From assembly GCA_026399015.1 (NCBI GenBank), contig JAPLRS010000030.1:1-64000 (forward strand): 64,000 bases of DNA, read 5' to 3'. The notes under the pieces were generated by a model, which searched no databases, was not told the DNA's origin, and saw only the letters and a list, made by a program, of their open reading frames with translations. This document shows, piece by piece, positions 1 through 64,000 of the stretch; positions within the stretch are counted from its first letter, which is position 1; every line of letters begins with the position of its first letter. Source of the DNA: Methylococcales bacterium. GTDB taxonomy: Bacteria > Pseudomonadota > Gammaproteobacteria > Methylococcales > Methylomonadaceae. The position numbers and the translations under genes were made by a program.

Positions 1-288
1 GAGTTAATCCAAAATGGCGCTACTTGGGGTCAAGATTTCCCTGAACCCGTCTTTGATGGGGTGTTTGATGTTATCCAAGTTAGAATTGTTGGACAAAGAC
101 ACTTAAAGTTTGTGTTACGTAGACCCAATGCACACACTATGGTGGATGCCATTGCCTTTTTTGCGGATAAACCAGAGCATTGGTTAGGTTTAAGGCAAAT
201 CAGAGCCGCTTACAAATTAGATATTAATGAATACAAAGGCAATAGAAGCGTCCAGTTTATCGTGCATTACTTTGAAAAGTTGGCGTAA
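1..288 (+). CDS. recJ: RecJ single-stranded-DNA exonuclease, C-terminal fragment
   Basis: The frame is open from base 1, so the 5' end lies outside the window and only about 95 C-terminal residues are visible. They read NGATWGQDFPEPVFDGVFDV, then QVRIVGQRHLKFVLR and DAIAFF, which is the C-terminal nucleic-acid-binding domain of RecJ. RecJ degrades single-stranded DNA 5'-3' in recombination and mismatch repair; its catalytic DHH domains would lie upstream. The stop codon overlaps by 22 bp the 3' end of the convergent antiporter gene. The assignment rests on recognised C-terminal motifs only. Confidence 0.85.
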   Translation, partial: ELIQNGATWGQDFPEPVFDGVFDVIQVRIVGQRHLKFVLRRPNAHTMVDAIAFFADKPEHWLGLRQIRAAYKLDINEYKGNRSVQFIVHYFEKLA

Positions 289-1817
289 AAATTCTGAAGT
301 ATTTGATCGGCTAATTGTTTGCCTGCCTCATCCATCGGGTGAATGACAAAACTCGCGCCTTGGTGCAATAGTTGTTTTTCATCATCAACTAAATAACAAA
401 TACTGCCAATTAAACCGGTAAAATTATTTTTTCGGAGTTGTTTAATGGCATTGATACGTTGTTCATACAACGGTAACGTTAAAATTACGCCTTTGATTTT
501 TTCTAAGGGTAATCGGCTCCAAATTTCAGTTTCGACGATATCAGCATAGACAACTCTTCGTTTTGCAGTGAGGTGTGTTTCTAATACGGTAGGGTCTGAA
601 TCTAAGCCAATAACGGGGTGGCCTTTAGATTTTAATTGTTGATAAGCTGCCACGCCAGTGCGTCCCATGCCCACAATTAACCATTCGGTTGCACCCAATG
701 AATCGGGTAAACGGTCGGGATGTAAGGATTTTCTTTCAAACTTGATTAATATGGGTTCTAGCCATGAAAATAGTTTATGTACATGTCTGTTCAGGGGTGC
801 TGCGACTATTAATGATCCGGCAACGGCTAAGCTGATAATTGATTGCCATTCTGGAGATAATAACTTTGCATTGATGACTGCTGTTGTGGTGATCAGAGCA
901 AATTCTGAATACGTCATTAAAGCCAATGCCGCCACAAAGGCAGTTCTGGCGCGCAGTTTTGCCAGTGTGAATAAAAAGAAAAACAGGATGCCCTGAGCGG
1001 GTAATAAGATCAGTAAAAATAATACGTCCAAGATTTGATCTTGATTAGGTAAATCCGACAAACCAATTTGGAGGAAAAATGCTACCAGAAATAGTTCTTT
1101 TAGACTCCATAACCGCTTGGATACTTCATCAATGTTCGGATGGTTTGCTAAAGTAATCCCTGCTAATAAAGCACCGATGTCGGCGGCAATACCAACACTT
1201 TCGGCTAATACACCACCTGCAATTGCAGATGAAACTCCTAGCAGTAATTTTAATTCGGGTGCGGAGCAAGCAGATAATATTCTATGTACTAAGGGTCTGA
1301 GTAGCGGTAGTAAAAAAATACTAAACGCCCAAGGCGACGGATTTTTGTTTTCTGCGAAGGCCAATAAAGCAATAGCGACAATATCTTGCAGAATTAAAAT
1401 ACTTAGCACACCTCTGCCGTAAAAAGAGGACAGTTCGCCGTTATCTTCTAACACTTTGATTGCAAAGATAGTGCTGGAAAAAGCTAAACTTAAACCTAAA
1501 ATAACCCCGCCCGCTAAATGATCATTCATCCATAAAAAGCACAGGGCAGATACCAATGCCATAACCATTAAATGAGAGCTGCCGACAAAAAGCACTTCTT
1601 TTTTAATCAGTGAACTAGGTTTTAGTTTTAAACCGACTGTAAATAAAAGTAATTGAATGCCAACATCTGCCAAATGATTTAAATGTTGGAGCGGCGTGAT
1701 ATTAAAGCTGTGTAAGACATAGCCGGCAATTAAATAGCCAACTAAGGGGGGTAAGAAAAGTCGAGTAGCTAAGAAACCACTAAAAAATGCCGTGCTAAGC
1801 CATATTAATTCCAACAT
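267..1817 (-). CDS. Kef/YbaL-type monovalent cation:proton antiporter (CPA2) with TrkA-N domain
   Basis: 516 residues. The first ~370 residues form about 12 hydrophobic segments of a Na+/H+ exchanger-type membrane domain (LPPLVGYLIAGYVL, then QLLLFTVGLKLKPSSL and SIAGDIGALLAGITLANHP-like stretches). From about residue 385 there is a Rossmann TrkA-N domain opening with WLIVGMGRTGVAAYQQL and an acidic D after HPVIGL, typical of NAD(H) binding. CPA2 proteins of this build exchange K+ or Na+ for H+ and are gated by nucleotide or thiol ligands. No TrkA-C domain or KefF/KefG partner is visible, so the ion and ligand are unknown. It is transcribed towards recJ and lies downstream of the parvulin operon, separated from it by a terminator. 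Confidence 0.8.
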   Translation of the reverse strand: MLELIWLSTAFFSGFLATRLFLPPLVGYLIAGYVLHSFNITPLQHLNHLADVGIQLLLFTVGLKLKPSSLIKKEVLFVGSSHLMVMALVSALCFLWMNDHLAGGVILGLSLAFSSTIFAIKVLEDNGELSSFYGRGVLSILILQDIVAIALLAFAENKNPSPWAFSIFLLPLLRPLVHRILSACSAPELKLLLGVSSAIAGGVLAESVGIAADIGALLAGITLANHPNIDEVSKRLWSLKELFLVAFFLQIGLSDLPNQDQILDVLFLLILLPAQGILFFFLFTLAKLRARTAFVAALALMTYSEFALITTTAVINAKLLSPEWQSIISLAVAGSLIVAAPLNRHVHKLFSWLEPILIKFERKSLHPDRLPDSLGATEWLIVGMGRTGVAAYQQLKSKGHPVIGLDSDPTVLETHLTAKRRVVYADIVETEIWSRLPLEKIKGVILTLPLYEQRINAIKQLRKNNFTGLIGSICYLVDDEKQLLHQGASFVIHPMDEAGKQLADQILQNFYANFSK

Positions 1818-1849
1818 TTCGCTACCAGGATGGCATTGTTTGTATAAAG

Positions 1850-1885
1850 AAATACCCCGAGCACGGGTTTGTGTTCGGGGTATTT
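1850..1885 (-). terminator. Rho-independent terminator of the yciB-parvulin operon
   Basis: AAATACCCCGA (1850-1860) pairs perfectly with TCGGGGTATTT (1875-1885), giving an 11-bp stem with a 14-nt loop. On the minus strand it is followed by a short U-rich stretch. It lies just beyond the parvulin gene and before the antiporter start. Confidence 0.7.
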
Positions 1886-1983
1886 AAGCTTATTGAAAAA
1901 GCGAATAACTTATTTCTTAGCAGGTTCTGCTACTTTTTCAACTTCAACTTTTTCCGCAACTACTTTACCGTCTTTGTCTTTGA

Positions 1984-2760
1984 CTACTTCTGTACTTTTT
2001 TACGTTGTAGATAAGGTAATAATTGTTCTTTAACAGTTTCTAATGCAGGAGGAGTTTGCGCACGAGAATCTTCTCTTAAAATAACGTGATAACCGAATTG
2101 AGTTTGAACAGGTGTTTTAGTGTATTTTCCTTTTTCAAGCTTTACAACAGCATCAGAGAAAGGTTGTACCATTTGGGCAGCAACGAACCAACCTAAATCA
2201 CCGCCATTTTGAGTTTCTTTAGCATCTAAAGAGTTTTTGTTCGCTAATTTTGCAAAATCACCACCTTTATCAAGTTCAGCAATGATTTTTTTAGCTTCGT
2301 CTTCAGTTTTAACTAAAATGTGACGAGCTTTGTATTCTGTACCGTTTTCGCCAGCTACTTTAGCGTCATATTCAGCTTTAACTTCTGCGTCTGTCACTGG
2401 GTTAGATTTCATAAAATCTTGGACATCAGCTTGGGTCAATAATGATTTTTTAGCCGCTTCTAATTGCGCAACAACATCAGCCGATTTATCTAATTGTTTT
2501 TTAGTTGCGTCTTGAATTAACAACTCACGTTGTACCAATTCTTGAATTAATTTTTCTTTTGGAAATGTTTGGCCGTGCGCGCGTTCTGCAATTTCTTTTT
2601 CTAAAGCCGTTAAAGTGTCTTTAGAAATATAAACACCGTTTACCTCAGCGATAGCATCAGCTTTAGCAACAACAGGCGCAGAGCTTGTGCCTGATTGTTG
2701 ATTACATCCTGTTATTAATGCAGTACCAACAACAAGTAGGGGGATAATCTTTTTTTTCAT
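1984..2760 (-). CDS. Parvulin-type (PpiC/SurA-like) peptidyl-prolyl isomerase lipoprotein
   Basis: 258 residues as read. A lipoprotein signal ends at LITGC (Cys 19), so the protein should be lipid-anchored and periplasmic. An N-terminal SurA-like helical region (residues ~35-130) precedes one rotamase domain (~140-235) with ARHILVKTEDEAKKII, GGDLGWF and FGYHVILRED. Family members catalyse prolyl isomerisation and help fold envelope or outer-membrane proteins. It is the last gene of a minus-strand operon and abuts bolA. The frame stops at 1984 just after an A6 run (T6 at 1996-2001 on the plus strand). The -1 frame stays open to 1910 and adds a charged tail of about 28 residues rich in K, V and E, so the true C-terminus is uncertain. 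Confidence 0.85.
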   Translation of the reverse strand: MKKKIIPLLVVGTALITGCNQQSGTSSAPVVAKADAIAEVNGVYISKDTLTALEKEIAERAHGQTFPKEKLIQELVQRELLIQDATKKQLDKSADVVAQLEAAKKSLLTQADVQDFMKSNPVTDAEVKAEYDAKVAGENGTEYKARHILVKTEDEAKKIIAELDKGGDFAKLANKNSLDAKETQNGGDLGWFVAAQMVQPFSDAVVKLEKGKYTKTPVQTQFGYHVILREDSRAQTPPALETVKEQLLPYLQRKKVQK

Positions 2761-3039
2761 TTATAAACTTCCTTTAGTTTCTTCAGAGGGTGATAGAGCA
2801 TTTATGCCTAAGGCATGAATTTCTTGTTTCATTAAATCGCCAAGGGCTTTATAGATAAGTTGATGTCTTTGTACTAATGACTTACCTTCAAAAGCTTCGG
2901 AGATAATTGTAACATGATAATGACCGCCGCCACTTCTGGCACCAGCATGACCAGCATGGGCTGCACTATTATCAAGGATTTCTAGCAAATCAGGGTTAAG
3001 TGATTCGTTTAAAAGTTTTTTAATAAGTTCCGTTGTCAT
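2761..3039 (-). CDS. BolA family protein
   Basis: 92 residues with the BolA fold signature: a conserved [20 protein letters not shown] segment followed by [24 protein letters not shown]. BolA-like proteins partner monothiol glutaredoxins in Fe-S cluster handling; the central H in HYHV and the C-terminal H are the usual ligand candidates. The start codon overlaps the stop of the upstream yciI-like gene (ATGA at 3036-3039), and the stop is followed directly by the parvulin start, so translation is probably coupled. A BolA or IbaG/YrbA-type assignment cannot be settled from sequence alone. Confidence 0.88.
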
Positions 3040-3338
3040 TGAGGAAATACCTTTTTAAATGGTTTAACAGTTACTTTAGCATAAACCCCTTGTTCTATAT
3101 AGGGGTCAGCGTTAGCCCATGCTTGTGCTTCGGCTAAATTATTAAATTCTGCAACGATTAAGCTGCCAGTAAAACCAGCTTCCCCTGGGTTTTCATTATC
3201 TATTCTCGGATGTGGGCCGGCTAAAATCAAATGACCTGCATCTTGTAAATCCTGTAAGCGTTTAAGATGAGCGGGTCGGGCAGCTAACCTTAAAGCTAAA
3301 CTGTTTGGGTAATCTTCACTAATTATTGCGTATAGCAT
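3036..3338 (-). CDS. yciI: YciI family protein
   Basis: 100 residues, a full-length YciI-like ferredoxin-fold protein. It starts [20 protein letters not shown] and has [24 protein letters not shown], with a [23 protein letters not shown] segment. The His in RPAHL and the Asp in NADPY are the conserved residues of the family. Biological substrates are unknown. It sits 3 bp after yciB and overlaps bolA by 4 bp. The yciB-yciI proximity is also seen in enterobacteria. Confidence 0.88.
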
Positions 3339-3341
3339 TGT

Positions 3342-3884
3342 TTATTCCTTTTCCTTTTCATCTGGTATGTATTTATATAAAAAGGCCATTTGAACAATCA
3401 TAAACGCCACCATTAAGCCAGGTGCTACAAAAGTTTTAAATGTGACCCAATCATCAGTATTAAAGTTAAACATGACATAAACATTAATAAAACCGACGCT
3501 GATAAAGAAACTAGCCCAACTGAAATTTAAGCGTTTCCAAATCGGTTTAGGTAAACTTAAATTGTTGGACATCATTCTTTCTATAAAAGTTCGCTCGCCA
3601 ACAAAATGACTGCCTAAAAAAGCTAAACCAAAGAGCCATTCAATAATTGAGAATTTCCATTTAAGATATTGCTCATCATGTAAATAAATAGTTGCACCGC
3701 CGAATACAATGACAAGCGCCAAGGTAATAAGTTGCATGGTTTCCACTTTTTTGTGTTTTATCCAAGCATAAAGCACTTGCACAAAGGTTGCAGCTATCAC
3801 TACATAGGTGGCGATATAAATATCGTAAGTTTTATAGGCTATAAAAAATAAAAGGATAGGGAAAAACTCAAGCAGTTGTTTCAT
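3342..3884 (-). CDS. yciB: YciB/IspZ inner-membrane septation protein
   Basis: 180 residues from the ATG at 3884, which gives MKQLLEFFPILLFFIAYKTYDIYIAT, the canonical YciB N-terminus. The frame is open upstream to 3974, but those 30 residues have no family match. About five membrane segments follow, and the family motifs FGGATIYLHDEQYLKWKFSI and NLSLPKPIWKRLNFSWA are present. YciB is an inner-membrane protein linked to cell-envelope integrity and septation. First gene of the yciB-yciI-bolA-parvulin operon. Confidence 0.9.
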   Translation of the reverse strand: MKQLLEFFPILLFFIAYKTYDIYIATYVVIAATFVQVLYAWIKHKKVETMQLITLALVIVFGGATIYLHDEQYLKWKFSIIEWLFGLAFLGSHFVGERTFIERMMSNNLSLPKPIWKRLNFSWASFFISVGFINVYVMFNFNTDDWVTFKTFVAPGLMVAFMIVQMAFLYKYIPDEKEKE

Positions 3885-4030
3885 GTATATAAAAAATATA
3901 GTGACGAGAGAAGTATTGACTCTATTTAAATTGCTGGCATTGTAGTTATTTTTAAGGTTAATGTACATGGGCATACTAGGGTTTCTGCTAGAATATGTAA
4001 TATTACAAATAGATGAAAGGTAATAAGCTT

Positions 4031-4321
4031 ATGGTTGAGATAGAAGCAGCTGCATTTAGGCAATTAGTAGAGCACTTGCAGAAACATACGGAAATTCAAA
4101 ATTTAGATATTATGATAGCAGCAGATTTTTGCAGAAATTGCTTGGCTAAATGGTATATGAACAGTGCGCTAGAGCAGGGTATTGATATGAATTACGAGCA
4201 AGCACGAGAAGTAATTTATGGTATGCCTTATGAAGATTGGAAAGAAAAGTTTCAGTTAGAAGCAACACCTGAACAATTAGCCGCGTTAGAAATAAAACAC
4301 AACGCAAAAACTGCTAAATAA
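4031..4321 (+). CDS. DUF1244 family protein
   Basis: 96 residues from ATG 4031. The upstream in-frame ATG at 4013 is less likely because AAAGG at 4016-4020 forms a plausible ribosome binding site for 4031. The family core is plain: DIMIAADFCRNCLAKWYM and YEQAREVIYGMPYEDWKEKFQ. DUF1244 proteins are small and cytosolic, common in proteobacteria, and lack an assigned function; the CRNC pair could bind metal. It is transcribed alone, divergent from yciB, and ends in a bidirectional terminator. Confidence 0.85.
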   Translation: MVEIEAAAFRQLVEHLQKHTEIQNLDIMIAADFCRNCLAKWYMNSALEQGIDMNYEQAREVIYGMPYEDWKEKFQLEATPEQLAALEIKHNAKTAK

Positions 4322-4373
4322 AGACGTACTCAACAAGATTGTTAGTGCATTTTTATGTATGTTTCATAAAAAT

Positions 4374-4406
4374 AAAGAGTGAGTCGTTAAACAAACTCAC
4401 TCTTTT
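4374..4406. terminator. Bidirectional rho-independent terminator
   Basis: AAAGAGTGAGT (4374-4384) pairs with ACTCACTCTTT (4395-4405), an 11-bp stem with a 10-nt loop and A- and T-tracts at either side. It lies between the convergent DUF1244 gene and the unknown minus-strand gene and can serve both. Confidence 0.8.
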
Positions 4407-4429
4407 AGCTGTTGGCTTAAAATTATAAC

Positions 4430-5125
4430 TTAAGGTCCAACATTAACTCTTTGTACGGCAGAATATTCGCCGTTTGCATCACCTTTATCCCAATAGCGTA
4501 AACGATATTCACGGACTTCTGGTAAAAGTGGATCTACTAAAGCTCTGTTATCTAGCCAAGGTTTAACCATGGCCACCGCTAAAAATTCCCAATCTCCTTG
4601 GTTGCGTCGACTATAAATGGATACACCATCGTGTCTATATTTAATAAAACTAATACTAACTTGTTCTATTTCGGGGCCACGTTCTGTGGTCACAGTATAT
4701 TCAGGCGTTTGAGGTGTTGAAGAAACGACACTGCCAACAATACCCAAATCTAAACCTATAGATTCTGTGTAACCAGTCCCTATCTTAATGCGGGCAATTA
4801 AATTAAATAATCGGGTTAAAACTCCAGGTAAAGGGGTGGGGGCAGGTGAGGTTATCGCGGCATGTGAGGGCACAGCAATAACATGTGACTCAGTGCCATA
4901 ACCTATGAGAAGTTTATAGGCGGTCGATTCTAACGCGCTTTGTTGAATGCTGGGGTACCAAGTTTGTAAAACCCACACATAAAAATCAATGTCAGTAAGC
5001 GTAGTAGCTAATTCAGCTGGATTAAGCGCTAAGGCAGTTGCGTGTATTTGTATCTTAGTGTCGAAATTTGTTAGCCAAACAACACGATCACCTTCAGTAT
5101 TTGGAAAATAACTTTGCGTAAGCAT
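4430..5125 (-). CDS. Hypothetical protein, possible fibronectin-III-like C-terminus
   Basis: 231 residues, not recognised as a named family. There is no signal peptide or membrane segment. The N-terminus (YFPNTEGDRVVWLTNFDTKI) resembles a class of bacterial proteins in which a short four-helix-like region precedes an Ig/FnIII-like beta domain. The last ~70 residues (ISFIKYRHDGVSIYSRRNQGDWEFL, then PEVREYRLRYWDKG and GEYSAVQRVNVGP) look like a FnIII strand pattern. An AAGG ribosome binding site precedes the ATG. It stands alone beside the palindrome-rich intergenic region, which may control it. No function is proposed. Confidence 0.6.
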   Translation of the reverse strand: MLTQSYFPNTEGDRVVWLTNFDTKIQIHATALALNPAELATTLTDIDFYVWVLQTWYPSIQQSALESTAYKLLIGYGTESHVIAVPSHAAITSPAPTPLPGVLTRLFNLIARIKIGTGYTESIGLDLGIVGSVVSSTPQTPEYTVTTERGPEIEQVSISFIKYRHDGVSIYSRRNQGDWEFLAVAMVKPWLDNRALVDPLLPEVREYRLRYWDKGDANGEYSAVQRVNVGP

Positions 5126-5175
5126 AATAATGCATCCTTAATGTTAATAAAAAATATAAATGAGTATGCGCCGAC

Positions 5176-5442
5176 CTTGTTAGTGTTAACACAAACAATA
5201 AAAGTGCTAACACTAACAGGGCCAGTGTAACAAATAGGTAGTGTTGGCCCTGCATTGGTCCTAGGTAGGGAGGGTTTTATAGCGGTGATGTTGGCCCCAG
5301 AAGGGGGTTTTTATACACTAACGTTAATAGTGCTAACGCTATTTATATAAGTTGATACACAGATTGTGTTTGTGTTAACACTAATGCGGTGCTTGTTAAC
5401 ACTGTTAACGTTAGTGCTAGCACTAATCGTTATAATGTTAAC
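5176..5442. repeat. Cluster of related 16-bp palindromes (TTAGTGYTARCACTAA type)
   Basis: The same dyad recurs within 270 bp. There is a near-perfect copy at 5180-5195, a diverged copy at 5201-5216, a one-mismatch copy at 5369-5384, and a perfect copy TTAGTGCTAGCACTAA at 5411-5426. Related half-sites lie at 5316-5343, and GTTAAC occurs five times (5185, 5374, 5395, 5404, 5437). The first two copies are themselves inverted and can form a 17-bp stem with a short AT loop (5176-5220). The arrangement suggests multiple binding sites for a dimeric regulator, or an extragenic palindrome family. Confidence 0.7.
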
Positions 5443-5548
5443 GCGTTTGATAAGACTATATAGAGTTTTAATAATATAGATAGTCATTTATGAAATAAAT
5501 CAAAAATATAGGAAATATTGCTTGTTTATTTGCCTACATAATTATGGT

Positions 5549-5600
5549 GCGACAACTTGTCGCGCGACAATTTGTCACATTTTCAATGTTAAAATAATTA
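5549..5600 (+). promoter_or_regulatory. Twin operator-like palindromes overlapping a putative promoter
   Basis: Two adjacent 15-bp inverted repeats, GCGACAACTTGTCGC (5549-5563) and GCGACAATTTGTCAC (5564-5578), stand head to tail. TTGTCA inside the second (5572-5577) could be a -35 box, with TAATTA (5595-5600) as -10 at 17-bp spacing. The EexN-like gene starts at 5668. A dimeric repressor bound here would occlude the promoter. The -10 is weak, so the promoter is tentative; the repeats themselves are certain. Confidence 0.5.
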
Positions 5601-5667
5601 AATACAATCTGTCTCGGTTTAAAAGAAATTATTTAATTAACTTAATTTATAACATTGGAGAATACTC

Positions 5668-5997
5668 ATGAAAAAAAATAACATCATCCTTGCAAGTGGT
5701 TTAGTGGTTTGCGTATTGGCTGTATTTAATGTAACAGTCGCAGGTAACAGTCAACCCAACCCAAATGAGAACCCACATAATTCTATGCATCGTTGGATAG
5801 ATAAAGAGCAAGAGATTGGTACTAAAGCGATTGGTCTTAAAGAAGAGCAATCAGTCGCTTGGTTTGTGGCGCATACAAAAGAAGCGCGTGAGCAAAATAA
5901 ATTATGTTACGACAGTCCAGAATTAAAAGAATCAGTTAACTGTGTCAATTCTTTGAATGCCTTAAAACTAGCATTTGCTAGTGCAAGCGGTCGATAA
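5668..5997 (+). CDS. Small secreted EexN-like protein
   Basis: 109 residues with an N-terminal signal (hydrophobic residues ~6-25, ending near TVAG), so probably periplasmic or surface-exposed. No convincing lipobox. The C-terminal half SVAWFVAHTKEAREQNKLCY then LKESVNCVNSLNALKLA follows the pattern of EexN/entry-exclusion-type proteins: W-x-x-x-H, then two cysteines flanking a short acidic stretch, then N-A. In known members this fold appears in small envelope proteins, some linked to conjugative entry exclusion; many are chromosomal orphans. It is preceded by GGAG at 5656-5659 and by the twin palindromes. No conjugation gene is near, so the role is open. Confidence 0.55.
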   Translation: MKKNNIILASGLVVCVLAVFNVTVAGNSQPNPNENPHNSMHRWIDKEQEIGTKAIGLKEEQSVAWFVAHTKEAREQNKLCYDSPELKESVNCVNSLNALKLAFASASGR

Positions 5998-6362
5998 AAC
6001 ATTGCGTTTATATTTATGATGCGGATAAAAAATACATCAGTTATTCGCATCATAATACATATTTTATATTAATTAAATTAACAAAATATTGCGCCAATAA
6101 GACATTTGTAATTATTGGTTTCCCCTTAGTCTGATCAATAGACTTTATTTCACAAAATATTCAAAATTATCTCCATTTTGGAGATAAAACCTCTAAAAAT
6201 TAGCTCAGAAATTTTTACAACGGTCGATTAAACAATAAATTAATTTTTTGTAATACGATTCATAAATTTGTCATATTTTCGTAATTGACCTTGGGATAGG
6301 TGATTAGTTATTATTCCAGTAATTTTTATTTTATTACTGATTTATCAAACGAGATATTACTA
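5998..6362. other. Gene-free intergenic region with several hairpins
   Basis: No coding frame is credible here. A 13-bp stem with one G-U pair, ATGATGCGGATAA (6016-6028) with TTATTCGCATCAT (6041-6053), lies 19 bp after the EexN-like gene and may end its transcript, although no strong T-tract follows. A perfect 9-bp inverted repeat TTATCTCCA (6167-6175) / TGGAGATAA (6179-6187) and a 5-bp one at 6128-6144 precede the large secreted protein. TTGTCAT at 6268 may be part of its promoter. Confidence 0.5.
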
Positions 6363-6566
6363 ATGCCTGTTAATAATTCAAATCAACCTATATCAGTATA
6401 TTTAGGCAGTTTACTTGAAGAACACAAATTTGCGATCACCGTATCGAGTTTGTTAGGCAATAATATTGGTGGATCAAGTATTACGACATTAAGTTTAGTC
6501 GATGCCAGTCAGGGTGTTTTAATAGGTAACGTTACTGATGGTTGGACATTTATTCCACGTTACTGA
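6363..6566 (+). CDS. N-terminal fragment of the large secreted protein
   Basis: 67 residues from ATG 6363 (MPVNNSNQPISVYLGS). A GTG at 6300 is in frame, but the ATG is preferred because the extra 21 residues show no domain. It contains most of one cadherin-like repeat (LLGNNIGGSSITTLSLVDAS, then GNVTDGWTFIP). A paralogous repeat in the next fragment continues after the equivalent WIFTPS, while here the frame ends two codons after the first copy of the 28-bp duplication. On its own the product would be a non-functional stub. Confidence 0.6.
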   Translation: MPVNNSNQPISVYLGSLLEEHKFAITVSSLLGNNIGGSSITTLSLVDASQGVLIGNVTDGWTFIPRY

Positions 6567-8691
6567 TGGTTGGACATTTATTCCATCAGTTAATGTGACA
6601 GGCGATGTGTTACTCAATTATGTTGTTTCAGATGGTGTAAATACAAACACAGCGACAGCCAATCTATTTATTAATGCTATCAATGATGCACCTTCTAGTG
6701 TTGACAGTACGATTACTCTTTTAGAAGATAGTACTTACACCTTTAGCTTGAGCGATTTTGGGTTCTTAGATGCACAAGATACGCCTAGTAATAATTTTAT
6801 TGCCGTTAGAATTAGTTATGTATCCAACGGATCAATACAGTTAAATGGTGTTGAAATATTTTCCGGGCAATCGATATCTGTTTCAGACATCAGTGCTGGA
6901 AAATTAAGTTTCACCCCCTTATTAAATGGAAATGGCAGTTCCTATGCTAGTTTAGGTTTTAGTGTTCAAGATGATGGTGGTATTGCTAATGGGGGATTTG
7001 ACACCTCATTTGAAAAGGTTGTGACTATTAAAGTAACGCCCGTTAATGATGCGCCAAAAACTCAAGCTATTTACCTAGGCAGCACATCAGAAAATCAGAG
7101 TATTGCCGTAACGACTGCTAAGTTATTATTAGGTGCTAGCGATATTGATTTAGATAGTCTAAGTATTACTAATTTAAGTTTAGTAGATGCAAATCAAGGT
7201 ACATTAGTGGGTGATATTACGTCAGGTTGGATATTTACCCCGTCGCTTACCTATAAAGGTAATGTTAATTTCAACTACACTGTTTCAGACGGTGTTTTAT
7301 CCAGCAGTAACACGGCAACATTACTTGTCACACCTTCAGTTGGTGGTGGTTCATTTCCTTCATACAGCGAACAAACATTTAGCATAGATGATGGTAGTGG
7401 TATTGCTTATAACGCAAGGGCATTAACGACACTTGATATTAACGGTGATGGTAGATTGGATATCGTTACCTTTAATATAGATTCAAATACGATTTCTGTG
7501 TTTAGTAATAATAATAGTGGAGGATTTGATACACCTATCGTATATTCCACAAATAGTTATGCTGGCTATTATGGTGGGGGTAATTATCAAAATACAATGG
7601 TGACTGGTGATATTAATGGAGATGGTAAAACAGATTTAGTCGTATCAAATGGGGACAATACTTTATCTGTTTTCATAAATAACGGTATTGGTGGTTTCGA
7701 ATCTAGTTATGTTTTACAAGGAACCGGGTTTTCTGTTGTATTAGCTGATATCAATAATGATGGAAAAGTTGATATTTTAAGCGGAGGGAATGCAGGGGTT
7801 TATGCATTACTAAATAACGGTGAAGGGATTTTTACTGGGCAGACAATAACTAATGTGTATCCGATTAATACATTTGCATTGGCAGATTTTAACAAAGATG
7901 GCAATGTGGATATGGTTGCTATTGACCCTACAGTTACAAATCAAACAATATCAATTTTAACCAGTGATGGTAATGGAGGGTTCAACACTGTAAGTCAATA
8001 CTCTTTAGGTGTTGCAGGTATTGTATTTCAAGCTTGGAATAATTCAATTGTCACGACCGATGTCAATGGCGATGGTTTTATTGATATTGTAACGGCGATA
8101 AATTATAGGAATAAAGTATCGGTACTTATTAACAATGGGAATGGTGGTTTTAACCCAGCAATAGTATCAAGTATAGGTGTTGGTGCTTCTAGACCTGGTT
8201 CATTAGTAGTAGCTGATATTAATGGTGATGGTGCAGTTGATATTGTCACAGTTAATACAAGTAGGAATATTTCCGTATTACTAAATACAGGTACTGGCAA
8301 CTTTAATCCGGCTAACGTTCTGAGTATTTCTGGATTTGATCTAAGTGGATTAAGTGTTGGAGATTTTGATGGTGATGGAAAGTCAGATATTGTTACTGCT
8401 TATCCTAATAATAATGCGATTACAGTAGTAACACCAATTGTCTGTCAAGCGCCTGAGGGTATAGACGCTAATATTACAACGGATACGACTTACATTTTTA
8501 AAGTCAGTGATTTTGGTTTTACAGATGTTAATAGTAACAGTTTAGTCGCAGTCAAGATATCCTCTCTCCCTGTTGCTGGTTTGTTGGTTTATGACGGTCG
8601 TGTAATAACACAAGCGAACATAACAACTGGCTTTAATGTGATAACTGCTGATTTAGTGGCAGGCAAATTAACATATCAACCCGCAATGTAG
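6538..8691 (+). CDS. Central fragment: cadherin-like repeats and seven-bladed FG-GAP propeller
   Basis: 717 codons are open from within the 28-bp duplication. Residues ~15-50 finish the first cadherin-like repeat. Residues ~52-175 and ~176-272 form two further repeats ending in NDAP linkers. Residues ~275-640 hold seven FG-GAP/VCBS units, each with a D-(I/V/F)-N-x-D-G-x-x-D calcium loop (DINGDGRLD, DINGDGKTD, DINNDGKVD, DFNKDGNVD, DVNGDGFID, DINGDGAVD, DFDGDGKSD), the count expected for a closed seven-bladed beta-propeller. Another cadherin-like unit starts near 645 and is cut off at KLTYQPAM. There is no convincing ribosome binding site for independent translation. Confidence 0.7.
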   Translation: MVGHLFHVTDGWTFIPSVNVTGDVLLNYVVSDGVNTNTATANLFINAINDAPSSVDSTITLLEDSTYTFSLSDFGFLDAQDTPSNNFIAVRISYVSNGSIQLNGVEIFSGQSISVSDISAGKLSFTPLLNGNGSSYASLGFSVQDDGGIANGGFDTSFEKVVTIKVTPVNDAPKTQAIYLGSTSENQSIAVTTAKLLLGASDIDLDSLSITNLSLVDANQGTLVGDITSGWIFTPSLTYKGNVNFNYTVSDGVLSSSNTATLLVTPSVGGGSFPSYSEQTFSIDDGSGIAYNARALTTLDINGDGRLDIVTFNIDSNTISVFSNNNSGGFDTPIVYSTNSYAGYYGGGNYQNTMVTGDINGDGKTDLVVSNGDNTLSVFINNGIGGFESSYVLQGTGFSVVLADINNDGKVDILSGGNAGVYALLNNGEGIFTGQTITNVYPINTFALADFNKDGNVDMVAIDPTVTNQTISILTSDGNGGFNTVSQYSLGVAGIVFQAWNNSIVTTDVNGDGFIDIVTAINYRNKVSVLINNGNGGFNPAIVSSIGVGASRPGSLVVADINGDGAVDIVTVNTSRNISVLLNTGTGNFNPANVLSISGFDLSGLSVGDFDGDGKSDIVTAYPNNNAITVVTPIVCQAPEGIDANITTDTTYIFKVSDFGFTDVNSNSLVAVKISSLPVAGLLVYDGRVITQANITTGFNVITADLVAGKLTYQPAM

Positions 8692-10955
8692 TACCAACTA
8701 TAGTTTTTTTATCAAATATTCCCCCTTTATTTACAATTTTTGACTTATTCATCGCTAAAGGCCTTGAGCACACATCAACCCCTATTACATTTAATAATCT
8801 TTTAGCACACAGTGATGCAGCAGATGTTGATGGTACAGTCGTTGCCTTTGGTATTAAGTCAGTTGAATCGGGTACTTTATTAATTGGTTCTGATTTAGCA
8901 AGCGCGACTGCCTGGAATGCAATAACCAACTTTATAGTTGATGCAACACATTTAGCGTTTTGGATTTCTAATCTAAGTGCAAATGGTAAAATTAATGCAT
9001 TTACTGCTGTTGCTATAGATAATGCTGATTCAGTATCGGCTGTGCCATTACTGGCAAAAGTGAGTGTTTTTCATAAGATTAATGAGACAACCGGCTCTGA
9101 TAGATTACTGGGTAGTAATGTTGACGATAGTTTTGATATTGTTAGTGGTCAGGACATATTAACGGGTGGGCCGGGTTCAGACGACTTTAGTATTTCTTCT
9201 ACAAATGTAGTCATCAAAGATCTAGGTTTAGGCGGAGATTTATTACATGTATCTAATGGTGCATCTGTTAATGCAATTTTGGGTGATCATTTTATTGCAG
9301 ATTCTGCATCTAATAATGATGGATTAGCAACACTTACCGACAATGGCAGTTTTGATGTGGATTTACATCTTGCATCGGGTGTTAACGGATTTACAGTTAA
9401 TGCGGCGAAAAGTATTAGTGGTGTGAGTTTGGTCGGTGGTTCGCATGTCGATAACATTACCGGTGGTAAAGGTGCCGATACCATTGATGGCGGTGCTGAT
9501 AATGATTCTATTGTAGCGGGTGACGGTAATGATAGTCTGCTCGGCGGTTTAGGTAACGATAATTTATCAGCCGGAAAAGGTGATGATACTTTATCAGGTG
9601 GTGCCGGTAATAACACCTTAACCGGTGGAGTGGGTAATGACACTTTTATCGTATCTGCGACTGCCGTTGATAGCATCACGGATTTAGGTTTGGGTGATGT
9701 TATTCAGAATGCTTTGGGTGGGCAGGTAACGGCTATTACCCCAAAACTTTGGGTAGCAAGCGCAGGGGTTGTTAATAACGGAACTTTAATTATTAACGCG
9801 CTAGATTCAGTTGATTTAGCTGCAATTACTGGTTCTGGTGAGGTGACTGTTAATTTTAACGGCACTAAAGCCATTAAGTTAACCGGCGGCACTCAAATTA
9901 CACGGCTTAATGGTGGTGCTGGTAAAGATACCTTAACGGCAGGTTCCGGTGATTCCACTTTAAGTGGCGGCGCTGGTGATGATACTTATGTAATAAATTC
10001 TGCCAATGTGACAATTATTGAAGGTACGGATGTTGGTCTTAAAGGTGATTTAGTTAAGAGTTCGGTTGATTTTACTTTAAGTGCTAATGTGGAGCAGTTA
10101 ACTCTATTGGGTACAACAGCCCATTTGGCCACGGGTAATGCGCTAAATAATACTCTTACTGCCAATAATGCTGGCGACACTTTAGATGGCGGTCTAGGTA
10201 ATGATAAATTCTTTGGTGGTGCTGGTAATGATACCTTCATTATTGATAGCACTGCTGATACGGTTACCGATCGTTTAGGTGGTATTGATACGATTCAAAG
10301 TTCTGTGTCGTATGTTTTGCCTACAAATATTGAGAATTTAGTTTTAACGGGTTCCACTGCTATTAATGGCACAGGTAACCGCTTGGCTAATAGTTTAACG
10401 GGTAACGATGGCAATAATATACTTACAGCAGGTACTGGTGATTCGACTATTTATGGTGGTTTAGGCAATGACACTATTATTGGTAGTAAAGGCAATAACA
10501 TTCTTAATGGTGGTGCCGGTGATGACATTATCACGGCACATGTTAGAGGGCAGGGCGCTAATATAATTGATGGTGGTTTAGGTAATGACACCATTACGGG
10601 TGGTGCGGGCGTTAATACTTTAACAGGTGGGGAAGGCGCTGATACTTTTGTATTTGTAAAAGGCAATGGTGCAACTACAATTACTGATTTTGTGAGTGGC
10701 GTTGATCATATCCAAATTAATCCGCTAGTGTTAAGAGGCTTAGGGACTAATACGGATGTCAATAGTAATACTTTTGTAGCTAATACTACTGGGTCACCTG
10801 TTAATACTTTGCAACATTTTATCTATAACACCACTAATGGCACTCTTTATTTTGACGCGGATGGAACTGGGCTTAGATCTAGTGCAATAGCCATTGAAGT
10901 GTTAGGTACTGCAACTCATCCAACACTAACGGTTAATGATATTTGGGTAGGGTAG
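8652..10955 (+). CDS. C-terminal fragment: cadherin-like repeat, RTX repeats and type I secretion region
   Basis: The frame is open from 8652; the first possible internal start near the domain boundary is a GTG at 9042. The part before 9042 encodes a typical repeat (ADVDGTVVAFGIKSVESGTL, then TAWNAITNFIVDATH and NGKINAFTAVAIDNADSVSA), so it belongs to the protein. Three blocks of RTX nonapeptides G-G-x-G-x-D-x-L follow (about 9160-9200, 9450-9640 and 9900-10650), which bind Ca2+ in parallel beta-rolls. The last ~100 residues (GADTFVFVKGNGATTITDF, then DHIQINPL) match the serralysin-type C-terminal domain that carries the type I secretion signal. A strong terminator follows. Confidence 0.75.
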   Translation, partial: FSGRQINISTRNVVPTIVFLSNIPPLFTIFDLFIAKGLEHTSTPITFNNLLAHSDAADVDGTVVAFGIKSVESGTLLIGSDLASATAWNAITNFIVDATHLAFWISNLSANGKINAFTAVAIDNADSVSAVPLLAKVSVFHKINETTGSDRLLGSNVDDSFDIVSGQDILTGGPGSDDFSISSTNVVIKDLGLGGDLLHVSNGASVNAILGDHFIADSASNNDGLATLTDNGSFDVDLHLASGVNGFTVNAAKSISGVSLVGGSHVDNITGGKGADTIDGGADNDSIVAGDGNDSLLGGLGNDNLSAGKGDDTLSGGAGNNTLTGGVGNDTFIVSATAVDSITDLGLGDVIQNALGGQVTAITPKLWVASAGVVNNGTLIINALDSVDLAAITGSGEVTVNFNGTKAIKLTGGTQITRLNGGAGKDTLTAGSGDSTLSGGAGDDTYVINSANVTIIEGTDVGLKGDLVKSSVDFTLSANVEQLTLLGTTAHLATGNALNNTLTANNAGDTLDGGLGNDKFFGGAGNDTFIIDSTADTVTDRLGGIDTIQSSVSYVLPTNIENLVLTGSTAINGTGNRLANSLTGNDGNNILTAGTGDSTIYGGLGNDTIIGSKGNNILNGGAGDDIITAHVRGQGANIIDGGLGNDTITGGAGVNTLTGGEGADTFVFVKGNGATTITDFVSGVDHIQINPLVLRGLGTNTDVNSNTFVANTTGSPVNTLQHFIYNTTNGTLYFDADGTGLRSSAIAIEVLGTATHPTLTVNDIWVG

Positions 10956-10983
10956 TTAGTTGAAGTTTTTTATATAAGCAAAA

Positions 10984-11013
10984 AGGGCAGATAGTTTCTG
11001 CCCTTAGTTTTTT
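10984..11013 (+). terminator. Rho-independent terminator after the RTX protein gene
   Basis: AAGGGCAGA (10984-10992) pairs with TCTGCCCTT (10998-11006) around a 5-nt loop, followed by AGTTTTTT. It also separates the convergent ilvD gene. Confidence 0.85.
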
Positions 11014-11043
11014 ATCTGTCGTGAAAGTTATGCTTTATTTTTT

Positions 11044-12900
11044 TTAATCTAATAAAGCTAAGTTTCTAACAGCGCCACGATCAGCACTGGTTGCTAGCAT
11101 TGCGTAAGCTTTAAGCGCTGCTGATACTTTGCGTGGGCGAAGTTTTGCAGGCTTCCAACCTAATTTATCTTGTTCAGCTCTGCGAGTTGCTAATTCATCA
11201 TCGCTGAGCAATACATTGATTGTGCGGTTTGGTATATCAATTCGAATACGATCTCCATTTTGAACTAAACCAATATTACCGCCTGCAGCAGCTTCGGGTG
11301 AACAATGTCCAATGGATAAACCTGATGTGCCACCAGAAAATCGACCATCGGTTAATAATGCACAAGCTTTACCTAGGCCTTTTGATTTAATATAGCTAGT
11401 AGGGTAGAGCATTTCTTGCATACCCGGTCCCCCTTTAGGGCCTTCGTAACGCACGATTACTACATCGCCGGCTTTAACTTTGTCATTTAAGATATTTTCT
11501 ACTGCTTCATCTTGGCTTTCTACCACATGAGCAGGGCCTTCAAATACCAGTAAGTCATCATCAACACCCGCAGTTTTTACCACGCAACCATCTATTGCAA
11601 TGTTGCCGTGTAAAACCGCTAAACCACCTTCTGTACTAAAAGCGTGTTCTAAAGAGCGAATACAACCTTCGGCACGGTCTGTATCTAAACTCGGCCAACG
11701 GGTATTTTGGCTAAAGGCAACTTGTGATGGCACGCCTGCTGGGCCAGCCATATAAAAAGTTTTTACTGCATCGCTAGGGTTACGGGCAATATCCCACATA
11801 TCTAACGCTTCTTTCATAGTTTTAGCATGAACGGTAGGGACATCGGTATGTAATTTACCTGCGCGATCAAGTTCACCCAAAATAGCCATGATGCCACCGG
11901 CACGATGCACATCTTCAATATGATATTTGTTGGTGTTAGGTGCGACTTTACATAATTGCGGAACTACTTTTGACATACGGTCAATATCCGCCATGGTAAA
12001 GTTGATTTCAGCTTCTTGAGCGATAGCCAACATGTGTAAGATGGTATTGGTTGAGCCGCCCATGGCAATATCTAAAGCAATGGCGTTTTCAAAAGCTTTA
12101 AAGCCGATAGAACGCGGCAAGACCGATTCATCATTTTGTTCATAATAGCGTTTTGTGATTTCAACAATGCTACGGCCTGCTTGTTTAAAAAGTTGTTCGC
12201 GGTCAGCATGTGTGGCCACTACTGTGCCGTTGCCGGGTAAGGATAACCCAAAAGCTTCGGTTAAGCAGTTCATGGAGTTAGCGGTAAACATACCAGAGCA
12301 TGAGCCACAAGTAGGGCAGGCGGAGCGTTCTACTTCGGCAAGATCAGCGTCTGATACTTTGCTGTCTGCGGCCATAACCATTGCGTCAATTAAATCCAGT
12401 TTTTTGATGTCAAAGCTATTTGTTTCAGGATTAGCTAAACGTACTTTACCCGCTTCCATTGGGCCACCAGAGACAAAAATAACGGGGATGTTGATACGCA
12501 TAGCGGCCATTAACATGCCTGGGGTGATTTTGTCGCAGTTTGATATACACACGATAGCGTCTGCACAATGGGCGTTAACCATGTATTCAACTGAGTCAGC
12601 GATAATGTCGCGGCTCGGTAATGAATACAACATGCCATCGTGACCCATAGCAATACCATCGTCTACCGCAATCGTATTAAATTCTTTAGCTACACCGCCT
12701 GCTGCTTCAATTTCTCTGGCTACTAATTGACCTAAGTCTTTTAAATGCACATGGCCAGGTACGAATTGAGTAAATGAGTTAGCAATAGCGATTATTGGTT
12801 TGCTAAAGTCGTCATCCTTCATACCAGTCGCACGCCATAATGAGCGAGCACCGGCCATATTGCGGCCAGCGGTAGAAGTCTTAGAACGGTAAACGGGCAT
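11044..12900 (-). CDS. ilvD: Dihydroxy-acid dehydratase
   Basis: 618 residues, the full length of the long IlvD form. It dehydrates 2,3-dihydroxy-isovalerate and 2,3-dihydroxy-3-methylvalerate to the 2-keto acids in valine/isoleucine synthesis. Fe-S cluster cysteines are visible in [12 protein letters not shown] (Cys 122) and [20 protein letters not shown] (Cys 195). The N-terminus [19 protein letters not shown] and the C-terminal [20 protein letters not shown] are family hallmarks. AGGAG lies just upstream of the ATG. Transcribed alone; no other ilv gene is nearby. Confidence 0.97.
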
Positions 12901-13194
12901 GATGAATGGCTCCTTGATTGGGTAAATTTATAAAAATCGGAAGATTTGCCGACATTATATACGAACGTAGGGTAACAGCTAAATCTTGAAAGTCATTAGT
13001 CTGAGGATGGCGTTGTATGTTTATGGGTTAAGTGTTAATACATCAAGATGGCTTAAAAACGTATTATCGTCATTTGCGTTTTTTATTTATTCGGTTACAA
13101 ATTATTTGTGATATTTGGTTTAGTCTATGGTTTAGATTATCCATATTTATTAGTTAGTTTAAGCTGTGAACAGTTAAATTTAGAGGTGTTGAAT

Positions 13195-13305
13195 ATGTTC
13201 AATAAAATAGATGCAGAGCTCTTATCAAAAATCAAAATAACTTTGTTAATTATTGGTGTTGTCGCTGGTTGGATAGGGATTCAGTTATTTCCAGAGGACT
13301 ATTAG
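13195..13305 (+). CDS. Small single-pass membrane peptide, 36 residues
   Basis: ATG 13195 is preceded by AGAGG (13182-13186) at an 8-nt spacing, a better site than for the longer in-frame start at 13108. The peptide has a charged N-terminus (MFNKIDAELLSKIKIT), a hydrophobic stretch LLIIGVVAGWIGIQLF and the acidic end PEDY: one transmembrane helix. It sits in the otherwise empty space between the divergent ilvD and rnr genes. I do not recognise a family. The good ribosome site and clean architecture support a real small protein, but only conservation would prove it. Confidence 0.45.
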   Translation: MFNKIDAELLSKIKITLLIIGVVAGWIGIQLFPEDY

Positions 13306-13456
13306 TCCTGATTTAAGGGTTGCGACTTACTCAGTGTGTTATTTATAGGGTTATTTTAAGAGGATTTGTTATTTTCAATTCTAATCATTAGGCTAAGCAT
13401 GTATCATATAAGCCTATTGATTTATTGTGCCAATCCTAGTGTGTTTAATTACTTAA

Positions 13457-15724
13457 ATGACATCCAAGTCTAAAAAAGCAGTTGATTTTAATTCAACAAA
13501 AGATCCATACGCTGAGCGTGAAGCTGAAAAGTATGAAAACCCAATTCCAAGTCGAGAGCTTATTCTTGCTGCTTTAGAGCACGCCGGTAAAACTTTATCG
13601 CGTAGTGAGATTGCTAAAGTTTTTAATCTTGAAGACGAAGATGATCTTGAGGCTTTGAGACGTCGATTAAGAGCCATGGAGCGGGATGGCCAAGTTCTTT
13701 ACAATCGCGGTCAGCAATATTGTTTAGTTAATAATAAAGATTTAATTGTTGGGCGTATTATTGGCCACCCTGATGGCTACGGCTTTTTAAGGCCTGATGA
13801 TGGTTCTGACGATTTATATTTGTCACCCCGAGAAATGAATCCGCTGTTACATAACGATAGAGCTATGTTAAGGATTGCAGGGATAGATAAAAAGGGCCGT
13901 AGAGAAGGCGCCGTTGTAGAAATCTTAGAACGTAATACCCATCAAATAGTAGGAAGACTCTATGAAGAAGATGGTTTTACTTATGTAGTCCCTGATAATA
14001 AAAACATCGCTCAAACCTTGTTAGTGCAAGCTGGTGGTGTGGCCGATGCTCAGCATGGTCAAATTGTTATTGCAGAAGTCACCGAACAACCCACCAAATT
14101 ACACCAACCTATCGGCAGAATTATTGAAGTACTAGGTGACCATTTAGCGCCTGGTATGGAAATAGAAATGGCTATTCGCTCATACGAGTTACCTAATGTG
14201 TGGCCAGCTGAATTACTTGAAGAAATAAAATCCCTGTCTGCAGAAGTACCCGAAGCGGCTAAAGAAGGTCGCGTCGATTTACGTAGCACTCCCTTAGTTA
14301 CGATTGATGGTGAAGATGCGCGGGATTTTGATGATGCGGTTTTTTGTAAGAAAACCCCAAAAGGATGGAAACTATTAGTTGCTATTGCAGATGTCTCGCA
14401 TTATGTGCAAGTAGAGACCGAGCTAGATAAAGAAGCTAAAAATCGTAGTACATCGGTTTATTTTCCTGAGCAAGTTATTCCGATGTTGCCTGAGATTTTA
14501 TCTAACGGTCTATGTTCGCTTAATCCACATGTTGATCGTTTATGTATGGTTTGTGAACTGTTCATTGATGCTGAGGGGCAAGTTTCGCGCAGTCGTTTTT
14601 ATGATGCGGTGATGCAATCTCACGCCCGATTAACTTATACAGAAGTCGCTAAGATTTTAGTGGATGGCGATCAAGAGTTAGCCGACAAATATAAGCATGT
14701 GTTACCCCAGTTACGTGAACTTTACGCTTTATATAAGGTGATGCGTATTAGTCGTGAAGTACGCGGTGCGATGGATTTTGATACCCAAGAAACGCGTATT
14801 ATGTTTGGTAGCAATCGTAAAATTGAAAAAATAGTGCCCGTCGTGCGTAATGATGCGCATAAACTGATTGAAGAGTTTATGATCACAGCGAATAGCGCGG
14901 CGGCAAAATATTTAAATGCTAAGAAAATCCCTAAGTTGTTGCGTATTCATGAGGGGCCTAGTTCAGATAAATTACTTAATCTAAAAACTTTCTTAGGCGA
15001 GTTAGGCTTAAAGTTTGGTGGCGGTGAAAGTCCTACACCGTTAGATTATATGCATTTGGTAGAGGCTGTTAAAGATAGACCCGATGCGCATTTGATTCAA
15101 ACCGTATTATTAAGATCAATGTCTCAGGCGGTTTATAGTCCTGATATTAAAGGTCATTTTGGTTTAGCTTTAGAGGCCTACGCGCATTTTACTTCGCCTA
15201 TTAGACGTTATCCTGATTTATTGGTACATCGAGCTATTAGACATTGTTTGGAAGGTAAATCTCCAGAAAGCTTTGTATACGGCATGCCAGAAATGATTAT
15301 GCTGGGTGAGCATTGTTCGGCAAATGAGCGCAGAGCTGATGATGCTACTCGTGATGTGGTCAGTTGGCTTAAATGTGAATATATGCTGGATAAGATCGGA
15401 GAAGAGTTCTCCGGTATCATTTCCGCGGTTACTTCATTTGGATTTTTTGTTGAATTGGCTGATATTTATGTAGAAGGTTTAGTTCATATCAGTAATTTGG
15501 GGCAAGATTATTTCCATTTTGATCCAACCAGTCACCAATTAAAAGGTGAACGCACCAATACCAATTATCGTTTGGGTGATACGGTTAAGATTAGAGTGAT
15601 GCGCGTTGATTTAGATGAAAAGAAAATGGACTTTGAGCTGGTGCACAAAGAAGGCTCTGTTAACAAACTAGCGAGCGATGATAAACCTAAAAAGAAACGC
15701 CGTAAGAAAAAGACAAATAAATGA
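13457..15724 (+). CDS. rnr: Ribonuclease R
   Basis: 755 residues; a processive 3'-5' exoribonuclease that degrades structured RNA. Order of domains: winged-helix N-terminus (~30-85), cold-shock domains (IVGRIIGHPDGYGFLRPDD, then a second), the RNB catalytic domain with DGEDARDFDDAVF (~residue 287), an S1 domain with FSGIISAVTSFGFFVEL, and a Lys/Arg-rich C-terminal tail ending in KPKKKRRKKKTNK. The four Asp residues of the RNB active site are within DARDFDDA. It overlaps rlmB by ATGA at 15721-15724, the same pair as in E. coli. Confidence 0.96.
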   Translation: MTSKSKKAVDFNSTKDPYAEREAEKYENPIPSRELILAALEHAGKTLSRSEIAKVFNLEDEDDLEALRRRLRAMERDGQVLYNRGQQYCLVNNKDLIVGRIIGHPDGYGFLRPDDGSDDLYLSPREMNPLLHNDRAMLRIAGIDKKGRREGAVVEILERNTHQIVGRLYEEDGFTYVVPDNKNIAQTLLVQAGGVADAQHGQIVIAEVTEQPTKLHQPIGRIIEVLGDHLAPGMEIEMAIRSYELPNVWPAELLEEIKSLSAEVPEAAKEGRVDLRSTPLVTIDGEDARDFDDAVFCKKTPKGWKLLVAIADVSHYVQVETELDKEAKNRSTSVYFPEQVIPMLPEILSNGLCSLNPHVDRLCMVCELFIDAEGQVSRSRFYDAVMQSHARLTYTEVAKILVDGDQELADKYKHVLPQLRELYALYKVMRISREVRGAMDFDTQETRIMFGSNRKIEKIVPVVRNDAHKLIEEFMITANSAAAKYLNAKKIPKLLRIHEGPSSDKLLNLKTFLGELGLKFGGGESPTPLDYMHLVEAVKDRPDAHLIQTVLLRSMSQAVYSPDIKGHFGLALEAYAHFTSPIRRYPDLLVHRAIRHCLEGKSPESFVYGMPEMIMLGEHCSANERRADDATRDVVSWLKCEYMLDKIGEEFSGIISAVTSFGFFVELADIYVEGLVHISNLGQDYFHFDPTSHQLKGERTNTNYRLGDTVKIRVMRVDLDEKKMDFELVHKEGSVNKLASDDKPKKKRRKKKTNK

Positions 15725-16470
15725 AATTAACTAAACTATTCGGCTTGCACTCGGTGCAAGCTGCGCTCGATTATTCTCCCAAAAATATACAACAAGCATG
15801 GGTAGATACAGGCCGGCAAGATAAAAGACTCACAAAAGCGCTAGAGGATTTGCTTGATTTAGGCATACAGCCAGAAAAAGTAGATAGAAAAAGACTGGAT
15901 CGTTTAGCAGATAGCAATAATCATCAAGGTATTGTTATTGAAGTTGAAATGCCCGGTGAGTTGTCAGAAAGCGACTTAAAATCAGCCGTTGAAAACTTAA
16001 CTGAAACTGCTTTGTTTTTAGTTTTAGATAATGTCCAAGATCCACATAATTTAGGTGCCTGCTTAAGAACGGCAGATGCTACGGGGGTGCATGGCGTTAT
16101 TATTACTAAGGACAATGCGACCGGTATTACGCCGACTGTTTGTAAAGTGGCTAGTGGTGCTGCCGAGACTGTTCCGGTTTATCAAGTGACTAATTTGGCG
16201 CGTACCTTACGTTGGCTTAAAGACCAGGGTTTATGGATTGCCGGAGCTGATGGTGAGACAAATCAGACACTTTACACCACAGATTTTACGGGGCCTATGG
16301 CTATCGTTGTTGGTGCAGAAGGTAAAGGTTTACGACGTTTAACTAAAGAACAATGTGATTTATTAGTGGCTATCCCCATGCTAGGTAGAGTGGAAAGTCT
16401 AAATTTATCTGTTGCGACAGGCGTCTTACTTTTTGAAACGGTTCGGCAGAGAACGGCGGTTAAAAAGTAA
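15721..16470 (+). CDS. rlmB: 23S rRNA 2'-O-ribose G2251 methyltransferase
   Basis: 249 residues; a SpoU-class SPOUT methyltransferase. An N-terminal substrate-binding domain (FGLHSVQAALDY) is followed by the three SpoU motifs: VLDNVQDPHNLGACLRTADA, VVGAEGKGLRRL and IPMLGRVESLNLSVATGVLL. It methylates the ribosomal P loop. The start overlaps rnr by 4 bp and the stop overlaps ccmA (TAATG at 16468-16472), so rnr-rlmB-ccmA-ccmB is probably one translationally coupled unit. Confidence 0.95.
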   Translation: MKLTKLFGLHSVQAALDYSPKNIQQAWVDTGRQDKRLTKALEDLLDLGIQPEKVDRKRLDRLADSNNHQGIVIEVEMPGELSESDLKSAVENLTETALFLVLDNVQDPHNLGACLRTADATGVHGVIITKDNATGITPTVCKVASGAAETVPVYQVTNLARTLRWLKDQGLWIAGADGETNQTLYTTDFTGPMAIVVGAEGKGLRRLTKEQCDLLVAIPMLGRVESLNLSVATGVLLFETVRQRTAVKK

Positions 16471-17093
16471 TGACAGGGGCTTTTAATTATCTACTCCAAG
16501 CTAATGGCTTAAGTTGTGTTCGTGATGATCGTGTGTTGTTTGAAGGATTATCATTTGAAGTACGCGCTGGCCAAGTTTTATTGCTAGAAGGCAAGAATGG
16601 TAGTGGTAAAACTTCTTTATTACGTATTTTATGTGGTTTTCGTGAGCCAGATCTTGGTGAATTAGCTTGGTGTGGTGATGTGCTTTCGGATAGTTCTTAT
16701 TTTGCTGATTTAGCTTATGTGGGCCATTTAGAAGGGGTAAAAAAAGAATTAACTGTCTACGAAAATCTCAAAGTAGCGCTGGCTTTAGGGCAAATGGGGC
16801 GTTACTCAATCATGGATGCTTTGGATAGAGTTAATTTGGTTGATTTTGATGATGTGTTAGTTGGGGCTTTGTCTGCTGGTCAAAAACGACGCTTATCGTT
16901 AGCCCGTTTATTAATCACTAAAAATATTTTGTGGATATTAGATGAACCTTTTACATCATTAGATAAACAAGGTATCGCCTTAATTGAAACTTTAATGTCT
17001 GAACATTGTGCCGAGGGCGGCATGATCGTTTTAACTTCGCATCATGACATTGTCTTACAAGGTACTGATGTACAACGTATAGTGTTATCTTAA
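16470..17093 (+). CDS. ccmA: Cytochrome c maturation ABC transporter ATPase CcmA
   Basis: 207 residues, the short single-domain ATPase typical of CcmA. Walker A GKNGSGKTS (~residue 41), signature LSAGQKRRLSLARLL, Walker B ILWILDEP with SLD, and the H-loop TSHH are all present. With CcmB and CcmC it releases haem-loaded CcmE during c-type cytochrome assembly. It overlaps rlmB by 1 nt and ccmB by 1 nt (TAATG). Genes ccmC-ccmI are not adjacent here, so they must lie elsewhere. Confidence 0.93.
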   Translation: MTGAFNYLLQANGLSCVRDDRVLFEGLSFEVRAGQVLLLEGKNGSGKTSLLRILCGFREPDLGELAWCGDVLSDSSYFADLAYVGHLEGVKKELTVYENLKVALALGQMGRYSIMDALDRVNLVDFDDVLVGALSAGQKRRLSLARLLITKNILWILDEPFTSLDKQGIALIETLMSEHCAEGGMIVLTSHHDIVLQGTDVQRIVLS

Positions 17094-17767
17094 TGTCTTT
17101 AGCTAACGCCTTTTTTGCAATTATTAAACGTGATTTAGTGTTGGCCTTACGCAGGCGCTCTGAAATTGCAAATCCGCTATTATTCTTTATTCTCGTTATT
17201 ACTTTATTCCCCTTGGGAATTGGTGCCCAACCACATCTATTACAATCAATAGCACCAGGTATTATTTGGGTGTCTGCTTTATTAGCCGCCATGCTGTCAT
17301 TGGATAGTTTGTTTAGATCAGATTTTGACGATGGTTCTTTAGAGCAAATATTATTAAGTGCGCATCCTGCATCTTTATTAGTTTTGGCAAAAGTTGTGGC
17401 ACATTGGTTAGTCACGGGTTTGCCTTTATTAATTGTGGCCCCGCTATTAGCCATTTTTTTGGGTATGCCAACGAGTTCATTGAGTATTTTGTTGTTGACC
17501 TTATTATTGGGAACGCCAGTACTCAGTTTAATTGGGGCTATTGGTGTGGCTTTAACGGTGGGTTTACGTAGAGGCGGCATGATTTTATCTTTATTAGTGT
17601 TACCTTTATATGTGCCTGTGTTAATTTTCGCCAGTAATGCAGTTGAAATGGCAGGTGCGGGTTTACCGATACAAGCGCAATTGAATATTTTGATTTCATT
17701 TTTATTTATGGCTGTATTTTTAGCGCCTTGGCCAACGGCGGCAGCGTTAAAAATGAGCATTAATTAA
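17093..17767 (+). CDS. ccmB: Haem exporter subunit CcmB
   Basis: 224 residues with six hydrophobic segments and the CcmB N-terminus FFAIIKRDLVLALRRRSEIANPLLFFILVIT in two halves. PHLLQSIAPGIIWVSALLAAMLSLDSLF and DFDDGSLEQILLS are strongly conserved family signatures. It is the membrane partner of CcmA. It would normally be followed by ccmC, but here the next gene is htpX, 26 bp downstream, so the ccm cluster is split. Confidence 0.93.
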   Translation: MSLANAFFAIIKRDLVLALRRRSEIANPLLFFILVITLFPLGIGAQPHLLQSIAPGIIWVSALLAAMLSLDSLFRSDFDDGSLEQILLSAHPASLLVLAKVVAHWLVTGLPLLIVAPLLAIFLGMPTSSLSILLLTLLLGTPVLSLIGAIGVALTVGLRRGGMILSLLVLPLYVPVLIFASNAVEMAGAGLPIQAQLNILISFLFMAVFLAPWPTAAALKMSIN

Positions 17768-17793
17768 TCTTACTAAAATTAGAGGGTATTATC

Positions 17794-18669
17794 ATGCTTA
17801 GAATTCTATTATTTTTAGCGACCAACGTAGCCATTATGGTCGTGGTCAGTATTATTTTTAATGTGCTAGGTTTAAACAGTACGCTCGATGCACAAGGTGT
17901 AGATCTTAATTTAAATGCTCTATTAGTGATGTCAGCGGTTATTGGTATGACCGGTTCTGTAATTTCATTAGCTATGTCTAAATGGTCCGCAAAACAAGCT
18001 ATGGGAGTCGTGGTTATTTCACAGCCACAAAATCAAACTGAACAATGGTTGATTAACGTTGTTGCTAAACAAGCTCAGTTGGCTGGCATTGGTATGCCTG
18101 AAGTAGGCATATTTCAAGCACCTGAAGCGAATGCTTTCGCAACAGGTATGAGTCGTAACAGTGCTTTAGTTGCGGTGAGTACTGGCTTATTGCAAGCGAT
18201 GTCTGCTGATGAGGTTGAAGCGGTTGTAGGCCATGAAATCTCTCATGTGGCTAATGGTGATATGGTGACTATGGCATTAATGCAAGGCGTAGTGAATACG
18301 TTTGTATTTTTCTTCGCGACTATTTTGGGCCATTTTGTTGATAGAGTTGTCTTTAAAACGGAGCGTGGTAACGGACCGGCATATTACATTACCCAAATGA
18401 TAGCTCAAATTGCTTTAGGCTTTTTGGCGTCTATGTTGGTTATGTGGTTTTCCCGTTATAGAGAATTTAAGGCAGATGCGGGTGGGGCGCATTTAGCAGG
18501 TAAACAAAATATGATTGCCGCCTTGCGTGCTTTACAACGTGCTCATGAAACACCCGATTTACCGGGTCAATTAGCCGCATTTGGTATTAACGGTGGTGGT
18601 GTTTCGCGTTTATTTATGAGTCACCCACCTTTAGAAGAGCGTATAGCAGCTTTACAAAATAATGGGTAG
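17794..18669 (+). CDS. htpX: Membrane zinc metalloprotease HtpX
   Basis: 291 residues. Two N-terminal membrane segments (~4-28 and ~42-62) precede the zinc site HEISH (147-151), the third ligand Glu in REFKADAGGAHLAG (~residue 225), and two further membrane segments between them. HtpX degrades damaged inner-membrane proteins alongside FtsH. AGAGGG lies about 8 nt before the ATG. It is 26 bp from ccmB and may be co-transcribed. Confidence 0.95.
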   Translation: MLRILLFLATNVAIMVVVSIIFNVLGLNSTLDAQGVDLNLNALLVMSAVIGMTGSVISLAMSKWSAKQAMGVVVISQPQNQTEQWLINVVAKQAQLAGIGMPEVGIFQAPEANAFATGMSRNSALVAVSTGLLQAMSADEVEAVVGHEISHVANGDMVTMALMQGVVNTFVFFFATILGHFVDRVVFKTERGNGPAYYITQMIAQIALGFLASMLVMWFSRYREFKADAGGAHLAGKQNMIAALRALQRAHETPDLPGQLAAFGINGGGVSRLFMSHPPLEERIAALQNNG

Positions 18670-18732
18670 TGTTACTAATGATCTGTAATCTTAGTTAAAA
18701 CTAGAAAAATAAAAAATATAATTGGGGATTTT

Positions 18733-19113
18733 ATGAGAAAACTATTTATTAGTATGCTTTTATTGTGTACTACCTCTGCTATGGCAGAAGATTCCAAAAA
18801 CGACTGGGTTAATACAACCATTTCAGACGCTACCATCGAGAAAGTTCAAACGGCTAAATATGCTTATAAAAAATGCGTTAGCGATGAAATGCAAAAAACA
18901 AGCTATCAACAGCAAGATACGCGTAATGCCACAGAAGCCATTATTAAACAATGTGAACCTATATTAGCTAAGATGCGAGATGTATACGCTGAAGCTAAAG
19001 TACCTGGGGTGATTTCTGATCGACATTTAAAACAACTGCGGATGCAAACAACGCGTGAAGTTTTACAAGGTATGATGTTTTCTGAAGCTAGCCGTAAAAC
19101 GGGCCAAAAATAA
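18733..19113 (+). CDS. Hypothetical periplasmic protein
   Basis: 126 residues. A clear Sec signal peptide ends at AMA-ED (residues 1-19). The mature part is polar and mostly helical, with a pair of cysteines (KKCVSDEM and KQCEPIL) that could form a disulfide. I do not recognise a named family. It precedes DUF2760 by 26 bp and may belong to the htpX-DUF2760-Hsp70 group. Confidence 0.65.
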   Translation: MRKLFISMLLLCTTSAMAEDSKNDWVNTTISDATIEKVQTAKYAYKKCVSDEMQKTSYQQQDTRNATEAIIKQCEPILAKMRDVYAEAKVPGVISDRHLKQLRMQTTREVLQGMMFSEASRKTGQK

Positions 19114-19139
19114 TAATAAAAACTATATAACGGATAATT

Positions 19140-19811
19140 ATGAACTACGCAATTGATTTGACTTTAAAACCGACTACTTTTGATTTATGGCATGTTTGTT
19201 TGGCCGGAACTGTAGTGGCTTTAGCATTAATTTTAGTGATTGTTTTGTTGACTACTTTGTTCGCTATGTTGCGTTGTAAGAAAAGTCGCGGACAACAAAC
19301 TAGCCAAACAAATACTGTCGCAGCAGAGCCAATTGTAAAAGTGGTTGAAAAGATAATAGAAGTTGAAAAAATCGTAGAGGTTGAGAAGTTAGTCCCCGCG
19401 CCTATACCTGAGCCTGTTATATTAAAAGAAGCTACGCCTGATGCGGCATTACAATTATTAGGTTTATTACAAAAAGACGCGCGTTTTATTGATTTTATTC
19501 AGGAAGATATTGGTTCATATAGCGATGCTGATGTGGGTGTGGCTGCGCGCGTGGTGCATGAAGGTTGTAAAAAAGCGGTACATGAACATTTCACTATTGC
19601 TCCTATTCGTTCTGAATTTGAAGGCGATAAAGTGACATTACCTGTTGGTTTTGATGCAGCATCCGTCAGATTAACTGGAAATATTGTGGGTTCAGCACCG
19701 TTTACAGGAACTTTGGTTCACAAAGGTTGGCAAGTGACTGATGTGCGTTTAGCTAAATTGACGCAAACCCACAATGCTAATATTGTTGCAGCCGCAGAGG
19801 TTGAATTGTGA
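19140..19811 (+). CDS. DUF2760 membrane-anchored protein
   Basis: 223 residues. One membrane segment (~20-45) is followed by a charged linker with repeated VEK-type units (about 62-88), then the DUF2760 domain (~98-215) with LLGLLQKDARFIDFIQEDI, YSDADVGVAARVVHEGCKKA and a C-terminal GTLVHKGWQVTDVRL. The domain is presumably cytosolic, given the basic residues after the membrane segment. DUF2760 genes are commonly found beside divergent Hsp70 genes, as here, where the stop overlaps the Hsp70 GTG start (GTGA at 19808-19811). Function unknown; a membrane tether for that chaperone is a guess from context. Confidence 0.8.
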   Translation: MNYAIDLTLKPTTFDLWHVCLAGTVVALALILVIVLLTTLFAMLRCKKSRGQQTSQTNTVAAEPIVKVVEKIIEVEKIVEVEKLVPAPIPEPVILKEATPDAALQLLGLLQKDARFIDFIQEDIGSYSDADVGVAARVVHEGCKKAVHEHFTIAPIRSEFEGDKVTLPVGFDAASVRLTGNIVGSAPFTGTLVHKGWQVTDVRLAKLTQTHNANIVAAAEVEL

Positions 19812-21673
19812 GTTTTATGGATCAACAATATTCATCAAACATTAGTAAACGCTTTTCTGTTGGTATAGATTTAGGCACCACACACTGCGTATTGTCTTAT
19901 GCACCTATATCGGATGCTACTGAAGATGAGTTTGCGCAACAAGTGATGGCTGTGCCGCAGTTATTTAGCCCTGGTTTAGTTGAAAACAGTTTTCAATTAC
20001 CGTCATTCTTATATCAAGCTCACCCTGCTGAGTTAGCGGAAGGTTCAACCAGTTTACCATGGACCTTGAAACCAAAATTTTTAGTCGGTGAAATTGCACG
20101 TAGTTTAGGCAGTAAAACGCCCATACGATTGGTATCAAGTGCTAAAAGTTGGTTGTGTCATGCGGGCGTGGATTGTAAAGCACCTATCTTACCAGCAGAA
20201 GCACCAGAAGAAGTTGAGCGTATTTCACCTTTTCAAGCAACGACTGCTTATTTAGAGCATTTACGAGATGCTTGGTTAAATCTACATCCTGACGCGCCTC
20301 TTGAAAATCAAGACTTAGTGATTACCGTGCCAGCATCTTTTGATCCTGCCGCTCGGGATTTAACTGTCGAAGCCGCTAGATCTGTTGGCTTGGGGCAAGC
20401 TATTTTACTAGAAGAACCTCAAGCTGCTTTATACAGTTGGATTGAAAAAAGTCAGGGTGATTGGCGCAAACAAGCGCAATGTGGTGATGTTATTTTGGTG
20501 ATAGATGTGGGTGGTGGCACTACCGATTTATCATTAATTGCGGTGACTGAGTTTCAAGGCAATTTAGAACTAACCCGGATTGCTGTTGGTGATCATATCT
20601 TATTGGGTGGCGATAATATGGATTTAGCTTTAGCCTATACGGTTAAAGTTAAGCTAGATCAAGAAGGTAAACGTATTGAGCCATGGCAATTACAAGCATT
20701 AACGCATAGTTGCCGTGAAGCAAAAGAAAAGTTGTTTACTAATCCAGAGTTAGACTCTGTGCCTTTAGTGATTGCTAGTCGGGGTTCATCTTTTATGGCG
20801 GGAAACATTCGTTCCGAATTAACCCGTACTGAATTAAATAATGTTTTAGTTGAAGGATTTTTCCCTTGGGTGGCCAGTTCTGATCGCCCAATTAGTCGTC
20901 CAAGAACGGGTTTAAGATCAGCCGGTTTACCCTATGCACAAGATGCGGCTATTACGCGACACTTAGCCGCATTTTTATCAAAGCAAGCGCTAGCTGCCCA
21001 AGAATTTAACGGTATCAATTTGCCTCAAAATGCTAGCTTTATTCATCCAACTGCTGTGTTGTTTAATGGCGGGGTTTTAAAAGCTGATCCATTAGCTGAG
21101 CGTTTAATGGCCGTATTAAATTCTTGGTTAAGTGCCGAACAAGCACCAGCAGCTCGGTTATTATCTGGTGCTGATCTTGATTTGGCGGTAGCACGTGGCG
21201 CAGCTTATTACGGTTATGTAAGACAGGGTAAAGGTGTGCGTATTAAAGGCGGTACTGCAGCCGCTTATTATGTGGGTATTGAAAGTGCCATGCCTGCTGT
21301 GCCAGGTTTTGCGCCAGAAGTTGTGGCTTTATGTGTCGCTCCTTTTGGTATGGAAGAAGGTACGCGTGAAGAATTACCTAATGATGAGTTTGGTTTGGTT
21401 GTAGGTGAGCCAGTAAGGTTCAGATTCTTTGCGTCTACTACACGGCGAGATGATAAGGTCGGTACGCGCTTGGATTACTGGTCAAATGATGAGTTAAATG
21501 AACTTACGGAACTTGATGTAACCTTACCAGAAGAAGGTCGTAGTTCGGGTATGGTTGTTCCTGTACATTTATGTGCGGCTATTACAGAAGTCGGTACTTT
21601 AGAATTACAAGCCATTTCTAAGCAAGATCATAGTCAATGGAAAATTGAGTTTGATGTAAGAGCAGGCGAATAA
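19808..21673 (+). CDS. Divergent Hsp70 family chaperone (not DnaK)
   Basis: 621 residues from GTG 19808. AGAGG at 19796-19800 lies 7 nt upstream and supports this start over ATG 19817. Actin-fold ATPase motifs are present: VGIDLGTTHCVLSY (phosphate 1), VITVPASFDPAARDLT, LLEEPQAALYSW and VIDVGGGTTDLSLI (phosphate 2), and NGGVLKADPLAERL. Unlike DnaK it has long insertions (for example SDRPISRPRTGLRSAGLPY) and ends in a short beta-type region rather than a full substrate-binding domain and lid. Clients are unknown. Coupled translation with DUF2760 suggests that the two work together. Confidence 0.88.
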   Translation: MSFMDQQYSSNISKRFSVGIDLGTTHCVLSYAPISDATEDEFAQQVMAVPQLFSPGLVENSFQLPSFLYQAHPAELAEGSTSLPWTLKPKFLVGEIARSLGSKTPIRLVSSAKSWLCHAGVDCKAPILPAEAPEEVERISPFQATTAYLEHLRDAWLNLHPDAPLENQDLVITVPASFDPAARDLTVEAARSVGLGQAILLEEPQAALYSWIEKSQGDWRKQAQCGDVILVIDVGGGTTDLSLIAVTEFQGNLELTRIAVGDHILLGGDNMDLALAYTVKVKLDQEGKRIEPWQLQALTHSCREAKEKLFTNPELDSVPLVIASRGSSFMAGNIRSELTRTELNNVLVEGFFPWVASSDRPISRPRTGLRSAGLPYAQDAAITRHLAAFLSKQALAAQEFNGINLPQNASFIHPTAVLFNGGVLKADPLAERLMAVLNSWLSAEQAPAARLLSGADLDLAVARGAAYYGYVRQGKGVRIKGGTAAAYYVGIESAMPAVPGFAPEVVALCVAPFGMEEGTREELPNDEFGLVVGEPVRFRFFASTTRRDDKVGTRLDYWSNDELNELTELDVTLPEEGRSSGMVVPVHLCAAITEVGTLELQAISKQDHSQWKIEFDVRAGE

Positions 21674-21690
21674 AGTCAGTTTTCGATATA

Positions 21691-21716
21691 GGGTATAATA
21701 TTTTATTTTTATACCC
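21691..21716. repeat. Inverted repeat with embedded TATAAT upstream of hrpA
   Basis: GGGTATAA (21691-21698) pairs with TTATACCC (21709-21716). TATAAT at 21694-21699 could be a -10 box for hrpA, but no good -35 is visible. The hairpin might also attenuate read-through from the Hsp70 gene. Confidence 0.4.
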
Positions 21717-21724
21717 TGTATTTG

Positions 21725-24700
21725 ATGTCTTCTCTAGAACTTGTTAAGCAACTCACCCAACAAATTCCTCTTTGCCTTAATCAAGATAGACATAGTCTTA
21801 AAAGGCAACTCGATCGTTTAAGAAACGAACTTAAAAAAAATAAAGATTGTGCATCAACACTCAGTGTTTTAACGAATCGAGTTGAGCGTTCGATTGCTAA
21901 TAGAAATAAGCGCCTTGCCAGTATTCCGCCACTTAATTTTCCTGATTTACCTGTCACTGGTAAAAAAGACGATATCGCTAAGCTGATAAAAGACCATCAA
22001 GTGGTTATTGTCTGTGGTGAAACAGGCTCTGGAAAAACCACTCAGTTACCTAAGATTTGTTTGTCACTAGGTTTGGGAGCCGCTGGTTTTATTGGTCATA
22101 CGCAACCCAGAAGAATCGCGGCGCGCACGGTTGCTGATCGTATCGCTGAAGAGTTAGGCGAGAGCATTGGTAAGTCTGTCGGTTATAAAATCCGTTTTAA
22201 TGATAAAACCCATGTCGATTCCTTAGTTAAGTTAATGACTGACGGGATATTGCTGGCAGAATCTCAAAATGATCCTTATTTAAGCCAGTATGAAGTCATC
22301 ATTATTGATGAAGCCCATGAGCGAAGTTTAAATATCGATTTTTTATTGGGCTATTTAAAATGGTTATTGCCTAAGCGTCCTGATTTAAAAGTTGTTGTTA
22401 CTTCTGCAACTATCGATACCCAGCGTTTTTCTACGCACTTTAACAACGCGCCTATTATCGAAGTCTCAGGTCGGACTTATCCGGTAGACATGCGTTACCG
22501 CCCTCTTATCACTAAAGAACCCTTGGAAGGCGAAGAGGTCGATGAGACGATCGATGAATTACAACAGGCAATTTTAGATGCGGTGGATGAACTGTATCGA
22601 GATATGCGCGGTGATATTCTTATCTTTTTAAGCGGTGAGCGGGAAATTAGAGAAACCACTGAGTCTTTAAAGAAACATCACCCGACGCAATACGAGATTT
22701 TACCGCTGTATTCTAAGCTAAGTGTCAGTGAGCAAGAGCGCGTCTTTAATCCTAAGGGTGGTAAAGTTCGTATAGTATTAGCAACTAACGTAGCTGAAAC
22801 TTCGTTAACTGTGCCGGGTATTCGTTGTGTGATTGATACCGGTCATGCGCGTATTAGTCGGTATAGTCATAAGAGTAAAATTCAACGTTTACCGATTGAA
22901 CGGATATCTCAATCAAGTGCTAACCAAAGGGCAGGGCGCTGTGGTCGTGTCGCAGAAGGTATTTGTATTCGCTTATATTCACATGATGATTATTTAGCAC
23001 GGCCGGAGTTTACCGAGCCTGAAATCATGCGGACCAATTTATCCGCGGTTATTTTACAGATGATTGCCTTAAACTTAGGTGATATTGAAGCGTTTCCTTT
23101 TATTGAACCACCCGATGATAAGATGATTCGGGATGGTAAAAATGTCTTACATGAGGTTAATGCTTTAGATAAGTCGGGTAAGTTAACTGAAGTGGGTAAG
23201 CAACTCGCAAAACTGCCTACGGATCCCAAGTTAGCGCGTATGTTATTAGCCGCTGCTGACGAACATTGCTTAATGGAAGTCGCTATTATCGTTTCGGTAC
23301 TAAGTGTGCAAGATCCGCGTGAAAAGCCCGCGGATAAAATGGCGCAAGCGGATGCTAAACATGCGGCGTTTAGACATCCTGAATCTGATTTTTTAACCAT
23401 GCTCAATATTTGGAATACCTTTGAGCTGCAAAAGAAGCATTTATCCAATAATAAGCTCCGCAAATACTGTACTGATAACTTTTTATCGTATATTCGGATG
23501 CGGGAATGGTTTGATATTCATGCCCAGATTATGCAGGTGATTAAAAGTGATTTAAAACTGCATCCTAATACTGAAGATGCCGGTTATGAAAAGATTCATC
23601 GAGCATTATTAACAGGATTGCTATCAAATATTGGTTTTAGACATGAGCAGTATGAGTATTTAGGTGCGCGTGGTCTTAAATTCTTTATCTTCCCTGGTTC
23701 TGGCTTACACAAACTAAAGCCTAAATGGATTATGGCGGCTGAACAAGTCGAAACCAGTAAGGTTTATGCGCGCAATGTGGCACGTATTGAACCGGAATGG
23801 ATAGAACATTGTGCAGAGCATTTAGTTAAGCATAATTATTATGATCCGCATTGGGAAAAGAAATCGGCACGCTGTATGGTGTCCGCTAGAACTTTGTTAT
23901 ATGGCTTAACTCTACAAGCGGGTCGTAAGATTCCTTATGACCATGTTGATCCCAAAGCCTCTCGAGAGATATTTATCAGATCTGCATTAGTTGATCATGA
24001 ATATCATAGCAATGCGCCTTTTTATAGAGAGAATCAAAAGCTCCTAGAAGAAGTAGGGATGATTCAGCATAAAGGCCGTCGGGTTGATTTGGTTGAAGAT
24101 GAGCAATGGCTGTATCAATTTTATGATCAAAAATTACCCGCTGAAATTATCAGTGGTGTTACTTTAGATACTTGGCGTAAAACCGTTGAGCGCACTAATC
24201 CTAAATTTTTATTTCTAACGAAAGAAGATTTAACTCGAGAAAAAGAAGCGGGTTATGTGAATGAATGGGATTTTCCGGATAGCAAAAAAATTGGCAACCT
24301 GACGATTGCTCTGCAATATCGGTTTGAGCCGGGTCATGATGAGGATGGGGTTACCGCTATTATTCCTGTGCATCAATTAAATCAATTAACACCTACGTTG
24401 TTTGATTGGTTGGTACCCGGTTTATTAGAAGAAAAATGTATTGCCTTGGTCAAGGCGCTGCCAAAAAATATCCGTAAGCATTTTGTGCCTGTGCCCCAAA
24501 TGGTTAAACAATGTTTAGAGATTGAACCGGATTTTAAAGGCTTATTACAGGAGTGGCTGGGTAATCGGTTAAGAAAAATAACCGGTGAAGCGATTCCTTT
24601 AAATGAATGGAGTTTTGAAACCTTAACTGATCATTTAAAGATGAATTTTAGAGTGGTTGATGATCAGGGGCAGTTACTTGATTACGGTAGAGATTTAAAA

Positions 24701-25666
24701 AAATTACAAACCAAGCATACTGCTAAAGCGGAGCATAGTTTTGATCAAATCGCGATCGATGAACTGAATTATTCAGGTTATATTCAATGGGGCTTTGATG
24801 ACCTACCAGATACCTATCAGTTTATTCAAAAAGGCCAAACCTTTATTGGTTATCCAGCCATCATTGATGAAGGTGATGCGGTAGGGGTACGTATTTTTGA
24901 TACGCAACAAAAAGCGGATTTACAACATCAGTTGGGTTTAATGCGTTTATTGCAGTTGCAACTAAGAAAAGAATGTACTTATATCCTTAAAAATATGCCG
25001 CAATCTGCGGTTGCAGAGTTAACATATAATCGTCTTTCTAAACATCCTTTAATACCCAGTTTATCTCAAGGCCAGTTAACTGAATTAGCATCCTATAAAG
25101 AGGATATGTTGTTTTTAATTTTTTATGGTGTATTTATTGAGGGTAAAACGCTTCGGACGCAACAGGCATTTGAAGACACCATAAAAGAAAATAAACCTAA
25201 GCTATTGTCGATAGTTAATGAAGTTGGGACACTCGCTTTGGATATTATGAAAGTGTACGGTGAGATTAAAAAAGACTTAGAGAAAAATTTTAAGTCCAAT
25301 GATCCTTTGGCGATTGAAATTAACCAGCAACTCGATTTACTGGTTTATGTTGGTTTTATTAGACATACCCCCTACCAAGCCTTAAAAGCCTTGCCAAGAT
25401 ATTTAAAGGCAGTGCAATATCGAATTGATAAACGCGATAATAATCCACAAAAGTGCCAAGAAGTTAACCGTTATGCGGTACGTTTTTGGAATGCTGTTGA
25501 ACGGGTTTCTAAAAAAGGCCTAATAATTCCGGAACAGAATAACTTTAGATGGGCAATTGAGGAGTTTAGAGTGTCATTATTTGCCCAGCAACTTAAAACG
25601 GCGTATCCAATTTCTGCTAATAGAATGGAAAAGATGTGGAATGAATTACATTTCACACAAATGTAA
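21725..25666 (+). CDS. hrpA: ATP-dependent RNA helicase HrpA
   Basis: 1313 residues from ATG 21725; a TTG directly before it is in frame but unlikely. DEAH-box helicase: Walker A GETGSGKTTQLPK (~residue 99), DEAHERS, SAT, and motif VI QRAGRCGR. The helicase core is followed by HA2/OB regions and the long HrpA-specific C-terminal half. HrpA is linked to ribosome rescue and mRNA handling; E. coli HrpA is about 1300 residues, so this is full length. No strong ribosome binding site is visible. Confidence 0.95.
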   Translation: MSSLELVKQLTQQIPLCLNQDRHSLKRQLDRLRNELKKNKDCASTLSVLTNRVERSIANRNKRLASIPPLNFPDLPVTGKKDDIAKLIKDHQVVIVCGETGSGKTTQLPKICLSLGLGAAGFIGHTQPRRIAARTVADRIAEELGESIGKSVGYKIRFNDKTHVDSLVKLMTDGILLAESQNDPYLSQYEVIIIDEAHERSLNIDFLLGYLKWLLPKRPDLKVVVTSATIDTQRFSTHFNNAPIIEVSGRTYPVDMRYRPLITKEPLEGEEVDETIDELQQAILDAVDELYRDMRGDILIFLSGEREIRETTESLKKHHPTQYEILPLYSKLSVSEQERVFNPKGGKVRIVLATNVAETSLTVPGIRCVIDTGHARISRYSHKSKIQRLPIERISQSSANQRAGRCGRVAEGICIRLYSHDDYLARPEFTEPEIMRTNLSAVILQMIALNLGDIEAFPFIEPPDDKMIRDGKNVLHEVNALDKSGKLTEVGKQLAKLPTDPKLARMLLAAADEHCLMEVAIIVSVLSVQDPREKPADKMAQADAKHAAFRHPESDFLTMLNIWNTFELQKKHLSNNKLRKYCTDNFLSYIRMREWFDIHAQIMQVIKSDLKLHPNTEDAGYEKIHRALLTGLLSNIGFRHEQYEYLGARGLKFFIFPGSGLHKLKPKWIMAAEQVETSKVYARNVARIEPEWIEHCAEHLVKHNYYDPHWEKKSARCMVSARTLLYGLTLQAGRKIPYDHVDPKASREIFIRSALVDHEYHSNAPFYRENQKLLEEVGMIQHKGRRVDLVEDEQWLYQFYDQKLPAEIISGVTLDTWRKTVERTNPKFLFLTKEDLTREKEAGYVNEWDFPDSKKIGNLTIALQYRFEPGHDEDGVTAIIPVHQLNQLTPTLFDWLVPGLLEEKCIALVKALPKNIRKHFVPVPQMVKQCLEIEPDFKGLLQEWLGNRLRKITGEAIPLNEWSFETLTDHLKMNFRVVDDQGQLLDYGRDLKKLQTKHTAKAEHSFDQIAIDELNYSGYIQWGFDDLPDTYQFIQKGQTFIGYPAIIDEGDAVGVRIFDTQQKADLQHQLGLMRLLQLQLRKECTYILKNMPQSAVAELTYNRLSKHPLIPSLSQGQLTELASYKEDMLFLIFYGVFIEGKTLRTQQAFEDTIKENKPKLLSIVNEVGTLALDIMKVYGEIKKDLEKNFKSNDPLAIEINQQLDLLVYVGFIRHTPYQALKALPRYLKAVQYRIDKRDNNPQKCQEVNRYAVRFWNAVERVSKKGLIIPEQNNFRWAIEEFRVSLFAQQLKTAYPISANRMEKMWNELHFTQM

Positions 25667-25866
25667 GATTTTTGTAATTTAACTGAATTATAACTATGTA
25701 AAAATATCCCTGAGCGCGAAACTCCCTATAGAGATACTAGGTGGTTTGACTCACGAGGACTTCCTATTTTTATGAGAGAGTCTTTTGAGTATGAATTAGT
25801 GGTTTTTAGGCATAGTAATCCCATCACGGGTGTATTAATAATTTTTTTAAATAACAGGAAATCAAA

Positions 25867-26409
25867 ATGAAAGAACGTATTTTAGCAGTAGCAGTTTTAA
25901 CTGGTGTTTGTGGTTTGGCTCAAGCGGATGATATTTCAAATGCTAATGCTGCAGGTTCAGTTGATATATTCCAAGTTGCTAGTACTATTACTACTGGTGG
26001 TACATTAGACGTTACAACTACTGCAACTAATGAAGTTAATGTAATATTAGGTAACGGTGCGGATAATACTATCGGTATTACACAAGCTTCAGGTACTTCA
26101 TTTGCAAATGTTTTAATAAATGCACAATTACCTGATGATGCTAACACTGGTTTAGGTAATCGTTTAACTGGTCATGTTGCTGATAGTTCGGTTGCTGCAG
26201 CTGGTGCAGTTGGTTCGACTTATGATGCTACTACTACAGACGGCGGTAACACAAATGTTGTTGCTTTAACTCAAAATAATGCTGGTGATGTTGCTAACAT
26301 TTCTGTTGATGGAAGTGCTAATAACTTAACTGTGAGTCAAAGTAACGATGGTGCAGTTTTAAACATGACATTACATGGTACTGGAACTGCTTATACTATT
26401 GCTCAATAA
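25867..26409 (+). CDS. Curlin-like fibre subunit (CsgA-like)
   Basis: 180 residues. Signal peptide ends at AQA-DD (1-21). The C-terminal half has curlin-type strands: VVALTQNNAGDVANISVDGS, then NNLTVSQSNDGAVLNMTLHG and TAYTIAQ, with regularly spaced Gln and Asn separated by about 22 residues. An earlier strand pair, NEVNVILGNGADNTIGITQA, fits the same ladder. Such repeats form the amyloid core of curli. Repeats are fewer and less regular than in E. coli CsgA, so it could be a minor or nucleator-type subunit. The csgE-csgF-csgG genes directly downstream support the assignment. AGGAAATCAAA precedes the ATG. Confidence 0.72.
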   Translation: MKERILAVAVLTGVCGLAQADDISNANAAGSVDIFQVASTITTGGTLDVTTTATNEVNVILGNGADNTIGITQASGTSFANVLINAQLPDDANTGLGNRLTGHVADSSVAAAGAVGSTYDATTTDGGNTNVVALTQNNAGDVANISVDGSANNLTVSQSNDGAVLNMTLHGTGTAYTIAQ

Positions 26410-26445
26410 GTGCTAGCCATTTATAAAATTTAATTTATAAAAAAG

Positions 26446-26483
26446 AGCCGCAGCCTTTTAATTAAGGTTGTGGCTTTTTTTTT
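26446..26483 (+). terminator. Strong rho-independent terminator after the curlin-like gene
   Basis: AGCCGCAGCCTT (26446-26457) pairs with AAGGTTGTGGCT (26464-26475), with one G-U pair, followed by nine T. It makes the subunit gene a separate transcript from csgEFG, the usual way to express much more subunit than export machinery. Confidence 0.9.
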
Positions 26484-26493
26484 GCTTATTATC

Positions 26494-26527
26494 TTGTCAT
26501 CAAAATGTCATGTTAATTCATTAATAT
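26494..26527 (+). promoter_or_regulatory. Putative Pho-box promoter for csgEFG
   Basis: TTGTCATCAAAATGTCAT (26494-26511) matches 15 of 18 positions of the PhoB box CTGTCATAWAWCTGTMAY, with the two TGTCAT repeats 11 bp apart. Exactly 10 bp later comes TAATAT (26522-26527), a possible -10 and the spacing seen at E. coli phoA. A weaker second box begins at 26655. TTGTCA also resembles a -35, so chance is not excluded. Confidence 0.4.
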
Positions 26528-26820
26528 TTAGAGTGATATTCATTCTAATGATCTCCTAATAGCGAAGTTATGTTTTGTAATGATTGAGTGCACTGGGTAT
26601 TCGCAATGCATTTTATAAATCGCCTAGTTGTTAAGATATTTTTCTGTAATACATCTGTCATATTCTTGTTAAATGTTGATTTTATTTCATATAAAATCAA
26701 TAAAACCCCGTATTTATCTGTATTTTAAGTATTTTTATCTTTACTTGGGTTTTTTTATATTATATTATTTAACAAAATTAAATTCTACGGAAATATTAAC
26801 TTAACTTTTTGGTGGTATCT
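26528..26820 (+). other. Long AT-rich leader of csgEFG
   Basis: No gene is apparent. It holds a 10-bp perfect inverted repeat, TTGATTTTAT (26676-26685) / ATAAAATCAA (26691-26700), and a weaker Pho-like repeat CTGTCAT at 26655. If the upstream promoter is used, the 5' leader is about 290 nt. Confidence 0.4.
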
Positions 26821-27189
26821 ATGGTTAAATCAATATTATTTATTATTTTGATTGTCCTACCCAGTATCAGTAATGCAAAGCTTGATGTTGTTTTAGACGG
26901 ATATGTGGCCAACCAAGTTATTTCTAGAGTGGGTCAGATTTTTTACGAAGAATTAGCTGATGGTTGGTCATTGCCTTCATTTAATGGTCTTATAGTAGTA
27001 AAAGAAAGGCCTGATAATTTTGCGGGTAATGTTATTTGGATTGAAATTAATGACGAAACTGTTTATGAGTCCCGAGTTGGGTTTATTCCTGGTGCTATTG
27101 CAGATAAAGCAAAAGAAGCTCGGGTTATTATTCAATCATATATTTTTCAATATAATGAAGCCTTACAAGATTTGGAGGGAATTAAATGA
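26821..27189 (+). CDS. csgE: Curli assembly adaptor CsgE
   Basis: 122 residues from ATG 26821, preceded by GGTGG; in-frame TTG and GTG codons just upstream are less likely. Signal peptide ends at SNA-KL. The family core is LDGYVANQVISRVGQIFYEE, LIVVKERP, NVIWIEINDETVYESRVG and a C-terminal helix EARVIIQSYIFQYNEALQDL. CsgE caps the CsgG pore from the periplasm and directs subunits to it. It overlaps csgF by ATGA at 27186-27189. Confidence 0.88.
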   Translation: MVKSILFIILIVLPSISNAKLDVVLDGYVANQVISRVGQIFYEELADGWSLPSFNGLIVVKERPDNFAGNVIWIEINDETVYESRVGFIPGAIADKAKEARVIIQSYIFQYNEALQDLEGIK

Positions 27190-27641
27190 AGTTATTTATA
27201 AGTATCGTTATTGCATTGTTTATTATCAATACTGGTTGTTTTGCGACAGAATTGACGCACCATTTTGCTAATCCTAATTTTATTGGTGGCGATCCAAATA
27301 AAGGAGCCGTTCTGTTTAATGAAGCTAATGCTCAGAATAGTTTTAAAGCACCAATACAGCCATCTAAATCGGCAGTTACGGCTAAAACGCCATTACAACA
27401 GTTCTCAGATAAGATTCAAAGTGCTTTATTAAATACGATTAGTACAGCACAAACTAAAGCAATTAAAGACGCTATTATTGATCCTACTACTGGCTATGTG
27501 GTTCCAAATGTTGAAGTCCCTTTATCAGGTGATTATACGATAAGAACATTATCTCCTGATTTAGTAAATGGTACGTTAACTATGATTATTTCTGATGGTA
27601 TCTCTAACACCTCTTTTACCGTTCCATATCTCGCAAAATGA
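27186..27641 (+). CDS. csgF: Curli assembly factor CsgF
   Basis: 151 residues. Signal peptide (1-20, ending CFA-TE). The start of the mature protein carries the CsgF signature HHFANPNFIGGDPNKGAVLF followed by NEANAQNSFK; this segment inserts into the CsgG channel in E. coli. The C-terminal region GYVVPNVEVPLSGDYTIRTL is also typical. CsgF couples export to nucleation at the cell surface. GGAGG precedes the start, and it overlaps csgG by ATGA at 27638-27641, so E, F and G are translationally coupled. Confidence 0.9.
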   Translation: MKLFISIVIALFIINTGCFATELTHHFANPNFIGGDPNKGAVLFNEANAQNSFKAPIQPSKSAVTAKTPLQQFSDKIQSALLNTISTAQTKAIKDAIIDPTTGYVVPNVEVPLSGDYTIRTLSPDLVNGTLTMIISDGISNTSFTVPYLAK

Positions 27642-29332
27642 ACACTAACTTAATTAAAAATATTATTGGCTTATTGGTAATACTAAGTATTTCTGCTTGT
27701 TCTAGTTCAATACAACCCGTTAGTTCTGATAAGGCGACTACAGACTATCATTCACAAATATCAGATTTATTACGTAATTTACCACCGCCAAAAAAACCAA
27801 TTGTTGTTGGAGTATATAAGTTTCGCGATCAAACTGGACAATATAAGAGTAGTGAATCTTTAACTCAATATTCAACAGCGGTTACCCAAGGTGGCACATC
27901 AATGCTGATAAGAGCTTTGATGGAAGCCGGAAATGGTCGTTGGTTTACTGTGTTAGAGCGCGAAGGTTTAACAGATTTGATGAATGAACGTAAAATCATT
28001 AACCAAACTCGAGAGTCTCATTTATCAGAAGCTGAAAAAAACTCTGATAAAGCTAAGTTACCTCCAATGTTATATGCCCCAGTATTATTAGAGGGCGGGG
28101 TTATTGCCTATGAAACTAATTTATTAACAGGTGGCGTTGGGGCGCGTTATTTTGGTATCGGTGGTTCAACAGAGTTTAGACGTGACACGGTTACTAGCAT
28201 GTTAAGGGCTGTTGCGGTAACAAATGGTGAGATATTAAATCATGTTGATAGTCGTAAAACTATATTTTCCATGCAGATGGATTCTGGTTTATATCGCTAT
28301 GTTAGTTACCAACGTCTCATGGAGTTTGAAGCGGGGATTAGTAGCAATGAACCACCACAAATGGCTGTTCTTGAATCGATTGAGGCTTGTGTTTACGCCA
28401 TGATTGTTGAGGGTTTGATTAAGAATAATTGGGCCTTAGCAGATCCTAGTAAGAAAAATGCCTTGATTGCTCATTATTTAAATAAAAATATTCCAGAAGC
28501 AACAGGCTCAAATGATGCTGATAAAAAAGACGATGATAATAATAAAGATAATAAGACTGTAAATGATGTAGACAAAAATGTTAGTTTAGAAAAAACTAAT
28601 CAAGCTGAAGAGCAAAAAATAAAAGATGAGCAAGAAGCTAAGTTAATTGCCGCTCAACGAGTCAATGAAGATCAGGTTAATAAAGCATTAATTGAGAAAA
28701 AACTTGAAGATGAAGACCAAGCTAAATTGTTGGCTGAACAAAGGCTAAAAGATGTGCAACAAGCAAAAGCAGTTTTAGAGCAGAAACTAAATGAAGTACA
28801 AGCTAAAGCAGATGAAAAGTCTCGTGCAATAGCCGAAACAGAAGCTCAACTGGCTCAGAAGCAAGCTGAAAAACAAGAAAAAATGGAAGAAAAAGCGCGT
28901 AGAAAAGCTGAAAGAGAAGAGCAATACGCTAAAGCCAAAGCTGAGCAAGTTGCTTTAGCAGAACAGAAAGCAAAAGAGAAAGCTGAGAAAGTGACGCAAT
29001 GGTTAGCTGCTATAAAGGCAAAAGCAGAGAAAAGAGCTAAGATAAAAGCTGAAAGAGAAGAGCAATACGCTAAAGCCAAAGCTGAGCAAGTCGCTTTAGC
29101 AGAACAAAAAGCAAAAGAGAAAGCTGAGAAAGAAGCGCAATGGTTAGCTGCTATAAAGGCAAAAGCAGAGGAACGAGCTAAGATAAAAGCTGAGAAAGAG
29201 GCGCAATGGTTAGCCGCAATAAAGGCAAAAGCAGATGAAAAAGCTCGTAGAAAAGCTGAAATAGAAAATATTGATCTTGAAAAAAAGTTAAATCAAGATC
29301 CATTATTACCAGAAAAACCACCTGTATTTTAG
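27638..29332 (+). CDS. csgG: CsgG curli export channel with long helical C-terminal extension
   Basis: 564 residues, twice the usual ~277. Lipoprotein signal with Cys 21 (SISAC). Residues ~22-285 are a complete CsgG domain: LRNLPPPKKPIVVGVYKFRD, then DQTGQYKSSES, TSMLIRALMEAG, FTVLEREGLTDLMNERK and RRDTVTSMLRAVAVTNGEIL. CsgG forms a nonameric outer-membrane pore for curlin secretion. After an acidic linker (~290-310), residues ~320-550 are an Ala/Lys/Glu-rich coiled-coil of TolA type, including two 47-residue repeats (141 bp; starts near 28903 and 29044) and a partial third (29185). The end is PLLPEKPPVF. The extension should be periplasmic and might reach the peptidoglycan or CsgE. The stop codon overlaps that of lnt. 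Confidence 0.9.
   Translation: MNTNLIKNIIGLLVILSISACSSSIQPVSSDKATTDYHSQISDLLRNLPPPKKPIVVGVYKFRDQTGQYKSSESLTQYSTAVTQGGTSMLIRALMEAGNGRWFTVLEREGLTDLMNERKIINQTRESHLSEAEKNSDKAKLPPMLYAPVLLEGGVIAYETNLLTGGVGARYFGIGGSTEFRRDTVTSMLRAVAVTNGEILNHVDSRKTIFSMQMDSGLYRYVSYQRLMEFEAGISSNEPPQMAVLESIEACVYAMIVEGLIKNNWALADPSKKNALIAHYLNKNIPEATGSNDADKKDDDNNKDNKTVNDVDKNVSLEKTNQAEEQKIKDEQEAKLIAAQRVNEDQVNKALIEKKLEDEDQAKLLAEQRLKDVQQAKAVLEQKLNEVQAKADEKSRAIAETEAQLAQKQAEKQEKMEEKARRKAEREEQYAKAKAEQVALAEQKAKEKAEKVTQWLAAIKAKAEKRAKIKAEREEQYAKAKAEQVALAEQKAKEKAEKEAQWLAAIKAKAEERAKIKAEKEAQWLAAIKAKADEKARRKAEIENIDLEKKLNQDPLLPEKPPVF
28903..29206 (+). repeat. 141-bp tandem repeats inside csgG
   Basis: Copies start at 28903 and 29044 (141 bp, 47 codons, nearly identical). 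A third partial copy starts at 29185, lacks the middle part of the unit and continues with the conserved QWLAAIKAKA segment. High DNA identity means that copy number could change by recombination while keeping the frame. Confidence 0.85.
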
Positions 29333-30909
29333 TTTTTACACTTTTTTGATAGATTAATTAATATAACAAGTATAAGAGCTGTCCATAATCCCCCTGGTAC
29401 CAACCAAAACCACTTTTGGTAGAAAGTGCTTGGGGGATTTTTCAAATAAGGTACTTCATAAATGCCAGCCCAAGGTTCATGAATGGGTGAAAGCTCCAAA
29501 ATTTCACCAGATGCCAAAGAAACTGTTGAAATACCAGTATTTGTAACTCTTAACACCGGTCTTCTAAATTCAACGCCTCTCGCTAATGTCATGTACATAT
29601 GTTGATAGGGTTCTTGCCAATTGCCATACCAGGAATCGTTAGTCACATTGACAATAAATTGGGCACCTAACTGCGCCAAAGATTTTGAAAATGCAGGAAA
29701 CAAGCTTTCGTAACAGATTTGGGCGCCGATTTTAAAATTTTGAAGTTGGAGTAATTCCTTTGGGCCTTTACCTCTAGCAAAGTGTCCAGTCTCAGGGAGC
29801 CAGTCTCTTATTTGTGGAAGATATTGCTCGCCTGGAATATATTCACCAAACGCGAGTAATATTGTTTTACTGTAATGAGGTTCAATAAGCTCACCTGTTT
29901 TATCAAGTACAAATAGTGAATTGGTAATTAAACCATTTTGTTCATCGACACTATAAGCGCCGGTGATTAAAGCTAAATTTTGTTGTTTTAAAACTTTTGA
30001 TAAAGCGGATGGTAAGGGATTTTTGGTAAATTGATGTCCCAATAAAGCCGGAAATGCGGTTTCTGGCCACAGAGCAAAATCTATTTTTTTATCGGGATTG
30101 TTTTTTAAAGCCTGTTCTGTGAGCCTCACATATCTTGTTAATATTTCTCTGCTATAACCTTTACCTAATTCGGCGGCCATTTTTTCGGAATTTTCTATGC
30201 TGGCTTGCACTAATAAAGCATTGAGTGTGGCGTCAGGCTTTTCTAGTCTGGATTTTAATTGTAAGCCTACAATATTAAATATTACGAATATACTAATTAC
30301 ACAGCCTAGAATTATTTTACCTGTAGGTGCTTTACGCTTTAACCATAGGTAATAGCATGGGATATTAAATAATAAAGTAAGTGCACTAAGGCCAGAAAAG
30401 CCAACAAGTTCTGCTAATTGGTAAAAAGGTATATTTGCACCGTACCAAGAATATCCAAAGTTCCAATCAAAAAGCGTTAAAGAGTATGTTTCTGATAGCA
30501 CAGTTATAATAGCCATTAAAATGACTGATTGTTGGGATGTGCACTTTAGAATGCGTTGGCATAAAAACCAAATTATGCCAGCCATGGGTACATATAAATG
30601 TGCAATTAAGCCATATATCAGTAAACCTATGGCTGCGAATATCCAATCTAAATGTGCAAATTCATGTAATAAATGTGCAACCCAATTAAAGCCAATTAGC
30701 GTAAAAACAAAGGAAGTTAGCAATCCCCCCAGAAATACATTTTTGAGGCTGGTTTGTTTTTGCCAAAATAACCACAAAGGTACAAAGCAAAATAAAGACG
30801 CCCATGGTGGGAATGGAATATAACTGGTGCCGATAAATACCCCAGACAACGCAGGTAATAACCAGGTTTTATTTTGCTCAGTTAAGTACCTATTAAAGAC
30901 ATTACTCAT
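29329..30909 (-). CDS. lnt: Apolipoprotein N-acyltransferase
   Basis: 526 residues. About six N-terminal membrane segments precede a nitrilase-fold domain (~230-485). The catalytic triad is in place: Glu in ALWPETAFPALL, Lys in HYSKTILLAFGEYIPG and Cys in GAQICYESLFP. It adds the third acyl chain to lipoproteins in the inner membrane. It converges on csgG with overlapping stop codons. The usual upstream corC is not present in the window. Confidence 0.95.
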   Translation of the reverse strand: MSNVFNRYLTEQNKTWLLPALSGVFIGTSYIPFPPWASLFCFVPLWLFWQKQTSLKNVFLGGLLTSFVFTLIGFNWVAHLLHEFAHLDWIFAAIGLLIYGLIAHLYVPMAGIIWFLCQRILKCTSQQSVILMAIITVLSETYSLTLFDWNFGYSWYGANIPFYQLAELVGFSGLSALTLLFNIPCYYLWLKRKAPTGKIILGCVISIFVIFNIVGLQLKSRLEKPDATLNALLVQASIENSEKMAAELGKGYSREILTRYVRLTEQALKNNPDKKIDFALWPETAFPALLGHQFTKNPLPSALSKVLKQQNLALITGAYSVDEQNGLITNSLFVLDKTGELIEPHYSKTILLAFGEYIPGEQYLPQIRDWLPETGHFARGKGPKELLQLQNFKIGAQICYESLFPAFSKSLAQLGAQFIVNVTNDSWYGNWQEPYQHMYMTLARGVEFRRPVLRVTNTGISTVSLASGEILELSPIHEPWAGIYEVPYLKNPPSTFYQKWFWLVPGGLWTALILVILINLSKKCKN

Positions 30910-31024
30910 ATTTTATGGTGTTTAGTATCTAAGAGAGGCTCTTTAGATTTAATAATAGATGTTGATTCTAGAATACTAGTAATTGTTTACGAGCTAATTA
31001 CAGCCTTAGCTGTAGTTATAAATA

Positions 31025-31080
31025 TTGTCACGTAACTGTCATTAAACTGTAAGGAGCATTTAATAGACGCTCATTATAAT
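31025..31080 (+). promoter_or_regulatory. Double Pho box with TATAAT -10 element
   Basis: Heptamers at 11-bp intervals: TTGTCAC (31025), CTGTCAT (31036), CTGTAAG (31047), then a degenerate ATTTAAT (31058). The pair CTGTCATTAAACTGTAAG agrees well with the PhoB consensus. The fourth repeat ends at 31064, exactly 10 bp before a perfect TATAAT (31075-31080). There is no -35 at the normal place, as expected where PhoB substitutes for it. It points rightward, away from lnt. Confidence 0.65.
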
Positions 31081-31086
31081 TATTTT

Positions 31087-31191
31087 GTCAACGGTAGCTT
31101 TGAAGTGTGTTTTAGAAAGCGATGTTTTCTAGATTAAATTAGTTCTAGTTGTTGTAAGCTCTCATTAGCCGCTTTTAGCGGCTATTTTTTT
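31087..31191 (+). ncRNA. Predicted PhoB-activated small RNA, about 105 nt
   Basis: A transcript starting ~7 nt after TATAAT would run to the intrinsic terminator at 31166-31191. The only short frames inside stop after a few codons, with no ribosome binding site, so it should be non-coding. No other plus-strand gene could need this terminator: upstream on this strand lies only the antisense of lnt, and parA downstream is on the minus strand. The U-rich 3' end resembles that of Hfq-dependent RNAs. Targets are unknown. The extent is inferred from promoter and terminator positions only. Confidence 0.55.
31166..31191 (+). terminator. Rho-independent terminator of the predicted small RNA
   Basis: TAGCCGC (31166-31172) pairs with GCGGCTA (31178-31184) around TTTTA, followed by a run of T to 31191. 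It is one-directional: no T-tract lies on the other strand. Confidence 0.9.
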
Positions 31192-31212
31192 GTCTGTAAT
31201 AAAGACACAGTT

Positions 31213-31239
31213 CTATACCGTTTAATTTAAACGGTATAG
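31213..31239. repeat. Near-perfect 27-bp palindrome downstream of parA
   Basis: CTATACCGTTTAA (31213-31225) is mirrored by TTAAACGGTATAG (31227-31239) around one central base. It lies 24 bp after the ParA stop and could fold as a hairpin at the end of that transcript, but no T-tract follows on either strand, so it may instead be a protein-binding site. Confidence 0.6.
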
Positions 31240-31263
31240 TTATATAGGCAAAATCTTATCTAT

Positions 31264-32040
31264 TTATTTGTGTATCTCGGCGTATAACGCTCTAAATTCA
31301 TCAGTCAATTTATGCGTAGGAGCATAATGGATTAAAGGTTGTGATACGGTATGAGATTCTCTTACTTTAATGGAAGGAGAAATCATAGAGGATAAAACAG
31401 GTAAGCCTTCTGCAATTAGTTCTTCTACCAATAAGCGTGGTAAATTTGCTTGTTTTTGGAATTGGTTAACAATAATCCCTTCGACTTCTAAGCCTTGATT
31501 ATGGTCAGCTTTAACTTCTGCTACTGAGTTCATCAAAGTATAGAGTGCTTCTCTTGCAAACGTATCACAATCGAAAGGTATTAAACATTTTTGGGCAGCG
31601 ATTAAAGCTGATTGGCTATAAAAGTTTAATACCGGAGGTGTGTCCATATATACAGCATCAAAACCTTGTAATTTTTCTAAGGCTTCTTTTAATTTAAATA
31701 TTTTAAAACGTGATTCTAAACGTGCTTGTAAAGGTTCAAGATCAGGATGTGAAGCTAAAACATACAAATTTGGAAATGGCGTTTCATGTATTAGTGCTTC
31801 TAATCCTGAGCCTTTGTCACCACCAAATAAAGAAATACTTAGCGTTTCTTTAAAAAATAGGGCGATTGTTTTATCACTGTCTGTGATCTTATTACCTAGC
31901 AAGTATTGGGTAGAGTTCCCTTGCACATCTAGATCTATAACTAGCGTGCGTTTGCCTTCCATTGCACTAATGGCGGCTAAGTTACAGGTAATGGTGGATT
32001 TACCTACACCGCCTTTCTGATTGAAGACCACTCTACGCAT
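31264..32040 (-). CDS. Orphan ParA/MinD-type ATPase
   Basis: 258 residues. Deviant Walker A KGGVGKST (residues ~9-16), switch I DLDVQGNSTQYLLG and Walker B-like AVYMDTPPVLNFYS identify a ParA family ATPase. These form nucleotide-dependent gradients on the nucleoid to position DNA or protein cargo. No parB, DNA-binding partner or parS repeat is adjacent, so this is not the chromosomal parAB locus. Its cargo is unknown. Stand-alone, 62 bp from the ybeL-like gene on the same strand and possibly co-transcribed with it. Confidence 0.85.
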   Translation of the reverse strand: MRRVVFNQKGGVGKSTITCNLAAISAMEGKRTLVIDLDVQGNSTQYLLGNKITDSDKTIALFFKETLSISLFGGDKGSGLEALIHETPFPNLYVLASHPDLEPLQARLESRFKIFKLKEALEKLQGFDAVYMDTPPVLNFYSQSALIAAQKCLIPFDCDTFAREALYTLMNSVAEVKADHNQGLEVEGIIVNQFQKQANLPRLLVEELIAEGLPVLSSMISPSIKVRESHTVSQPLIHYAPTHKLTDEFRALYAEIHK

Positions 32041-32102
32041 GTTATTGCCTCGTTAAACGATTAAGATAAAAAAACCTTATTATAAACTCTAGAAACTTAA
32101 TA

Positions 32103-32588
32103 TCAAATGCGGATAAAAGTTTTAGCGTTACATGATGGGCAAGTTGGGATTTCACTTGCCGTTTTAAAAGCGATTTCTTTTCCACATGCGTCACATATAA
32201 AGGTGCCTGGAGCAGTAATATCGCCACTTTCATATTTGTGGGTGATTGCCAATTGTTCAAGCTTAGCAAGTTCTAGACGGGTCTTATCTGCTACGCTTAA
32301 AAAAGCGTCAAGGGTAAAGTTTTCGAGTAAATCAATATCAAATTTTAACCATTCTGATAAAGAGTCTGCATCTGATTGATGAGTTAGGTTTTGGGCTGCG
32401 TGTTCAACATCACGCTTTACATTGGAACTTAGCTTAGAAAGTTCTTCTGCACTAAGGTCATTAGACTGGGCAGTTTTTTCTTTTGAAATTTCAAGTGCTT
32501 CTGCAAATGAGTGGATGGTATCTTCCATGGTTTCATGTAGATGTTTCATGAAATCACTGTAGGCAGCAACTAGTTTATGGGTATTCAT
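32103..32588 (-). CDS. YbeL-like zinc-ribbon protein (DUF1451)
   Basis: 161 residues from ATG 32588, which has AGGAG just upstream; the frame extends 13 codons further without a ribosome site. A helical N-terminal part (~1-110) is followed by a zinc ribbon with two Cys pairs, FICDACGKEI and PTCPSCNAKTF. This is the YbeL/DUF1451 pattern. Function unknown. E. coli ybeL also lies divergently beside leuS, so the arrangement is conserved. Confidence 0.85.
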   Translation of the reverse strand: MNTHKLVAAYSDFMKHLHETMEDTIHSFAEALEISKEKTAQSNDLSAEELSKLSSNVKRDVEHAAQNLTHQSDADSLSEWLKFDIDLLENFTLDAFLSVADKTRLELAKLEQLAITHKYESGDITAPGTFICDACGKEIAFKTASEIPTCPSCNAKTFIRI

Positions 32589-32671
32589 AACATAACTCCT
32601 AAAAAATGGCGCTTTAGATTTAAGCAACAGTGCGGTATTCTAACGCTTTTAACTGGTAAAAGACGAGAAGG

Positions 32672-35131
32672 ATGCAAGAAAATTATCAACCGCTCATTAT
32701 CGAGCAAGACGTTCAAGCTGCCTGGGAAACTTCGGGTGTGTTTAATGTTTCAGAATCTTCTAGTAATGATAAACAAGAAAAGTATTATTGTTTATCCATG
32801 TTTCCTTATCCCAGTGGGCGTTTGCACATGGGTCATGTGCGTAATTACACCATTGGAGATGTAATTAGTCGTTATCAGCGCATGTTGGGTAAAAACGTTA
32901 TGCAACCCATGGGTTGGGATGCATTTGGTTTGCCTGCAGAAAATGCAGCGATGCAACACGGTGTGCATCCTGCGGATTGGACTTATAAAAACATCGATTA
33001 TATGCGTGACCAACTTAAGCAATTAGGTTTTGGTTATGATTGGAATCGAGAAATCGCAACTTGCGACCCAGATTATTACAAATGGGAGCAATGGTTTTTC
33101 CTCAAGTTGTTAGATAAAGGTTTAGTTTACAAAAAGACAGCACCCGTTAACTGGTGTCCTAACGACATGACTGTATTAGCCAATGAGCAAGTGATTGATG
33201 GCTGTTGCTGGCGTTGTGATACAAAAGTAGAGCGTAAAGAATTAGCGCAATGGTTTTTAAAGATTACGGCTTATGCTGATGAGTTATTAACTAGTTTGGA
33301 CACCTTAGACGGTTGGCCAGAGCAAGTTAAAACCATGCAAGCTAATTGGATAGGGCGATCTGAAGGTGTGGAAATGGATTTTGCCGTACCTGATCAACAG
33401 CAACCTTTACGTATTTACACAACTCGTCCTGATACTCTGATGGGTGTTACTTATGTGGCTGTAGCTGCAGAACATCCGTTAGCATTACAAGCAGCTGAAA
33501 ATAACTCCGCCATTGCAGAGTTTATTGAGGCTTGTAAAACCATGGAAACATCGGAAGCAGCGATGGAAACCATGGAGAAAAAGGGTATCGATTCAGGCAT
33601 AAAAGCCTTGCACCCTATTACTGGTGATGCAGTGCCCGTTTGGATCGCTAACTTTGTTTTAATGGGCTACGGTACTGGTGCAGTTATGGCTGTGCCAGCT
33701 CATGATCAACGTGATTATGAATTTGCAAACAAGTACGGCATTGCTATAAAACAAGTTATTTATTCCGCTGATGGTGCTGCTGATGATTGTTCCGAGCAAG
33801 CTTTTACAGCCAAAGGTGTATTGCGTAATTCTGGGCAATTTGATGCTTTAACTTCTGCCCAAGCTTTTGTGGCTATTTCTGAAGTTTTAGAAAAAGATCA
33901 AAAAGGTACTCGAAAAGTTAATTTTAGATTGCGGGATTGGGGGGTTTCAAGACAGCGTTATTGGGGTGCACCTATTCCAGTTATCTATTGTGATTGCTGT
34001 GGAACGGTTCCGGTGCCAGAACAAGATTTACCCGTTACCTTACCAAGAGATGTGGTGCTTGATGGCTCACAATCACCCTTAGTGGCGCATCCAACATTCT
34101 CAAAAACTACTTGTCCAAAATGTGGGGCAGATGCACGTCGCGAAACCGATACTTTCGATACTTTTATGGAATCATCATGGTATTTTGCACGTTTTGCTAG
34201 TAGTAAAGCCGACTCAATGTTGGATGCCAGTGCTAATTATTGGCTACCTGTTGATCATTATATCGGTGGCATTGAACATGCTATCTTACATTTACTGTAT
34301 GCACGTTTTTTCACCAAATTGTTACGTGATGAAGGTCTGTTAACTTGCGATGAGCCATTTAAACGCTTGTTGACTCAAGGCATGGTTTTAAAAGATGGCA
34401 GTAAAATGTCTAAATCTAAAGGCAATACTGTTGATCCACAAGAATTAATTGCTCAATATGGCGCAGATACTGTGCGTTTATTTGTGATGTTTGCTGCACC
34501 GCCAGAACAATCATTAGAGTGGTCTGATAGTGGGGTAGAAGGTGCATTTAGATTCTTGAAGCGTCTATGGCGCCAAGCTTATTTACACATACAATCAGGT
34601 GGGTCTTCTGATGCTTTAGATAAAGTCTCTTTAACAGAAGAGCAACAAGCAGTGCGTAGACAAGTGCATCAGACGCTTCAGAAAGTAACCAACGATATGG
34701 GGGTTAGAATTATTTTTAATACCGCTATCGCAGCAAATATGGAGTTGGTAAACACCTTAAGTAAATTTACTGATGAATCGGCTAATGGTAAGGCTGTTCG
34801 TCAAGAGGCTCTTGAAGCAATTGTGTTAATGTTAGCGCCTATGGTTCCGCATATTTGTCATCAGCTATGGTTAGATTTAGGTCATCAAGAAGCGGTTGTC
34901 AGTGCTGCGTGGCCACAAGTTGATGAAAGTGCTTTAGCTCAAGATAATGTCGAATATGTAATTCAGGTGAATGGTAAATTGCGTAGTAAAATTTCGGTTT
35001 CTACCAGTGCAAGTTCTGATGAAATTCAAGCCTTAGCTTTGGAAGATGAACAAACTCAGAAGTTTATCGATGGAAAACCTTTAAGAAAAGTAATTGTAGT
35101 GCCTAATAAGCTGGTTAATATTGTTGTTTAA
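32672..35131 (+). CDS. leuS: Leucyl-tRNA synthetase
   Basis: 819 residues. The start [19 protein letters not shown] matches bacterial LeuRS. Class I signatures: the HIGH equivalent HMGH in [15 protein letters not shown], and KMSKS in [12 protein letters not shown]. The editing domain (~220-410) includes [20 protein letters not shown] and [17 protein letters not shown] zinc-binding insertion with the Cys set YCDCCGTV and CPKCGADAR is present. First gene of leuS-lptE-holA. Confidence 0.97.
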
Positions 35132-35173
35132 CCTAATTGGAATTATTTATAAACTACTAAGCTATTAAGGAAA

Positions 35174-35677
35174 ATGCGAGTGTTATTTAAAAAAATATTT
35201 TTAGTACTAATGATGGGGCTAATTTGTTCTTGTGGCTATCATTTACGTGGGTCTATTACATTACCTTCGGGTTTGAAGACTATTTATTTAGATGGCGCAT
35301 CAAGTGAGTTACACGAAAGATTTAAGAAATCTATTGGTACTAATGATTTAACACTCACAGAAACCTCCGATAAGGCGGGTTTAATAGTTAGAGTTTATAA
35401 CGAAGAAAATTACCGCAGAATTTTATCTTTAAGTGCCGGCGGTGCCGCAAATGATTTTGAATTGGCTTATGAGTTTAATTATGATGTATTAGACAATCAA
35501 AATAATGTATTAGCTCAGCATCAAACCGTATCTATAAAGAGAGAATATTACAATAATCAACAAGCAATTATTGCAAAGGATAATGAAGAGCTTGTGATTA
35601 AAGGTGAAATGTATAAACAAGCTGTGGTTTCAATACTAAATGGTGTCAAACTCGCATTGGATATGAGTAAAAAATAA
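35174..35677 (+). CDS. lptE: LPS assembly lipoprotein LptE
   Basis: 167 residues. A lipoprotein signal ends at LICSC, followed directly by GYHLRGSITLPSGLKTIYLDG, the LptE start. LptE plugs the LptD barrel that inserts lipopolysaccharide in the outer leaflet. It is 42 bp after leuS and 1 bp before holA, the classical gene order. Confidence 0.93.
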   Translation: MRVLFKKIFLVLMMGLICSCGYHLRGSITLPSGLKTIYLDGASSELHERFKKSIGTNDLTLTETSDKAGLIVRVYNEENYRRILSLSAGGAANDFELAYEFNYDVLDNQNNVLAQHQTVSIKREYYNNQQAIIAKDNEELVIKGEMYKQAVVSILNGVKLALDMSKK

Positions 35678-35678
35678 C

Positions 35679-36704
35679 ATGCGTTTAAAGGTTGAGCAAT
35701 TACCCAATGCTCTGCAAAAAGGCTTATCTCCAGTTTATTTATTAACGGGAGATGAGCCTTTACAATTAGGCGAACTAGCTGATGCAATTAGAAAATCAGC
35801 AAGAGACCAGAGCTATGGTAATCGTGAAATTCTTGCCGTAGATAAAAACTTTAATTGGAATGAATTGGCCTTTGTATCTGATTCGTTGTCGATTTTTGCA
35901 GAAAAGCGGATTATTGAATTAAGAATTCCTTCGGGTTCGCCAGGTGTTGAAGGCGCAAAAGCACTACTAGCTTATTGTAATCGTTTGCCTGATGAGACTA
36001 TCTTGTTGATAGTAGCTGGTAAAATAGCGAGTAGTTCGATTAAGAGTCGTTGGTTTGAGGCGTTAGATAAAACCGGTATCATTATTCAAGTTTGGCCTTT
36101 AGAAGGTGCTGATTTTATAAAATGGATACAGCTGCGTTTGCAGAAACGCGGTTTACAGTCTGATGCACAGGGTGTGCAACTTTTAGCAAGTCGGGTTGAA
36201 GGAAATTTATTAGCCGCAGCACAAGAAATTGAGAAACTCTACGTTTTATATGGCGATAATTTTGTTAGTGCTACTCAGATTTATGATGTAGTTGTGGATA
36301 GTTCGCGATATGACGTATTTAAATTGATGGATACGGTGTTAGCAGCAGATTTATCTAAAACAATTAAAATACTTTCTGGCTTAAAAGCTGAAGGTACGGT
36401 CGCTCCCATTGTTTTATGGGCCTTTACGCGTGATGCAAGATTATTAATTCAAATTAAGTTGGCGTTGGCAAAGGGGCAAAATAAAGATTTGGTTTTTAAA
36501 AACTATCAGATTTGGGATAAGCGTAAACAATCAATTAGTCAAACAATTACGCGGCTAACTGACCGGAATTTGCGGCAAATTCTGATAATTTGTGCAAAAG
36601 CAGACAGACAAATCAAAGGACAAGAGTCTGGTGATGCTTGGGAAACTCTATATTCTATCTGTGTGTTATTTTGTAATCCTGCTGTGTATGCTGAGCTAAT
36701 TTAA
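35679..36704 (+). CDS. holA: DNA polymerase III delta subunit
   Basis: 341 residues. The N-terminus MRLKVEQLPNALQKGLSPVYLLTGDEPLQLGE is characteristic of HolA, and FDRESI-like, RIIELRIPSG and LLASRVEGNLLAAAQEIEKL motifs follow. Delta opens the beta clamp within the clamp loader. It has an AAA-like fold without a functional Walker A, as expected. In E. coli nadD follows; here a phosphatase gene follows instead. Confidence 0.94.
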   Translation: MRLKVEQLPNALQKGLSPVYLLTGDEPLQLGELADAIRKSARDQSYGNREILAVDKNFNWNELAFVSDSLSIFAEKRIIELRIPSGSPGVEGAKALLAYCNRLPDETILLIVAGKIASSSIKSRWFEALDKTGIIIQVWPLEGADFIKWIQLRLQKRGLQSDAQGVQLLASRVEGNLLAAAQEIEKLYVLYGDNFVSATQIYDVVVDSSRYDVFKLMDTVLAADLSKTIKILSGLKAEGTVAPIVLWAFTRDARLLIQIKLALAKGQNKDLVFKNYQIWDKRKQSISQTITRLTDRNLRQILIICAKADRQIKGQESGDAWETLYSICVLFCNPAVYAELI

Positions 36705-36756
36705 GCGTATATCTTCGTAATATAAAAATAATTTCCCTCATTAAAGGTTGTAATAA

Positions 36757-37521
36757 ATGTCTATTTCATTAGTAGAACTTGAAAGTATTGTTCGTGCTGC
36801 GGGCGATATTGCTTTAGCTCACTTTAAAGATTTAAAAAATATAGGTCTTACAAAAAAAAGACCGCGTGATTATGTAACCGCGGCCGATGTTGCAGTAGAA
36901 GCCTATTTAAAAGATACGCTGACAGAAAAATATCCAGAGTATGGCTTTTGGGGAGAAGAAAGCGGGCAATCGGCAGACCAAACAAATCGTTGGATAGTGG
37001 ATCCAATTGATGGTACACATTCGTTCACTAAGGGACAGTATTTTTGGTCTATAAGTGTGGCGTTAGAAATTAATGCAGAATTAGTCATAGGTGCAGTTTA
37101 TGCGCCGGCTTTAAACGATTATTATTGTGCCGAAAAAGGTAAGGGGGCTTTTAAAAATGCTGAGCTTATTAAGGTATCAACGGAAGATAATCTCGAAAAT
37201 GCAATGATTGCAACTGGCTTTGCTTGCTTAAGATCCTATCTAACGGAAAATAATTTAGAACGTTTTTCTCGAATTGCTCAACATACTGCTGGCCAGCGTC
37301 GGTTTGGTTCGGCTGCTATGGATTTATGTTTGGTGGCTGATGGACAAGTAGATGCTTTTTGGGAGCAAGAATTAAATCTATATGATGTCGCCGCTGGTGC
37401 CTTAATTGCACGCGAGGCTGGGGCAACGCTGACTGACTTTTCGGGTAAGCCAGGAATTTTTCCAAAACAAATTCTAACAACTAACGGTTTAATCTTAGAA
37501 CAACTGCTTGCTTATATGTAA
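36757..37521 (+). CDS. Inositol monophosphatase family phosphatase, probably histidinol-phosphatase (HisN type)
   Basis: 254 residues. Metal-site motifs of the family: GFWGEESG (Glu), WIVDPIDGTHSFTKG (Asp-Pro-Ile-Asp-Gly-Thr) and the C-terminal LYDVAAGALIAREAGATLTDFSG. The SFTKG after DGT and the overall pattern resemble HisN-like histidinol-phosphatases more than SuhB, but specificity within this superfamily is hard to call by eye. Mg2+-dependent and cytosolic. 52 bp after holA, so it may be in the same transcript. Confidence 0.75.
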   Translation: MSISLVELESIVRAAGDIALAHFKDLKNIGLTKKRPRDYVTAADVAVEAYLKDTLTEKYPEYGFWGEESGQSADQTNRWIVDPIDGTHSFTKGQYFWSISVALEINAELVIGAVYAPALNDYYCAEKGKGAFKNAELIKVSTEDNLENAMIATGFACLRSYLTENNLERFSRIAQHTAGQRRFGSAAMDLCLVADGQVDAFWEQELNLYDVAAGALIAREAGATLTDFSGKPGIFPKQILTTNGLILEQLLAYM

Positions 37522-37684
37522 TTCTAGATTTAATAGAGATAAAGAAAGTTGAACATGTATGAAAAATCGACATTGTTTTGTAATCTTAATCGTTTAATAT
37601 TGGTTGATTTTATAAATTGTTGAAAGAAAACATGTGTTTTTCTATATTTTTATCTACTTTGTAGGTTAAAATAGTCGACTTTCG

Positions 37685-37796
37685 AAGCTGGACCCGTGAC
37701 ATTTGTATTTCCACAATTTATCACACAGCCCCAGAACGAACCCTCCTGAGTAATTACTCCAGTGAGGCCAGTAAAAAAGAATTTTTTGTCCAACTT
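37685..37796 (+). promoter_or_regulatory. Structured leader upstream of the EF-G2 gene
   Basis: A closing stem AAGCTGGAC (37685-37693) with GTCCAACTT (37788-37796), one mismatch, encloses three smaller hairpins. These are GTGA/TCAC with TTGT/ACAA near 37696-37724, CCTC...GAGT AATT ACTC...GAGG at about 37742-37766, and an A6/T6 pair near 37773-37787. The structure ends 12 nt before the start codon and might gate translation. It is not a riboswitch class I recognise. A TAAAAT upstream may be the -10. Confidence 0.4.
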
Positions 37797-37808
37797 TAGA
37801 GTAAATTC

Positions 37809-39893
37809 ATGACAGATTTATCGCAATACAGAAATATAGGTATCTTCGCACACGTTGATGCTGGTAAAACAACAACTACCGAGCGTATTTTAAAGCTGAC
37901 TGGTAAAATTCATAAAATCGGTGAAGTACATGATGGTGAGACTACTACTGATTTCATGGAACAAGAACGTGAACGTGGTATTACCATTCAATCAGCGGCA
38001 ACGACCTGTTTCTGGAAAGATCACCGTTTTAACATCATTGATACTCCAGGCCACGTTGACTTTACAATTGAAGTATATCGTTCATTAAAAGTACTTGATG
38101 GTGGTGTTGGTGTATTCTGTGGATCAGGTGGGGTAGAGCCACAATCAGAAACTAACTGGCGTTATGCGAATGACTCTAAAGTTGCTCGTGTTATCTATAT
38201 CAATAAATTAGATCGTATTGGTGCAGATTTCTACCGTGTTGTAAAACAAGTAGAAGACGTATTAGGTGCGGTTCCTGTTGTTATGACTTTACCTATTGGT
38301 AGAGAAGACGAATTTACAGGTGTAGTAGATTTATTAACTGAAAAAGCATGGATTTGGGACAACTCTGGTGACCCAATGAATTATGTTATTGAAGATATCC
38401 CTGCGGATATGGTTGAGTTAGCTAAAGAATGGCGCGAAAAATTAATTGATCAAGTTGCTGATCAATTTGATGACGTTATGGAAGCGTATCTTGAAGGTGA
38501 AACACCTGATGTAGAAACTTTAAAACGTTGTTTACGTAAAGGTACTATCAACCTAGATTTCTTCCCAACTTTCTGTGGTTCATCTTTCAAAAACAAAGGT
38601 GTACAGTTAGTTCTTGATGGTGTTATCGATTATTTACCTTCACCAACTGAAGTTAACCCACAACCAGAAGTTGATTTAGAAGGTAATCCAACAGGTAATT
38701 TCGCAATCGTTGATGCTGATAAGCCATTACGTGCATTAGCGTTTAAAATCATGGATGACCGTTTTGGAGCTTTAACTTTCTTACGTATTTACTCTGGTAA
38801 ATTAGAAAAAGGTACCTCTGTATTAAATACTTATACTGGTAAAACAGAGCGTATTGGTCGTATCGTTGAAATGCACGCTGACACGCGTAACGAATTAGAA
38901 TCTGCTCAGGCAGGTGACATCGTTGCTGTATTAGGTATGAAAAATGTACAAACAGGTCACACATTATGTGATCCTAAATTCCCTGCTACATTAGAGCCTA
39001 TGGTATTCCCTGATCCCGTTATCTCTTTGGCTATTACCCCAAAAGATAAAAGTGCTTCAGAAAAAATGGGTATTGCTTTGGGTAAAATGATCCAAGAAGA
39101 TCCATCATTCCACGTTGAGACTGATGAAGATAGCGGCGAAACAATCTTAAAAGGTATGGGTGAGTTACATTTAGATATTAAAGTTGATATCTTAAGACGT
39201 ACTCATGGTGTTGACGTTATCGTTGGTAAACCTCAAGTAGCTTACCGCGAAACCATTACCCGTTCTGTTGAAGACGAGTACACCCACAAAAAGCAATCAG
39301 GTGGTTCTGGTCAATACGGTAAAATCAACTACATCATCGAACCAGGTGAGCCAGGTACAGGTTTCGTATTTGAATCAGCAGTTACCGGTGGTAACGTACC
39401 ACGTGAATACTGGCCAGCTGTTGAGAAGGGCTTTAAAAGTATGTTGGACAAAGGTGTGCTTGCGGGCTTCCCATGTTTAGACTTTAAAGTAATCTTAACT
39501 GACGGTGGTTTCCACGCAGTTGACTCGTCAGCTATCGCGTTCGAAATTGCAGCTAAAGCAGCTTTCCGTCAATCTATTCCAAAAGCAGCTCCTCAATTGA
39601 TTGAGCCAATTATGGCGGTAGATACATTTACTCCATCTGATCACGTTGGTGATGTTATTGGTGACCTTAACCGTCGTCGTGGCATGATCAAATCACAAGA
39701 TGCAGGTATCACAGGTGTCCGTATTAAATCTGACGTACCATTAAGTGAAATGTTTGGTTACATTGGTGACTTACGTACTATGACATCTGGTCGTGGTCAG
39801 TTCTCTATGGAGTTCTCACACTATATGCCATGTCCTAAAAACGTAGCTGACGAAGTTATTAAAGAAGTAAATGAGCGTAACGCTAAAAAATAA
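37809..39893 (+). CDS. fusA: Elongation factor G paralogue (EF-G 2 type)
   Basis: 694 residues. GTPase motifs: [12 protein letters not shown] (G1), the GITI switch region in [24 protein letters not shown] (G3) and [10 protein letters not shown] (G4, NKLD). Domains II-V follow. The sequence ([40 protein letters not shown]) is closer to the stand-alone EF-G 2 paralogues known in Vibrio and Shewanella than to the str-operon FusA. It is single, not beside rpsG or tuf, and has its own structured leader and terminator. The main fusA is presumably elsewhere; whether this copy supports translocation, recycling or a stress role cannot be told from sequence. Confidence 0.9.
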
Positions 39894-39910
39894 ATAGTCT
39901 GAATAAAAAA

Positions 39911-39943
39911 GGCCGAGTAGTTTTGCTACTCGGCCTTTTTTTT
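39911..39943. terminator. Strong bidirectional rho-independent terminator
   Basis: GGCCGAGTAG (39911-39920) pairs with CTACTCGGCC (39926-39935), flanked by A6 on the left and T8 on the right. It serves the EF-G2 gene and the convergent agmatine deiminase operon. Confidence 0.92.
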
Positions 39944-39948
39944 GTGTT

Positions 39949-40971
39949 TTAAAGTACTACTTCTCCAGCAGGGAACTGCATGGTCATACAATGTAAGCTA
40001 CCGTATTGATGCACTAAGGGTCTGCATGGTATGGGTAATATTTCATGTTCAGGGAAGCATTCAGCAATGCGTTTTAAAGCCACCTCATCTTGCGGATCAC
40101 CATATACAGGTACCATGACCGCGTGATTAATAATCAAAAAGTTTGAATAGTTAGCCGGTAATTGTTGGCCTTCCTCATCAAAGATAGGTTTAGGTAAAGG
40201 TAGAGCAACCAAATGGTATGGCTCATCAGCATGATTTCTTAAGTCTTGTAATTGTCTTTCCATGTATTTAAGACTGGTGTAATGCATATCATCCGAGTCA
40301 TCGCAACTGGTGTAAGCAATTGTATTAGCTGAACAGAATCTGGCTAATGTATCAATGTGTGCATCCGTATCATCACCTGATAGGTTTTCTTGGTCTAGCC
40401 ATAAAATGCGTTTGGCGCCAAAACTTTCTAAGAGTTGTTGCTCAATTTCTTGTTGGCTTAAGCCTTTATTTCTATTTGGATTTAGTAAGCATTGTTTAGT
40501 CGTTAAGATGGTATCAATACCATCACTTTCAACACTGCCACCTTCTAAGATAAAATCCACGTCTTTATGGGCTTTGCCTTTAAAGAGTTTAGTGTTTAAT
40601 AGTTTATGGTTAAGGGCATTATCGTTATCATGCTGATACTTTTCACCCCAACCGTTAAACAGAAAGTTTAAATGTGTAATTGTCTTGTCTTTTTCGACAC
40701 TTAAAAATACAGTGTCTCTTACCCAAATATCATTGACAGGTGCTTGCACAAATTCGATAGCATCGGGTTTGCTGACCAGTTTCTGGATGTGTTGTTGATG
40801 ACTATCATCGCGACATACAATGATAAGTGGTTGATATTGAGTGATTGTATCAGCAATTATGCTATAAGTTTGTTCTACAGATTCTAATCGATTGCTAAAG
40901 TCTCCGGTTTTATGTGGCCAAGCTATTAAGACAGCGGATTGTTTTTCCCATTCGGCTGGAAATCGATTCAT
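39949..40971 (-). CDS. aguA: Agmatine deiminase family protein
   Basis: 340 residues. Guanidino-group-modifying fold with NDIWVRDTVF, FILEGGSVESDG, DDTDAHIDTLARF and the catalytic Cys in YGSLHCMTMQFP near the C-terminus. The family converts agmatine to N-carbamoylputrescine in putrescine synthesis, in the cytosol. No N-carbamoylputrescine amidase (aguB) is adjacent. Last gene of nadK-recN-aguA; the gap from recN is 18 bp. Confidence 0.88.
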   Translation of the reverse strand: MNRFPAEWEKQSAVLIAWPHKTGDFSNRLESVEQTYSIIADTITQYQPLIIVCRDDSHQQHIQKLVSKPDAIEFVQAPVNDIWVRDTVFLSVEKDKTITHLNFLFNGWGEKYQHDNDNALNHKLLNTKLFKGKAHKDVDFILEGGSVESDGIDTILTTKQCLLNPNRNKGLSQQEIEQQLLESFGAKRILWLDQENLSGDDTDAHIDTLARFCSANTIAYTSCDDSDDMHYTSLKYMERQLQDLRNHADEPYHLVALPLPKPIFDEEGQQLPANYSNFLIINHAVMVPVYGDPQDEVALKRIAECFPEHEILPIPCRPLVHQYGSLHCMTMQFPAGEVVL

Positions 40972-40989
40972 ATTATTATCTTCCTGTGG

Positions 40990-42681
40990 TTAGCTTTCTA
41001 ACAGTGTGTTAGAAGTGGTTTGAAATAACATCTCTTGGGCATGTGCTAAGGTATTAGCTGTGATAGTAACGCCACCTAACATTCTGGCAATTTCTTCAAC
41101 GCGCTCCTCTTTGCTTAACAATCTCACATTTGAAGAGGTTATATCTGATTTATTATTTTTTTCTACGTAGAGATGATGATGTGCTTGAGCAGCTACTTGC
41201 GGTAAATGCGTAACACACATCACTTGTCGATTATGGCTCAAACTACGTAATTTTTGCCCGACAATTTCAGCCACGCCTCCACCAATACCAGAATCTACTT
41301 CATCAAAGATAAGTGTTGGAGTGGTTCTGTCATTGGAGGTAGTGACTTGAATAGCTAAACTAATGCGCGATAATTCTCCTCCTGATGCGACTTTAGCTAA
41401 TGATTTAGGAGGCAGGCCAGGGTTGGCGCTGATTAAAAATTCAATTTTATCTTTTCCGTTTAGCTTGGGCGTATCACTTGTAACATCAGTTAATGACACG
41501 ACAAATTCGCCCTGTGGCATACCTAATTCTTTAATCATGTCAGATATTTGAACTTGTAAACGTAGTCCAGCTAATCGACGCTGCTCAGTTAATTGCGCGG
41601 CTAATTGATGATATTGAGTGAGTAAGCGACCAGTTTCTGCTGTTAGGTACTCAATACGTTCACCACTATTTGTTAAGGTGTCTAATTCAGCCTCTAGTTT
41701 ATTGACTAAATTGGGTAGTTCGTTAGGGCTAACATGGTGTTTACGACTTAGATTTTGAATAATGCCCATTTGAGTTTCAATCTCATCAAGACGTTGCGGA
41801 TCAACTTCTTGTGAGTTTAAAAAACGGCGTAAATGAATAGCCGCTTCTTCGGTTTGAATTTGTGCTTCGGTTAATAATTGACAGACTTCAGTTAATTCAG
41901 GGGCAAATTGCGTTAGGTTCGTAAGATCGTAAAGGCAGTGATTTAATAATTGATTCACTGACACTTGGTCGTTTTCATACAAAATATCAACCTGTGTTTG
42001 TCCAGTAGAAAGTATTTGTCCTAAGTTAGCTTGTTTACTGTGCTCTTCAAGTAAACTTGCATAGTTAAAATTGTTTAAATCAAGTTGTTGTAATTCATCA
42101 AGTTGATAGCGTAATAATTCTTCACGTTCTGATTGATCACTACTGGCTTTAATAAGATTGGCTAGTTCTTTATGTGCAGATTGCCATTCTTTACAACAGT
42201 TATTTACGTGTTCTACAAGGTCTTGATCTTTTGCATAGGCATCTAATAAACGCCGTTGTTCATCACTGTTTAATAAAGTGAGATGTGCATGTTGACCATG
42301 AATTTCTACAAGTTGCGCACTCAGTTCTTGTAAAAACTGCAGGGTGACAGGGCGGTTGTTAATATAAGCTTTTGAACGACCATCTTGGTTAATGATGCGT
42401 CGGATGATACATTGCTGATCATCGTCTAATTCATGATCAATGAGCCATCGTTTAACTATTGGCGCATAGCTTAAATCAAATTCAAGATTAACTTCAGCTC
42501 GTTTGCTCTCAGGACGAACATATCCTGAATCAGCTCTATCGCCTAATGCAAGCCCTAATGCAGTAAGTAGTATGGACTTTCCCGCGCCAGTTTCACCGGT
42601 AAGTACTGACATGCCTTTACCCAAATCAAGATCTAGAGATTTAACAACAGCAAGGTCAATAATATTAAGATTTAATAGCAT
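40990..42681 (-). CDS. recN: DNA repair protein RecN
   Basis: 563 residues. SMC-like ATPase: N-terminal LNLNIIDLAVVKSLDLDLGKG with Walker A GETGAGKSILL (~residue 29), a central coiled coil (~160-370), the signature VASGGELSRISLAIQ and Walker B TLIFDEVDSGIGGG. RecN acts in double-strand-break repair. Five bases separate it from nadK, the usual neighbour. Confidence 0.95.
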   Translation of the reverse strand: MLLNLNIIDLAVVKSLDLDLGKGMSVLTGETGAGKSILLTALGLALGDRADSGYVRPESKRAEVNLEFDLSYAPIVKRWLIDHELDDDQQCIIRRIINQDGRSKAYINNRPVTLQFLQELSAQLVEIHGQHAHLTLLNSDEQRRLLDAYAKDQDLVEHVNNCCKEWQSAHKELANLIKASSDQSEREELLRYQLDELQQLDLNNFNYASLLEEHSKQANLGQILSTGQTQVDILYENDQVSVNQLLNHCLYDLTNLTQFAPELTEVCQLLTEAQIQTEEAAIHLRRFLNSQEVDPQRLDEIETQMGIIQNLSRKHHVSPNELPNLVNKLEAELDTLTNSGERIEYLTAETGRLLTQYHQLAAQLTEQRRLAGLRLQVQISDMIKELGMPQGEFVVSLTDVTSDTPKLNGKDKIEFLISANPGLPPKSLAKVASGGELSRISLAIQVTTSNDRTTPTLIFDEVDSGIGGGVAEIVGQKLRSLSHNRQVMCVTHLPQVAAQAHHHLYVEKNNKSDITSSNVRLLSKEERVEEIARMLGGVTITANTLAHAQEMLFQTTSNTLLES

Positions 42682-42686
42682 AGTTT

Positions 42687-43571
42687 TTAACTGTGGTAAC
42701 CACTGCTCCAGTTTAATTTATTCCTGAGGATCTGAAAGAAATCATGATCTTCAGGGTGAAGAATTCTAATAGGCACGGGATCTTTCTTGATCAGGATTTT
42801 ATCACTAATTAATACATCAGGGATTTCAATGTGGTCACAGGTGACTAGAGCGTTTATCTGCTTAGTTTGTAAAAAACTAATTTCAATTTCTGCAGAATCA
42901 TGAATAACAATAGGGCGGTTGGATAAAGTGTGGGGATTAAGCGGGACTAATACTAATGCGTTTAAAGAAGGATAAAGTATTGGACCACCTGCTGATAAAG
43001 AATAAGCAGTTGAGCCAGTGGGTGTAGAGATAATTAATCCGTCAGAGCGTTGTGAGTTTAAAAACACCCCATCTATTTTAGTAACAATTTCTATCATACT
43101 GGGTGTCACCCAGCGCAATATAGTCACTTCATTAACTGCTGTTTCTTCATGTATCACTTTATCAGCGCGGATGATTTTGGCGCGTAATAAATAGCGTTTT
43201 TCTTCAGCATAATGTCCCTGTAGGATACGATGCAATTTAGCAGGTAATTCATTGGGTGATATATCTACTAAAAAGCCTAAGCGACCTAAATTGATGCCTA
43301 TTAAAGGAATGTCATATTCCACAATTGCCCTAGCGGCAGCTAAAAAAGTACCATCACCCCCAACAGCAATCACTAAATCACAGTGCGTCGCTAACTTATC
43401 AATAGTGCAGGCGGTAACATCGGTAGCATTAATAAACTGCACACTGTCTTCAACAACATAGACTGAATAACGCTCTGTCATTAAGTATTTATACAAAGCA
43501 GTTAATGTCTCAGCAATCATTGGATCACTTGGTTTACCTATGATACCAATTGTTTTAAAAGGTGCTGTCAT
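42687..43571 (-). CDS. nadK: NAD kinase
   Basis: 294 residues. The GGDGTFL motif in LVIAVGGDGTFLAAAR, the NLGRLGFL loop and GLIISTPTGSTAYSLSAGGPI are diagnostic. It phosphorylates NAD to NADP. First gene of the nadK-recN-aguA operon, divergent from the flavoprotein at 43725. Confidence 0.96.
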   Translation of the reverse strand: MTAPFKTIGIIGKPSDPMIAETLTALYKYLMTERYSVYVVEDSVQFINATDVTACTIDKLATHCDLVIAVGGDGTFLAAARAIVEYDIPLIGINLGRLGFLVDISPNELPAKLHRILQGHYAEEKRYLLRAKIIRADKVIHEETAVNEVTILRWVTPSMIEIVTKIDGVFLNSQRSDGLIISTPTGSTAYSLSAGGPILYPSLNALVLVPLNPHTLSNRPIVIHDSAEIEISFLQTKQINALVTCDHIEIPDVLISDKILIKKDPVPIRILHPEDHDFFQILRNKLNWSSGYHS

Positions 43572-43724
43572 GATGTGATGAAGTTAAGTTGAAAGTTTGA
43601 TTATACAAAAATTAACTTTTAGCTGTTAATTTTTAGTGCATGGCCAGCATTAATAATAGCTAGGCATAATAAATATTTATAAAACCTTTATAATTGTTCG
43701 CTTTAAGTTAATGAGTTTTGATAC

Positions 43725-44903
43725 ATGTTAGACGTTGATGTCGTTATTATTGGCGCAGGTGCTTCAGGATTAATGTGTGCTATTGAGGCCGGAAAGCGCG
43801 GTCGAAAAACGCTGGTTCTAGATCATGCCAATAAAGCAGGAAAAAAAATTCTCATGTCAGGTGGTGGACGCTGTAATTTTACAAATTATACGGTTGAGGC
43901 TAGCCATTATCTATCTAATAACGCCCATTTTTGTAAATCAGCTTTAAGTCGTTATACCCAATGGGATTTTATAGACTTAGTGACTCGCTACCAAATACCT
44001 TACCACGAACGTGAGCACGGTCAGTTGTTTTGTAATGACAGCGCTAAAGATATTTTAAACATGCTTTTAAACGAATCTACCCGTTACGATGTAGAAATTA
44101 AGTTATCAACGGCTATAACAGAAATAACTGAATCGGAGGGTAAATATAGGCTTAAAACCACACAAGGTAATGTGATTTGCGATGCTTTGGTTATAGCAAC
44201 TGGCGGATTATCTATTCCAAAAATGGGTGCGACACCTCTTGGTTATAAAATAGCCGAACAATTTGATATACCCGTAGTTAAAACACGCGCTGGATTAGTC
44301 CCATTTACCTTGCAACCCGCTGATAAAGAGAAATTTTCGGAGTTATCAGGTATTGCGGTTAATTGTACTATCAGTAATAGTCGTCAGCAGTTTACGGAAA
44401 ATCTATTATTTACGCATCGCGGCTTAAGTGGTCCAGTTGTATTACAAATATCATCATACTGGTTAAGCGGTGAAACGATACAAATAGATTTATTACCTTC
44501 CTTAGATTTAAACAGTTTGTTAAAAACTTTGCGTCAACAAGCAGAAAAGCGCTTGTTAAAAACGATTTTAGATGAATATCTACCTAAACGTTTATTAAGC
44601 TGTTTACTACCAGATGCGATATTAAACATTTCAGTAGCAAATTTATCAGATGCGCATATTAATAGCGTGGCTCATCATTTACATCAATGGCAAGTTAAAC
44701 CCAATGGTACAGAAGGATATAGGACGGCTGAGGTAACAATAGGTGGGGTTGATTGTGAGGCATTATCCTCTAAAACCATGGCCAGTAAAAAGCATCCCAA
44801 TCTATATTTTATTGGAGAAGTGGTTGATGTGAGCGGATGGTTAGGCGGTTATAACTTTCAGTGGGCCTGGGCTTCAGGCTGGTGTGCAGGGCAGTATGTG
44901 TAA
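43725..44903 (+). CDS. YhiN/HI0933-type FAD-dependent oxidoreductase
   Basis: 392 residues. An N-terminal dinucleotide-binding fold VVIIGAGASGLMCAIEAGKR is followed by GKKILMSGGGRCNFTN, the signature of the BaiN/HI0933 family. The C-terminal FAD site is GEVVDVSGWLGGYNFQWAWASG. The physiological substrate is unknown; some family members reduce ene groups of bile-acid intermediates. A TATAAT at ~43690 may be its -10. Monocistronic. Confidence 0.87.
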   Translation: MLDVDVVIIGAGASGLMCAIEAGKRGRKTLVLDHANKAGKKILMSGGGRCNFTNYTVEASHYLSNNAHFCKSALSRYTQWDFIDLVTRYQIPYHEREHGQLFCNDSAKDILNMLLNESTRYDVEIKLSTAITEITESEGKYRLKTTQGNVICDALVIATGGLSIPKMGATPLGYKIAEQFDIPVVKTRAGLVPFTLQPADKEKFSELSGIAVNCTISNSRQQFTENLLFTHRGLSGPVVLQISSYWLSGETIQIDLLPSLDLNSLLKTLRQQAEKRLLKTILDEYLPKRLLSCLLPDAILNISVANLSDAHINSVAHHLHQWQVKPNGTEGYRTAEVTIGGVDCEALSSKTMASKKHPNLYFIGEVVDVSGWLGGYNFQWAWASGWCAGQYV

Positions 44904-45052
44904 TGTTTAATTGGAAATGAGTTCTTGTTATCTGCTAAATTTACGGTAAATTCGGCTCTTATTACAATATTAATTAGCTTTAAAACACTTAAAAGCTTTA
45001 AGATACGCAAATACCCTTATATTTTATATATTAATTCAACTTTGGTAATTAC

Positions 45053-45955
45053 ATGAATAAATCTAGCTGTTTTATGGCTGTTATGGTCGTTGGTGTTTGC
45101 TTAATGTTAACTGGGATTCAAGATGTAGAAGCGAAACGCTTTGGTGGTGGGAGTTCTTTTGGCAGTCGATCTTCTTACAGTACTCCTTTTCAAGGTTCGA
45201 CAAGTTCGATTAATCGTTCTGCTAATCAACAACAAATGGCTACTCAAAATCAGATGGCTAGACAAAATGTTTCTCAGCGTAGTGGTTTAATGGGAATGTT
45301 AGGTGGCTTGGCTATAGGTGGATTATTAGGTTCATTGTTTTTTGGTGGTGCGTTTGAAAACATAAACTTCATGGATATTGCTCTGTTTATTATGGCTTTT
45401 TTCTTGATTAAAACGCTTTTATCTAAAGCTAAAAACACTGCTCAGCCTGCCTATCAACGCACTGCAGATTTTAATACTCCCTCTGATAAATCATCTAATT
45501 CCGCTGGATTTAATACCGATTTACTATTTAAAAAGTCTGAATCATCTGCATCTACTATTAATTTAAATAAAAATACTCTCCCAGCTGGTTTTGAAACAAA
45601 CGCATTTTTAGCAGGTGCAAAAAACGCTTACATCACCTTACAAAAAGCTTGGGATGCTAGAGATTTAGCAGAAATTAGAGGATTAACCACAGATAAAGTG
45701 TTTGCTGAGATTCAAACTCAACTTAAAGCCTCAACAACCAATGATCTTACGGATATTATTAGCTTTGAAGCTGAATTAATAGAAGTGCGTGAAATAGGAC
45801 CTGAATTAGTAGCTTCTGTGGCGTTTGAAGCTTATATGCGTGAAGAAGTTAATGGTCCAACGATAAAGAATAAAGAAGTTTGGCATTTTGTTAAATCCAA
45901 ATCTAGTCTACAACCAAAATGGTTACTTGATGGTATTCAACAATGGATTGATTAA
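45053..45955 (+). CDS. Tim44-like domain protein
   Basis: 300 residues. Signal or anchor sequence (1-27), a Ser/Gly/Gln-rich low-complexity stretch (~30-80), a hydrophobic pair (~83-95 and ~104-120), a linker, and a Tim44-like domain (~180-300) with FLAGAKNAYITLQKAWDARD, LRGLTTDKVF-type and VWHFVK-type motifs ending in WLLDGIQQW. Bacterial members are inner-membrane-associated proteins of unknown role. It converges with nrdJb across a hairpin. Confidence 0.8.
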   Translation: MNKSSCFMAVMVVGVCLMLTGIQDVEAKRFGGGSSFGSRSSYSTPFQGSTSSINRSANQQQMATQNQMARQNVSQRSGLMGMLGGLAIGGLLGSLFFGGAFENINFMDIALFIMAFFLIKTLLSKAKNTAQPAYQRTADFNTPSDKSSNSAGFNTDLLFKKSESSASTINLNKNTLPAGFETNAFLAGAKNAYITLQKAWDARDLAEIRGLTTDKVFAEIQTQLKASTTNDLTDIISFEAELIEVREIGPELVASVAFEAYMREEVNGPTIKNKEVWHFVKSKSSLQPKWLLDGIQQWID

Positions 45956-45967
45956 TATAAGTCATGT

Positions 45968-46000
45968 TCAAGGGAAGTAATCTATCGTAACTTCCCTTGA
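45968..46000. terminator. Hairpin between convergent genes, probable terminator
   Basis: TCAAGGGAAGT (45968-45978) pairs perfectly with ACTTCCCTTGA (45990-46000), an 11-bp stem with an 11-nt loop. It lies between the Tim44-like and nrdJb stop codons. The T-tract is poor on both sides. Confidence 0.6.
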
Positions 46001-46016
46001 TAACAAGATTATTTAA

Positions 46017-46715
46017 CTAACCACACTTACTATCGCCGCAATTTAAACAGGTCATACAGCCGTCCATTAAAACAAGGGCTTTAGTTTGACACTTGGCGCA
46101 GAGTAGGGCTTTCGCAGGAAAATTACCTGATTCATCTAAAGTTGAAGTATCACTATGAATGGCTTCAAATTCTTTACGCTTAGCATCTAAAAACTGTTTT
46201 TGATGTGTATCAAACTCCTGAGTTTGAAGCATACCAATTTTTTTAAGATGTTGTTCAATAGTACAACCTATTTCAGCCACTAAAGATGGCATAAATACAC
46301 CACCTTTTTTAAAGTAACCGCCTTTAGGGTCAAATACCGATTTTAACTCGTCTACTAAAAAGACGGCGTCACCACCTTTCCGGAACACAGCTGATATAAC
46401 GCGGGTTAACGCTAAGACCCATTGAAAATGTTCCATGTTTTTAGAGTTAATAAATACTTCGTAGGGACGGCGTTCTTCGTGTTCAGTATCTTCATTTAAG
46501 ATCATGTCATTGATAGTAATATACAAAGCATGTTCTGATTGCGGCGTTTTAATTTTGTATGTCGATCCAAATAGTATTTCGGGTCTCGTTACATTTTCAT
46601 GCATACTTTCTAGATCAAGTTTTTTTTCTTCCGGAGCCACTTGTTCTGCAGCGCTTTTTTCGTCGTTGTTTAAAACTTTATAACTAATGATTTTTTTGTT
46701 AATTTTTTGTGCCAT
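46017..46715 (-). CDS. nrdJb: Class II ribonucleotide reductase, C-terminal subunit (NrdJb type)
   Basis: 232 residues. A segment with HALYITINDMILNEDTEHEERRPYEVFINSKNM and LVDELKSVFDPKGGYF matches the C-terminal part of B12-dependent reductases that is a separate gene (nrdJb) in Pseudomonas aeruginosa. The end has four cysteines in CAKCQTKALVLMDGCMTCLNCGDSKCG, which serve in zinc binding or redox relay to the active site. It starts 35 bp after nrdJa and must work with it. Confidence 0.88.
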   Translation of the reverse strand: MAQKINKKIISYKVLNNDEKSAAEQVAPEEKKLDLESMHENVTRPEILFGSTYKIKTPQSEHALYITINDMILNEDTEHEERRPYEVFINSKNMEHFQWVLALTRVISAVFRKGGDAVFLVDELKSVFDPKGGYFKKGGVFMPSLVAEIGCTIEQHLKKIGMLQTQEFDTHQKQFLDAKRKEFEAIHSDTSTLDESGNFPAKALLCAKCQTKALVLMDGCMTCLNCGDSKCG

Positions 46716-46750
46716 GATTTTATCTCTTAGTAATTTTGTATGATTAAGGC

Positions 46751-48898
46751 TTAGAACTTACCGTAATAACCTTCTTTTAAGGCATCAAACAAATTGGCAG
46801 CACTGTGAATTTCGCCATCATATTCCACATCCTCATTACCTTTTAACTCGATGACTTCACCATCTTCTAGAGTAAATTGATACGTGGTGTTTTCAAGATC
46901 AGATTCTTTTACTAAGACGCCTTGGAAAACTTCAGGATTAAAACGGAATGTAGTACAACCTTTCAAACCTTGGTCATAGGCATATTCATAGATAGATTTA
47001 AAATCCTCATATGGAAAGTCTGTGGGTACATTGGCTGTTTTTGAGATAGAAGAATCTATCCATTTTTGTGCAGCCGCTTGAATATCCACATGTTGTTTAG
47101 GTGTGACATCATCAGCAGCGATAAAGTAGTCAGGCAAGGCATGGCTTGGGTTGTCGCTGTACGGCATAGCATTGCTATTAACCATTTCTCTGTAGGCTAA
47201 TAATTCAAATGAGAATACATCAATTTTTTCTTTTGATTTCTTACCAGCTCTAATCACGTTTCGTGAATAGTGATGCGCAAAACTAGGCTCAATACCATTG
47301 CTGGCATTATTCGCCAAAGATAAAGAGATAGTTCCTGTAGGAGCAATTGAGCTGTGGTGCGTAAAGCGCGCACCTTTTGCGATGAGTTCAGCAACTAACT
47401 CAGGTTCTTCTTTCGCCAATTGTTGCATATAACGGCTGTACTTTGCATGTAGGACTTTTCCTAAAATAGTGTCTCCTACTTTATAACCGTCAGCCGCCAT
47501 TTCAGGACGTTTGTGAAGCATGGCGCCAGTTACAGTAAAAGATTGCTCCATAACAGGGGCAGGGCCTTTTTCTTTTGCTAAGGCTAAGCCCGCTTTCCAG
47601 CCTTCTATAGCCATTACTTTGGTAACTTCTTCGGTAAATTTAACTGAATTATCGTCACCATATTTCATGCCAAGCATGGTAACTGTAGAACCTAAGCCTA
47701 AATAACCCATACCATGACGGCGTTTACTGATAATTTCATCACGCTGTTGTGGTAATGGTAAACCATTAATTTCAACAACATTATCTAACATACGCGTAAA
47801 AATTTTGATGGTTTTGCTATAACTTTTCCAATCAAAAGTGGCTTCTTTTGTAAAAGGCTTTTTAACAAAACGCGTTAGGTTGATTGAGCCTAATAAACAA
47901 CTACCATAGGGTGGTAGAGGTTGTTCACCACAGGGATTGGTAGCGCGAATATTTTCACAAAACCAGTTGTTATTCATTTCGTTTACTTTATCAATAAGAA
48001 TAAAACCTGGCTCTGCATAATCATATGTAGAGCTCATGATTATGTCCCACAATCGGCGTGCAGGGATTGTTTTACTGATTTTACAAGCCACTAAACCATC
48101 TTGATTTGTGATGTAACCATTTGTAATGGGTAAGTCTCTCCAGATGATTTGTTGGCTATCATTTAAGTTGAGTTTATCAACATTAACTTCTTTTTCTGTA
48201 ACAGGAAAAGATAAAGGCCAAGCTTGGTCATTTTTAACCGCTTGCATAAACTCAGAGGTTATTAATAGCGATAAATTAAATTGTCTTAAACGACCGTTTT
48301 CTCTTTTAGCGCGGATAAACTCAATAACATCTGGATGTCCAATATCAAAAGTAGCCATTTGCGCGCCACGGCGTCCGCCTGCAGAAGACACGGTAAAACA
48401 CATTTTGTCATAGATATCCATAAAAGATAACGGACCAGAAGTATAAGCGCCCGCACCTGACACATAAGCATCTTTAGGGCGTAAGGTAGAAAACTCATAT
48501 CCAATACCGCAACCCGCTTTTAGTGTTAAGCCTGCTTCATGAACTTTTCCTAAAATATCATCCATAGAATCTGCAATAGTGCCAGATACGGTGCAGTTGA
48601 TTGTAGAGGTGGCGGGTTTATGTTCTAAAGCCCCGGCATTTGAGATAATCCGACCGGCTGGGATAACCCCTTGGCGTAATGCCCAGAGAAAGTCTAAATA
48701 GTACTGCTCTTTTTTATTATCAGCTTCTACATCAGAAAGCGCTCTTGCAACACGTTGATAAGTTTCATCAATTGTATTGTCTATGGCAACACCATCTTTA
48801 CTTTTTAAGCGGTATTTAGTGTCCCATATATCCATTGAAGCATCTTGGAATGGAATTTCAGTCACAGTATTGGCGATAACATGCAGTTGTGCTGGCAT
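46751..48898 (-). CDS. nrdJa: Adenosylcobalamin-dependent (class II) ribonucleotide reductase, catalytic subunit (NrdJa type)
   Basis: 715 residues. Active-site cysteines are visible in TSTINCTVSG (Cys 102) and NPCGEQPLPPYGSCLLGSINL (Cys 323), with the finger-loop and C-terminal GLKGCTTFRFN. The enzyme reduces ribonucleotides with a thiyl radical from adenosylcobalamin and needs no oxygen. It is split from its C-terminal part (nrdJb), as in Pseudomonas. Two NrdR boxes lie ~90-135 bp upstream, which indicates control by the NrdR repressor. No cobalamin riboswitch is apparent. Confidence 0.93.
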   Translation of the reverse strand: MPAQLHVIANTVTEIPFQDASMDIWDTKYRLKSKDGVAIDNTIDETYQRVARALSDVEADNKKEQYYLDFLWALRQGVIPAGRIISNAGALEHKPATSTINCTVSGTIADSMDDILGKVHEAGLTLKAGCGIGYEFSTLRPKDAYVSGAGAYTSGPLSFMDIYDKMCFTVSSAGGRRGAQMATFDIGHPDVIEFIRAKRENGRLRQFNLSLLITSEFMQAVKNDQAWPLSFPVTEKEVNVDKLNLNDSQQIIWRDLPITNGYITNQDGLVACKISKTIPARRLWDIIMSSTYDYAEPGFILIDKVNEMNNNWFCENIRATNPCGEQPLPPYGSCLLGSINLTRFVKKPFTKEATFDWKSYSKTIKIFTRMLDNVVEINGLPLPQQRDEIISKRRHGMGYLGLGSTVTMLGMKYGDDNSVKFTEEVTKVMAIEGWKAGLALAKEKGPAPVMEQSFTVTGAMLHKRPEMAADGYKVGDTILGKVLHAKYSRYMQQLAKEEPELVAELIAKGARFTHHSSIAPTGTISLSLANNASNGIEPSFAHHYSRNVIRAGKKSKEKIDVFSFELLAYREMVNSNAMPYSDNPSHALPDYFIAADDVTPKQHVDIQAAAQKWIDSSISKTANVPTDFPYEDFKSIYEYAYDQGLKGCTTFRFNPEVFQGVLVKESDLENTTYQFTLEDGEVIELKGNEDVEYDGEIHSAANLFDALKEGYYGKF

Positions 48899-48987
48899 AG
48901 GTACTTATCTCGAGGGTTATTGAATGAAAAAATATTAAATTAAACCGCAAATCAGCGTGTTAGATTAGGAGCGCTGACTAGAGAGTA

Positions 48988-49034
48988 AAACTATATATAG
49001 ATGTTTTATAAAATTTAGACACAATATATAGTGT
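48988..49034 (-). promoter_or_regulatory. Pair of NrdR boxes controlling nrdJab
   Basis: ACACAATATATAGTGT (49019-49034) matches the NrdR consensus acaCwATATATwGtgt at every position. AAACTATATATAGATG (48988-49003) keeps the central CwATATATwG core. The boxes start 31 bp apart, three helical turns, the usual geometry for NrdR. They lie between nrdJa and the small divergent gene at 49310. Confidence 0.85.
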
Positions 49035-49309
49035 TGATAAAGCAATTACAACAGAAATTTTTGTTACAAAGATTAGCGATTCAATAGTAACGTTATAGGT
49101 TGTTGTTTTTTAAAGTAGGCTAATAAAGTTAATTAAAAATATTTATTAGGAGGAGTCCCATGCCTATTAAATGAGGGTAGATATAACTATTTTATAATCA
49201 GTATATACATAGGTGTTTGATTGTGTTCAAATGGTCTGCGTATTTTGTTTGTTAGATTCTTATACGCATTCCTTTTTTTATGTTTCATAACACTTATTGG
49301 GGTAATACC
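49035..49309 (+). other. Intergenic region with a strong ribosome binding site and minimal reading frames
   Basis: AGGAGGAG (49148-49155) stands before ATG 49160, which opens a frame of only four codons (MPIK, stop 49172-49174). An overlapping ATGA starts an eight-codon frame (MRVDITIL). This may be a leader peptide or the remains of a lost gene. Nothing else is seen before the DUF2934 gene. Confidence 0.35.
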
Positions 49310-49498
49310 ATGTCAACAACAACAACAAATAATATTGATGAAAGTGCTACAGACGATCAAGTTAAAGAAGCTATTTGTTTACCGTATGCGGATGCCAGAA
49401 TTGCTGAGCTGGCCTATTTTAAAGCCGAAGCTAGAGGCTTTGAACCCGGGCACGAATTAGAGGATTGGCTGGAAGCTGAGCGTGTTTATTTACTTTAG
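49310..49498 (+). CDS. DUF2934 family protein
   Basis: 62 residues from ATG 49310; GGGG about 8 nt upstream supports this start over the in-frame ATG at 49280. The core RIAELAYFKAEARGFEPGHE followed by LEDWLEAER is the DUF2934 motif. The protein is acidic and probably cytosolic. Function unknown. It sits 59 bp before a small membrane protein gene in the same direction. Confidence 0.82.
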   Translation: MSTTTTNNIDESATDDQVKEAICLPYADARIAELAYFKAEARGFEPGHELEDWLEAERVYLL

Positions 49499-49557
49499 GC
49501 GCATCAACCTAGATGTAAACAAACTTATTTTTTAGCAAACAATGATAAGGCAAAATA

Positions 49558-49914
49558 ATGAGTGAAATAGAAAGTGATGAACAGGTTGTAGACTCTATAG
49601 CAACATCTAAAAGACTGGTGGCAACTGTGTATTTATGCCAAGCACTTACCTTTATGCTTGCAGGATTACCCTTAATTGTTGGGGTGGTGCTTAATTTTAT
49701 TGGGCGTAATGATGCAGAAGGTACTTGGTTAGAATCGCATTTTAATTGGCAAATTAAAACAACTTGGATAACTCTTGCAGGATTTTCAATATCAGGCGTT
49801 ACATTTTATATGGGAGCAGGCATATTTATTTTGTTAATAACCGTCATTTGGTTGGTTTATAGAATTACCTTGGGATGGTATGCTCTAAATGATAATAAAC
49901 CAGTCGGCTATTAG
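49558..49914 (+). CDS. DUF4870-like small membrane protein
   Basis: 118 residues with three hydrophobic segments (~22-48, ~72-90, ~88-108). The central LESHFNWQIKTTWITL and the final YRITLGWYALNDNKPVGY resemble the DUF4870/TMEM-like family, in which W-x-x-S-H-F-R/N-W-Q is conserved. Role unknown. A terminator follows directly. Confidence 0.65.
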   Translation: MSEIESDEQVVDSIATSKRLVATVYLCQALTFMLAGLPLIVGVVLNFIGRNDAEGTWLESHFNWQIKTTWITLAGFSISGVTFYMGAGIFILLITVIWLVYRITLGWYALNDNKPVGY

Positions 49915-49928
49915 TTTTTTAAGTTATT

Positions 49929-49961
49929 AAAGGTTGTCTTTGATCAAAGACAACCTTTTTT
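49929..49961 (+). terminator. Rho-independent terminator, perfect palindrome
   Basis: Fifteen bases 49929-49943 (AAAGGTTGTCTTTGA) are exactly mirrored by 49944-49958, followed by more T. It ends the small membrane protein transcript and may also stop the convergent YebC-family gene. Confidence 0.85.
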
Positions 49962-49982
49962 ATGACGTTTTAACCGATTAAA

Positions 49983-50699
49983 TTAATAATCAGCGTCGTG
50001 GTAGATGTTTTGTACATCATCTAAATCATTTAGCATGCCTAAGAATTTTTCAAACATGTCTAAATCTTCACCACTAATTGCAGTACTGTCTTTGGGCAAA
50101 AATTGAATTTCATCGACATCAAAATCAATCTCACCAAAAGTATCTAATAAAGCTTGTTTAGCTTTAAAGTATTCTGAGTGTGGTGTAAATACGGTAATTT
50201 TTCCGTCTTCACTTTCAATATCTGACACATCTACATCGGCTGTTAATAGTGCTTCTAACACAGCATCTTCATTATCATTTTTAAATGCCAAGATAGCTGA
50301 ATGGTCAAACATATGACTCACAACGCCTTGAGTACCAATTTTGCATTTAGTTTTAGTAAAGCAAAGGCGAACATCACCAAAGGTACGATTGGGATTATCA
50401 GTTAAACAATCCACAATGACTTTTACATTACCAGGGCCAAAACCTTCATAACGAGCTGGTGCAAAATCTTCACCGCCGCCACCTTTGGCTTTATCAATGG
50501 CTTTTTCAATTACATGTGAAGGGACTTGATCTTTTTTTGCGCGTTCAATTAATCCACGTAAGGCTAAATTACCATCAGGATCCACACCGCCTGCTTTTGC
50601 ACATACATAAATTTCACGACCGTATTTGCTGTAAACTTTCGCCTTGAAATCAGACGTTTTCGCCATAGACTCTTTACGGTTTTGATAGGCTCTACCCAT
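49983..50699 (-). CDS. YebC/PmpR (TACO1) family protein, YeeN-like
   Basis: 238 residues. The start [20 protein letters not shown], then [34 protein letters not shown] and [21 protein letters not shown], identify the family; the GRxxQ start resembles the YeeN subgroup rather than classical YebC (AGHSKW). These proteins were long annotated as transcriptional regulators; more recent work assigns members to relief of ribosome stalling. 62 bp after it on the plus strand the ABC transporter gene ends, transcribed in the same direction. Confidence 0.88.
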
Positions 50700-50761
50700 T
50701 GGGTTATTACTCCAGTATTGATATGAAAATAAATTTTTACGATTGTAACAAAATATTCATT

Positions 50762-52510
50762 TTAATCTATTAAGAAATCATTACTTTGATGTTGCCACAT
50801 CGCGTAATACTTACTTTTATTAGCTAATAATTCTTTATGTGTGCCTTGTTCAATAATCCTACCGTTTTCTAAAACGATAATTCTATCCATCTTTAAAATG
50901 GTCGACAGTCGATGGGCAATCACAATCGCAGTTTTCGTTTTAATCAGCTCAAATATAGCTGTTTGGATTTGCTTTTCGGTTAAGGAATCTAATGCGCTAG
51001 TGGCTTCATCTAAAATGACGATGGGCGCATCTTCTAAAAACGCTCTCGCGATAGCTATGCGTTGTCTTTCGCCGCCTGATAGTTTAACGCCGCGCTCTCC
51101 TACTAAGGTATCGAATTTTTCTGGTAATCCATTGATAAATTCTAGACAGTTCGCGTGTTGGGCTGCCGTAATAAGTGCAGTTTCTGAAACAGTATTTCCC
51201 AAGGTGATATTGTCGCGGATACTTCGATGGAATAAATCGGGCTGCTGCGGCACCATAGAAATTTGCTGACGCAAAGATTGCAAAGTAAAGTCTTTGGCAT
51301 TAATACCATCAAAACTAATAATTCCTTGTTGAGGCTCTAAAAACCGAAATAATAGTTTTGTGAGGCTTGATTTCCCAGAACCAGATTGGCCCACTAAGGC
51401 AACTTTTTCGCCTGCCTTAATCTGTAAACAAAAGTCCTTAAACAGGTGGTGCTGTTGATCTTGGTGATAGCTGAAATGTAAATGTTTAAAATCAATAGCA
51501 CCTTTTTGAATGGTCTGGTCTGAAGCAGTTTTTGCATCAACTTCTAAATCGTCTTGCCTAAATACTTCAGCCATTTCTGAGGCATCGGCTAAGGCCGTAA
51601 ATAGGGTTCTAATATTTCGTCCAAACTCCCATAACCTTTGGATTAAGATGATCATAATGGATTGGAATAACACAAACTCACCAATCTCAAAATGCCCACT
51701 TTTCCATTTTTGAATCATTAAATACACCAGTAATAATTCAATGCCAAAGGTCATAATGCCTTGCACAGCAAAGGATAAAAACGTAAAAAACCAGGCTATT
51801 TTCTTTTTACGGTACACCTCATCAGAGGCGTCGTTGATATGCGTTTGTTCTTTTTGCTCCATGGCAAAACTTTTAACAACAAAAATATTGCTGATGGCAT
51901 CCGAAAACACGCCACCCACTATGGAATCAGCTGCTGCGACCGCTTGATCAAAGCGCATTTTCCAGATGGAGTACACAATATTCCAGGTAATAAACATGAT
52001 TACCCAGCACATAAAATAAAACGCAAATTGGGGCTGTTGTTGGTAAAAAATACTAAACGAAATGATCACAGCTAGGCTGTTCATAAAAAATTGGAATAAA
52101 AACCAATCCATTATGATTTCAAAAGACCTTGAAAAACGGTTGGCTTGTTTTATAAGACTTCCAGAGAAGCGGTTCTCAAAGAAAATATGTTTTTGCTTTT
52201 TTAAGACATCAAAACAGCGCTTTTCTAATAAGTTGATACCACCACCATCCAAAGGCACAATCGCAATTTCAAGTAAACGCCAAGAAAACCAGACGCCAGT
52301 ATAAATAAAAGCGAGATGCTTTAGATTGTCCAATAATAGGCTTAGAGTTGCATCTGAATAAGGTAGGGCTAGACCGTTCGCTATGGCTTTGTAATAGAGT
52401 GGGGCAGTTAGGTCTAAACTTATGGAACAAGCGAGAGCAAACATAGCCATGCAGAAGTAAAACTTTTTTTGCCAAATTACTTTGCAGTATTCTTTAAAGA
52501 TAATGTCCAT
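50762..52510 (-). CDS. ABC exporter, fused permease-ATPase
   Basis: 582 residues. An N-terminal type I exporter domain with six membrane segments (~15-310) is followed by an ATPase domain: Walker A GQSGSGKSS (~residue 385), signature LSGGERQRIAIARA, Walker B IVILDEATSALD and IAHRLST. Such half-transporters act as homodimers exporting lipids, drugs or peptides; the substrate is not evident. It is divergent from arsR and probably unrelated to arsenic. Confidence 0.88.
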   Translation of the reverse strand: MDIIFKEYCKVIWQKKFYFCMAMFALACSISLDLTAPLYYKAIANGLALPYSDATLSLLLDNLKHLAFIYTGVWFSWRLLEIAIVPLDGGGINLLEKRCFDVLKKQKHIFFENRFSGSLIKQANRFSRSFEIIMDWFLFQFFMNSLAVIISFSIFYQQQPQFAFYFMCWVIMFITWNIVYSIWKMRFDQAVAAADSIVGGVFSDAISNIFVVKSFAMEQKEQTHINDASDEVYRKKKIAWFFTFLSFAVQGIMTFGIELLLVYLMIQKWKSGHFEIGEFVLFQSIMIILIQRLWEFGRNIRTLFTALADASEMAEVFRQDDLEVDAKTASDQTIQKGAIDFKHLHFSYHQDQQHHLFKDFCLQIKAGEKVALVGQSGSGKSSLTKLLFRFLEPQQGIISFDGINAKDFTLQSLRQQISMVPQQPDLFHRSIRDNITLGNTVSETALITAAQHANCLEFINGLPEKFDTLVGERGVKLSGGERQRIAIARAFLEDAPIVILDEATSALDSLTEKQIQTAIFELIKTKTAIVIAHRLSTILKMDRIIVLENGRIIEQGTHKELLANKSKYYAMWQHQSNDFLID

Positions 52511-52653
52511 ATGCTGTGCTTAATAATCAAAGTAGCCGTCTATTATGCCCGATGATTGCTCATAAGCTCAAACTTCACTGTTTTAGTTACTAGTCTTGTT
52601 GATTTTTTTAGCTTCACTATTCGAATAAATGCTCGAAAATCTATTTTTTATGC

Positions 52654-52713
52654 TTGTAAGCGTTCAATAATTGATGTTATATTTTAATACTTCAATAATC
52701 ATTGAACTGTTAA
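52654..52713 (+). promoter_or_regulatory. ars promoter and ArsR-type operator
   Basis: TTGTAA (52654-52659) and TATATT (52678-52683), spaced 18 bp, form a plausible promoter. A long dyad TTAA-3-TTCAAT-4-ATTGAA-3-TTAA (52684-52713) covers the start site up to 3 bp before the arsR ATG. A second small dyad TCAATAATTGA (52664-52674) lies between the -35 and -10. ArsR-family repressors bind such imperfect dyads and release on arsenite. Confidence 0.7.
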
Positions 52714-52716
52714 AAT

Positions 52717-53055
52717 ATGGATAAACAACTCGCTACAATCTTATTTGAGTCTTTAGCCTCCGGTGTGAGATTAGATGTATTTAGACTACTGGTTAAACAT
52801 GCCCCGGATGGTTTGGTTGCTGGAGAAATTGCTCTAGCGTTAGAATTGCCTGCGACTAATTTATCATTTCACCTTAAAGCCTTGACCCAAGCGAGTTTAA
52901 TTACTGTAACTCAAGAAGGCAGATATCAACGGTATCGTGCCAATTTGGTAATTATGCAAGATCTGATTAACTACCTTACTGCCGAATGTTGCACAGGCCT
53001 AGTAGAGCAGTGTTTTGATGCACCCATAGCCACTGACTGTTGTGCCAAAAATTAA
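52717..53055 (+). CDS. arsR: Arsenic-responsive repressor ArsR
   Basis: 112 residues. Winged helix of the ArsR/SmtB family: LASGVRLDVFRLLVKHAPDG, then GEIALALELPATNLSFHLKALTQASLI. The effector cysteines appear not in the DNA-binding helix as in E. coli (CVCDL) but at the C-terminus (ECCTGLVEQC and DCCAKN), a separately evolved As(III) site seen in other ArsR proteins. It heads the ars operon and should repress it through the dyad just upstream. Confidence 0.93.
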   Translation: MDKQLATILFESLASGVRLDVFRLLVKHAPDGLVAGEIALALELPATNLSFHLKALTQASLITVTQEGRYQRYRANLVIMQDLINYLTAECCTGLVEQCFDAPIATDCCAKN

Positions 53056-53074
53056 TTATTAGAGGAATTAAAAT

Positions 53075-53554
53075 ATGAATGTACTTTTTTTATGCACGGG
53101 TAATTCTTGCCGCTCACTAATGGGTGAGGCCACTTTTAACCATCTAGCGCCAACAGGTTGGCATGGCCTAAGCGCAGGTAGTAAACCTTTGGGGCGATTA
53201 AATAGTGGCGCGGTGGCATTATTGATTGAGAAAGGCATATCAATAGAGAGTTATTTTAGTAAGTCTTGGAATGATTTACCCGTAGTTCCCGATATTGTGA
53301 TTAGTGTGTGCGGTAACGCGGCCAATGAAACCTGTCCGGCCTATTTAGGTTCGGCTATACGCAGTCATTGGGGTGTTGAAGACCCCGCGCATTTTGAAGG
53401 TACCGAAGCCGAAATTAAAGCCGCATTTGAAACGGCATATGGCATTCTGCGATTTCGTATTGAGCAATTTTTGGCGTTACCATTAGATGAATTAAAAAAT
53501 GATCCAGCACGCTTAAAAGTTGAGTTAGATCGTATTGGACCTTTATTACCTTAA
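53075..53554 (+). CDS. arsC: Arsenate reductase, low-molecular-weight phosphatase type
   Basis: 159 residues. The P-loop LCTGNSCRSLMGE near the N-terminus has the CX5R catalytic site (Cys 7, modified to C-T-G-N-S-C-R). SAGSKPLGRLNSGAVALLIEKGI and VCGNAANETCP follow. It reduces arsenate to arsenite with thioredoxin- or glutathione-type thiols. AGAGGAA precedes the ATG. 20 bp after arsR. Confidence 0.92.
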   Translation: MNVLFLCTGNSCRSLMGEATFNHLAPTGWHGLSAGSKPLGRLNSGAVALLIEKGISIESYFSKSWNDLPVVPDIVISVCGNAANETCPAYLGSAIRSHWGVEDPAHFEGTEAEIKAAFETAYGILRFRIEQFLALPLDELKNDPARLKVELDRIGPLLP

Positions 53555-53569
53555 CCTTAAGGCAGATTT

Positions 53570-53929
53570 ATGAAAAGTATTCAAGTATTTGACCCAGCAT
53601 TGTGTTGCAGTACTGGTGTTTGTGGCGTTGATGTGGATCAGCAATTAGTCGGATTTTCTACAGATGTTGATTGGGCAAATGAAAAAGGCGCTCACATTGA
53701 ACGCTTTAATCTGGCACAGCAACCGATGGTATTTGCAGAAAACGCAGTTGTTAAAGCCTTCTTAGAACGCTCAGGTGCAGAAGCTTTACCCTTAATTTTG
53801 GTTGATGGTGAAGTGGCTTTAGCAGGACGGTATCCTAATCGTTTTGAACTGTCTAAATGGACCGGTATTCCCTTAATTGATGCACCGACTAAATCAGGGT
53901 GTTGTAGTGGTAACACGACTTGCAATTAA
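53570..53929 (+). CDS. arsD: Arsenite metallochaperone ArsD
   Basis: 119 residues. IQVFDPALCCSTGVCGVDVDQQLV has the three cysteines (CC and C) that bind As(III) for transfer to ArsA. PLILVDGEVALAGRYPNRFELSKW follows, and a second cysteine-rich end SGCCSGNTTC. It lies directly before arsA, as in plasmid R773. Confidence 0.94.
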   Translation: MKSIQVFDPALCCSTGVCGVDVDQQLVGFSTDVDWANEKGAHIERFNLAQQPMVFAENAVVKAFLERSGAEALPLILVDGEVALAGRYPNRFELSKWTGIPLIDAPTKSGCCSGNTTCN

Positions 53930-53954
53930 CAATACACGCTAATAAGGCATAAGC

Positions 53955-55727
53955 ATGACCACGCCAAGATTTTTAAATAATCCACCACGATTTTTATTTT
54001 TTACCGGTAAAGGTGGGGTAGGTAAAACTTCTGTCGCTTGTGCCTCTGCCATTAAATTGGCAGATGCCGGAAAACAAGTGTTGTTGGTCAGTACAGATCC
54101 TGCTTCTAATGTAGGTCAAGTCTTTGGCGTTGCAATTGGCAACAGTATAACTAAGATTACTAGCGTGCCGCATTTATCTGCCTTAGAAATTGATCCACAA
54201 GCGGCAGCTCAAGTTTATAGAAACCGGATTGTTGATCCGGTTCGTACTATATTACCTGAGTCAGTGGTTAGAACCATTGAAGAACAGCTATCGGGTGCCT
54301 GCACAACTGAAATTGCGGCATTTGATGAATTTACAGCCTTATTAATTGATTCAGCATTAACAGCCAATTTTGATCATATCGTATTTGATACAGCACCTAC
54401 CGGGCATACTATTCGCTTATTACAATTACCTGGGGCATGGACCGGATTTCTAGAAGCAGGTAAAGGTGATGCATCTTGTTTAGGGCCCTTAGCTGGTTTA
54501 GAAAAACAACGCAGTCAGTATAAAGCCGCTGTTGATGCCTTAGCAGATACCAAACGCACCCGCTTAGTATTAGTTGCTCGTGCCCAACAAGCAACTTTAC
54601 GAGAGGTTTTAAGGACTCATGAAGAGTTAGCCTTAATTGGTATCGCTGAGCAATATTTGGTCATTAACGGAATTTTGCCTCAGCAAGCAGTTGTACACGA
54701 TGACTTAGCGCTGGCCTTATATGATCGAGAACAACTGGCGATGACAAATATGCCTGACAGTCTTAAATTATTACCTGCAGATCGCATAGAGCTGAAGGCG
54801 TTTAATTTAGTCGGCTTAGATGCCTTAAGAAAATTATTTATCACTGACGTTGTACTTGTTACTGATGCGCCAGAAACTCAATGGCTTGCGCTATCTGCCC
54901 CAAGCCTGTCAGCACTCGTTGATGATATAGCTAAAGATAAGCATGGTTTAGTAATGTTAATGGGTAAAGGCGGGGTGGGTAAAACTACTTTAGCTGCCGC
55001 CGTTGCAGTTGAATTGGCACTGCGTGGATTACAAGTACACTTAACTACTTCTGATCCAGCAGCACATCTCTCAGAAACCTTAAATGGTAGCTTAGAAAAT
55101 CTTACAGTCAGTCGAATTGATCCGCACGCAGAAACCTTGCGCTATCAAAAAAGCATTTTAGACGCACAAAGTGCAAATCTAGATGCTAAGGGTAGGGCAT
55201 TATTAGAAGAGGACTTACGTTCACCTTGTACTGAAGAAATTGCCGTGTTTCAGGCTTTTTCAAGAATAATACGCGAAGCAGGCAAGAAATTTGTAGTAAT
55301 GGATACTGCACCCACTGGCCATACTTTGTTATTACTCGATGCAACCGGTGCTTATGATAGAGAAGTTCATCGACAATCCGTAGATAAAGAAGCGCATGTT
55401 TTAACGCCCATGATGCAACTCCAAGATGTAACACAAACCAAAGTCTTATTAGTGACTTTAGCCGAAACAACCCCAGTTTTAGAAGCGGTTAATTTACAAA
55501 CGGATTTACGCAGAGCAGGAATTGAGCCGTGGGCTTGGGTTATAAATAACAGTGTTGCAGCTGTGCCGGTGCAATCAGCGTTATTACAGCGCCGCGCCCA
55601 AAATGAATTATCCCAGATTGTCGCTGTGGCAAATACGCATGCCAGCCGGTATGCCGTCGTACCCTTATTAAAAAATGAACCTATTGGTGTAGCTCGACTA
55701 CATGAACTTGCTATCAGTAAAAATTAA
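53955..55727 (+). CDS. arsA: Arsenite-stimulated pump ATPase ArsA
   Basis: 590 residues, two homologous halves. P-loops GKGGVGKTS (~18-26) and GKGGVGKTT (~337-345), each followed by the DTAPTGHT signature. As(III)-binding cysteines are expected at [12 protein letters not shown] and [11 protein letters not shown] (Cys in ACT and PCT). It energises the membrane pump Acr3 in this operon. Confidence 0.95.
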
Positions 55728-55738
55728 CGGAGACACTT

Positions 55739-56776
55739 ATGAGTCAAATAAAACGCTTATCGTTTTTGGATAGATATTTAACGCTTTGGATATTTATTGC
55801 CATGGCTATAGGTATTAGTTTAGGGTATTTATTTCCTAATCAAGTTAATACACTCAATACCAGCGTGTCAGTGGGTACTACCAATATTCCTATCGCCATT
55901 GGCTTGATTATTATGATGTATCCACCTTTAGCTAAAGTGCACTATGAAGAGCTTGGTGATGTGTTTCGAGATTGGCGTTTGTTGAGTGTGTCTTTAGTAC
56001 AAAACTGGCTTATTGGTCCGGTATTAATGTTTGCTTTGGCCTTGGTGTTTTTACATGACACGCCAGAATATATGACAGGTTTAATCTTAATTGGTTTAGC
56101 GCGATGTATTGCGATGGTGATTGTGTGGAATGAATTAGCGAAAGGAGATAATCAATATGCGGCTGGCTTGGTGGCTTTTAATAGCTTATTTCAAGTCTTT
56201 TTCTTTAGTGTGTATGCGTGGGTGTTTATAACTTTATTGCCACCCTTATTTGGTTTTACCGCGGTATCAGTTGATATAACTATTACTGCCATTGCTAAAA
56301 GCGTCTTTATCTATTTGGGTGTTCCGTTTATTGCCGGATTTTTAACGCGTTTTGTGTTGATTCGAGTTAAAGATAACACCTGGTACCAACAACACTTTAT
56401 TCCTAAAATCAGTCCGCTGACTTTAATAGCCTTGCTATTTACCATTATGGTGATGTTTTCTCTTAAGGGTAATTTAATCGTGCAATTGCCTTTGGATGTG
56501 TTGCATATTGCCATTCCTATGTTGATTTATTTTGTGATTATGTTCGTGCTCAGCTTCTTAATGGGCAAAGCAGTGGGTGCTAATTACGAGAAAACTACCA
56601 CGCTGGCTTTTACCGCTGCGAGTAATAATTTTGAACTGGCTATCGCAGTGGCCATAGCTGTTTTTGGTATTAACAGCGAAGAAGCTTTTACTGCTGTTAT
56701 TGGGCCATTAATAGAAGTACCCGTGATGATCGCGTTGGTGAATGTGGCTTTTTATTTTAAGAAGATATTGTGGTAA
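55739..56776 (+). CDS. acr3: Arsenite efflux pump Acr3
   Basis: 345 residues with about ten membrane segments. [25 protein letters not shown], then [18 protein letters not shown] and the conserved Cys in [22 protein letters not shown] are Acr3 signatures; the Cys is essential in characterised members. AACGGAG precedes the ATG, 11 bp after arsA. The operon thus pairs ArsA with Acr3 rather than ArsB. Confidence 0.94.
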
Positions 56777-56802
56777 AAGTGCTATTAAAACTTATATAAA
56801 TA

Positions 56803-58998
56803 TCAAAACTCTACCTTGATAGATCCTATAAAAGTAATGGGCGAACCTGGAGTTATGCCGTAAATATTATTGGGTAAACTAGCAAGGTAGTATTGTTTAT
56901 TAAGCAGATTCTCGACATTAAATTGCAAAGTAGTTTTTGCGACAGGCAATTTATATCTAAGCATAGCGTCAACACGACCATAACTAGGTAATTGATAGGT
57001 GTTAGCAATATCACCTGATTTTTTATCTTGTAAATAAATGCCCGCGCCTATACTAAGGCCGTTTAGTGATTCTTGTTGTAAATCATATTTTGCCCATAAA
57101 CTACCCGCATTACTGGGTACATTCCATAATTTATTACCCGCATACTTGCCATCTAAAATTAAAGCATCGGTTGCGGTGTAGTTAGCTATCAAACTTAAAC
57201 CTTCAGTAATTTTTCCGGCCACATCCACTTCGATACCCTGGTTACGCGCTTTATTAATGATTTCTGAAAAGAAAGCACCGGGAATTGGAATTGCGATGTT
57301 TTGTTTGGTTAGACTATAAAAAGCCACGTTCGAGGTAAGCTTGTCTTCGAAAAATGTGGTTTTAAATCCAGCTTCAACTTGTTCCGCCGATTCTGGTTGC
57401 AGAATATTAGTTTTTAAGCCCATGTTTACATTGGCAGAACCAGAGGATTCTACATAGTTACCGTACAAAGATAACCATTGCCAAGGCTGGTACAATAAAC
57501 CGACTCTGGGATTAAAACGCCCTGTTTGAAGCGTAGATGTATGCGCAGACGCTAAGGCTAAAGATTTATTTGAAAAACCAGCTATTTCAGAAATCCAATC
57601 ATAACGGCCACCACCCAGTAGATGTAATTTATCAAACAACGTAATTTGATCCTGAAAGTAAACCCCATTCCATTGCAGATTTGTGTCATGAAAATCGTTT
57701 GCTTTTAATTTTGAAATATTGATTAATGCTTGCTTAGGGTTGTAAATATTGATTGGATTAAAATAATGCTGTGGAGGTCCATATAAATAATTTTGTTCGG
57801 TAGAGCTTAATTGATAATTATCCCAACCCGCTAATACTTTATGCTTAGCAAAGCCGGTTGCAAATTTTCCGGTCATATCAACTGTGCCAAAATAAGAGTC
57901 CATAGGATTAACGCCTCTAAGGTAAGCTCTTTGCATAACACCGTTTATTGGATTTAAACCTAGTGGAAATGTCTGCGGGAAATCTAAATCTCTATTCAAG
58001 TAATCAAATTTTGCTGATAATTTCCAGTCATCAGTAAAAGAATGCACATAAGTTGCGCTGGTATTATAGAGTTTTGAATGACTAGGTGAGATATTCGGAT
58101 CGCCCAAATAACGGCTAATAGGAATATCTGCAGGGCGATGCGTTAGTTTATTTAATGGTATGCCATAATCTAGTCGTGTGTTTTGGTCTGAATACATCAA
58201 ATCCAGATCAAGTTGGTCACGATCAGATATTTTCCAAGTGACCGATGGCGCAATAAAGAGTCGATCCGTAAAACCGTAATCCCGAAATGAGTTTTTAGAA
58301 AGATTCTCTAAATTCACACGGTATAGTAAGGAACCGTCTTTAGTAACAGAACCGGTCGCATCTGCAGTCGTGCGATAGAGATCATAAGAACCAAATTGTT
58401 GTTCAAGGGCGTAATAAGGCGTTTTTTGCGGACGTTTAGTGACCACATTAATCATACCTCCGGGTTCAACTCGACCATACAGGTTAGCAGCCGCACCCTT
58501 AATGACTTCAACGCGCTCTGCATTAGCCAGAGATAAACCACTGCCTTGCGGAAACCTATACCCATCATAGTAATTTACATAACTGGTATTAAAACCCCGC
58601 ATCATAAATTGTTCGACAAAACCGCCCAAATTGGTACCTTGTATAACGCCACTGGCATTTTTAGTCACATCGCCAAGTTGAATAGCTTGTTGATCCTGAT
58701 TAACTGATTTAGGCAACACAGTAATCGATAACGGTGTTTCCATGAGGGGAGTATTGGTTTTAGTGGCAGTACTGGAGTTAGGGGCGGCGTAAGTATTTGT
58801 GGCAGAGTTGGTAGTCTTTGCGAACACAGTTAAAGGTTTTAAAGTGATTTTTTCAGCTTTTGGAGCATCAGTTTCTAGTGCTTTATCGGATTTCTTATCA
58901 AGAGGCAGTACTAAAGGAGCTTTAGTATCTGGTGTGTCTGCTGCAAATACTGGATAAATTGCGAAAAGGGATCCAATTAACAAAATGCTTTTAGGCAT
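56803..58998 (-). CDS. TonB-dependent siderophore receptor
   Basis: 731 residues. Signal peptide (1-19), a possible TonB box near LKPLTVFAKT, a plug domain (~85-215) with TPLSITVLPKSVNQDQQAIQ and ERVEVIKGAAANLYGRVEPGGMINVVTKRP, and a 22-strand barrel ending in the Phe C-terminus IKVEF. These are the marks of FhuA/FoxA-type ferric-siderophore receptors. The ligand cannot be told. It converges with acr3. An AT-rich inverted repeat lies 29-53 bp upstream of the start; a clear Fur box was not found. Confidence 0.92.
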   Translation of the reverse strand: MPKSILLIGSLFAIYPVFAADTPDTKAPLVLPLDKKSDKALETDAPKAEKITLKPLTVFAKTTNSATNTYAAPNSSTATKTNTPLMETPLSITVLPKSVNQDQQAIQLGDVTKNASGVIQGTNLGGFVEQFMMRGFNTSYVNYYDGYRFPQGSGLSLANAERVEVIKGAAANLYGRVEPGGMINVVTKRPQKTPYYALEQQFGSYDLYRTTADATGSVTKDGSLLYRVNLENLSKNSFRDYGFTDRLFIAPSVTWKISDRDQLDLDLMYSDQNTRLDYGIPLNKLTHRPADIPISRYLGDPNISPSHSKLYNTSATYVHSFTDDWKLSAKFDYLNRDLDFPQTFPLGLNPINGVMQRAYLRGVNPMDSYFGTVDMTGKFATGFAKHKVLAGWDNYQLSSTEQNYLYGPPQHYFNPINIYNPKQALINISKLKANDFHDTNLQWNGVYFQDQITLFDKLHLLGGGRYDWISEIAGFSNKSLALASAHTSTLQTGRFNPRVGLLYQPWQWLSLYGNYVESSGSANVNMGLKTNILQPESAEQVEAGFKTTFFEDKLTSNVAFYSLTKQNIAIPIPGAFFSEIINKARNQGIEVDVAGKITEGLSLIANYTATDALILDGKYAGNKLWNVPSNAGSLWAKYDLQQESLNGLSIGAGIYLQDKKSGDIANTYQLPSYGRVDAMLRYKLPVAKTTLQFNVENLLNKQYYLASLPNNIYGITPGSPITFIGSIKVEF

Positions 58999-59026
58999 GA
59001 TTTTATGTTCTCAGTTACTTTATAAT

Positions 59027-59051
59027 TTTAATTTTATACCATAAAATTAAA
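59027..59051. repeat. AT-rich inverted repeat in the promoter region of the TonB receptor gene
   Basis: TTTAATTTTAT (59027-59037) and ATAAAATTAAA (59041-59051) are perfect 11-bp arms around ACC. Possible operator or 5'-leader hairpin. Confidence 0.6.
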
Positions 59052-59920
59052 TTGAGTTGAAGTAGCAACAAACCATATAGACAAATCTGCATTTTTTCAG
59101 AAGAACCGAACTAATCAGCGATGATGATTTGCATGTGGTAATAGTACGATTTAGGTTGTACTTTACAGTACTATAAATCACATGCTTATATATATTGCAT
59201 TCAATCAGCATTAGTTTCTTTCCACAACACTGTTACTTTCACTAGCACAACATTTACAATATCTTTCAGAAAGATACGTGGTTTTCAGTGAAAAATCCTA
59301 CGAAATCAATGCATTAACTATACAAAGGTTTTTTTAATTTATATTATTTAATAAATAAACTTCCAAAAATACGCTGTCCCTTTGACCTTAAAGATAATCG
59401 TTTTTAATGTAAACAACGGCCTATGGATATCATCTCACGTACTTGAGCATAAATACGATAACCTGGAGTTAACATTGCCTATCGTTTTTATTACACAAGA
59501 CGTTGAATAGTGGAATTAATTGAGTGAATATGTTTGATAGGACATCTCATAGTGCTAATTCTAGGTCAGATATAGTAGTAACAGTATTATGGTTTACGTA
59601 TGGGGTGTGCGGTTAGTGCTTTGCTGCGTCTTTAATCTAATATGCTAGTTTGATTGCTTACATTACAACGTCGTAATAGATGTAAAGGTCAAGGTATATG
59701 TATTAGTTTTTATCGTTTTTGTGCTAAAGATTGTTCTATTTTGTTGAATGGATGATCTACCTATAAGATTAAATAATAGATAAGCATAAAACAAATATTA
59801 ATTTGAGTGGCTTAACGCATATTAGTGTTTATAAGAGCTTTATCATTTTGCATCTTGATTTGTTTACTGATAAACCATTGCGAGGATTGCAAGATATATG
59901 GCGTATGCTCGCTTATAATG
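59052..59920. other. About 0.9 kb with no convincing gene
   Basis: All six frames are short and lack family features; a 63-codon frame at 59803-59994 overlaps the eutC end and is not credible. An imperfect hairpin runs from GCATGTGGTAATAGTAC (59130-59146) to GTACTATAAATCACATGC (59167-59184). The rest is AT-rich single-copy sequence that may be decayed coding DNA. Confidence 0.5.
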
Positions 59921-60724
59921 TTATGAGTTTAATAGAAAGTTTTTTGTATCTAGCTCATTTAGTGCCGCATCAGTCGTCTCATCTTTTAAATTGACGCCAG
60001 AAAGCTTTAGTTGCTCAGCACCCTTAATTAAAAATAATAACTTTATTAAAGCTTGCTCATAACTTAATCCATTAGCATGGATGTTTGAGATACAGTTCCG
60101 GTCAGCATCGGTACTAAATTGTGCTTTTGCTCGATAGGTAAAGTAAATACCCATACTGTCAGGTGAGCTTAAGCCGGGTCTTTCACCAATTAAGGTGATA
60201 CACAACTTTGCATTATAATGTTCGGCTATGGCATCTCCAATTGCCACTCTGCCATGTTTCACTAAGTTGATGGGCGCTAATAAATAACCCTCATCTGTTA
60301 ATTCGGGCACTAGTAATTGTAAAAAGCTTATTGCGTGATTTTCTATGGCCTTAGATGATAAGCCATCTGCAACAATAATGACTACATCAACAGGTGGTTG
60401 AGGCTTTTCTGAGAGTGCACTACTTGATTGCTCGCTCAGTAAGCGCCCTAAATCTGGACGTTGCAAATAAATACTCTGGTTTTCTGCTTGGCTTTGAAGT
60501 GTTTGATTATCATAATCCAACTTGTTAAGTTTATCAGCTAACTTATTAAAATTTAATGGGATATGGACGGCATCTCTGGCTAAGGCATGTGCTAATTGAA
60601 AGTCTAAATTAGCTCGGGTCGGCAAACTCATCCCCGTTCTTCCCAAGCCAATTCTCGCAGGTGTTAATTGCGTAAGTGGGTGCCATGGGTCAAAAGAGAT
60701 GAAGGTGTTTTTCTGTTTAGTCAT
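59921..60724 (-). CDS. eutC: Ethanolamine ammonia-lyase small subunit
   Basis: 267 residues. TPARIGLGRTGMSLPTRANLDFQLAHALARDAVH is the EutC start, and VVIIVADGLSSKAIENHA, LITLIGERPGLSSPDSMGIY-type and DADRNCISNIHANGLSYEQA follow. With EutB it splits ethanolamine to acetaldehyde and ammonia using adenosylcobalamin. Its ATG overlaps the eutB stop by 1 nt (TAATG). Confidence 0.95.
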   Translation of the reverse strand: MTKQKNTFISFDPWHPLTQLTPARIGLGRTGMSLPTRANLDFQLAHALARDAVHIPLNFNKLADKLNKLDYDNQTLQSQAENQSIYLQRPDLGRLLSEQSSSALSEKPQPPVDVVIIVADGLSSKAIENHAISFLQLLVPELTDEGYLLAPINLVKHGRVAIGDAIAEHYNAKLCITLIGERPGLSSPDSMGIYFTYRAKAQFSTDADRNCISNIHANGLSYEQALIKLLFLIKGAEQLKLSGVNLKDETTDAALNELDTKNFLLNS

Positions 60725-62118
60725 TACAATCCTCCAGATATTTTTTGCAGGCTGGTTTTAAATATCTCGGGTATTTCTGTGATGGGCTTTAATTGATTAT
60801 GGGTATTAAATATTTGATGCTCAATTAACCATTGTTCAAATTCGGGGGCTGGGCGTAAGCCTAAAACTTGCCTTATATACAGAGCATCATGAAAGGACGT
60901 GGATTGATAATTCAGCATCACATCATCTGCACCGGGAATGCCCATAATGAAATTACCACCAGCCATGGCAAAGGTGCTGAGTAACATATCCATATCATCT
61001 TGATCGGCTTCGGCATGGTTGGTGTAACAAATATCACAACCCATAGGTAAGCCAAGTAATTTGCCACAAAAATGATCTTCTAAACCCGCCCTAATAATTT
61101 GTTTGCCGTCAGATAAATACTCTGGACCTATAAATCCGACCACAGTATTAACTAATAGCGGCTTAAATTTGCGAGCAACGGCATAAGCTCTGGCTTCAAG
61201 GGTTTGTTGATCTAAACCATGATGCGCATTTGCCGATAGTGCACTGCCTTGCCCGGTTTCAAAATACATACAATTGTTACCGACCGTGCCTCTGTTTAAG
61301 CTTAAGGCAGCTTGATGAGCTTCAGCAAGAATATTGAGATTAACCCCAAAGCTATCATTGGCTTTTTGAGTGCCCGCAATCGATTGAAAAACCAAATCTA
61401 CCGGCACATTTTGTTCTATCGCTTTTATCGTTGTGGTGACATGCGCTAAAATGCAGGCTTGGGTAGGAATTTTATAACGCTCAATAACATCATTAAGTAA
61501 ATGTAATAAACGTGCGGTGGCTTCTAAATTATCAGAGGCGGGGTTAATGCCAATAACGGCATCTCCACAGCCATATAATAAGCCGTCTAAAATACTTGCG
61601 GCAACCCCTGCTGCATTATCCGTAGGATGATTAGGCTGTAACCGAGTTGATAGTTTATTTTCTAAACCGATGGTATTTCTAAATTTTGTTATAACACGGC
61701 ACTTTTTAGCGACTAAAATCAAATCTTGAATGCGCATGATTTTAGAAACAGCGGCTACCATTTCAGGCGTTAAACCGGGGGAGAGGGCGCAAAGTTTTTC
61801 AGTTGTTGCGGCTTCTGATAACAACCAATCTCTAAAATCACCGACTGTAAAATGGCTAATCTTGGCAAAAGCAGTATTGTCATGCTCATCAATAATTAAA
61901 CGCGTGACTTCATCGGTTTCGTAAGGAACTAAAGCTTCCGTTAAGAATTGTTTTAAAGGTACATCGGCTAAGGTATATTGCGCTGCCACACGTTCTAAGT
62001 TATTACTTGCGGCCACTCCTGCAAGATAATCGCCTGATCTTGCAGGAGTGGCTTTGGCCATTAAATTTGCCAGAGTCTTAAAATCGTAATTTAACTGCTG
62101 TATGGTGGTTTTATACAT
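60724..62118 (-). CDS. eutB: Ethanolamine ammonia-lyase large subunit
   Basis: 464 residues, full length. Motifs include ANLMAKATPARSGDYLAGVAA, the catalytic-domain GDAVIGINPASDN, CMYFETGQGSALSANAHHG and GLPMGCDICYTNHAEADQDD. AGGAAAGG precedes the ATG. No eutA reactivase, aldehyde dehydrogenase, permease or microcompartment shell gene lies nearby, so this is the simple non-compartment arrangement; a supply of adenosylcobalamin is required, as for NrdJ. Confidence 0.96.
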   Translation of the reverse strand: MYKTTIQQLNYDFKTLANLMAKATPARSGDYLAGVAASNNLERVAAQYTLADVPLKQFLTEALVPYETDEVTRLIIDEHDNTAFAKISHFTVGDFRDWLLSEAATTEKLCALSPGLTPEMVAAVSKIMRIQDLILVAKKCRVITKFRNTIGLENKLSTRLQPNHPTDNAAGVAASILDGLLYGCGDAVIGINPASDNLEATARLLHLLNDVIERYKIPTQACILAHVTTTIKAIEQNVPVDLVFQSIAGTQKANDSFGVNLNILAEAHQAALSLNRGTVGNNCMYFETGQGSALSANAHHGLDQQTLEARAYAVARKFKPLLVNTVVGFIGPEYLSDGKQIIRAGLEDHFCGKLLGLPMGCDICYTNHAEADQDDMDMLLSTFAMAGGNFIMGIPGADDVMLNYQSTSFHDALYIRQVLGLRPAPEFEQWLIEHQIFNTHNQLKPITEIPEIFKTSLQKISGGL

Positions 62119-62197
62119 GGAACCTTTCCTAAAATCATTGATGGTTAGGTTAACATTGGCATATTACATTTTAGTGATAGGTTCGATTTATCTATTT

Positions 62198-63010
62198 TTA
62201 CCAGCGATTTGGGTTGATAAGTTCTCCCAAGGGAATGCCACCTAGAATTAATTTTAACATCCATGCATCCGAAGCTGCTGTCCAGCCATGACCAACGCCG
62301 ACATGAAAACGATAATTATCTTTTGATATATCGGTTACCAAATAAGTAGTGTGATCTTGTTCATGGCCAGGTAAAAAACGGTTAAACCCACCAAAATCCG
62401 CATAATGTTCAACACCAATATGCACATTATTGATAACTTGACGGGTAACTTTTAAACCAGGAGATAAACCAGGTATTTGATTGTTGCCCGTTAAATCTAT
62501 TTCCAGGCTCGGATTTAAGGAAACTAACCATTCACCCGTGTAATGACCAATAATAGGGCGTATTTCCATACCTACAAATTGTTCAGAGTACCGTTTTGGT
62601 ACTAAACCTAATTCGGTATTAACACCATAAAATAAATTAAGGTTGTCGGCGTTTAAAAGTTTAAGTCTAAATTTGGTATTGTCTTCGTAACTAGCGCCAG
62701 ACAAGGTGTTTATACTCATGGGTACATAAATACCTAGTTCAATATAGCGAGTTAAACCATAAGAAAATTCACTGGTAAAGGCTAGATTACCATCTGGCGG
62801 CAAGGCACCAGTATAATCAGGATTTTTTCGGCCATCAATTACATAGTTACTATGCATTTCAAGCACTAATTGACCTGGTTTATTAATACTCATGTCATAG
62901 ATTTGAATTTCGTCATATGCTTTTAAATGTGCACAATATAAAGTTAAACATAATGCTGAAATACACAGAAATAACTGCTTAACAGTCTGAAAAGTAATAT
63001 CCATTACCAT
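62198..63010 (-). CDS. Predicted outer-membrane beta-barrel protein
   Basis: 270 residues (ATG 63010; alternative ATG two codons later). Signal peptide covers ~1-31, ending near LKA-YDE. The rest alternates short hydrophobic beta strands with polar turns (LVLEMHSNYVIDG, YGLTRYIELGIYVPMSIN, EWLVSLNPSLEIDLTGN, YRFHVGVGHGWTAASDAWMLKLIL), the pattern of an outer-membrane barrel. The family is not recognised with confidence. It lies 79 bp upstream of eutB in the same direction, so a role in ethanolamine uptake is possible but unproven. Confidence 0.6.
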   Translation of the reverse strand: MVMDITFQTVKQLFLCISALCLTLYCAHLKAYDEIQIYDMSINKPGQLVLEMHSNYVIDGRKNPDYTGALPPDGNLAFTSEFSYGLTRYIELGIYVPMSINTLSGASYEDNTKFRLKLLNADNLNLFYGVNTELGLVPKRYSEQFVGMEIRPIIGHYTGEWLVSLNPSLEIDLTGNNQIPGLSPGLKVTRQVINNVHIGVEHYADFGGFNRFLPGHEQDHTTYLVTDISKDNYRFHVGVGHGWTAASDAWMLKLILGGIPLGELINPNRW

Positions 63011-63209
63011 TTATAACTTATACCTAAATCTATAAAAAAAACCGCGGAAAGTATACGGCATAAATAATAAAGCAGGAAGTATCAAAATTATAATAAGTTA
63101 TCTATATATTTCAGATAATTGTGATTTGAAAGTGCAAATTAATATAAGTGACTGAATTAAAATCTATAAATAATATTGTAGATAATGAAAGTGCGTTTAT
63201 TAAGACGCT

Positions 63210-64000
63210 TTATTGACTGGTATTAAGGGATAAAGTCACTATAAAATCAGTTTCAATATTTAGTTCATCTAAGGCATTTAATTTGGCTTTAATCTCTTCA
63301 CTAGCACTCCATGCAAAGGGCGTCATTTGTAATAAAGCCGCGCGTTGTTCTGCATTTGGGCTTATTTTGTAACTGATGCGTTGGCTGGATAACTGAGTAA
63401 ATCCATCTGGTATCTCTGCGTCTTCTGTGTGTTCTTTAACGTTAGTATAAATATGTTCTTTAATCTGCCACAAATGTCTGGGGCCCGGTGTTACCGTGAT
63501 TAAGTAGCCTGATGTTTTTATGATGCGACATAACTCAGTTGCCTCTGAGGGTGCAAAAACTCTAATTACCACATCAAAAAAATTTGATACATAAGGCAGT
63601 TTATTAGAACTAGCCACGATAAATTGTGCTGACTTTTGTTTTTTGGCGGCTGCACTAATGGCAAATTTTGAAATATCGTTGCCGAACAACTTGATTAACG
63701 CAGAACTTTGACATAATTCTGATATTTTACGTGTGTAATAACCTTCGCCACAGCCTAAATCAAGAATATTGGCGGGCTGATTGGGAGTTTGAATGGCATT
63801 TATTATTAAGGCGATGGCTTTTGCTAAGGGTTCATAAAAGCTGGCTTCTAAAAATAGGCGTCGAGCGTCAAGCATGACTTTATTATCGCCGGGTTCTTTA
63901 GAGTGTTTTTGTTGCACAGGTAATAGATTGATATAGCCTTCTTTTGCACAATCGAAACTATGACGATTGCTGCAGGAATATGATCTTTGATTAATACTTA
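63210..64000 (-). CDS. rlmA: 23S rRNA (guanine-745-N1)-methyltransferase RlmA, 5' end outside the window
   Basis: The frame is open to the window edge. The first visible residues include the zinc-finger part SCSNRHSFDCAKEGYINLLP followed by VQQKHSKEPGDN, a clear RlmA N-terminus lacking only the first cysteines. The SAM-binding domain follows with ILDLGCGEGYYTRKI and NDISKFAISAAAKK, then VIRVFAPSEATELCRII and TPGPRHLWQIKEHIY. RlmA methylates helix 35 of 23S rRNA. A GTG at 63917 is not the true start. Confidence 0.9.
   Translation of the reverse strand, partial: SINQRSYSCSNRHSFDCAKEGYINLLPVQQKHSKEPGDNKVMLDARRLFLEASFYEPLAKAIALIINAIQTPNQPANILDLGCGEGYYTRKISELCQSSALIKLFGNDISKFAISAAAKKQKSAQFIVASSNKLPYVSNFFDVVIRVFAPSEATELCRIIKTSGYLITVTPGPRHLWQIKEHIYTNVKEHTEDAEIPDGFTQLSSQRISYKISPNAEQRAALLQMTPFAWSASEEIKAKLNALDELNIETDFIVTLSLNTSQ

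Follow-up and report, generated by a model that had tools for sequence, protein, structure and literature searches.

A conserved candidate small RNA gene behind a PhoB-type promoter between lnt and parA in the genus of Methylobacter psychrophilus

A candidate phosphate-starvation small RNA

Analysis of a 64,000-nt stretch (hereafter the window) of a draft methylococcalean genome (2.70 Mb in 47 contigs, 86% complete) identified, on the plus strand between lnt and a parA-like gene, what is very probably the gene for a short non-coding RNA belonging to a new family, predicted to be activated by PhoB~P at phosphate starvation and to act through a conserved stretch, probably with Hfq. We favor this reading because a matrix trained on pstS promoters ranks the array upstream of the gene first in the window, and because array, spacer, a -10-like hexamer and 3' core persist at all 12 homologous loci whereas much of the remaining intergenic DNA does not; the layout of pstS promoters, the missing -35 element, the PhoB, PhoR and Hfq genes, covariation in the terminator and the want of a shared reading frame argue in the same direction. 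The array and its geometry, the terminator, the conservation of these elements and the genes for PhoB, PhoR and Hfq are direct observations. A preliminary description of this DNA had proposed that the parts fit a phosphate-starvation small RNA (sRNA), and array, geometry, terminator and conservation together support that proposal.

We propose that phosphate starvation would be relayed by PhoR to PhoB~P, from there to the sRNA and finally to base pairing. PhoB bound to the direct repeats would replace the missing -35 element and recruit sigma-70 RNA polymerase to the TATAAT, and the resulting RNA would start near 31087 and be terminated at 31191. Through the conserved stretch (31119-31165) it would then pair with mRNAs encoded elsewhere and alter their translation or stability, with Hfq most likely bound at the U-rich 3' end. 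Some 20 bp from the main array, a divergent and weaker one would probably give lnt the same control.

Genomic setting

The locus runs in the order csgEFG(+), lnt(-), the sRNA(+), parA(-), DUF1451(-), leuS(+), lptE(+) and holA(+), with lptE scoring below its own NCBIfam cut-off. The lnt gene (apolipoprotein N-acyltransferase; 29329-30909, minus strand) reaches 233 bits against TIGR00546 (cut-off 132.9) and matches PF00795 and PF20154. The parA-like ATPase gene (31264-32040, minus strand; PF13614) is convergent with the sRNA; there is no parB among the nearby open reading frames (ORFs) listed. The ATPase has relatives in Burkholderia, Zoogloea and others, with 58-64% identity.

The genus of the host is represented by 35 genomes in our comparison set. 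We refer to it as the genus of M. psychrophilus since the parA of one member (G034) is identical to that of Methylobacter psychrophilus Z-0021, and other parA sequences match records labelled Methylobacter sp. or Methylococcaceae (that of G015 matching Crenothrix polyspora). M. tundripaludum SV96 falls outside the genus on the parA tree, with no match to it among the 27 parA sequences compared.

A PhoB-type array facing the candidate small RNA

The array occupies 31025-31064 on the plus strand and reads TTGTCAC-GTAA-CTGTCAT-TAAA-CTGTAAG-GAGC-ATTTAAT; every coordinate of the double Pho box of four heptamers at 11-bp steps that had been described earlier holds in the sequence. So does its placement exactly 10 bp before a perfect TATAAT (spacer and -10 box at 31065-31080, the hexamer itself at 31075-31080), a spacing that is identical in all 12 genomes carrying the sRNA. 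In the window the hexamer 17 bp before the TATAAT is AGGAGC, which is not a -35 element, and a sigma-70 scan of the window does not list the promoter, an omission expected for an activator-dependent site. The segment thus has the sequence features of a PhoB-activated promoter, namely CTGTCAT-like repeats, 11-bp steps, 10 bp to the -10 box and no good -35.

As pstS is a hallmark PhoB target, the heptamer matrix was trained on pstS promoters of other genomes, with the sRNA promoters excluded from training; it draws on 26 of the 30 genus genomes whose pstS locus was retrieved, four (G006, G014, G002 and G003) being unfit for the array rule. The consensus heptamer obtained is CTGTCAT. By this matrix the 31025 array scores 23.4 bits, the best of all window positions on both strands (next separate site, 15.9 bits). 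In 60 simulated Markov sequences, each of 64 kb, that value is attained at 0 of 7,675,200 positions. A two-heptamer pattern, YTGTMAYNNNNYTGTMAY, has four matches in the 2.70-Mb genome, among them this array and another at window position 26644, against none for the reversed control. The earlier claim that the geometry is that of known PhoB promoters agrees with the pstS upstream regions of the genus, which likewise have heptamers at 11-bp steps followed after 10 bp by NATAAT in 22 of 30 cases, a count that is not an independent measure of the spacing since the placement rule rewards NATAAT at 10 bp. Unlike the sRNA promoter, these promoters drive a protein gene and differ in the order of strong and weak boxes.

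Four heptamers, the 10-bp spacer and a -10-like hexamer precede the sRNA at all 12 homologous loci, where array scores range from 8.7 to 25.6 bits; at 11 of them no position of the locus outscores the in-register array, which ranks second at the remaining one (G019). Two observations count against the PhoB reading: pstS lacks a full array in G006 and G014, both of which carry the sRNA, and pstS of the host was not found in its incomplete assembly.

The predicted regulator

Of the 35 genus genomes, 32 encode a PhoB above the TIGR02154 cut-off. The host is among them (G000:C37:15112-15780), and its phoB is followed by phoR, which passes both TIGR02966 and NF008235; the host PhoB falls below the stricter model NF007546 (310.5 of 471 bits), a point against the PhoB reading. 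Two further PhoB-like regulators of the host, at G000:C36:97562-98233 (280.2 bits) and G000:C14:112311-112988 (272.0 bits), score below but near the PhoB cut-off of 296.2, which speaks for the strongest competing reading, a true sRNA answering to another OmpR/PhoB-family regulator and another signal. We regard this as unlikely, given that the array was found by a matrix derived from pstS promoters.

Conservation of the locus

A nucleotide search of 61 genomes clearly recovered the region in five relatives (G011, G006, G014, G022 and G008). Array, spacer, a -10-like hexamer and terminator are kept in all five; the loss of Pho box and terminator in close relatives, named in advance as an outcome that would speak against an sRNA, did not occur. 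Across these six genomes 66 of 74 positions are invariant in 31119-31192 and 24 of 40 in the array, compared to 8 of 32 in 31087-31118 and 7 of 68 after the terminator; the corresponding figures for parA are 553 of 774 overall and 79 of 258 at third codon positions. The transcript would accordingly comprise a variable 5' part (31087-31118, plus strand), predicted to form a hairpin in several relatives, and a conserved stretch (31119-31165, plus strand) that its conservation marks as the likely pairing region, followed by the terminator.

The covariance search suggested in the preliminary description, run with a model of the 3' part, does find genus relatives, with matches in 11 of 35 genomes at E 0.01. 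G004 was added as a twelfth carrier at 33.4 bits in a search restricted to its parA locus. The sRNA is thus present in 12 of 35 genus genomes, in every case directly 3' of parA and in the same orientation, and the six more distant genus genomes likewise keep array, spacer, -10-like hexamer and terminator. It is absent from 15 other members of the genus in which the view extends 423 nt past parA, and from G023, where it extends 230 nt, and none of these has a match elsewhere in its genome; these 16 genomes count against the sRNA reading. A family-wide search with stricter filters, which missed G004, matched 13 of 237 genomes, 11 of the M. psychrophilus genus and two of another genus (G096 and G256). 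The latter two matches were rejected because they lie immediately beyond era, a gene identified by its translation, and are not the sRNA. Within the window the model also matches weakly at 13714-13787 (16.7 bits, E 0.69), probably by chance. An alignment of 22 model matches that included chance ones was left out of the analysis.

A parA tree was built from 31 rows, comprising four from outside the genus and 27 of its 29 genus rows (the partial G027 and G020 being omitted). On it the 12 sRNA-positive genomes require four changes, a number compatible with a single gain and repeated loss. Only 55 nt separate the parA match from the beginning of the lnt motif in G028, G017 and G032, as would be expected after deletion of the entire block.

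A divergent array facing lnt

The preliminary description had missed a second, weaker Pho-like array on the minus strand (30970-31003), in which CTGTAAT-N4-TCGTAAA is followed after 10 bp by TATTCT. It runs from 31003 down to 30970, lies 60 bp before the lnt start and scores 5.1 bits for its two boxes. Expressed as a pattern (a YTGT(A/C)AT heptamer and another heptamer 4 bp apart, then after 10 bp a TANNNT hexamer), it occurs in all 11 genus genomes with both sRNA and lnt in view and is absent from 21 of 21 sRNA-less loci with lnt in view, 13 of the genus and eight others, among which L084 repeats G021; the count omits G020, and there is no lnt in view in G007, G033, G012 and G023. As the pattern was written post hoc and the genomes are related, we treat this as a strong lead rather than an independent test. 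The pattern matches once more in the whole window, at 26494. The array probably places lnt under the same PhoB control.

The constant presence of this array wherever the sRNA and lnt are both in view also raises the question of whether the PhoB platform serves lnt, with the rightward transcript a by-product or a short read to a terminator that protects parA. This is improbable: the rightward array of the window is much stronger (23.4 bits over four boxes versus 5.1 over two), and the 74 nt up to the terminator are the best-conserved part of the region, which would be needless for a by-product. A combined arrangement, in which one conserved PhoB platform drives lnt one way and, the other way, a modular sRNA whose promoter, 3' core and terminator are fixed while its 5' leader changes freely, and is gained and lost as a block within one genus (among the genomes searched), appears more plausible than that, though we put it forward tentatively and at somewhat less than even chances. 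If true, it would link phosphate starvation with the maturation of envelope lipoproteins as well as with post-transcriptional control. Lipoprotein maturation uses phospholipid acyl donors, and with lnt under PhoB control it would join the phosphate response.

The predicted transcript and its terminator

The preferred reading, a PhoB-activated sRNA, predicts a transcript of about 105 nt on the plus strand from G31087, a 5' end that we infer from the -10 spacing, to the end of the U run at 31191. The intrinsic terminator (31166-31191, plus strand) has an 8-bp stem with a loop of three (31166-31184) and a run of seven T finishing at 31191, in agreement with the terminator reported about 105 nt downstream; its one-directional nature also stood, as the terminator scan lists it on the plus strand only. 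No other plus-strand gene appears to use it, just as described before: upstream there are only ORFs antisense to lnt (at most 100 aa) until csgG, which ends at 29332.

The inferred start and the terminator are 97-124 nt apart in the near genomes, six in number, and 177-413 nt apart in the other six, with 5' leaders of roughly 25 to 340 nt across the sRNA genomes; what is shared is therefore mainly the promoter and the last ~70 nt. Over the 12 genomes 95.8% of cells preserve the pairing of the terminator stem; two pairs carry changes on both sides (six cells) and the outermost pair is broken in four of the 12. Three of five covariation measures lie above all 500 shuffles (0 of 500 as high), whereas two are ordinary (330 and 482 of 500 shuffles as high) and count against it. 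Covariation support for the 5' hairpin is weak. In G011, G006 and G014 the predicted fold consists of the 5' hairpin, a nearly open stretch with a 5-bp CUAGA/UCUAG stem, and the terminator; the predicted folds pair the conserved stretch partly in G022 and G008 and largely in the window, the last being a point against its role in pairing.

All 12 sRNA genomes encode an Hfq that scores above cut-off, and the locus has, by sequence only, the attributes of an Hfq-type sRNA: its own promoter, a terminator with a U run and no conserved ORF.

Predicted pairing

Pairing was tried against 50 window genes, phoB and parA, and one exact 13-nt pattern was searched over the 12 genomes. No target stands out among the 50 window genes, where the best z of -3.1 is unremarkable for 50 tries. 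The predicted pairing of the sRNA with phoB is -11.9 kcal/mol, a single value without a control. The exact complement of the 13-nt core occurs at ten sites in the 12 genomes; seven are the sRNA itself and the three others lie within unrelated reading frames, while the reversed control gave nine. The parA start was rejected as a paired target, its z ranging from -2.4 to +1.0 over the 12 genomes with pairing not kept.

This last result bears on another reading, a cis-antisense RNA directed at the 3' end of the parA message, which the convergent layout at 12 of 12 loci favors. We consider it slightly less probable again than a by-product of lnt control: besides the failure of the predicted pairing with the parA start to be kept, a perfect palindrome directly 3' of parA (31213-31239, minus strand), a possible parA transcript end, lies just past the parA stop and ahead of the sRNA, and mere overlap would not require such sequence conservation. 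Hairpins of differing sequence, judged by eye, occur near the position of this palindrome in relatives. At the G008 locus (L037) a palindrome, GGGACAGGTCGCGACCTGTCCC, just past the sRNA terminator replaces the parA-side hairpin of the other near genomes.

The earlier statement that nothing in between encodes a protein agrees with the window transcript, which has no ORF of at least 15 aa from ATG, GTG or TTG, and no reading frame is common to the 12 sRNA loci. A transcript encoding a small protein is the least probable reading of all: a six-codon frame in the window (ATG TTT TCT AGA TTA AAT TAG at 31122, seen by eye) and ORFs of 15-65 aa in several relatives would favor it, but these ORFs look unrelated between genomes, the six-codon start is CTG in G006 and GTG in G011 and G014, and conservation extends to nearly every base and continues past the stop.

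Relationship to known small RNAs

The preliminary description could not match the phosphate-starvation sRNA to a named one, and a search of Rfam 15 (4227 families) likewise returned no window match over the gathering threshold; the sub-threshold matches include STnc240 (20.5 bits against a threshold of 55) and isrK (16.9 against 50, E 0.21). In the open-licence literature PhoB-tied sRNAs are few among the matches listed, with no natural one from a methanotroph, and searches on Methylobacter and methanotroph sRNAs gave no such RNA among the matches listed, those for Methylobacter being mostly Methylobacterium. One methanotroph paper with many uses of the term, PMC7720504, was set aside, as the portions consulted concern synthetic sRNA. 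Since neither Rfam nor the literature matches listed contain such an RNA, we class it as a new family within a kind already known, an sRNA under a nutrient-starvation regulator.

The closest likenesses, drawn for the first two by description rather than by sequence, come from other lineages. EsrL of E. coli is an sRNA tied to PhoB in excerpts of PMC10294691 and PMC12351708; the excerpt of the latter reports it as PhoB-repressed at low phosphate, and that of the former reports PhoB binding as not detected in K-12. PsiR1 of Synechocystis 6803 is, in sections of PMC5386190, a transcript induced by phosphate stress, though cyanobacterial and missing in the close strain 6714. In the alphaproteobacterium Sinorhizobium meliloti, PhoB sites are predicted for sm30 and other candidate sRNAs of intergenic regions, in contrast to which the transcripts that phosphate starvation induced there had no evident PhoB site, according to the same part of PMC2573895. 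A Pseudomonas study (PMC12506140, in part) describes sRNAs acting on phoB.

According to passages of PMC9239053, M. tundripaludum dominates the methanotrophs of a lake sediment, and there is disagreement among studies on phosphorus and methane oxidation. The present locus, which is compact, testable and from a related lineage, might offer a post-transcriptional handle on the response of methane oxidation to phosphorus.

Pho-like arrays in the curli block

Further Pho-like arrays of 10.7 and 15.9 bits lie at 26483-26684 of the window, upstream of csgE in the curli block; the G006 locus (L034) has no above-threshold array beside csgE. Just before csgE, at 25867-26409, the window encodes a repeat-rich protein with a signal-like start and without a Pfam match, perhaps a curli subunit.
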